A stretch of 21,888 nucleotides of DNA, from IMG/VR virus record IMGVR_UViG_3300032288_001148, positions 1 through 21,888 of that record. One strand, given 5' to 3'. How positions within the stretch are numbered: position 1 is the stretch's first letter; the number at the start of each line of letters is the position of its first letter. The notes below the pieces were generated by a model, which worked only from the letters and a program-made list of their open reading frames with translations, searched no databases and was not told the origin of the DNA. The DNA is from a virus. Shown here in pieces: positions 1-21,888 of this stretch. The translations under genes and the position numbers were made by a program.

Positions 1-35
1 ACGGATACCTGACAGTCGATTACGGAAAGGTCTGA
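1..35 (+). CDS. C-terminal end of an upstream virion gene (partial)
   Basis: Frame 3 is open from the window edge and ends in GYLTVDYGKV followed by TGA at 33-35. The stop overlaps the ATG at 35 of the next gene, as is usual in a packed phage operon. Only ten residues are visible, so the product cannot be named. By position it should be another virion or tail protein (inference). Confidence 0.4.
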   Translation, partial: GYLTVDYGKV

Positions 36-1369
36 TGATGGCACTCGATCCAGTCATCGCCGGGGGCTTCCGAGGGCTGCAGTTGCAAGACCCTCTGGAG
101 CAGTACGCCCGCGTCAGCCAAATCCAGCAGGCCCAGCAGCAGAACCAGTTGGCCGCGCTGAAAATGCAAGAGTACCAGCGCGAAGTGGAGACTGAGAATC
201 GTCTGCGTGCGCTGTACGCGCGCCCGGACGTCAACCTGTCCTCACCTGAGTTTTTGCGCGAGGTCTACGCGGTGTCGCCTGCCAGAGGGGCGGCCATGCA
301 GAAGTCGGCGCTTGAGGCGCGCAAGGCACAGCAAGAGGCGGACGAAGCTGCTGACAAACGCAAGAAAGCCGCTGCGGATCTTGCGGCGTCGTATGTAAAG
401 CAGGCCCGTGATCAACTGCCGATGGTCGGCGACCCGCAGACTTACGCTTCGTGGCGCACGCAGACGCTGAAGAACTTGCCTGGGTTTGAGTCGCTTATCC
501 CCGCTGACTACTCGCCGCAAACTGTGCAGCGTTTGGCGATGGACGCAGACAAGATGCTGGAGCAGCACTTTGTCAGCCAGCCCTTGGGTGGTACTACCCG
601 TGTGCTTGCTGTGCCGAAATATGGCGAGGGTGCGGCGCGTACCGTACCGGGCACAGAAGCTCGCATGACGATGGCCCCCGGTGAAGCCGAGCGAATCAAG
701 GTCAGCAAGGACCAGCTTGAACTCGATCAGCGCCGGCTTACTCAAGACGCTCGTCGAATCGGTCTTGAAGAACGTCGTGTTAATGTGCTGGAGGAGAACA
801 ATCGCCGGGATGCTGATCCAGGGTTCCAGCAGCGCATGAGTGCCGCCCGCGCCACAGGTGAAGCCATTGCCAAGGGCGATGTGGCAGCGGTGCAAGCATT
901 GCCGAAGGTCATCAGCCGCGCCGAAGAAGGTGTGCGTTTGATCGACGAGATGATCGGCAAGCGCGACACCAAGACTGGTCAACTGCTCAAGGGGTCCAAG
1001 CCTCACCCCGGTTTCGAGAACGCCGTGGGCGCCACTTGGCTCCCAGGTGCGCGGTTTATCGATGGCACTGATGCCGCAGGCTTCATGGCGCGGTTCGAGC
1101 AGGTTACGGGTCAATCGTTCCTTGAAGCGTTTGAATCGCTCAAGGGCGGTGGTGCAATTACGCAGCCCGAGGGTGAAAAGGGAACAAGCGCAATCAATCG
1201 CATGAAGATTGCCACGGACGAGAAAGAGTTCATCCGCGCCGCGATGGATCTGCAAGACGTCATTCGCAAGGGCGTCACCAACGCGCAAACTCGTGCTGCC
1301 CGTGCTGGTAGCGCGATGCCCGGTGGTGGGGGTGCTGTCGATACGAACAACCCGTTGCTGAAGCAGTAA
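35..1369 (+). CDS. Probable virion (internal/ejection-type) protein with coiled coils
   Basis: This 444-residue protein has no catalytic motif that I recognise. Residues about 25-120 are rich in Gln, Glu, Lys and Ala, and residues about 220-260 are rich in Arg, Glu and Leu; both look like long coiled coils. A more globular C-terminal part holds FEQVTGQSFLEAFESLKGGG and ends in a Gly-rich tail. The same C-terminal flavour (LKGGGAITQPEGEKGT) occurs in proteins placed among podovirus structural genes. ATG codons lie at 35 and 38; the Shine-Dalgarno GGAAAGG at 24-30 spaces better to the second. The gene sits 9 bp before another large virion protein and upstream of the lysis genes, where DNA-ejection proteins are often found. 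The role is inferred from composition and position. Confidence 0.6.
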   Translation: MMALDPVIAGGFRGLQLQDPLEQYARVSQIQQAQQQNQLAALKMQEYQREVETENRLRALYARPDVNLSSPEFLREVYAVSPARGAAMQKSALEARKAQQEADEAADKRKKAAADLAASYVKQARDQLPMVGDPQTYASWRTQTLKNLPGFESLIPADYSPQTVQRLAMDADKMLEQHFVSQPLGGTTRVLAVPKYGEGAARTVPGTEARMTMAPGEAERIKVSKDQLELDQRRLTQDARRIGLEERRVNVLEENNRRDADPGFQQRMSAARATGEAIAKGDVAAVQALPKVISRAEEGVRLIDEMIGKRDTKTGQLLKGSKPHPGFENAVGATWLPGARFIDGTDAAGFMARFEQVTGQSFLEAFESLKGGGAITQPEGEKGTSAINRMKIATDEKEFIRAAMDLQDVIRKGVTNAQTRAARAGSAMPGGGGAVDTNNPLLKQ

Positions 1370-1378
1370 GGAGCGCAC

Positions 1379-3691
1379 ATGGCAAATCTGGCCTCGATCC
1401 TTACCGATCCAAACTACGTCAACGCCAACGAAGCAACCAAGCGGGCCATCTTCGACAAGTTTTCCGCGCAAGACCCAAACTTCACCAACGCGAATCCGGC
1501 AACTCAAGACGCCATTCGTGCGCGGTTTGGTGTCCCCTCGCTTGGCCAACAAACTGCGCCAGAACTGCCCGAGTCATTGCGTCCGCGCACCGCTGCGCCT
1601 GAAGGCATCCCTGGTGAGCGCAAAGAGTCCGGGATGATGCGCCAAGCGGGCAAGGTTGTGCTCGACGTACTGGCGGGCGGTGTTCGAGGGGCGGGGTCGA
1701 TTGGCGCAACGCTGATCCGTCCCTTCGAGTCCGGGGAAGAAAACGTCGCCCGTCGTCAGAAGATGGATGAGGCGCTGCGTTCACTGGGTGCGGACCCGTC
1801 GTCCTTTGCCTACGGTGCCGGCAAGTTCGGCGCAGAGATGGCAGGCACGATGGGTGTGGGTGGCGCCCTTGCCGTGCCGGTTAAAGCTGCTGCGCGGGTC
1901 GTTCCTCAACTGGCATCCGCTGTGCCGGCGCTGACGAGTGGCGGGCTTGCCGCACAGACGACAGCCGGGAAGATTGCAGCAGGCGCTGTTACGGGAGCCG
2001 CTGGCGCTGGCCTGATCGAACCCGGGTCTGCAACCACCGGTGCGGCACTTGGCGCAGCGGTTCCCTTCGTGCCGGGGATTGTGGCCAAGGGCGCGGGCAA
2101 GTTGGCCGACCTGCGCCAGATCCCCAAGAACAAGGCTGCTGTCTTGGCGCGTGCATCGCTGGGTGACGACCTCGAACAGACGCTCAACGCTCTGCGCACC
2201 GCTGACCCCAGCGCCAGCGTGGCCGAGGTGACCGCCAGCATTCAGAACCCTGCGTGGCAAGCACTCGTCAAAGACGTGTTGGAAAAGAGCCCCAGCGGTG
2301 CTCAGTATCTGAGCAAGTTCAACAAACTGAGCCACGATGAGGGTGTCAACGCTCTGGCCAAGCTGGCCGGTGGCGCCACCGCAGCCGAAGTTCGTGGCAC
2401 CACGGAGGCTGCGAAAGAAGCGGTTCGCACCATCACGACGCCGATGCGTGACACAGCGCTGGCCCGGGCTAACCTGGGCAAGATGGTGGCCGAGTACGAA
2501 GCGCAGGCTGGCAAGTTGAGCGCAGAGGCTGCTGCCGAGGTGCAGAAGGTTCGTGATCTAGTTAACGCTGGCAACATTGCCGAGGCGTCTGCTCGACTTG
2601 ACCTGATCAAACGCAACCTGCCAGTCGGTTTGACCAAGTACACCTACAAGGGTGATTTGGCCCGCATGGCCGACGAGTGGGCTTCTCAGGCTGCGACTGC
2701 CTCGCTCGATCTGGGTCAAGGTTCTCGGTTTGCCAAAGCTGCTGCGGACGCCCTGCGCTCGGTGGGCATCAAGCCGCTTGAGAGTGAGCCGCTGATCCGC
2801 AGCCTGAAGGCCGTGGGCAGCAACCCCGAACTAGCCGCAAACGATCTGGTCGAGGCGTCGTTGCGCAACATCGCTGACGACATCGCCAAGTGGACCAGCG
2901 GCGGCGGCATCATTGACGCCCGCGCACTCGACGCCATCCGTAAGAACTCGGTCAACGCTACCGTGGCTCAGTTGAGATCCGGGTTTGACGCTACGGCGCA
3001 ACGCAACGCCGCAGCCGGCGTGCTGAGTCGAATCAAGCCAGTCATCGACGACGCAATCGAGTCTGCTGGCGGTAAGGGCTACCGCGAGTATCTGCAGCAA
3101 TACGCCAAGATGTCTCAGAAGGTCGCCGAGAAACAGTTGGCGGGCGAGGCTCTGGAGTTGTGGCAAAGGGACAAGGACGCATTTGTGCGCCTTGTGCAGA
3201 ACGAATCCCCGGACACTGTTGAGAAGATCCTCGGCCCGGGCAAGTACAACATCGCCGTCGAGTTGGCCGAAGACACTCTGGGTACTCTGCAGTCCCAGGC
3301 CAACAAGCGCCTGAGTCAGCTTGCAGCAAGCCAGCAGGCCAGCGATGGTCAGAAGGCTCTGGCAACGCTGCTGCGCGAGAACACGTCCAAGTTCCGCCTG
3401 CCGTCGTGGCTGAGCTTCTGGGGTGCTGCTGCCAACAAGACCATCAGCGAACTCGAAAAGGCTGTGGGAAGCCGCAGCATGAAGGTGCTGGCCGAGGCGA
3501 TGCAGTCACCCGAGAGTGCTGTAAATCTGCTGCAGTCCCTGCCCGCTGCTGAACGCAACCGGATATTGCAACTCGTTGCCGATCCGTCAAAATGGAGTGC
3601 ACCTGCCCGTGCTGCGGTTACTGGCGGCACAGCCGCCAGCATCAACATGCTTGCACCTGAAAGCAGCATCGAAAACGAATTTGTAAGGTGA
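1379..3691 (+). CDS. Large Ala/Gly-rich virion protein, probable DNA-ejection (internal core) protein
   Basis: This 770-residue protein starts at an ATG behind AAGGAG (1368-1373). Two near-identical 19-residue motifs open it: residues 10-28 (DPNYVNANEATKRAIFDKF) and 32-50 (DPNFTNANPATQDAIRARF), with a 22-residue period. Residues about 100-240 are rich in Ala, Gly and Val and hold several stretches hydrophobic enough to insert in or cross a membrane. The remaining 500 residues are mostly helical, with heptad-like Ala/Leu/Lys spacing. Large, helical, partly membrane-active proteins just upstream of lysis genes are typical of podovirus internal core/ejection proteins, which form a conduit through the envelope. 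No lytic transglycosylase or peptidase motif was seen. The assignment is inference from composition and gene order. Confidence 0.6.
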   Translation: MANLASILTDPNYVNANEATKRAIFDKFSAQDPNFTNANPATQDAIRARFGVPSLGQQTAPELPESLRPRTAAPEGIPGERKESGMMRQAGKVVLDVLAGGVRGAGSIGATLIRPFESGEENVARRQKMDEALRSLGADPSSFAYGAGKFGAEMAGTMGVGGALAVPVKAAARVVPQLASAVPALTSGGLAAQTTAGKIAAGAVTGAAGAGLIEPGSATTGAALGAAVPFVPGIVAKGAGKLADLRQIPKNKAAVLARASLGDDLEQTLNALRTADPSASVAEVTASIQNPAWQALVKDVLEKSPSGAQYLSKFNKLSHDEGVNALAKLAGGATAAEVRGTTEAAKEAVRTITTPMRDTALARANLGKMVAEYEAQAGKLSAEAAAEVQKVRDLVNAGNIAEASARLDLIKRNLPVGLTKYTYKGDLARMADEWASQAATASLDLGQGSRFAKAAADALRSVGIKPLESEPLIRSLKAVGSNPELAANDLVEASLRNIADDIAKWTSGGGIIDARALDAIRKNSVNATVAQLRSGFDATAQRNAAAGVLSRIKPVIDDAIESAGGKGYREYLQQYAKMSQKVAEKQLAGEALELWQRDKDAFVRLVQNESPDTVEKILGPGKYNIAVELAEDTLGTLQSQANKRLSQLAASQQASDGQKALATLLRENTSKFRLPSWLSFWGAAANKTISELEKAVGSRSMKVLAEAMQSPESAVNLLQSLPAAERNRILQLVADPSKWSAPARAAVTGGTAASINMLAPESSIENEFVR

Positions 3692-3696
3692 GTTCG

Positions 3697-3915
3697 ATGG
3701 AGTTCCAGAGCGGTGAAATCGACCCGGTGAGGTACGGTGTTCTGTGGCAGAAAGTACAGGACATGGACAAGAAGGTGGACAAGATGGAACGCCAACTTGA
3801 ACAGCTTCTTGAACTGGCCAACAAGGGCAAAGGCGGTCTCTGGTTCGGCATGGCCGTGGCGTCAGGCATCTCTGGGCTCATGGGGTTCCTTGTGAGTCAC
3901 TGGAAAGGAAGCTGA
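3697..3915 (+). CDS. Small coiled-coil protein with one C-terminal TM segment (XhlA/holin-accessory-like)
   Basis: This 72-residue protein has an N-terminal amphipathic coiled coil (VQDMDKKVDKMERQLEQLLEL) followed by one transmembrane segment (LWFGMAVASGISGLMGFLV) and a short basic tail. That is the layout of XhlA-type haemolysin/holin-accessory proteins. The ATG at 3697 is preferred because AAGGTGAG at 3685-3692 is a good ribosome binding site for it; an in-frame GTG at 3688 overlaps the previous stop and would add three residues. It stands 6 bp before the 3TM holin and next to the endolysin, so a part in lysis is likely: a second holin, antiholin or spanin-like helper. Sequence alone does not decide which. 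Confidence 0.65.
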   Translation: MEFQSGEIDPVRYGVLWQKVQDMDKKVDKMERQLEQLLELANKGKGGLWFGMAVASGISGLMGFLVSHWKGS

Positions 3916-3921
3916 AGCGAC

Positions 3922-4326
3922 ATGAACCCTCTCATCCTCGGCCCTCTGCTGGAGGTCGGCAAGACCTTGCTGGACCGGTTCATCCCTGACCCAGAGGCCA
4001 AGCGGCAGGCGGAAGCTGACTTCCTGCGCATGGCGATGGAGGGTGAACTCAAGCAGACCATCGCGCAGCTTGAGATTAACGCCCGCGAGGCGCAGCACCC
4101 CAGCGTCTGGGTGGCTGGCTGGCGCCCAGGCGCAGGGTGGGTAGGTGTGGCTGGCTTCGGCTACGCCGTGTTCCTGCAGCCGCTGTTGACATGGATCGCC
4201 ACCATTCGGGGCTGGCCTGCGCCACCGACCGTTGACACCGATCTGCTCTGGGTGGTTCTCAGCGGCATGTTGGGCATCGGTGGCCTGCGCACCTACGAGA
4301 AGGCCAAGGGAGTGGCGACCAAGTGA
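3922..4326 (+). CDS. Holin, 3TM family (GTA/phage holin)
   Basis: This 134-residue protein resembles the 3TM phage holin family (Pfam GTA_holin_3TM). It has an amphipathic N-terminus (NPLILGPLLEVGKTLLDRFIPD), a charged helix at 26-58, the family hallmark WRPGAGW (67-73), a TM segment at about 72-94, and a second at about 107-122 ending in GGLRTYEK. Holins collect in the inner membrane and at a set time make lesions that release or activate the endolysin. The stop TGA at 4324-4326 overlaps the GTG start of the endolysin gene, so the two are probably translationally coupled. The basic C-terminal tail is cytoplasmic in this family. Confidence 0.85.
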   Translation: MNPLILGPLLEVGKTLLDRFIPDPEAKRQAEADFLRMAMEGELKQTIAQLEINAREAQHPSVWVAGWRPGAGWVGVAGFGYAVFLQPLLTWIATIRGWPAPPTVDTDLLWVVLSGMLGIGGLRTYEKAKGVATK

Positions 4327-4685
4327 ACTGGGCCGACTACCCCAACTTCACTGAGGCTGAGTTCCGCTGCCGCCACTGCGGTAAGCAGGAGATGAAGCCC
4401 GAGTTCATGGGGCGTCTGCAGGCGCTGCGCGACATCTACCGCAAGCCGATGAGCATCACCTCGGGCTACCGCTGCCCTGACCACCCAATCGAAAAGGCCA
4501 AGACCGAGCCGGGTATGCACGCGACTGGCCTAGCCTGCGACGTCGGCGTGCAAGGCGCTGACGCCCATGAGTTGCTGCGCCTGGCGATGCACCTAGGCTT
4601 CACCGGCATAGGCGTACAGCAGAAAGGCGCGGGGCGGTTCATCCACCTCGATCTGCGCTCTCAGCCGACGATCTGGTCGTACTGA
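4323..4685 (+). CDS. Endolysin, M15-type zinc peptidase (D-Ala-D-Ala carboxypeptidase-like)
   Basis: This 120-residue protein matches the Peptidase_M15_3 family, used by phages to cut peptide cross-links in peptidoglycan. The N-terminal FTEAEFRCRHCG motif is typical. ITSGYRCPDH precedes the zinc site, whose ligands are expected to be H66 and D73 (HATGLACD) and H108 of IHLDLR. Length is normal for the single-domain form. No signal peptide or TM segment is seen, so it needs the holin just upstream to reach the wall. Start is GTG at 4323, inside the holin stop (GTGA overlap). It is the last plus-strand gene of this block and ends only 6 bp from the end of the convergent minus-strand operon. Confidence 0.88.
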   Translation: MNWADYPNFTEAEFRCRHCGKQEMKPEFMGRLQALRDIYRKPMSITSGYRCPDHPIEKAKTEPGMHATGLACDVGVQGADAHELLRLAMHLGFTGIGVQQKGAGRFIHLDLRSQPTIWSY

Positions 4686-4691
4686 CACAGG

Positions 4692-4760
4692 TCAGGTGAG
4701 AGCCAGCCCCACAGCGATCAACAGCACCACGACCACCGCTGCTACAGCCAGTGGCGTCAC
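4692..4760 (-). CDS. Hydrophobic microprotein, 22 residues, single TM segment
   Basis: A 22-codon frame opens with GTG at 4760-4758, overlapping the TGA of the zinc-ribbon gene (GTGA), and closes with TGA at 4694-4692. After MTPL it is almost wholly Ala, Val, Leu and Ile (AVAAVVVVLLIAVGLAL), the length of one membrane span. The stop-start overlap matches the joints of the genes upstream, and the bases before the GTG read GGTAAC, as at several other starts in this operon. It has no strong Shine-Dalgarno of its own, so translation would depend on coupling. The function is unknown. Two similar tiny TM peptides occur at 16587-16661 and 17183-17275. Confidence 0.45.
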   Translation of the reverse strand: MTPLAVAAVVVVLLIAVGLALT

Positions 4761-4963
4761 GCTGTTACCGTCGTCATCTTCGCAGCCGAGTTCAGTGCAG
4801 CATTCAGCCGCTTGAGGGTGTCGGCCTTGCTGGTCACAGCCACGGGGGATTCGCGTGTGCTGAAGCGGTGCTCGTTCGCGCATGTGTACCTCCTGTAGGT
4901 GTAACCGTCGCGCTGCCTCGTTTGTAAAACTTGTGTCCATGCCTTGCAAGTAGGGCATTTCAT
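4757..4963 (-). CDS. Small zinc-ribbon protein, NrdR-N-terminus-like
   Basis: This 68-residue protein begins MKCPTC. Its first 38 residues follow the NrdR-type zinc ribbon: C3-x2-C6, then an RRYTC block with C28, then EHRFSTRE, where H32 replaces the usual fourth cysteine. The ATP-cone of real NrdR is absent; the rest is a short Ala/Thr/Lys-rich tail. Such stand-alone ribbons are common in phages and are thought to bind nucleic acid, but no specific role is known. The ATG at 4963 is preferred over an in-frame GTG at 4978 because GGAGGG lies about 7 nt upstream. The start overlaps the stop of the winged-helix gene (ATGA). Confidence 0.75.
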   Translation of the reverse strand: MKCPTCKAWTQVLQTRQRDGYTYRRYTCANEHRFSTRESPVAVTSKADTLKRLNAALNSAAKMTTVTA

Positions 4964-5331
4964 GTACCCGCCCTCCACTGCGCCGCAAGGTTGAAGACGC
5001 TGTTGGTCAGCGCCCGAGCCTTGGCCCGGTGGTAGTGCAGCCGCTTGTTGGCAAGCGTGTCAGGCTTGGGCTTCTTGGCGTCAGACTTGTCACCCAGGGC
5101 GTAGACTGCCCGGGGGTACTTGCGGGCACCTTCGTGGTCGTATACGTACCGCACAACGTGGATGCGCTTCAAGCCTGACTTGGTGCGGTTGTTCAGTCGA
5201 GTGAGCACAGCGTGGGCGTCGTATCGACTGATGCGCAGATGATCGGCCAACTCACTCGCAGTGACCTCGCCAAAGTCGGCAATGGTGGCAAGGGCATCGA
5301 CTACCAAATGCCCACGGTTGAGTGAACTCAA
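4960..5331 (-). CDS. Winged-helix DNA-binding protein (hypothetical phage regulator)
   Basis: This 123-residue protein contains a helix-turn-helix of winged type: LVVDALATIADFGEVTASEL, then ADHLRISRYDAHAVLTRL, then a wing-like region (IHVVRYVYDHEGARKYPRA). The rest is Lys- and Ala-rich. MarR/Rrf2-like folds look like this, but I cannot name a family. The start is taken as TTG at 5331: it lies about 7 nt after a perfect GGAGG and overlaps the TGA of the gene upstream (TTGA). The frame stays open for 55 codons further upstream, but those codons are a shadow of the 35-residue gene at 5328-5435. It could repress late expression of its own operon (inference). Confidence 0.65.
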   Translation of the reverse strand: MSSLNRGHLVVDALATIADFGEVTASELADHLRISRYDAHAVLTRLNNRTKSGLKRIHVVRYVYDHEGARKYPRAVYALGDKSDAKKPKPDTLANKRLHYHRAKARALTNSVFNLAAQWRAGT

Positions 5332-5435
5332 AATGGTGCCTCCGGTAGCTTCTCGCGCTCCTTGCGCTCCAGTTCCTTGAGTTCCTTGGGTGTCAGTGGC
5401 ACCGGGCCACCGGGAGGAGGGAAGGGCCAGATCAT
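5328..5435 (-). CDS. Small 35-residue Pro-rich/charged protein
   Basis: This short gene starts with ATG at 5435, overlapping the previous stop (ATGA), behind GGAGGGG. It ends TGA at 5330-5328, which overlaps the next start. The product has a Pro-rich head (MIWPFPPPGGPVP) and a strongly charged helix (LTPKELKELERKEREKLPEA). Its reality rests on three things: a strong ribosome binding site, exact stop-start overlaps on both sides, and biased, protein-like composition. No function can be given. A longer reading frame through this stretch in another phase has no good start signal and was rejected. Confidence 0.55.
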   Translation of the reverse strand: MIWPFPPPGGPVPLTPKELKELERKEREKLPEAPF

Positions 5436-5680
5436 GCTTGCCCCTCCGCTTTGACATACGCTTCTTTGGCCTCCTGCAATGATGGGTGTTCACCATCTGC
5501 TTCCATCAAACGGTTTTCCAGCGTGTTGCAGTAGCTGATGAGGCGGCGCAATGCAGCACCCAGTTCCTGATTCACAGCATGAAGGCGGCGCAGTTCTGCG
5601 GCGGCATCACTTGCGGGGCCGAGAAAACCTCGCACTTCAAGCGCATCAGCCAGCCGCAGGGCTTCGGGTTGTGTGGTCAT
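5432..5680 (-). CDS. Small hypothetical phage protein, helical
   Basis: This 82-residue protein begins MTTQPEALRLADALE and holds the Ala/Leu/Arg-rich helical stretch AAAELRRLHAVNQELGAAL, a pattern I associate with small early proteins of Burkholderiales phages. No catalytic or metal-binding motif is visible. The ATG at 5680 has GGAGGAT upstream and overlaps the preceding stop (ATGA); in-frame codons further upstream lie inside the preceding gene and are not used. Function unknown. Confidence 0.65.
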   Translation of the reverse strand: MTTQPEALRLADALEVRGFLGPASDAAAELRRLHAVNQELGAALRRLISYCNTLENRLMEADGEHPSLQEAKEAYVKAEGQA

Positions 5681-5886
5681 TGCTGATCCTCCGTGGCCTT
5701 GTGCAGGTAGTTCGTCAGGCGCTTGATCTTGGCCTCGTAATACTTGCACATCGAGTCAGCGTACTCGCGGCTGCTCTGAGCCTCCAGCAGCCTGCGCTTG
5801 GCGTCCTCCAGTTCACGCAGCGCAAGTTGCTCGGCGCTTGGGGTTGTGTACACACTCTTCAGCCAGTCAATCGATTCACGGATCAT
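5677..5886 (-). CDS. Small coiled-coil hypothetical phage protein
   Basis: This 69-residue protein begins MIRESIDWLKSVYTTP and continues with a long charged helix (residues 18-65, rich in Glu, Ala, Arg and Lys) likely to form a coiled coil. Similar proteins with the same N-terminus are frequent in betaproteobacterial phages (recollection, no function known). It has AGGAG followed by the recurring GTAACTGTA just before the ATG. It is the first gene after the promoter-like palindrome at 5907-5928 and heads a chain of six genes joined by overlaps. Confidence 0.7.
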   Translation of the reverse strand: MIRESIDWLKSVYTTPSAEQLALRELEDAKRRLLEAQSSREYADSMCKYYEAKIKRLTNYLHKATEDQQ

Positions 5887-5906
5887 TACAGTTACTCCTG
5901 CGGTTG

Positions 5907-5928
5907 GTGTGACACAAGTGTATCACAC
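5907..5928 (-). promoter_or_regulatory. Internal promoter with extended -10 inside a 22-bp imperfect palindrome
   Basis: The 22-bp site has half-sites GTGTGA and TCACAC around a partly symmetric centre (18 of 22 positions symmetric). Read on the minus strand it contains TGATACACT, an extended -10 (TG-n-TACACT, -10 at 5922-5917). The same nine bases form the -10 of the main replication promoter at 13156-13148. No good -35 is present. The site follows immediately on the stop codon of the MazG-like gene and is placed to start a sub-transcript for the genes from 5886 to 4692. The palindrome would suit a dimeric regulator (inference). Confidence 0.45.
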
Positions 5929-6228
5929 TTCTTTGACAAACACACCTTCTTTTGTGAGGTGCCCCTTGCGGTCCTTGATCTCGTTGTAGGCACCTCTGAC
6001 GCACGACACCAGATCGACATCGAGCACAGCGCACACCATGATGAGCGTGACCACGATGTCCCCGATGGCGTCCTTAGCCTCGTCGAGGTTGTTCTTGTTC
6101 AGGGCGTCCAGCAGTTCCGTGGTTTCCTCCAGGGTCTTGATGGCCTGGGACATTGCGGTAGCGTTCTGCACGATGCCTCGGGCCTCGCCCCACTGAACAA
6201 TCTTCATCTCGACTTCTGCGTAACTCAT
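5923..6228 (-). CDS. MazG-like nucleotide pyrophosphohydrolase
   Basis: This 101-residue protein has the all-alpha NTP pyrophosphatase (MazG) pattern: EETTE at residues 34-38 (EExxE magnesium site) and DAIGD at 53-57 in place of the usual EVGD/ELGD, each on a long helix. Members hydrolyse (d)NTPs to the monophosphate, cleaning the nucleotide pool or altering alarmone levels during infection. The start ATG at 6228 follows AAAGGAG and lies one base after the helicase stop; an upstream extension in the same frame runs inside the helicase gene and is not used. Its position among replication genes fits a nucleotide-metabolism role. Confidence 0.75.
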   Translation of the reverse strand: MSYAEVEMKIVQWGEARGIVQNATAMSQAIKTLEETTELLDALNKNNLDEAKDAIGDIVVTLIMVCAVLDVDLVSCVRGAYNEIKDRKGHLTKEGVFVKEV

Positions 6229-6229
6229 T

Positions 6230-7636
6230 TCACACTCCTTTGGATTGACGGTATTGCTTGACCGCATTGCGCAGCCCAGCTTGGGTTGTGGCCTTCTCGT
6301 CGAGGGCCATTGCTTGCGCTTGATCAAGGGTGCTCTGCATCAGGATGCGGTGGCACATGACCGGGGCACCTTGACCTTGGCGGCGCACTCGGGCGTTGAA
6401 CTGCTCGTACAGATCCAGCGACCAGTTGAGGCCATACCACACGAGGATGTGGCCGTTCTTCTGCAGGCCGTCGATGCCGTGGCCCATCGACGCCGGGTGG
6501 CCGATCATCAGTTGGCAGTCGCCGGTCTTCCAGCGGTGCATGGCGTTGGTCAACGCAGACTCGCTCTTGCACTCGGTCAAGTTGATCGGGCGCAGATCTT
6601 TGAACCGGGTCATGATGCGCTCGGCGTCACTGCGGTACGCATAGGCGCACAGGACCGGTGAGCCTTGGGCCTCATCGATGATCTCCTCCAGCGCATCCAG
6701 CTTCATGTCGTGCACGGGCTCCCACAGCGGCATCCCAGCGATGGGGTACATGGCACCGTTGGAGAACTGCAGGCACTTGTTGGTCAGCGCCGCCTGATTG
6801 AACGCCTCGACCTCCTTGCCGCTATCGAGCACCATGAAGAACTCTTTCTCCAGCCGGTCATACTTGGCCCGCAACTCGTCGGGCATCTCGATCTCGATGT
6901 TGTTGACGATCAGGTCCGGCAGCGGGTTGTAGTCCTCGGCTGACATCTCCAACGTAATGTCCCCGATCAGCTTCTTGATGGTGTCCTCGGTGTCGTCATA
7001 GGGCACCTCTTTGTACGGCCCCACCTTGCGATAGAACCGGGTGCGGAAGGCCGTCTTGCTGGTGCCCAGGCGCTCACCCCTGTCCACTACGAGGAACTGT
7101 CCGTGGAGGTCTTTGTAGCCGTTGCTGGCCGGGGTGCCGGTCAAGCCCGTGGTCCAAGTGAACTGGTCTGCGATCTTGCGGAACGCCTTGACCCGGTTCG
7201 TGGCGCTGTTCTTCATCTTGCTGATCTCGTCCCACACGATGCCGTTGAAGGGCATCGGACGATTCTTCTTGACGAAGTAGGTCTGCAGTGTCTCAGCCAG
7301 CCAGCCGAGGTTCTCGTAGTTCACCATGTACACGTCGGCAGGGCGCAGCAGAGCGCGGGTGCGCTGGTCCTTGGTGCCCGCGACCATGCTGAACTTGAGG
7401 TGCTTGGTGTGCTCCCACTTCGCTGCCTCCTGCCGCCACACCAGCCGGATGACGCGGATCGGTGCGACGATGATCACGCCACGCAGGAAGCCGGTGCCCA
7501 GCAGGTGCGACAGACTGGTCAGCGTGATGACGGTCTTGCCCAGGCCCATGTCCAGCCACAGCATCGAGTGTGGGTGGGTGCACTGGAAGTTGACTGCCTT
7601 CTTCTGGTAGTCGTGGAGCAGGTGGGGTGTGAGCAT
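6230..7636 (-). CDS. SNF2-family DEAD/H helicase
   Basis: This 468-residue protein carries the superfamily 2 helicase motifs in order. The Q-like YQKKAV near residue 10 is followed by Walker A DMGLGKT (29-35), motif Ia IIVAP, motif II WDEIS (DE at 136-137), motif III TGTPASNG (166-173), motif V SMGHGIDGLQ and motif VI QFNARVRRQGQ near the C-terminus. Phage proteins of this compact SNF2 type commonly lie beside a VRR-NUC gene and are thought to remodel or unwind DNA during replication or recombination. The ATG at 7636 overlaps the TGA of the VRR-NUC gene; a GTG one codon earlier is possible. Confidence 0.88.
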   Translation of the reverse strand: MLTPHLLHDYQKKAVNFQCTHPHSMLWLDMGLGKTVITLTSLSHLLGTGFLRGVIIVAPIRVIRLVWRQEAAKWEHTKHLKFSMVAGTKDQRTRALLRPADVYMVNYENLGWLAETLQTYFVKKNRPMPFNGIVWDEISKMKNSATNRVKAFRKIADQFTWTTGLTGTPASNGYKDLHGQFLVVDRGERLGTSKTAFRTRFYRKVGPYKEVPYDDTEDTIKKLIGDITLEMSAEDYNPLPDLIVNNIEIEMPDELRAKYDRLEKEFFMVLDSGKEVEAFNQAALTNKCLQFSNGAMYPIAGMPLWEPVHDMKLDALEEIIDEAQGSPVLCAYAYRSDAERIMTRFKDLRPINLTECKSESALTNAMHRWKTGDCQLMIGHPASMGHGIDGLQKNGHILVWYGLNWSLDLYEQFNARVRRQGQGAPVMCHRILMQSTLDQAQAMALDEKATTQAGLRNAVKQYRQSKGV

Positions 7637-7917
7637 CACATCCTCAACATCTCGTCCACCATGCGCAGCCCAGCGTCCACGTTGTCGATCACGAACACGC
7701 TGACCTTGTGCTGCCGCAGGCGCAGATGCTCTCGCTCCTGGGCCGGCGTGGGCTTCTGACCCTCGCGCTTGAACTCGCAGAAGAACATGCGCCCGTTGGG
7801 CAGCACGAACAGCCGGTCAGGCACCGCAGCGTGCGCTGGTGATGTGAACTTGTAGGCCAGCAGCCCGTGCTCACGGGCGTAGCCACAGACCTTCGCTTCG
7901 ATGTTCTTTTCAAGCAT
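7636..7917 (-). CDS. VRR-NUC domain nuclease
   Basis: This 93-residue protein is a minimal VRR-NUC member of the PD-(D/E)XK nuclease fold. Visible active-site elements are E7 in the first helix, the VPDR motif (D34), CEFK (E48, K50) and Q60. The length is usual for phage stand-alone VRR-NUC proteins, which can cut branched DNA such as Holliday junctions or flaps. It begins one base after the DUF3310 stop and its own stop overlaps the helicase start, so nuclease and helicase are probably co-translated and may act together on replication intermediates. Confidence 0.85.
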   Translation of the reverse strand: MLEKNIEAKVCGYAREHGLLAYKFTSPAHAAVPDRLFVLPNGRMFFCEFKREGQKPTPAQEREHLRLRQHKVSVFVIDNVDAGLRMVDEMLRM

Positions 7918-7918
7918 G

Positions 7919-8155
7919 TCAGTACCCGTGAGGTTTGATGCTGCCGGTGTTCAACTCGATCAGCTTCTCGATGTAGTGCCGAGCCTTGCGCAAGTCCTCG
8001 ACACCTCCCTTGTCTTTCCACCGAGAGACGTACTTCACCACGTTGCCCTCGAAGTACCCGAGTTCATTCGCAGCGATGTAATCCCACGGTTGAATCGGTT
8101 GCTTCTTGTAGTGGTCGCCACCGTGCTGCACTTGGTTCACGCTAAAGCCAGACAT
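7919..8155 (-). CDS. DUF3310 protein (SaV-like)
   Basis: This 78-residue protein matches the DUF3310 pattern closely: VQHGGDHYKK, then QPWDYI, then FEGNVVKYVSRW, then GGVEDLRKARHYIEKLIE. The family is widespread in phages and is labelled nucleotide-kinase-like in databases, but no activity is proved to my knowledge. The ATG at 8155 has GGAGAAG upstream and lies 19 nt inside the end of the polymerase gene. It stands between the polymerase and VRR-NUC genes. Confidence 0.87.
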   Translation of the reverse strand: MSGFSVNQVQHGGDHYKKQPIQPWDYIAANELGYFEGNVVKYVSRWKDKGGVEDLRKARHYIEKLIELNTGSIKPHGY

Positions 8156-9990
8156 AACTTCTCCACTTCTCGGATGTAGTAATCAAAATCCACTGGCAAC
8201 TTGCCAGCTTCACGGATGTCGCTACATGGCTGGACACCCCAGCCACTCTCGACGCCGATCTTTCGCCACTCGGTCTTGCCCTTCAGCGGAGGCATCCACT
8301 TGAACAGCCGGCCACCGCCTTCTGCGATGTAGTAGCGCGTGATGTTCTGCAACTGCTGGGGCGGCTGACCGTCCCACTCGATGGCCAGATAGCTGCTGCG
8401 CGGCACCTTGGTGCGCAGCATGAAGTCCATGATCTCGGGCCACTGCTGCACGGTCTGCCGGATCGGGGCGCCCTCCACCAGCACCTTCTCGGCCACCTTG
8501 GGGATCACAAGACCGCCAGCGTTCTGGTGCCAGCCGGCCTTCCACTCGTAGGCACCCTTGCGCTTGGTGCTGCCATCGTTGAACACGCCGATGTAGTTGT
8601 TCACATCGCGGATCATCATGGCCTTGTAGACGGCCTCCTCAAGGTTCAGGCCAGTGCGCTCCTGCCACGCCATGCGGGCCAGATCGACCATGATCTTGTG
8701 GCTGCGCGGCACCCGCACGGTCAAGCCGTCGGTGTTGACTTGAATCAGGCGCAGCCCGGGGATCGTCAGCAGTCCTTCGGCCAGCAGGCACAGCAGCAGT
8801 TGCCCGTTGAGCGTGATGCTCATGGTGAACAGCGGGTCGTAGAACACGCTGAACTGGTTGTTGCTGTCACCGTACACCCCGTTGAGCGCCAGCTTCAGCA
8901 TCGCGCTCTCAGCGGACTTCTTGGGGTACTGCTTGCGCTGCTCGAACAGGTGCTTGTAGATCGCCACGAAGTCCTTGCCCAGGTGCGCCGGGTGGAACCC
9001 GTTGGTGATGGCAAGGTTCGGGTAGTACGAGGTGACATCGAGGTCCACGATGACGTGCTCGGCGTCTGACTCAATGACCTCAGACTCCACGGAGCCGTGG
9101 ATGCCGCCCAGGCCGAAGACGAACGTGAAGCCGTTGATGGTGGCCGTCAGGTCAGTGAAGACGCCCTTGGTCTCCGTAATCGATTGCTGCTTGAGCCAGC
9201 CCAGCACCCGGCTGAACTCGGGGTCATCGAACCTGATCCACGGCAGGATGGCGTCCTTGAGGTGGATCACCGGGCGCTTGGTCTGCCGAGGTGTGCGGCC
9301 CTTGTCGCCGTAGTCGTAGCAGGACACACCGGCCTCCTCCAACTTCATGACGAAGTAGTCCTTGCCGATCTTGGTGTCGTTGTGGTTCATGAAGTCGCGG
9401 GCGTACTTGCGCGTCAACTCCTCGCGGAAGTGGATCATGTCAAGGCTCTTGTGATAGAACTTCTTGGTCTGATCCACGTCGTGCTGGTTGTATATCTTCA
9501 AAATCTCCACCTGCTCCCGAGTGAGAACAGACCCGACAGGGAACGGAAGATCTTGAATGCTGTCGGCCCGCATGTTGAACTCCAGCATCTTCAGGCTGGT
9601 GGCTCGGGCCTTGTTGTCGAAGTGGTGGATCTTGAACAGGTCGATCTGCGTGACGAACTGGTCAGACGGCTTGACGAAGTGCATCCACTTGTCGCCGTCT
9701 TCATCCTGCGACCCGATGATTGCCATCGCCTTCTTGTACAGCGTGGCGGCATCGCTGTGCCCCATGCGGATCAGCGTATGCAGGACGGGGTAGTCGAAAC
9801 CGAGGTTGTTGAACCCCACCATTCGCGCATTCGTTTCCTTGAGGAACTGGAGAAAAGCGACGATGTTGCGGCTGTCGTTGCGCCAGTCGCTGATCTCGAA
9901 TAGCCAACGAAACGGAGCCTGCGCATGCTCGACCGCCAACGTGAAGACGTTGGGGTAGGTCTCGATGTCGAACACATAGTCGTTACTCAT
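8137..9990 (-). CDS. Family B DNA polymerase with 3'-5' exonuclease
   Basis: This 617-residue protein carries a DnaQ-like proofreading domain: Exo I FDIET (D8, E10), Exo II GFNNLGFDYP (D66) and Exo III YNQHDVDQT (D171). The family B polymerase palm follows. Motif A is DVTSYYPN (D318), motif B is KLALNGVYG (366-374) and motif C is QVNTDG (418-422). In motif C the first Asp of the usual DTD is Asn, while the second (D421) is kept. It is much shorter than cellular family B enzymes, which suits a compact phage replicase. No TPR2 or terminal-protein signature was recognised, so protein priming is not implied. Start is ATG at 9990, preceded by AAGTAACCGTA. It should be the main replicative polymerase, working with the primase at 13284-15785 and the ssDNA-binding protein. 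Confidence 0.88.
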   Translation of the reverse strand: MSNDYVFDIETYPNVFTLAVEHAQAPFRWLFEISDWRNDSRNIVAFLQFLKETNARMVGFNNLGFDYPVLHTLIRMGHSDAATLYKKAMAIIGSQDEDGDKWMHFVKPSDQFVTQIDLFKIHHFDNKARATSLKMLEFNMRADSIQDLPFPVGSVLTREQVEILKIYNQHDVDQTKKFYHKSLDMIHFREELTRKYARDFMNHNDTKIGKDYFVMKLEEAGVSCYDYGDKGRTPRQTKRPVIHLKDAILPWIRFDDPEFSRVLGWLKQQSITETKGVFTDLTATINGFTFVFGLGGIHGSVESEVIESDAEHVIVDLDVTSYYPNLAITNGFHPAHLGKDFVAIYKHLFEQRKQYPKKSAESAMLKLALNGVYGDSNNQFSVFYDPLFTMSITLNGQLLLCLLAEGLLTIPGLRLIQVNTDGLTVRVPRSHKIMVDLARMAWQERTGLNLEEAVYKAMMIRDVNNYIGVFNDGSTKRKGAYEWKAGWHQNAGGLVIPKVAEKVLVEGAPIRQTVQQWPEIMDFMLRTKVPRSSYLAIEWDGQPPQQLQNITRYYIAEGGGRLFKWMPPLKGKTEWRKIGVESGWGVQPCSDIREAGKLPVDFDYYIREVEKLCLALA

Positions 9991-9995
9991 TACGG

Positions 9996-10259
9996 TTACT
10001 TCTTCAGATCAGACAGCCACACAAACATATCCGTGGCGACTCGACTGCCGTTGTGTTTATCAGGGTGGCACAGGTACAAGAGTTTCTTCAGAACGTCCGG
10101 TGGAATTGGATCAATTTCTCTCACCGGTTCCGGACGCTGATACTCTTCCTCTTGCTGCCGTTCTTTGCGCTTGTTCGCCTTGAAGCAACTCAGGCAAACA
10201 CGCTTCCAATGCTCATCCCTGTAAAACTCTTGGTTACATTGTGGGCATGTGACTAGCAT
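9996..10259 (-). CDS. Zinc-ribbon protein with J-domain-like HPD motif
   Basis: This 87-residue protein has a four-cysteine zinc ribbon at the N-terminus (C5-x2-C8 and C22-x2-C25), a charged linker with KRKERQQEEE, and a C-terminal helix pair carrying LCHPDKHNGS (HPD at 65-67). HPD is the signature tripeptide of DnaJ-type J-domains, which stimulate Hsp70 ATPase. The segment here is only about 35 residues, half a J-domain, so chaperone recruitment is a guess. Similar ribbon-HPD proteins are common next to phage polymerases (recollection). It ends 5 bp before the polymerase start and begins with AGGTAACCGTA-ATG. Confidence 0.7.
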   Translation of the reverse strand: MLVTCPQCNQEFYRDEHWKRVCLSCFKANKRKERQQEEEYQRPEPVREIDPIPPDVLKKLLYLCHPDKHNGSRVATDMFVWLSDLKK

Positions 10260-10273
10260 TACGGTTACCTGAA

Positions 10274-10291
10274 CGGGGGCCGAAGCCCCCG
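10274..10291 (-). repeat. Intercistronic hairpin with UUCG loop
   Basis: Read on the minus strand, CGGGGGC-TTCG-GCCCCCG forms a perfect 7-bp GC stem closed by the very stable UUCG tetraloop. It lies in the 38-nt gap between the ssDNA-binding protein gene and the zinc/HPD gene. There is no U-tract, so it is not a classical terminator. It may protect the 3' end of the upstream message or set the ratio of the two products (inference). Confidence 0.6.
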
Positions 10292-10297
10292 GGTTGA

Positions 10298-10960
10298 TTA
10301 CTGATGACCGGCCATGAACGGCGGCAGGCCCATCGGTGCAGCCGGTACGGCAGCGCCGAACATGCCAGCAGGAACACCAGCCACAGCACCAAACAGGTTC
10401 GATGCGTCCACAGCACCCTCACCGAACGGGGTGTCGTCGCTGGCAAACTGCACAGCAATCAGATCGGCCCGAATGCCACGGCCATGCTTGTTCTCCTGCA
10501 ACCACGGCTTGACGGCGGCGTTGACCCGGCAGCCGCCATACATCTTGCGGGCAAGCTGCTGGTACGCCATCGTGTTGGTCGGGTCGATGGGTGTGCCATC
10601 GGCTTGGATCATCTGCGGCTGCGAGTCGCGGCCTGCGGTGATGAACACATGACCGGCGTACCCGTCGTAGGGCTGAAAGGTCTTCTTGTTGATCTTCTCC
10701 TCGCCGCGACCGTAGCAGCGCAGCTTGCGGTCGTTCTGGATCATGCCCATGACGGTCTGGGCGTGCTCCTTCCACTTGTCCAGTACCATCGCGCCGTAGC
10801 GCTGCATGAACTGGCCGAAGCTGGGGTGATCCTGCGGCATGATGAACTCGCAGTTGTACGAGATGCGTTCCTTGCCGGTCTGCTCGTTCACCTGACGCTG
10901 GGGTTCAGCGAGGTGGGGAAAAGACAAACGGACGTTGGACAGGAAGATGATTTCGGACAT
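10298..10960 (-). CDS. ssDNA-binding protein, DUF2815 / Enc34 type
   Basis: This 220-residue protein has the pattern of DUF2815, the family of the phage Enc34 ssDNA-binding protein. It has an N-terminal LSNVRLSFPHLAEP strand region, the middle CYGRGEEKINKKTFQPYDGY and HVFITAGR, then CRVNAAVKPWLQENKHGRGI and LIAVQFASDD. The OB-like core is followed by a flexible Gly/Ala/Pro/Met-rich tail (from about residue 180). It would coat single-stranded DNA at the phage fork and in recombination. The tail lacks the acidic tip of bacterial SSB, so partner binding must differ. Start ATG at 10960 follows AAAGGTAACTGTC. It lies directly downstream of the DUF2800 nuclease gene, the usual pairing. Confidence 0.85.
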   Translation of the reverse strand: MSEIIFLSNVRLSFPHLAEPQRQVNEQTGKERISYNCEFIMPQDHPSFGQFMQRYGAMVLDKWKEHAQTVMGMIQNDRKLRCYGRGEEKINKKTFQPYDGYAGHVFITAGRDSQPQMIQADGTPIDPTNTMAYQQLARKMYGGCRVNAAVKPWLQENKHGRGIRADLIAVQFASDDTPFGEGAVDASNLFGAVAGVPAGMFGAAVPAAPMGLPPFMAGHQ

Positions 10961-10979
10961 GACAGTTACCTTTCGATGA

Positions 10980-12293
10980 TTACGAGAGCCACGAGGGCAG
11001 GGACTCGGCAGCGGGTGCTGCCGCTACTGCGCTGAACAGCGGCGCAGCATTGGTGATGACAGCAGGACGGCTGTCGGATTCAGGGACCACGGTCAGTTTG
11101 CCGGCCAGCTTGGCGACGTACTCCTGCTCCATGCGCTTCAACTGGCGGTCGGTCAGCGACACCTTGGTGCCGTCTCGCTTCTCCCAGGTCAGCTTCTCAG
11201 CTTTGGCCGGGGTGACCAGCTTGGTCTCATAGATGGCGGTCTTGGGGATGCCCATCTTGACCAGCTTCTCGGCCATCTCATCCTCGGGCAGCGTCCAAGC
11301 GCGGGAGCCGCGACCGTGGACCAGCTTGAGGCCGGGGATGGGGTTGCCAGACTCCAGACGACGCAGGGCTTCCTTCTCGACACCTTCGAGGAGTTGGCGC
11401 ATCAGCGGTGCGGCCTCCATGATCTGACGGATCTGTTGATCGTCCATCTGGGCCGGGTCTTTGTCGGCAGACTGCTGCGCGACATCGAGCGTTTCAGTTA
11501 CGACGGGTTGGAACATGATTCCGACCTCCTTCATTACGTTACCTGCCAGCGCGGCGCATCCGCCCTTCGCCCTGCAGTATTTACATTGACTCTCGCCGGG
11601 GACCAGCGGGGCCTGGGGGTTGTCCGTGGCAGACGCCTCGATCACAAGATCGCGGGCCACCTCGTCAAGCACCTGGGCCACCGGGTAGTCTACCGAGCGG
11701 ATCGCTTTGCCACCCTTGAGCGCCAGCTTGGGCTGGATCACCGTCATGCGAACGGTCTTGAACGGGTACGGGTTGGGCCGTGCAATCTTGAGACTGGCAA
11801 GCACACCAACGGCGTACTGCTCCATCTGCAGGATCGCGCTGTCCCACGCATCGTTCATGCCGTCCTTGTAGTCGATGATCTCCACGACCTCGTTCAGACG
11901 GTCGTGAAGCTGGGCATCGACGGTGCCGTCCAAGTCGTCACGGCTGACCAGCCACTGAGGGTTTACTCTCTCCTCGGACACGATCTGCGCCATGCCCAAA
12001 GACTCAGCCTGCCGGGTCTTGAGGTAGTCGATGGCCACCTTGACCCGAGCAGCGCGGTCAGCGTCGATCACGAACTCACCATCGTCGTCCTTCATCTTGA
12101 CGCCCACCATCGAGGTGGGGTCAGCGAGTCCGGCCTTGGTGCAGTGCTCCAGCACCGTGTGAGTGTGAGTACCGTCGATGGCTGCAGCACCGCTGCGCTC
12201 GTCGGGGTACTTGGCCTCCTCACGAATGCTGCCGGGGCACAGAGCCCAGCGGTGCCGCTTCGAGGGCGACAGCTTGGCGTGAGCCGTGGTCAC
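10980..12293 (-). CDS. DUF2800 Cas4/RecB-like PD-(D/E)XK nuclease
   Basis: This 437-residue protein opens with the DUF2800 hallmark AHAKLSPSKRHRWALCPGS. The nuclease core is visible: H43/H45 in GTHTH, D122 in LDGTVD, then EIIDYKDG (D141, K143), followed by the helix with QMEQY. Cys19 plus C237-x2-C240-x5-C246 near the middle form the four-cysteine set that holds an iron-sulphur cluster in Cas4- and AddB-type nucleases (family knowledge). A 190-residue C-terminal extension continues beyond it. It probably resects DNA ends for recombination or packaging, with the ssDNA-binding protein encoded next to it. Start is GTG at 12293, overlapping the preceding stop (GTGA), with AGAAAGG upstream. Confidence 0.85.
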   Translation of the reverse strand: MTTAHAKLSPSKRHRWALCPGSIREEAKYPDERSGAAAIDGTHTHTVLEHCTKAGLADPTSMVGVKMKDDDGEFVIDADRAARVKVAIDYLKTRQAESLGMAQIVSEERVNPQWLVSRDDLDGTVDAQLHDRLNEVVEIIDYKDGMNDAWDSAILQMEQYAVGVLASLKIARPNPYPFKTVRMTVIQPKLALKGGKAIRSVDYPVAQVLDEVARDLVIEASATDNPQAPLVPGESQCKYCRAKGGCAALAGNVMKEVGIMFQPVVTETLDVAQQSADKDPAQMDDQQIRQIMEAAPLMRQLLEGVEKEALRRLESGNPIPGLKLVHGRGSRAWTLPEDEMAEKLVKMGIPKTAIYETKLVTPAKAEKLTWEKRDGTKVSLTDRQLKRMEQEYVAKLAGKLTVVPESDSRPAVITNAAPLFSAVAAAPAAESLPSWLS

Positions 12294-12511
12294 GCCTTTC
12301 TCCAGACCCGAGAGTTGCCTTCCTCGTCGCGCACGATGAACTTGCGCCCGGTCTCCTTGGCCACGCGACGAGCGTGAGCAGAAAGAGCAGCCTTGCCAAT
12401 GGGTACAGCGAACGAGTCGCCCACTTCGAGTTGTCGAAGAACCGCATACTTCTCCACACGCACCTTCTTGGCGCGGGTGGGCATGGGGACATGTTTGTCA
12501 ATCTTGATCAT
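12290..12511 (-). CDS. Small conserved phage protein (DUF7303-like), unknown function
   Basis: This 73-residue basic protein has the recognisable phage pattern KYAVLRQLEVGDSFAVP, then a helix, ETGRKFIVRDEEG and RVWRKA at the end. I associate it with a small family (DUF7303-like, from memory) that travels with phage replication genes; the small beta-rich fold may bind nucleic acid, but this is not shown. Start ATG at 12511 has AAGGGAG upstream. Its stop overlaps the GTG start of the DUF2800 gene. Confidence 0.7.
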   Translation of the reverse strand: MIKIDKHVPMPTRAKKVRVEKYAVLRQLEVGDSFAVPIGKAALSAHARRVAKETGRKFIVRDEEGNSRVWRKA

Positions 12512-12513
12512 GA

Positions 12514-12930
12514 TCAGGCTCCCTTCAGGGCTTCAACACCTTGGAACAGCGCACCGTAGTGCTCGGGCTTGACGTCGTTGATGTTCGCGTAGCCCAAGCC
12601 GGTCAGCACGTTCTGGATCTGCGCACCCTTCTGCGGACCCATCGCCTTGTAGGCACCCATGACGTAATCGATCAGACCCTTGCCGTCAGAGAACGGTGCG
12701 CCGCTGGGCACAGGCGCTGCCACGGGCGCAGGGGCCACGAACGCCGGTGGTGCGGGCATCGTGGGCGTCACGGTGACCACAGCAGGCGGTGCGATGGCTG
12801 CAACAACGGGTGCAGTTACAGGCGCAGGGCTTGCCACGGGCGCAGGCGCGGCTACAGTTGACGATTCCAGCTTCGCAGTCAGAGCCAGTACAGCCTGGGT
12901 CAGCGCGTCAATCTTGGCTTCGAGGGACAT
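12514..12930 (-). CDS. Coiled-coil / Pro-Ala linker / helical-domain protein, replication-associated
   Basis: This 138-residue protein has three parts: an N-terminal helix (LEAKIDALTQAVLALTAKLE) likely to oligomerise, a 55-residue Ala/Pro/Val-rich low-complexity linker (about residues 25-80), and a compact C-terminal domain starting at FSDGKGLIDYVMGAYKAMG and ending in Gln/Gly/Ala-rich helices. Such an architecture suits a tether between replication partners. Start ATG at 12930 has AAGGAG upstream and lies 23 nt inside the end of the RHH gene. No function is known for relatives that I can recall. Confidence 0.65.
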   Translation of the reverse strand: MSLEAKIDALTQAVLALTAKLESSTVAAPAPVASPAPVTAPVVAAIAPPAVVTVTPTMPAPPAFVAPAPVAAPVPSGAPFSDGKGLIDYVMGAYKAMGPQKGAQIQNVLTGLGYANINDVKPEHYGALFQGVEALKGA

Positions 12931-13117
12931 AAAGTTTCTCCTTGGGATTACCGGTTACAGGGGGGTTGATGGTGACGCGATCTTCGACGAACGCATCGAT
13001 GAGTTCACGCAAGACCTCGCTCGGTGTCCCGAACTTTCTGGCCTTGACGTGAAACCTTGTGCGCGTCTTGTCTGACACTCGGACAGTCAAGTACGCTGAT
13101 TTGTTGATGGCGGGCAT
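12908..13117 (-). CDS. Ribbon-helix-helix (Arc/CopG-like) DNA-binding protein
   Basis: This 69-residue protein shows the RHH pattern: a short strand YLTVRVSDKTRTRF, helix A HVKARKFG, then a TPSEVLRELIDAFVED second helix. RHH dimers insert the strand into the major groove and commonly repress nearby promoters. It is the first gene of the long minus-strand replication operon and lies directly under the overlapping divergent promoters at 13143-13176, so autoregulation and control of the primase gene are likely (inference). No good Shine-Dalgarno precedes the ATG at 13117; the expected leader is only about 25 nt. Confidence 0.78.
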   Translation of the reverse strand: MPAINKSAYLTVRVSDKTRTRFHVKARKFGTPSEVLRELIDAFVEDRVTINPPVTGNPKEKLYVPRSQD

Positions 13118-13142
13118 GACATGGAAAATTTCGCTGTCGATG

Positions 13143-13171
13143 TTGTCAGTGTATCACGGTCGTGCCACAAT
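13143..13171 (+). promoter_or_regulatory. Putative promoter for the primase gene
   Basis: TTGTCA (13143-13148), a 17-bp spacer and CACAAT (13166-13171) preceded by TGC give five of six and four of six matches to the sigma-70 boxes, with an extended -10. The predicted transcript reads through the hairpin at 13195-13221 and the leader ORF before the primase. It overlaps the minus-strand promoter almost base for base. Confidence 0.5.
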
Positions 13172-13176
13172 GCAAC
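13148..13176 (-). promoter_or_regulatory. Putative promoter for the minus-strand replication operon
   Basis: On the minus strand TGATACACT (13156-13148) is an extended -10; a weak TTGCAT (13175-13170) stands 16 bp upstream. The same nonamer is at the internal promoter near 5920. The start point would lie about 25 nt before the RHH gene. It overlaps the plus-strand primase promoter, so the two cannot be bound by polymerase at once. Confidence 0.5.
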
Positions 13177-13189
13177 ACACGGCACAAAG

Positions 13190-13221
13190 AAAAAGCCCCG
13201 GGGTCTTGTGAACCCCGGGGC
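13190..13221 (-). terminator. 10-bp GC hairpin with U-tract on the minus strand
   Basis: GCCCCGGGGT (13195-13204) and ACCCCGGGGC (13212-13221) pair perfectly around a 7-nt loop. On the minus strand the stem is followed by TTTTTCTTTG, the form of a rho-independent terminator. It would stop leftward transcripts before they enter the replication operon promoter. On the plus strand, where no U-tract follows, the same hairpin lies in the leader of the primase message and could affect its folding or stability. Confidence 0.7.
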
Positions 13222-13245
13222 AGCTTCTGACGGAGGAGAAACGTG

Positions 13246-13287
13246 ATGACACTGGCAACTGCGATCACCAGCGAGAAAAGTATATGA
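13246..13287 (+). CDS. 13-residue leader peptide before the primase gene
   Basis: A strong Shine-Dalgarno, GGAGGAG (13232-13238), serves the ATG at 13246. The ATG opens a 13-codon frame (MTLATAITSEKSI) whose TGA overlaps the primase ATG as ATGA. The primase start itself has only a poor site (GAGAAAAG), so its translation would depend on ribosomes finishing this short frame. An in-frame GTG one codon upstream is also possible. It may be just a coupling device with no function for the peptide. Confidence 0.5.
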   Translation: MTLATAITSEKSI

Positions 13288-15785
13288 CGGCACCACAGAC
13301 CGTGCAACCACATCCCGCGTCCATTGACGCATACATCCGACACGGCTGGAGCCTTGTACCCATCCCAGCGGGCACCAAGGGGCCACGCACCCCGGGCTGG
13401 AACCTGAGAGAAAACGCTCTCAAGAGTCAGGCCGACCTGCCGCAGGGCTACGGCATCGGGCTGGCCCATGCGTACAGCGGCACGATGGCGCTGGACATCG
13501 ACAACTGGACCATCACCACAAGTCTGCTGGCGGAACAGAGCGTGGATCTGCAGGCGCTGTACGACGCGCCCGATGCGGTGGTGATCAACTCGGGCAAGCC
13601 TGGGCGCGGCAAGCTGTTGTATGCGATGCCCTTCGGCGCTGCGCTGCCGTCGAAGAAGATTCTGCACAACGGAATCACCGCATACGAACTGCGCTGCGCC
13701 ACGGCTTCTGGCCTGACGGTGCAGGACGTGCTGCCGCCGTCGATCCACCCCGAGACACGGCAGCCCTATCACTGGGCAGGTCATGGACACTGGATGCGGC
13801 TGCCGGTGATTCCGCAGGCGCTGCTCGATGTGTGGCAGAAGTTACTGGATTTCGATAAGGTCCGTAATCTCCACATAGACGGCACGATTGACGCTTCGTG
13901 GGAAGAGATCCGGCAGGCGCTGGACTGTGTGCCTGCTGATTGTGGGCGTGACGATTGGGTGTCCATCGGCATGGCGCTGCACTGGGCCGGCACCCAGACA
14001 AACCAGCTTGATCAGGGCCTGCAACTGTGGAACGAGTGGAGCGCCACGGCGCAGGTCAAGTACCCCGGTGAGCGGGAGATCCTGACCCAGTGGATGTCGT
14101 TCAAGCCGGACAAGGCCACGTCGGTCAAGCTGGGCACCCTGTTCCACATCGCCAAGCAACATGGGTGGCAGCGTCCGTTGCCCGATGCGTCCGAGTTGTT
14201 CAGCAAGATCGAGATCCCGGTCATGGAGCCGCTGGACGTGCTCGATGGGTTGCGCCCGAAGCCGCCCGACATGGACATGAGTCTGTGGCCCGCCATCCTG
14301 CGCCAGCGGTCGCAAGAGATCTCGGAAAGCGTGGGCTGTGACCCTTTGGTCCCTTTGTTCGCTGGGTTGGCCGCTGTCTGCGGGGTGGTTGACGCCCGCA
14401 TTCGACTCGAACTGATGCCTGGGTTCCGTGTGCCGCCTGTGCTGTGGCTCATGACCCTCGGTGACCCAGCGGACAAGAAGTCACCCGGGTCGCGGCCCAT
14501 GCTGTCGCCGCTGAAGAACATCGAGGCCGAGGACCGGCCACGGTACGGCAAGGAACTGCTCGACTGGGAGGGCAAGGAGGCAGCCTACGCCAGCGCCAAG
14601 AAGGCGTTTTTAGAGTTCAGCGCCAGCCCCGAGGCCATGCTGGGCGGTGATCAGGCGCCCACGGTGCCCGAGATGCCCCCGCAGCCCGTGCCGCTGAAGA
14701 TCACGGTCAGTGACATCACCAGCCAGAAGCTGGTGCGCCAAGCTGCTGATCGTCCGCGTGGCCTGTTGTGCCACCTTGACGAGATGAACTCATGGGTGCG
14801 CAAGCTGACAGACAAGACCAGCGGCGAGGATCGCTCGGCATGGGTTGTCAGCTACGAGTCAGAACACTACGAGATGGACCGCGTGGGTGCTGGCTCGATC
14901 TACTGCGAGAACCTCGCTGTCAGCATCTACGGGAACATCCAGCCCCAAGTGTTCAGGCAAAACTTGGCCTCTCTCGCAGCGGATGGCCTGTTGCAGCGGT
15001 TTATACCTGCTGTGCTGCGCGGGAGCAAGACGAAGCTGGGTCACCCTGTGCCCGAGTACATGACGAGTTCTGGGGCTTGGGAGAACACCCTGCGCTTGAC
15101 CTACGCGCTGTCGCCCCAGACCTACCACCTGTCCACCGAGGCGTTCACCGCCTTCCGCGAGTTCCAGGCGTGGTACGAGGAGGCCAAACAGGACGAGCGG
15201 GTGCTGGACAGCGGCACCGAGTACATGACGGCCTTCGGCAAGCTGGAGGGCCTTGCAGGGCGCCTGATCCTCATGTTTCACCTCATCGAGGCACCGTTTG
15301 CACCCCAGGTGCAGGTCGATGTGGTGCACAGGGTTGTGAGCCTGATCAAGGGCTATGTGATCCCGGCGTACCGCTACGCCCTGGGCGAGGTGGGTGGGGC
15401 GATCACGAACGACTTCGAGCAGTGGGTGATCGACTACATCATCCAGATCAGCGGCGATGTGCAGACCATTGACCTGCGCACTTTGAAGAAGTCAGCACGG
15501 CGTCCGCTGGAGGGCAAGACCGACTGGCAGAAGGATCAGGCGGTCATGGACGCCATGCTGGTGCTGGAGCAGGCCGGGTGGGCGGTGCAGGTGGAGAGTG
15601 AACTGCACAAGAAGCGCGTGACCTGGGCGATCAACCCGTCGCTGCCGGCCATGTTCAAAGCGTACCGCGAGAAGGTGATCAAGGCCAAGCAGCGCCACGC
15701 GGACTACATCTACCGCCACGCCTACGAGAAGGGCTACGAGCGCAAGCTGGTCAAGGGGTATGACCCCGACACGATGGATGAATGA
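13284..15785 (+). CDS. Primase-helicase: prim-pol, PriCT-2 and DUF3987 domains
   Basis: This 833-residue protein is built of three parts. Residues about 10-180 are a bifunctional primase/polymerase (prim-pol) domain with the catalytic DID at 71-73, the SGKPGRGK loop at 103-110, where a histidine is usual, and VLPPSIHPETRQPYHW. Residues about 205-295 resemble PriCT-2 (ALDCVPADCGRDDWVSIGMA). From about 330 on is a DUF3987-type ATPase region, with GDPADKKSPGS at a P-loop-like position near 392 and a Walker B-like CHLDEMNSW near 496. DUF3987 proteins are taken to be replicative primase-helicases of phages and plasmids. The P-loop does not fit GxxxxGK[ST] well, so ATPase activity is less certain. 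It is the only plus-strand replication gene and is followed by a terminator. Confidence 0.83.
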   Translation: MTAPQTVQPHPASIDAYIRHGWSLVPIPAGTKGPRTPGWNLRENALKSQADLPQGYGIGLAHAYSGTMALDIDNWTITTSLLAEQSVDLQALYDAPDAVVINSGKPGRGKLLYAMPFGAALPSKKILHNGITAYELRCATASGLTVQDVLPPSIHPETRQPYHWAGHGHWMRLPVIPQALLDVWQKLLDFDKVRNLHIDGTIDASWEEIRQALDCVPADCGRDDWVSIGMALHWAGTQTNQLDQGLQLWNEWSATAQVKYPGEREILTQWMSFKPDKATSVKLGTLFHIAKQHGWQRPLPDASELFSKIEIPVMEPLDVLDGLRPKPPDMDMSLWPAILRQRSQEISESVGCDPLVPLFAGLAAVCGVVDARIRLELMPGFRVPPVLWLMTLGDPADKKSPGSRPMLSPLKNIEAEDRPRYGKELLDWEGKEAAYASAKKAFLEFSASPEAMLGGDQAPTVPEMPPQPVPLKITVSDITSQKLVRQAADRPRGLLCHLDEMNSWVRKLTDKTSGEDRSAWVVSYESEHYEMDRVGAGSIYCENLAVSIYGNIQPQVFRQNLASLAADGLLQRFIPAVLRGSKTKLGHPVPEYMTSSGAWENTLRLTYALSPQTYHLSTEAFTAFREFQAWYEEAKQDERVLDSGTEYMTAFGKLEGLAGRLILMFHLIEAPFAPQVQVDVVHRVVSLIKGYVIPAYRYALGEVGGAITNDFEQWVIDYIIQISGDVQTIDLRTLKKSARRPLEGKTDWQKDQAVMDAMLVLEQAGWAVQVESELHKKRVTWAINPSLPAMFKAYREKVIKAKQRHADYIYRHAYEKGYERKLVKGYDPDTMDE

Positions 15786-15787
15786 AG

Positions 15788-15814
15788 AAGGCCCGGGATC
15801 ACCGGGCCTTTTGC
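15788..15814. terminator. Bidirectional rho-independent terminator
   Basis: AAGGCCCGG (15788-15796), loop GATCA, and CCGGGCCTT (15802-15810) form a perfect 9-bp stem. On the plus strand it runs into TTTTGC; on the minus strand the AA/TT ends and TTCTTC follow. It lies between the convergent primase gene (ends 15785) and the minus-strand accessory cluster (ends 15816) and serves both. Confidence 0.85.
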
Positions 15815-15815
15815 T

Positions 15816-16019
15816 TCATGCTGCGCCTTGCAGCGGTACGCGGGAGGGACAGCGTTCGTCGAGTTCCCAGCGCCCGATCCAGACCTGTCGAGATGTGCTC
15901 GGGTGCACAGGGCTGATCTCGATGTTACGGGTGCAGGTCTTGCACTCATCGCGTCCTGAGCCTGCGCACCGGGCGAAATCAGGCGGGGCGTACTTGTAGA
16001 GGTTGCTGGCGGTGATCAT
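15816..16019 (-). CDS. Small cysteine-containing hypothetical protein
   Basis: This 67-residue protein contains C18, C26-x2-C29 and C57, enough for one zinc site (ARCAGSGRDECKTCTRN, then DERCPS). The phrase KYAPPDFARC followed by a C-x2-C pair recurs in small phage proteins that I recall without function. ATG at 16019 overlaps the stop of the gene upstream (ATGA). It is the last gene of the leftward accessory cluster. Confidence 0.65.
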   Translation of the reverse strand: MITASNLYKYAPPDFARCAGSGRDECKTCTRNIEISPVHPSTSRQVWIGRWELDERCPSRVPLQGAA

Positions 16020-16216
16020 TTCCAGTCATCCTTGCTCAGTTCAGCCTTGAGCCGCCTAATCTCGATCTGGAAGGCGTTGGCCTCACAGGATCGTTCGCAG
16101 TGTGGTAGGCCAGTGATACGGGATTGTGCGATGGCCGTATCGACGAGTTCACGCAGTGCGCGAGATGGTGCGAACCCGTAGGTGTTGCACAGGTTTTGAA
16201 AGTGCTCGTTAGTCAC
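16016..16216 (-). CDS. Small helical hypothetical protein
   Basis: This 66-residue protein begins VTNEHFQNLCNTYGFAPSRA; an amphipathic helix (LRELVDTAIAQS) and a charged C-terminal helix (FQIEIRRLKAELSKDD) follow. Two cysteines (CERSC) lie in the middle. GTG at 16216 is chosen because AAAGGA is spaced 6 nt upstream; an in-frame TTG at 16231 overlaps the previous stop and is the alternative. No family recognised. Confidence 0.6.
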   Translation of the reverse strand: MTNEHFQNLCNTYGFAPSRALRELVDTAIAQSRITGLPHCERSCEANAFQIEIRRLKAELSKDDWK

Positions 16217-16227
16217 GGTTGATCCTT

Positions 16228-16524
16228 TCAAACGGGATTTTCTGACATGCTTTTTCCGGCAGTCGATGGGGTTGAGGTCTTGGTTCGGGATTTTTCGACA
16301 TGCTTAATTTCCCCGGGCAAAAACGCTGCATGTAGCGCAGGGGCGAGGGCTTCGATGGTGCGCAGAACGTCGAGAAGGCGAAGGGTTGCCGCCGATGGGG
16401 AGCGTTCCCCATTGGCCCATTTGCGAAACGTGAAGACAGGCACGCCCAGGTAGTCAGCGGCCTGATGTTCGTCGAGGTCTAGGCGAGCCATGAGGGCGGC
16501 AAAAGGGTTCGAGGGTGTGGTCAT
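16228..16524 (-). CDS. XRE/YdaS-like helix-turn-helix regulator
   Basis: This 98-residue protein has a clear HTH: LDLDEHQAADYLGVPVFTFR as helices 1-3, then KWANGERSPSAATLRLLDVL, the typical W-NGxRxP ending of XRE-type domains. A 30-residue polar, basic tail follows. Start ATG at 16524 has TGGAGAA upstream; the open frame extending far upstream crosses a terminator and neighbouring genes and is rejected. A complete terminator sits 17 nt before the start codon, so the gene is reached only by readthrough. It may regulate the early region, including the palindromes near 17500 and 18400 (inference). Confidence 0.7.
   Translation of the reverse strand: MTTPSNPFAALMARLDLDEHQAADYLGVPVFTFRKWANGERSPSAATLRLLDVLRTIEALAPALHAAFLPGEIKHVEKSRTKTSTPSTAGKSMSENPV
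16233..16305. repeat. Direct repeat, two 20-bp copies 53 bp apart
   Basis: CGGGATTTTCTGACATGCTT (16233-16252) and CGGGATTTTTCGACATGCTT (16286-16305) match at 18 of 20 positions. They lie in the 3' end of the HTH gene. The period of 53 is not a multiple of three, so the copies are read in different frames and cannot be kept for protein reasons. Both contain an ATG on the minus strand. It may be a small duplication or a pair of binding sites. Confidence 0.6.
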
Positions 16525-16541
16525 GGGTTCTCCAGGGTCAG

Positions 16542-16567
16542 AAAAACCCGCCAGGATCGCTGGCGGG
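16542..16567 (-). terminator. Rho-independent terminator inside the accessory cluster
   Basis: On the minus strand CCCGCCAG (16567-16560), a 5-nt loop and CTGGCGGG (16554-16547) form a perfect 8-bp stem followed by TTTTT (16546-16542). It stands between the 24-residue TM peptide gene and the HTH gene. Only 17 nt separate its U-tract from the HTH start codon, too few for a new promoter. Confidence 0.85.
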
Positions 16568-16586
16568 TCGGGTTGAGGGGTTAGGG

Positions 16587-16661
16587 TCAGAGGTCGAGGA
16601 GATCGATGATCAGAGGGACCACAAGGGCCCCGATCAGGGCTGCGATGAGGGAGGCGATCAT
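16587..16661 (-). CDS. Hydrophobic microprotein, 24 residues, single TM segment
   Basis: ATG at 16661 overlaps the stop of the gene upstream (ATGA), and the frame ends TGA at 16589-16587. The peptide MIASLIAALIGALVVPLIID plus four more residues (LLDL) is a single membrane-spanning helix with acidic C-terminal residues. Composition and coupling support it. It resembles the 30-residue peptide two genes upstream and the 22-residue peptide at 4692-4760 in form, not in detailed sequence. Function unknown; small phage TM peptides can act as membrane modulators or exclusion factors, but nothing here shows that. Confidence 0.5.
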   Translation of the reverse strand: MIASLIAALIGALVVPLIIDLLDL

Positions 16662-16936
16662 TCGAGGGCGCCCTTTCTAACTTTCTCGATGGCGGCGGCG
16701 CGGCTACTGGCCCGCACGTAAGTGCAGCACGGCCAGCCGTCAATCCAACCCCAGACTCCCCAGACATTCGAGGGGGTGCCCCAGTAGGCCCCGCCCTTGT
16801 CATAACCGTCCCCGCCGCCCTGATGGCGGGCGTGAAGGCGGCGCATACCTTCGAGGTTCGCGGGATTGTCGCCAGTGCGCCCCATAGGCGAGCCGTAGCG
16901 GCTGGACACTTCGGGGAAAGGGTTGAACTGTTTCAT
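16658..16936 (-). CDS. Hypothetical phage protein, Gly/Trp-rich
   Basis: This 92-residue protein has an unusual composition: seven tryptophans, many glycines, and the phrase GGAYWGTPSNVWGVWGWIDG. That is followed by CCTYVRASSRAAAIEKVRKG, where the last part is a helix. I recall the GGAYWGTPSNVW phrase from proteobacterial phage and plasmid proteins of unknown role. ATG at 16936 overlaps the previous stop (ATGA) and has GAGGAG upstream. Its own stop overlaps the TM peptide gene. Confidence 0.72.
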   Translation of the reverse strand: MKQFNPFPEVSSRYGSPMGRTGDNPANLEGMRRLHARHQGGGDGYDKGGAYWGTPSNVWGVWGWIDGWPCCTYVRASSRAAAIEKVRKGALE

Positions 16937-17157
16937 TCTTCAATCTCCTCTTCGGTCTCTTCGAAGTGCTCCAGCATCTCGGTCCAGTTGATCTCATCGG
17001 TGCACAAGAAGTCGCGCATGAAGTCGGGGATGGACTCCTCGGCCTCTTCGATGGTGTAGCGGGCGGACTCGACGTCCTCGCGCGTCTCGGGGTTGAACCA
17101 GACATTCACCAGCCAAGTGGCGCGATTGGTCCAGCCGTTGTAGGTGCGGTCGTTCAT
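16933..17157 (-). CDS. Small acidic phage protein (DUF7249-like)
   Basis: This 74-residue, strongly acidic protein starts with YNGWTNRATWLVNVWFNPET, the hallmark of a widespread small phage/plasmid family (DUF7249-like, from memory) of unknown function. The C-terminal half is rich in Glu and Asp and ends in EETEEEIEE. An acidic surface could mimic DNA, as several anti-host proteins do, but this is speculation. The start follows AAAGGAAC and the recurring GTAACCCGTAAACGTAA element. Confidence 0.75.
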   Translation of the reverse strand: MNDRTYNGWTNRATWLVNVWFNPETREDVESARYTIEEAEESIPDFMRDFLCTDEINWTEMLEHFEETEEEIEE

Positions 17158-17182
17158 GGTGTAGTTCCTTTACGTTTACGGG

Positions 17183-17275
17183 TTACAGGATGCCCCAGAA
17201 GTGCAGGGCGATGGGGAGAACGAAACAGGCCGCGACAAGGGCGGCAATGATCAAGTCGAGGATGAGTCTGCGCAT
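17183..17275 (-). CDS. Hydrophobic microprotein, 30 residues, single TM segment
   Basis: This short gene has an excellent ribosome binding site, AGGAGGT (17288-17282), 6 nt before the ATG at 17275, and ends TAA at 17185-17183. The product starts with two arginines (MRRLILDLIIAALVAACFVL) and ends in PIALHFWGIL. That is one membrane helix with a positive N-terminal anchor, so the N-terminus should stay in the cytoplasm. Its stop TAA lies inside a copy of the GTAACCCGTAA element of the next gene. Function unknown. Confidence 0.65.
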   Translation of the reverse strand: MRRLILDLIIAALVAACFVLPIALHFWGIL

Positions 17276-17287
17276 GATGTGACCTCC

Positions 17288-17461
17288 TCAAATGTCTTGA
17301 TACTGAGCGCGAATGGCTTCTGCTTGTTCCTTGGTCTGACCAAAATATTGATGACCAGACTTGCCCTCCGCGCACCAATCATTGATGCCGTATTCGATCT
17401 GGCGCTCGATGTTGAGATCAGAGAAGGATGGGTTGCAGACTTCGTAGGCTTGGTGGTTCAT
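17288..17461 (-). CDS. Small acidic hypothetical protein, 57 residues
   Basis: ATG at 17461 follows GTAAGGACTGACATC, with AAGGA as ribosome binding site, and the frame ends TGA at 17290-17288. The product (MNHQAYEVCNPSF, then IERQIEYGINDWCAEGKSGH, then FGQTKEQAEAIRAQYQDI) has a protein-like mix with no known motif. It is the first gene after the TTGACA promoter at 17501-17529. The Shine-Dalgarno of the next gene overlaps its stop codon. Confidence 0.65.
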   Translation of the reverse strand: MNHQAYEVCNPSFSDLNIERQIEYGINDWCAEGKSGHQYFGQTKEQAEAIRAQYQDI

Positions 17462-17500
17462 GATGTCAGTCCTTACAGGTTACGGGTTACAAGGAAACAC

Positions 17501-17529
17501 AGTGTCACCCATTGGGTTTGCATTGTCAA
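17501..17529 (-). promoter_or_regulatory. TTGACA promoter with an 11-bp palindrome filling the spacer
   Basis: On the minus strand TTGACA (17529-17524) is a perfect -35. GACACT (17506-17501) is a weak -10 (three of six) at the ideal 17-bp spacing. The last 11 bases of the spacer are the perfect palindrome ACCCAATGGGT (17517-17507). A protein bound there would block polymerase directly. The -35 overlaps the stop codon of the AP2-like gene. It should drive the genes from 17461 leftward. Confidence 0.65.
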
Positions 17530-17550
17530 GCACTTTTTGACCCAATGGGG
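17507..17550. repeat. Two ACCCAWTGGGT palindromes (operator-like) left of the AP2-like gene
   Basis: The copies are ACCCATTGGGT at 17507-17517 and ACCCAATGGGG at 17540-17550, with centres 33 bp apart. The first is in the promoter spacer. The second encodes the last residues (YPIGS) of the AP2-like protein. They are of the same type as the array at 18369-18668 on the other side of that gene. Confidence 0.7.
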
Positions 17551-18155
17551 TAGACCCCTAGACGATAGGCGAAAACGGCAGCATCGCGTTCTTCAGCCGT
17601 GGCGAAGTAGCCCAGGTGCAGCACTCGCGCACCGTCTCGGACTTGCGCCTTGTAACGCGGGGGCTTTGCTGGACGCGGCGCACGGTGCACCATCTCACCC
17701 GTTTTCAGGTAGTGCGCGACAACCCCAGCGCGGTAGGTGCGCCCATCGAAGCGCACCCGATCCCCGCACGGGGTCAACTTCTCCACGTCCCGCGTAAATC
17801 GCGTCTTGTCACGTCGCACCACCTCGACACGGGCCACGGTGCGCCGCATCAACTGAGCGTCAATCAGCGCGAAGGCTTCGCCAATCGTGCGAGGGGTTCG
17901 CACTTGAGGCTTCGCGGGCTTTTTGCTTTCCCGCACTTTCGGCGGGGAAGGATTCGCGGGTTCAGGTTTGACCACTCGCACGGGCTCAGACTCACCGAGA
18001 AGATGGAGCAGTTGCGAATCGGTCAAGCGTTCGAGTTGTTCGGCGTCCGCATCTTCGTCAGTCTCAAGCACTCGGGAGACTAGGCGCAGGTGCGCCAGTT
18101 GTTCGGGTGTCAATCCGACTAGCTCAGCGTCATCATAGAAACGAATCATTGGCAT
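17526..18155 (-). CDS. AP2-like DNA-binding protein, probably derived from an HNH-AP2 endonuclease
   Basis: This 209-residue protein has an acidic helical N-terminal third (YDDAELVGLTPEQLAHLRLV and further helices), a Pro/Lys-rich linker (60-90), and a C-terminal part with two recognisable blocks. Residues 133-156 (RVRFDGRTYRAGVVAHYLKT plus GEMV) match the segment that precedes the HNH core in phage HNH-AP2 proteins. Residues 167-200 (RYKAQVRDGARVLHLGYFAT and on) match the AP2 DNA-binding domain. The DHINxxxxDN catalytic stretch expected between them is missing. It therefore probably binds DNA without cutting it. ATG at 18155 has AAAGGA upstream; the longer frame to 18272 crosses a strong promoter and is rejected. 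Palindromes on both sides make it a candidate regulator of that array. Confidence 0.65.
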   Translation of the reverse strand: MPMIRFYDDAELVGLTPEQLAHLRLVSRVLETDEDADAEQLERLTDSQLLHLLGESEPVRVVKPEPANPSPPKVRESKKPAKPQVRTPRTIGEAFALIDAQLMRRTVARVEVVRRDKTRFTRDVEKLTPCGDRVRFDGRTYRAGVVAHYLKTGEMVHRAPRPAKPPRYKAQVRDGARVLHLGYFATAEERDAAVFAYRLGVYPIGSKSA

Positions 18156-18192
18156 GGTGTGTTCCTTTCTTCGGTGTATCCATGTATCCGGC

Positions 18193-18221
18193 ATCTTAGC
18201 GCGTTGGTGACAAGATGTCAA
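18193..18221 (-). promoter_or_regulatory. Strong sigma-70-type promoter for the AP2-like gene
   Basis: TTGACA (18221-18216), a spacer of exactly 17 bp, and TAAGAT (18198-18193) give six of six and four of six matches. The -35 is overlapped by TGACAAGATGTCA (18208-18220), a perfect 5-bp inverted repeat around 3 bp. It is the best promoter in the window and should be active at once after injection. Confidence 0.75.
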
Positions 18222-18246
18222 GGATTGAGGGATACGAGTTTGAAGG

Positions 18247-18287
18247 ATTCCCGGGAATAAGTGCTGTTTCAAAATCGTATTGAAACA
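18247..18287. repeat. Two perfect palindromic sites upstream of the strong promoter
   Basis: ATTCCCGGGAAT (18247-18258) is a perfect 12-bp palindrome. TGTTTCAA (18265-18272) and TTGAAACA (18280-18287) form a perfect 8-bp inverted repeat around 7 bp. Both lie 26-66 bp upstream of the -35 of the AP2-like gene promoter, a usual place for operator or activator sites. Confidence 0.6.
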
Positions 18288-18368
18288 AGGGGTCGCGGGC
18301 GCGCGAAAGGCAAACCTGTCGTTCGTTCACCATTTTGCCGGATACACGGATACAAACCAAGGGAAATG

Positions 18369-18668
18369 CCCCATTGGGTCAGTTATTCAATACCCCAATG
18401 GGTCCATTGTTCCCATAGTCCAGTAATTCCCCCAAATGGTCCAGGAACCCCGGACCCATTGGGTTTAAGCCAGTTTTCAGAGTATCGGGGAGATACTCGG
18501 ACCCAATGGGTTACAGATACTGGGCTGTGAGTATTCGCCGGGATACTCGGACCCACTGGGGTCGCCGGGGTCTGGGGGAGGGGGAGGGCCGGCTGGTTTG
18601 AGGGTCCGGCCACGTAGGCATCACGAACCCCGTGAAAATTTTTTTCAAAAAGTAGAAACCCAGTGGGT
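18369..18668. repeat. Array of ACCCAWTGGGT palindromes with composite repeat units
   Basis: Six clear copies are at 18369-18379, 18393-18403, 18454-18464, 18501-18511, 18551-18561 and 18658-18668. A degenerate one is at 18430-18440. The centre bases vary (TT, AA, CT, GT) while the CCCA/TGGG arms are kept. At 18480-18511 and 18529-18561 the palindrome is joined to an inverted repeat (GAGTAT with ATACTC), giving two tandem units about 50 bp apart, each ending GATACTCGGACCCA-n-TGGG. Two more palindromes lie at 17507-17550. Confidence 0.75.
18567..18588 (+). other. G-quadruplex-forming motif
   Basis: Four G-tracts of 4, 5, 5 and 3 bases are separated by loops TCT, A and A. Loops this short are expected to give a very stable parallel quadruplex. 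A GGCCGG...CCGGCC hairpin (18587-18611) adjoins it. The motif lies on the plus strand between the palindrome array and the terminase genes. Confidence 0.6.
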
Positions 18669-18700
18669 CACTTCCCCCTACTTCCTACAATTCCAGCCAT

Positions 18701-18710
18701 GTGCTACGAT
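18701..18710 (+). promoter_or_regulatory. Possible extended -10 promoter for the terminase genes
   Basis: GTGCTACGAT contains TG-C-TACGAT, an extended -10 with four of six matches; no good -35 is present. The start point would fall only a few bases before the ATG at 18721. With no Shine-Dalgarno visible, the terminase message could be nearly leaderless. Confidence 0.3.
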
Positions 18711-18720
18711 CCTTAACACT

Positions 18721-19284
18721 ATGGAACAAGCATTCGCTCCATCCGTAGGCACGGTTGTCACCGGTGAAAGTGCACTCCCAAACTGGCTGTCGTGCCCGGA
18801 CCCGCCAACACCTCGCCCCACGAAGGCTGCGAGAGAGTTGCTGCACATCGAATACGAGCAGATATTCGAACGGGTGATCGAGGACATCTATCGGGGTCGA
18901 TCCCTGCAGTCGCTCATCGAGGGTGATCCGAGGGTCATCTCGTATGAGGACTTCTTGCGCTGGGTCAAGCGTGACCCGCAGCGCCATGAGCGGTTCAAGG
19001 AAGCGCAGGAGATGCGCACGGAGTTCTTGGCCGGGGAGATCCTTGAGATTGCCGATGGCGTCGAATCGGTTGACCCCACCTCGAACGACACGGTGAACCG
19101 GGACAAGTTGCGCATCGACACGCGCAAGTGGCTCATGGGAGCGCACAACAAGAAGCGCTACGGTGAGACCAAGCAGATTGAACTCGGTGGCACGATCTCG
19201 ATCACTGAAGCGCTGGCGCAGGCCCAGGCCCGGGTGATCGAGGGTGAGGTCATCGACGTAACCCCTCGACTGGAGAACAACTGA
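18721..19284 (+). CDS. terS: Terminase small subunit
   Basis: This 187-residue protein has the pattern of phage small terminases: a helical N-terminal region with an HTH-like segment (IYRGRSLQSLIEGDPRVISY, then EDFLRWVKRDPQRHERFKEA), then EFLAGEILEIADGVES, RDKLRIDTRKWLMGAHNKKR and YGETKQIELGG, the usual core and oligomerisation part. It recognises the packaging site and loads the large subunit. ATG at 18721 starts the conserved part without a clear ribosome binding site; an upstream extension in frame (to about 18598) runs over the repeats and is unlikely. The stop overlaps the large subunit start (TGATG). Confidence 0.82.
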   Translation: MEQAFAPSVGTVVTGESALPNWLSCPDPPTPRPTKAARELLHIEYEQIFERVIEDIYRGRSLQSLIEGDPRVISYEDFLRWVKRDPQRHERFKEAQEMRTEFLAGEILEIADGVESVDPTSNDTVNRDKLRIDTRKWLMGAHNKKRYGETKQIELGGTISITEALAQAQARVIEGEVIDVTPRLENN

Positions 19285-20825
19285 TGCAGAAGATGCGCTA
19301 CTCGCCGGAGGAGGAGCAGCTTCTGATGTCGCAGCTTTGGAGTCCGTCTATCAAGGACGATCCGGAGACGTTCGTGCTGTTCGCGTTCCCGTGGGGGCAG
19401 AAGAACACACCGTTGGAGCACTTCAAGGGGCCACGGGCGTGGCAGCGCAGGACGCTGCGCAGGATACGGGACTTCATCAAGGAGAACCGAGGGCGACTGA
19501 CCGAGAAGGAGTTGATCGAGGCGCTGCGCAGGGCCGTGTCGTCGGGCCGGGGCGTGGGGAAGTCAGCACTGGTCTCGTGGCTGATCCTGTGGATGCTGAG
19601 CACGCGGATAGGCAGTTCCGTCATCGTGTCGGCTAACTCGGAGAACCAGTTGCGCAAGGTCACCTGGGGTGAGTTGACCAAGTGGGTCACGATGGCCATC
19701 AACGCCCACTGGTGGGAGCCGACCGCTACCAGCCTGAACCCCGCTGCGTGGTTGACTGAACTTGTCGAGCGGGATCTGAAGAAGGGCACCCGGTACTGGG
19801 GCGCTGAAGGGAAGTTGTGGTCGGAGGAGAACCCTGACGCCTATGCCGGTGTGCACAACATGGACGGCATGATGGTGATCTTTGACGAGGCTAGCGGCAT
19901 CCCGGACTCGATCTGGAGCGTGGCGGCGGGCTTCTTCACGGAGAACATCCTCGACCGGTACTGGTTCGCGTTCTCCAACGGACGGCGTAACACCGGGTAC
20001 TTCTACGAGTCGGTGGACGGCAACAAGCGGGACTTCTGGGAGAGCGAGAAGATTGACGCCCGCACAGTCGAGGGCACCGACAAGAGCATCTACCAGCAGA
20101 TCATCGAGGAGTACGGCGAGGACTCCGACGAGGCCCGGGTCGAGGTCTACGGTGACTTCCCCAAGAGCGGCCAAGACCAGTTCATCGCGCCGCATCTGGT
20201 GGACGACGCCATGAAGCGGGAGCAGTGGAAAGACATGACCGCACCAGTCGTCATCGGCGTGGACCCAGCCCGGGGTGGCATGGACAGCACTGTGATCGTC
20301 GTGCGCCGTGGGCGCGACATCGTGTCAATCAAGCGGTTCCGAGGCGACGACACCATGACCACAGTCGGGCACGTCATCGACGCCATCGAGGAGTACCGGC
20401 CAGCACTGACCGTCATCGACGAGGGTGGCCTGGGCTACGGGATACTTGACAGGTTGACCGAGCAGAAGTACAAAGTGCGCGGGGTGAACTTCGGCTGGAA
20501 GGCCAAGAACCCCGTGATGTGGGGCAACAAACGCGCCGAGATCTGGGGAGCCATGCGCGACTGGCTCAAGTCGGCCAGTTTGCCGCAGGACAGGCTTCTC
20601 AAGGCCGACTTGACCGGTCCGATGAAGAAGCCCAACTCGGCGGGCACCATATTTTTGGAGGGCAAGAAGGAAATGAAAGCCCGTGGCTTGGCATCACCCG
20701 ACGCAGCAGACGCGATTGCGGTGACGTTTGCATTTCCTGTTGCTCATCGAGAGTATGTTGATCGCCCGCGTACCGTTACAATGCGCGACAGAAGCGTGAT
20801 GTCTTCGAGTTGGATGGGTGCGTAA
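19284..20825 (+). CDS. terL: Terminase large subunit (ATPase-nuclease)
   Basis: This 513-residue protein has all parts of a large terminase. The ATPase domain has Walker A SGRGVGKS (87-94) and Walker B MMVIFDEAS (D201, E202), with SNGRRNTGYF (231-240) where the coupling motif is expected. The RNase H-like nuclease has GVDPARGGMDST (D327), VIDEGG (D379) and SPDAADA (D473/D476) as the expected metal-binding acids. It drives DNA into the prohead and cuts the concatemer. Length is normal and no residue appears to be lost. The ATG overlaps the small subunit stop and its own TAA overlaps the next ATG. Confidence 0.93.
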   Translation: MQKMRYSPEEEQLLMSQLWSPSIKDDPETFVLFAFPWGQKNTPLEHFKGPRAWQRRTLRRIRDFIKENRGRLTEKELIEALRRAVSSGRGVGKSALVSWLILWMLSTRIGSSVIVSANSENQLRKVTWGELTKWVTMAINAHWWEPTATSLNPAAWLTELVERDLKKGTRYWGAEGKLWSEENPDAYAGVHNMDGMMVIFDEASGIPDSIWSVAAGFFTENILDRYWFAFSNGRRNTGYFYESVDGNKRDFWESEKIDARTVEGTDKSIYQQIIEEYGEDSDEARVEVYGDFPKSGQDQFIAPHLVDDAMKREQWKDMTAPVVIGVDPARGGMDSTVIVVRRGRDIVSIKRFRGDDTMTTVGHVIDAIEEYRPALTVIDEGGLGYGILDRLTEQKYKVRGVNFGWKAKNPVMWGNKRAEIWGAMRDWLKSASLPQDRLLKADLTGPMKKPNSAGTIFLEGKKEMKARGLASPDAADAIAVTFAFPVAHREYVDRPRTVTMRDRSVMSSSWMGA

Positions 20826-21082
20826 TGGCCAAAAAGTCCGTGTCTTTGAGCGTTGGTCGGGGCGAGAAGCTGCCGGTGAGCCAAGGCGCGGGTCTGACGG
20901 CCAAAGGGCGCGAGAAGTACAACCGCGAGACAGGCTCCAACCTTAAGGCGCCAGCCCCCAACCCCAAAACCGAGGCTGACAAAGCACGGAAAAAGTCTTT
21001 CTGTAGTAGAATGGCTCCTATCGCAGAAAAATCGGAGCCAGGAAGCCGTGCAAGAGCCGCAATGCAGCGTTGGAAGTGTTGA
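20825..21082 (+). CDS. Small basic phage protein (DUF6321-like)
   Basis: This 85-residue basic protein contains GAGLTAKGREKYNRETGSNL, then KAPAPNPKTEADKARKKSFC, SRM and the ending RARAAMQRWKC. These blocks are typical of a small family next to phage terminase genes (DUF6321-like, from memory); no function is known. The ATG at 20825 shares a base with the terminase stop. The stretch between SRM and RWKC is shorter than I remember for the family, and its DNA contains the hairpin and start of the homing endonuclease gene, with which it overlaps by 35 bp. Confidence 0.72.
   Translation: MAKKSVSLSVGRGEKLPVSQGAGLTAKGREKYNRETGSNLKAPAPNPKTEADKARKKSFCSRMAPIAEKSEPGSRARAAMQRWKC
21012..21045 (+). promoter_or_regulatory. 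Hairpin next to the homing-endonuclease ribosome binding site
   Basis: TGGCTCC (21012-21018) and GGAGCCA (21034-21040) pair perfectly around a 15-nt loop. The last stem base is the first base of AGGAAG (21040-21045), the Shine-Dalgarno of the GTG at 21048. A promoter-like TAGAAT (21007-21012) precedes it, without a good -35. Folding could limit ribosome access. Confidence 0.45.
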
Positions 21083-21512
21083 AGTGTGGGCCGACGTCCA
21101 AGGCTATGAAGGCCGGTATCAAATAAGCACGCTTGGCCGCGTCAAGTCTTTGGCCCGCGTGCGGCGCGGTAAAGCAGGTGCGGATGTGCCGATGCCGGAA
21201 CGCATCATGCGCCTGACACTTAAAAAAGACACCGGGCGTACAAAACCATACGCTGAGGTGCGTTTTCGTAACGGCGGCCTTCGCACAGAACGCTGCAAAT
21301 CTTTTTTGGTGCACCGTTTGGTGGCCAACGCTTTTATCAAGCCTCTTGAGGCCAACGAGCAGGTTGATCACATCAACGGCCACCACAACGACAACCGCGT
21401 CGAAAATCTGCGCGTCATGAAGACCGTAGAACACGCTAGACTTCACCCACTGCTGCATGCGCCGGACGCCCGCGACCCAAAAACTGGCGCGTTTTGGTCA
21501 AAAGGACGCTGA
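21048..21512 (+). CDS. Free-standing HNH homing endonuclease (NUMOD4-HNH)
   Basis: This 154-residue protein has a NUMOD4 motif at residues 11-35 (VEVWADVQGYEGRYQISTLG, then RVKSL) and an HNH nuclease: VHRLVANAF (H89), QVDHINGHHNDNRVENL (D107, H108, N110, N116, N120) and a closing H129. It would cut a specific site in endonuclease-free relatives and spread its own gene. It lies between small basic protein genes after the terminase and overlaps the upstream gene without destroying it. GTG at 21048 follows AGGAAG at short spacing. The gene has more A/T-rich codons (AAA, TTT) than its neighbours, fitting later arrival. Confidence 0.88.
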   Translation: MQEPQCSVGSVEVWADVQGYEGRYQISTLGRVKSLARVRRGKAGADVPMPERIMRLTLKKDTGRTKPYAEVRFRNGGLRTERCKSFLVHRLVANAFIKPLEANEQVDHINGHHNDNRVENLRVMKTVEHARLHPLLHAPDARDPKTGAFWSKGR

Positions 21513-21514
21513 TC

Positions 21515-21670
21515 ATGGCTACAAAACCCGGTCTCTACGCAAACATCGCAGCCAAACGTGAGCGAATTGCTGCTGGCAGCGGCGAAAAGATGCGCAAACC
21601 GGGCACAACGGGTGCTCCGACGGCCAAAGCCTTCAAAGAATCGGCCAAGACGGCAAAGAAGGGAAAGTAG
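21515..21670 (+). CDS. Small basic phage protein, 51 residues
   Basis: This short gene runs from ATG at 21515, two bases after the endonuclease stop, to TAG at 21668-21670. The product is very basic: KPGLYANIAAKRERIAAGSG, then EKMRKPGTTGAPTAKAFKES and a Lys/Ala tail. The GLYANIxAKRxRIAxGSGEKMRKPG phrase is one I know from many phages, usually near terminase or portal genes, without function. A DNA-binding or head-associated role would suit its charge. Confidence 0.72.
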   Translation: MATKPGLYANIAAKRERIAAGSGEKMRKPGTTGAPTAKAFKESAKTAKKGK

Positions 21671-21672
21671 CC

Positions 21673-21837
21673 ATGCCACTCGTCAAATCAGCGTCTCCAG
21701 CGGCCTTTCGCAAGAACGTGAAGGCCGAAATGGCGGCTGGAAAGCCCCAAAAGCAAGCCGTGGCCATCGCGTACAGCACCCAGCGTGCTGCGCAGGCCAA
21801 ATCAGGCTCAAAACCCGCGCCAAAGGGCAAGAAGTAA
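21673..21837 (+). CDS. Small basic phage protein, 54 residues
   Basis: ATG at 21673 lies two bases after the previous stop; TAA is at 21835-21837. The product (MPLVKSASPAAFRKNVKAEM, then AAGKPQKQAVAIAYSTQRAA and a Lys-rich tail) matches a common small phage protein pattern in which AFxxNxKAExxAGKPxKQAVAIAY is kept. Function unknown. With its neighbours it forms a run of small basic proteins between terminase and, presumably, the portal gene. Confidence 0.72.
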   Translation: MPLVKSASPAAFRKNVKAEMAAGKPQKQAVAIAYSTQRAAQAKSGSKPAPKGKK

Positions 21838-21838
21838 C

Positions 21839-21888
21839 ATGGCTGACTACACCGGCATCACATCGGCTGCTGCCGTGGCCAACGGCGG
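21839..21888 (+). CDS. Start of a further gene (partial)
   Basis: ATG at 21839 overlaps the region just after the TAA of the previous gene and opens a frame reading MADYTGITSAAAVANGG to the window edge. Only 16-17 residues are seen, so the product is unknown. Portal or another small head gene would be expected here by phage gene order. Confidence 0.45.
   Translation, partial: MADYTGITSAAAVANG

Follow-up and report, generated by a model that had tools for sequence, protein, structure and literature searches.

The locus analyzed here raises the question of why a family of short palindromes is gathered at the junction between the early genes and the terminase genes of a phage, and which protein binds them. 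The window, i.e., the whole stretch of DNA under analysis, is a 21,888-nt (21.9-kb) IMG/VR fragment from a tailed relative of phage DSL-LC05. Searching it with no more than one mismatch to ACCCANTGGGT returned eight copies of the 11-bp palindrome (four exact and four with one mismatch) at positions 17507 to 18668, a span of 1.2 kb:

17507-17517: palindrome 1, ACCCATTGGGT, within the spacer of PL (the leftward promoter), with the same register in relatives
17540-17550: palindrome 2, ACCCAATGGGG, within the final codons of the AP2-like gene and upstream of the −35 box of PL
18369-18379: palindrome 3, CCCCATTGGGT, central array
18393-18403: palindrome 4, CCCCAATGGGT, central array
18454-18464: palindrome 5, ACCCATTGGGT, central array
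18501-18511: palindrome 6, ACCCAATGGGT, central array
18551-18561: palindrome 7, ACCCACTGGGG, central array
18658-18668: palindrome 8, ACCCAGTGGGT, promoter-proximal, centred 58 bp upstream of the ATG of terS

In first-order simulations of the window, a 1.2-kb stretch contained 0.17 copies on average and 2 at most, compared with the eight found in 17500-18700, which confirms the eight-copy cluster that an earlier sequence-only reading had described. That reading had seen no other clear copy in the window, and this holds: two further copies with no more than one mismatch were found elsewhere (at 14085 and 19677), both inside genes. It had also counted six or seven copies upstream of the terminase genes, of which six stand and the seventh does not.

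Next, we asked how far the cluster extends beyond this fragment. A terminase query yielded 80 relatives, and the same array was found in the same place, where the leftward early operon meets the terminase-late operon, in dozens of related freshwater IMG/VR phages as well as in DSL-LC05. Specifically, sites with no more than one mismatch numbered 557 over 303 kb of upstream sequence versus 50 over 429 kb on the terL flank, most of the latter representing one conserved spot within terL. Typically, the leftward promoter has one or two sites, the central array has four to seven, and a single site lies just before the terS promoter; in XRE-positive near-complete records (37–39 kb), nearly all exact sites fall within a single block of ~0.5–1 kb. 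The 11-mer is thus conserved in relatives and infrequent elsewhere in the phage genome. Its consensus in relatives is ACCC-R-N-Y-GGGT (ACCCRNYGGGT), and the W centre with fixed CCCA/TGGG arms proposed from the window proved too narrow. DSL-LC05 (OR003940) belongs to the same phage group and shares the array layout and a homologous XRE gene with the window, but it is without the AP2-like insertion. When the literature was searched for early/late operator arrays of this kind, no match was returned at the terms used. The palindromes are almost certainly bound by a small phage regulator other than the AP2-like protein, and the earlier suggestion of an operator system for a dimeric phage regulator was right.

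Two proteins had been named as candidate binders, one of them the AP2-like protein, whose gene lies in the following setting:

17526-18155, (−) strand: AP2-like gene, an insertion between the PL pair of palindromes and the central array
18193-18221, (−) strand: promoter of the AP2-like gene, TTGACA-17-TAAGAT
18175-18189, (−) strand: putative AP2-like operator, GGATACATGGATACA, at the start site of the gene and just after its −10 box
18340-18354, (+) strand: second, inverted copy of the same repeat, GGATACACGGATACA

Position within the window's array speaks for the AP2-like protein as the palindrome-binding factor, but the gene is present in a minority of loci, is absent from 52 of the 57 arrays in the terminase-only loci described below, and occurs in L024, L188, and L213 without any array. 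Moreover, it has a repeat of its own, the period-8 direct repeat GnnnACAyGnnnACA, which is found in 11 of 21 AP2 loci versus 1 of 101 others (p = 3e-9). It is therefore highly improbable that this protein binds the palindromes. The "AP2" label was likewise unsupported by every library used, with no match to the Pfam AP2 model at E ≤ 5 and none to an AP2 fold when the complete protein was compared. Two homologues (L193, 1950-2471, and L162, 3879-4454) retain an HNH-like DNRIxNL stretch, which points to descent from an HNH homing endonuclease; the family is likely a former enzyme of this type in which the HNH stretch has mostly been lost.

The second candidate is encoded within the leftward early operon:

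16228-16524, (−) strand: XRE/HTH regulator of 98 aa, the predicted binding protein on the basis of co-occurrence, fold, and profile matches

To avoid selecting for the gene, we counted co-occurrence in loci that were fetched without an XRE query and were long enough to judge (terminase-only loci). The array and XRE occurred together in 57 of these, the array without XRE in none, XRE with fewer than four sites in 2, and neither in 6 (Fisher p = 3e-7). Pooling all loci gave 81, 0, 5, and 7, respectively, a set skewed by the inclusion of loci fetched with XRE; in an independent scan of the XRE family, the array was present in nearly all loci reaching terS. The five pooled loci with XRE and fewer than four sites (L171, L172, L249, L223, and L162) include several with altered sites. 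In L060, L171, and L172, where XRE is diverged, 10–13 copies of the half-site CAATGGGTT occupy the array position instead, and the recognition segment of XRE, as read in L060, is VKITTWRNW versus the usual VPVFTxRKW. XRE of the L077 type (VSVFTLRHW), including that of L249, is found with sites of the CTGGGTGCA type. L223 and L162 carry both the AP2-like insertion and XRE, with just two to three recognisable sites. Diverged XRE proteins thus appear to accompany diverged sites, a covariation that rests on two diverged XRE types.

The AlphaFold model of XRE is a compact helical HTH (helices 7–66 at a pLDDT of about 95) with a loose tail, and this helical HTH domain places the protein in the XRE/lambda-repressor-like HTH class. 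Profile searches matched the HTH of MqsA (PDB, E = 7e-4) and, weakly, P2 C, while fold matches to HigA2, Aca2, and the DNA-binding domain of P22 c2 were weak (E ≥ 0.1). XRE scored below the curated cut-offs of the MqsA antitoxin models (20.2 bits versus 30 for Pfam MqsA; 19.9 versus 61.8 for TIGR03830), the alignment covering the C-terminal HTH part only and not the N-terminal zinc domain typical of that family, so that XRE does not qualify as an MqsA antitoxin. By profile or fold, the nearest solved structures are therefore the HTH domains of MqsA/HigA-type antitoxins and the Aca2 autoregulators, proteins that autorepress via palindromes. Unlike the MqsA/HigA antitoxins, XRE has no identified toxin partner adjoining it, and its probable target includes the late operon. 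The co-occurrence with the array supports the earlier nomination of the XRE-type gene, and we strongly infer that XRE binds the palindromes.

Having a candidate protein, we examined how the sites are placed relative to the two divergent promoters, beginning with the leftward one:

17501-17529, (−) strand: PL, with TTGACA at 17529-17524, a 17-bp spacer at 17523-17507, and GACACT at 17506-17501

Palindrome 1 forms the last 11 bp of this spacer, much as the sequence-only reading had it, though the second hexamer, GACACT, is a poor −10 (3/6). In relatives, PL reads TTGACA-16/17-TAGAAT or TATAAT, again with a site in the spacer. In a set of 44 dissimilar upstream regions, a leftward promoter that overlaps a site was scorable in 39 (mean −35 score of 5.5 of 6), and 29 of them reached at least 9 of 12 matches; the site centre lay 11–13 bp before the −10 end, i.e., in the spacer of a near-consensus promoter, in 26 of these 29, and among the remaining cases some sites cover or abut the −35. 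As a separate observation, a repeated leader of the GTAACCCGTAACCGTAAAGGA type precedes several leftward early genes (17132-17187 and 17436-17491 in the window; 3390-3415 and 3560-3580 in L005). A site within the spacer would be suited to a repressor, and the operon so controlled encodes XRE itself; the arrangement strongly suggests that XRE represses PL.

The rightward side of the junction is organized as follows:

18621-18643, (+) strand: terminator-like hairpin, TCACG-AACCC-CGTGA with a T-tract, between the array and the last site/late promoter
18682-18710, (+) strand: PR of terS, with a weak −35, TTCCTA, at 18682-18687 and an extended −10, TGcTACGAT, at 18702-18710 (ATG at 18721)
18721-19284, (+) strand: terS (Sf6-type small terminase), which opens the late operon
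19284-20825, (+) strand: terL, large terminase

A sequence similar to the hairpin is found in most relatives. PR is weak in relatives as well, with a −35 score of 3.9 of 6 and a −10 score of 3.8 of 6. The terS −10 box, which is often extended, lies 9–12 nt before an almost invariant CACTATG (18702-18723 in the window, and in relatives), and no Shine-Dalgarno sequence of terS was seen in the window or in relatives; the late terS mRNA is probably leaderless or starts with a 3-nt leader. In nearly all loci, the centre of the last site lies 47–49, 57–60, or 67–70 bp from the terS ATG, upstream of the −35, and these three classes differ by one helical turn. The phase of the last site at 10.5 bp was pronounced (R = 0.83, p < 5e-5; 40 sequence clusters less than 75% alike). 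On the terminase tree, at least 40 changes of distance class were counted, possibly an overestimate if the phages have recombined with one another, and 89 of 93 loci still fall into one of the three classes. Gaps within the array, by comparison, show little or no helical phase, and we accordingly do not claim a wrapped nucleoprotein there. A helical phase maintained towards the promoter, and not from one operator to the next, suggests contact with RNA polymerase and hence activation, and XRE likely activates PR. The last-site centres, at about −45, −55, and −66 from the predicted start, are not at textbook class I or II positions, and an upstream helical phase could equally serve phase-dependent repression.

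This bears on the possibility that XRE, in the manner of Cro or CI, acts solely as a repressor and keeps PL and PR off until another factor relieves both operons. The site at PL occupies a classic repressor position, XRE is a compact HTH about the size of Cro, with no large second domain, and its homologue in DSL-LC05 is annotated "repressor protein C" (the word "repressor" is absent from the DSL-LC05 paper; PMC10611076). However, the PR-proximal site leaves the promoter uncovered yet holds its helical phase to it, and a promoter as weak as PR would need help rather than repression. In addition, relatives without an integrase would have little use for a stable lysogenic repressor. No tyrosine or serine recombinases (PF00589, PF00239) were found in 14 relatives, a prophage search of 84,980 GTDB species genomes returned one 3.2-kb MAG contig and no prophage, and DSL-LC05 is predicted to be virulent by BACPHLIP (PMC10611076). 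For these reasons, a lysogeny operator is not borne out and the array regulator is unlikely to be a lysogeny repressor, although extrachromosomal lysogeny may occur. Overall, we regard pure repression of both promoters as a minority possibility, with perhaps a modest chance of being correct.

The array could alternatively be a replication origin composed of iterons, as the sequence-only reading had also proposed, with XRE as the initiator or an origin-binding protein. Multiple sites share one intergenic region, a conserved A/T-tract lies near the array, and a conserved inverted-repeat element lies beside it. This element, of about 100–125 bp, is bounded by inverted TGTGACAA/TTGTCACA; it spans 18206-18324 in the window, where it is degenerate, and most relatives have it at the corresponding position (L005 at 3695-3822, for example). 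Its inner arms complement each other better than do swapped-arm controls, but RNAalifold revealed almost no covariation, and for that reason we do not claim an RNA fold; an Rfam search of the region gave no match. It may be a structured RNA, an origin hairpin, or a protein-binding pair. Because it persists in L024 and L053, which have neither array nor XRE, it does little to mark the array as an origin. The palindromes are, moreover, tied to promoter elements, the GC skew of DSL-LC05 does not turn at the array, and iterons are regularly spaced direct repeats, whereas the sites here are palindromes with irregular gaps of 13–240 bp. An origin is thus improbable.

Even less probable is that the small terminase binds the array as a pac site. 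The array does lie directly upstream of terS, but L024, L053, L176, and L190 lack it while their terS is about 71–77% identical; furthermore, the array reaches as far as PL, follows XRE, and covaries with XRE. Both the origin and the pac site are less likely than an early-to-late switch.

We propose that the array probably acts as an early-to-late gene switch. This reading draws on the array and how widely it is conserved, on its co-occurrence with XRE, on the site that overlaps PL, and on the helical phase of the last site before a weak PR. The XRE/HTH protein, made from the leftward early operon, would bind the palindromes as operators. On the PL-spacer site, it would shut off the early operon, its own gene included; on the pre-terS site, at a constant helix face to the promoter, it would aid RNA polymerase at the weak PR, so that the terminase and structural genes would be expressed. 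The central array may raise the local concentration of XRE or set a threshold. We hold this account, in which XRE is at once an operator-binding repressor of PL and an activator of PR, with moderate confidence.

Such an arrangement resembles the operator systems of lambda CI/Cro and P22 c2, in which a small HTH regulator acts at several operators around divergent promoters and in which the repressor can also activate. Unlike lambda and P22, the present phages have no integrase, XRE has no second domain, the sites are more numerous and shorter, and no cognate second repressor was seen. A further parallel is p4 of phi29, the product of an early gene. Bound to inverted repeats that lie between the early and the late promoters, p4 acts as a repressor of A2b and A2c and as an activator of A3, a promoter with a poor −35 (PMC3100819). 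The window system likewise has several inverted-repeat sites in the early/late interval, a weak late promoter, and agreeing site positions, which suggests an analogous logic. However, p4, described as a novel fold (PMC3100819), uses long, 15-bp-gapped sites and works with p6, whereas the window system has a lambda-repressor-type HTH and about 8–13 short, 11-bp sites; the two share no known homology.

Loci without the array and XRE offer a wider perspective. In L053/L173, L176, and L190, inverted repeats of the AAACATC/GATGTTT type occupy the same place, and those of L053 (4760-5160) include a pair around the leftward promoter. More tentatively, the early/late region may be a modular socket for replaceable regulator/operator cassettes, the promoters and the inverted-repeat element staying in place, with XRE as a bifunctional switch. 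The cassettes would be XRE with its palindromes, the AAACATC-GATGTTT repeats with their regulator, and the HNH-derived AP2-like protein with its direct-repeat operator; we consider this broader idea possible, though doubtful at present.

Taken together, the locus provides a testable early-to-late transcription switch for a mostly uncultured group of freshwater phages without a recognisable integrase. It would pair one small protein with its DNA code over dozens of genomes, in which natural variants of each occur, and it includes a probable former homing endonuclease that has settled within the switch along with its own putative operator. The three helical-register classes, in turn, may represent a natural experiment on a phage activator touching RNA polymerase.

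Follow-up and report, generated by a model that had tools for sequence, protein, structure and literature searches.

A probable homing-endonuclease remnant acting as a DNA-binding autoregulator beside the terminase genes of a podovirus-like phage lineage

We analysed a 21,888-bp virus sequence (the window, meaning the whole stretch of DNA at its full length), which carries on its minus strand a gene for a protein of 209 residues, here called P0001. In our judgement P0001 is probably the remnant of a homing endonuclease that has become a sequence-specific DNA-binding (auto)regulator, which would repress its own transcription through tandem octamers. The family to which it belongs, previously unnamed, comprises 18 non-redundant members in IMG/VR, all from a single podovirus-like lineage related to Phage DSL-LC05, for which the family 'Luchaoviridae' has been proposed (PMC10611076). 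The window genome is podovirus-like, and its TerL shares 88% identity with the TerL of Phage DSL-LC05 (OR003940) and 37-38% with those of epsilon15 and phiV10. Members were identified by scanning IMG/VR with the P0001 protein, with a DNA pattern for the palindrome pair, with the TerL of the window and of L116, and with alignments; they are the window, L002, L013, L020, L027, L038, L051, L081, L092, L106, L107, L114, L115, L116, L117, L118, L130 and L141. Relatives are 25-42% identical to P0001, and all 18 members occupy one slot just upstream of terS and divergent from it. No relatives of P0001 were detected among named phages or among bacterial and archaeal genomes (GTDB).

The gene runs from an ATG at 18155 to a TGA at 17526-17528 without internal stops, flanked by leftward genes and a rightward terS-terL pair, and its GC content (0.605) equals that of the window (0.601). 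The coding sequence is divided as follows.

17526-18155, minus strand: coding sequence of P0001, HNH-less AP2 protein of 209 aa, with 17 non-redundant relatives at the same place
17976-18155, minus strand: residues 1-60, acidic helical N-terminus (predicted helices 9-52)
17688-17759, minus strand: residues 133-156, beta hairpin and helix, the part found ahead of the core in HNH proteins
17658-17687, minus strand: residues 157-166, proline-rich link replacing the HNH core and AP2 strand 1
17562-17657, minus strand: residues 167-198, AP2 remnant of strands 2 and 3 plus helix, with covarying columns 167, 169 and 171

An earlier note, made from the DNA alone, had described P0001 in much these terms, and most of its description stands. 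Residues 1-60 hold 14 D/E against 5 K/R, with helices predicted at 9-52, in agreement with the acidic helical N-terminus proposed there; most relatives have a counterpart of this region and L038 does not. The segment at 133-156, which begins VRFDGRTYRAGVVAHYLKTGEMV, does match the pre-core segment of HNH proteins, a homology established through P0002, the protein of L002 (E 1.2e-16 and 4e-16). At the position of the core stands the short link that had been noticed, HRAPRPAKPP, with proline at four of ten residues. The HNH core (DH..N...DNR..NL) is absent from P0001 and 16 relatives, that is, from 17 of the 18 members; L002 keeps a degenerate one. For the AP2 domain, claimed at 167-200, the outcome is mixed: residues 167-198 (RYKAQVRDGARVLHLGYFATAEERDAAVFAYR) retain strands 2 and 3 and the helix, at 168-198, with a profile E of 7e-9, and strand 1 is missing.

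No Pfam family, AP2 included, was matched by P0001, and nothing reached threshold in sequence searches of Pfam, PHROGs and the PDB; the sole PHROGs signal is a weak HNH match at 166-197 (E 0.008). In the AlphaFold2 model (mean pLDDT 83, pTM 0.39) residues 9-52 are helical, 89-129 form a beta region, 133-152 a hairpin and a helix, and 168-198 two strands and a helix. At the C-terminus the predicted elements are strands 168-174 and 177-184 and helix 187-198, not the full three-stranded AP2 sheet. The outcome that the earlier note named as refuting it, the want of such a sheet, is thus half the case: strand 1 is gone, and strands 2-3 and the helix remain. A fold search with the full-length model produced no significant match, and HNH endonucleases were frequent in the viral fold list, none at E <= 0.001. 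When residues 125-209 were modelled alone (pLDDT 84), plant AP2 domains (WRINKLED1, TEM1, AtERF1) made up six of the first eight PDB neighbours, at E 0.6 or worse.

Descent of the P0001 family from an HNH-AP2 endonuclease is supported by profile comparison. The profile-profile alignment called for by the earlier note, of 17 HNH-less relatives against seven intact HNH-AP2 proteins, joined the AP2 end only (probability 95.8, E 7e-9). Against the HNH-less family P0002 aligns at E 1.2e-16, the gap falling at its own HNH core; against the intact HNH-AP2 proteins it aligns at E 4e-16, the gap here falling at AP2 strand 1; and it matches Pfam HNH_3 at E 1.5e-8. Because it aligns with both groups, P0002 is an intermediate in architecture, if not necessarily in descent. 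Its core reads RHLNGDRGDNRIANL in place of the intact DH..N...NNR..NL. In two further phages the slot upstream of terS is taken by a protein with a degenerate HNH core (IKHRNGEVVDCREANL in L041, VKHKDGDVGNNRADNL in L046) and a different, non-AP2 C-terminus.

L041, 3476-3997: degenerate-HNH protein with its own upstream motif TTAGTGAGCACTGACTAA
L046, 4401-4901: degenerate-HNH protein with its own upstream motif TTAGTGAGCACTGACTAA

In the three degenerate cores (IRHLNGDRGDNR, IKHRNGEVVDCR, VKHKDGDVGNNR) the His is kept and the Asp that is invariant in the seven intact HNH-AP2 proteins is replaced, by Arg in L002 and by Lys in L041 and L046. That Asp is a metal ligand in HNH enzymes of the I-HmuI type, and the three cores are therefore probably inactive.

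Transcription of the gene would start from a strong promoter, as the earlier note had recognised, followed immediately by a candidate operator.

18193-18221, minus strand: sigma-70 promoter of the AP2 gene, TTGACA-17-TAAGAT
18175-18189, minus strand: proximal tandem-octamer candidate operator GGATACATGGATACA, directly after the -10 box
18340-18354, plus strand: distal inverted operator copy GGATACACGGATACA

The promoter is the only sigma-70 match within 17300-18800. Across the family the tandem octamer follows the consensus GNNAACAT GNNAACA, with an inverted copy about 150-250 bp upstream, and its sequence differs among phages: GGGAACATGGGAACA in L051 and L081; GCTAACATGCTAACA in L092, L115, L116 and L013; GTCAACATGTCAACA in L020; GGCAACATGGCAACA in L114; and GGTAACATGNNAACA in L106, L107, L130 and L141. 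The search pattern G..[AT]A[CG]A[CT]G..[AT]A[CG]A occurs in 15 of 18 carriers, 14 of them at -26 to -40, against six of 119 non-carriers (149 kb). Each inverted upstream copy resembles the proximal site of its own phage, with 13.5 of 15 positions matching on average, whereas motifs taken from other phages reach 10.9 and shuffled motifs 9.1; the match to the phage's own proximal site is the best in 16/16 cases, in the inverted orientation only. Since the motif was spotted by eye in the carriers' upstream regions and later tested on the same carriers, so that its definition was unblinded, it is the comparisons with non-carriers and of own with other motifs that carry weight. Octamers are recognisable only as variants in L027 and L118 and not at all in L038, which has repeats of its own (AGAACCAAC). 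An operator lying over the gene's own promoter, the arrangement of an I-TevI- or CapR-like repressor, is thus seen in 15 of the 18 carriers, as judged from sequence.

The octamer also varies together with the DNA-facing surface of the AP2 remnant. With 16-17 carriers, about 150 protein columns were ranked against shuffles by the mutual information that they share with the bases of the octamer. For bases 1-3 the top two columns are 171 and 169, in that order, the covariation being modest and kinship handled only by ranking against other columns; among 148 columns, positions 167, 169 and 171 of the DNA-facing strand covary best with the variable bases. Taken singly, base 2 points to columns 167, 169, 183 and 168 and base 3 to 171, a selection that the second octamer does not repeat. 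Overlap of the first octamer with the -10 hexamer (TAACAT), seen in several phages, puts constraints on bases 3-8. Columns 167, 169 and 171 lie on AP2 strand 2, where they share one face with the conserved R173, and 183 lies on strand 3. Aligned to AtERF1, residue 171 corresponds to E160, 169 to A158 and 173 to R162; in structures of AtERF1/ERF96 it is R162 that touches the DNA (PMC7593309), and position 158 tells the DREB from the ERF groups (PMC3644242). Where residue 171 is Arg, the octamer has GGG (L051, L027, L081); Ala is paired with GCT or GTC, Val with GGT or GGC, and Gln, in the window only, with GGA. Residue and octamer switch jointly in two sister pairs, L027 (R, GGG) with L107 (V, GGT) and L081 (R, GGG) with L106 (V, GGT), and L130, a carrier found later, has Val at 171 and GGT, as expected from a rule written beforehand from the earlier carriers. 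The covariation, from 16-17 sequences, speaks for sequence-specific binding by way of the strand surface, as in AP2/ERF domains.

We propose that a freestanding gene for an HNH-AP2 endonuclease of the homing type established itself upstream of terS in these phages, lost its HNH core and AP2 strand 1, and has been kept as a sequence-specific DNA-binding regulator whose AP2 remnant (strands 2-3 plus helix) would read an 8-bp word. Tandem words (GGATACATGGATACA) directly after the -10 box of its own promoter, with the inverted copy about 165 bp upstream, would allow bound P0001 to block its own transcription and so confine its expression to an early pulse. For a nuclease-free AP2 unit expressed from a strong promoter of its own, with a candidate operator where transcription starts, autorepression is the simplest reading, and the inverted copy further upstream hints that the two sites cooperate, probably by looping. 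The sequences establish the ancestry of the gene, its synteny, purifying selection on it, where the operator lies, the tie between operator and gene presence, and operator covariation with the DNA-facing strand. Binding by P0001, repression as its sign, looping and any effect on late genes are what we infer from these arrangements; P0001 might instead be an activator, or act on terS. A point against this reading is the loss of AP2 strand 1, with which plant AP2 domains touch DNA. Lacking an HNH core, P0001 is not expected to cleave DNA.

The gene does behave in part as a mobile element, and it might accordingly be a homing endonuclease in decay, selfish and functionless. A FastTree TerL tree of 127 phages requires 13 changes (gains or losses) to account for the very patchy presence of the gene, at least nine of them forced by well-supported branches. 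Empty sites in relatives, a mark of mobile genes, are found by sequence in presence/absence pairs: L130 has 504 bp where L015 has 5 bp, and L106 has 541 bp where L068 has 24 bp, the boundaries being read by eye from BLAST pieces and the MAFFT alignment being poor for one pair. The extra piece, again by eye, starts immediately after the -35 box and ends at a palindrome, which together with its flank encodes the C-terminal tail (PIG, NPAGREST, THGVREST). Phages of this lineage also carry intact HNH-AP2 genes next to terL: in L061 the gene is placed between it and terS, and in L172 immediately ahead of it. Yet dN/dS for the pairs of AP2-family genes compared is 0.17-0.36, so that these genes are not in decay, reading frames are intact in all members found, the AP2 end is conserved, and the gene has its own promoter and a covarying operator; we regard functionless decay as very unlikely. 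Just as unlikely is a nuclease-free packaging accessory that marks the packaging site near terS in the manner of the HK97 HNH protein. That protein, encoded upstream of the terminase, takes part in cos cleavage (PMC10448857), and the position next to terS is fixed in every member of our family; but the HNH core is gone, most relatives package without an AP2 gene, and the octamers lie at the gene's own promoter and not at a site common to all phages.

A different role was suggested by the palindromes on both sides of the gene, which are real: the window holds eight copies of CCCANTGGG against 0.49 expected, all at 17508-18667.

17507-17517: palindrome ACCCATTGGGT
17540-17550: palindrome within the 3' end of the gene, encoding -PIG- of the C-terminal tail
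18369-18668: six further palindromes (18369, 18393, 18454, 18501, 18551, 18658), an array common to gene-less relatives
17501-17529, minus strand: promoter-like site of the leftward genes, TTGACA-17-GACACT, with the -10 box matching only 3/6 here and stronger in relatives

The earlier note had tied these palindromes to P0001, which might bind the 11-bp ACCCANTGGGT and so regulate the leftward and terminase promoters. They flank the gene in most carriers, one lies in its 3' end, and another, the distal one, fills the 17-bp spacer of the leftward promoter-like site, whose -35 box overlaps the stop codon of the gene. However, arrays of ACCCANTGGGT upstream of terS are widespread among DSL-LC05 relatives (L007-L017, L019, L020, L022, L102): at least three palindromes are found there in 55 of 114 gene-less relatives, DSL-LC05 among them, with a mean of 3.4 against 0.02 in shuffles, and the carriers L117, L118 and L038 have none. 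Because about half of the gene-less relatives have the array and three carriers do not, the palindromes were rejected as P0001 operators, and we hold it highly improbable that they serve as such; the array is a trait of the phage lineage, not of the AP2 gene. They look older than the AP2 gene and like operators of another regulator, as the palindrome inside the leftward spacer also suggests. A better candidate binder than P0001 is the XRE-type protein at 16228-16803 of the window, which occurs in carriers and non-carriers alike and is annotated as 'repressor protein C' in DSL-LC05. The proposed change from homing endonuclease to DNA-binding regulator thus survives by way of HNH-AP2 descent (L002, L041, L046) and operator covariation, and without the palindromes as its sites. 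Conversely, the octamers could be bound by some other carrier-specific or host protein while the AP2 protein does something else. The link between P0001 and the octamers does rest on sequence, and two of the six non-carriers with the pattern, L177 and L183, have real-looking tandem octamers (GACTACATGACTACA) upstream of terS/terL with no AP2-family gene detected; against this, the octamer bases follow the DNA-facing AP2 strand above almost all other columns and the site is located on the AP2 gene's promoter, and we consider another binder unlikely. A hypothetical CDS in DSL-LC05 (OR003940 33492-33857; L102 3713-4078) crosses the palindrome array and is probably spurious.

Autoregulation by a former endonuclease would not be without parallel. 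HNH-AP2 homing endonucleases (IPA-HNH HEGs, PMC10448857; HNH_3 and AP2 in Pfam) share with P0001 the pre-core segment, AP2 strands 2-3 and helix, a terminase-adjacent gene, and a gene-sized insertion with empty sites; P0001 differs in the loss of the HNH core and AP2 strand 1, an added acidic helical and beta N-terminus, and its own tandem operator. I-TevI is a transcriptional autorepressor (Edgell 2004; reviewed in PMC2988022) and, like the arrangement predicted for P0001, combines a homing-endonuclease DNA-binding domain with an operator overlapping its own promoter, but it keeps its GIY-YIG nuclease and moonlights, whereas that of P0001 is gone. CapR, the repressor of PLE satellites, derives from the DNA-binding domain of T5orf172 HEGs (PMC10448857); it is an endonuclease-derived domain as P0001 appears to be, though a zinc finger borne by a satellite against its helper, in contrast to a phage-borne AP2 unit from an HNH enzyme. 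Plant AP2/ERF factors have been proposed to originate from HNH-AP2 endonucleases (PMC10448857), with loss of the nuclease and reuse of the AP2 strand surface, and AtERF1 158 and P0001 169 are homologous specificity positions. The plant domains, with three strands, bind as monomers to a GC-rich site of 11 bp, whereas P0001 has two strands and less GC-rich tandem octamers.

The route from endonuclease to repressor therefore already has precedents in CapR and the plant AP2 factors (PMC10448857). Of the closest precedents, I-TevI keeps its nuclease and CapR uses another domain; the plant lineage, whose proposed origin that of P0001 parallels, comes without intermediate steps at hand. Among these phages, forms with an intact HNH core, with a degenerate one and with none are found at a single locus or next to it, together with covarying candidate operators. 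The step from endonuclease to regulator, and the rules by which a minimal AP2 unit of two strands recognises bases, thereby become directly testable with small proteins and short DNAs. More tentatively, the conversion may have been caught in many stages and its specificity may be diversifying, each phage pairing an octamer with a matching AP2-strand residue, maybe as immunity-like specificity groups; if so, the AP2 protein of a resident phage would act only on incoming phages that share its octamer word.

Two other features of the region were observed. An intact NUMOD4-HNH endonuclease gene lies downstream of terL at 21048-21512 of the window, on the plus strand. A strongly conserved block before terS, at about 18612-18650 of the window (ACGTAGGCATCAC..AACCCGTGAAAATTTTTTTCAAAAA) and also in L033, L046 and L102, is a possible packaging or late-promoter element.
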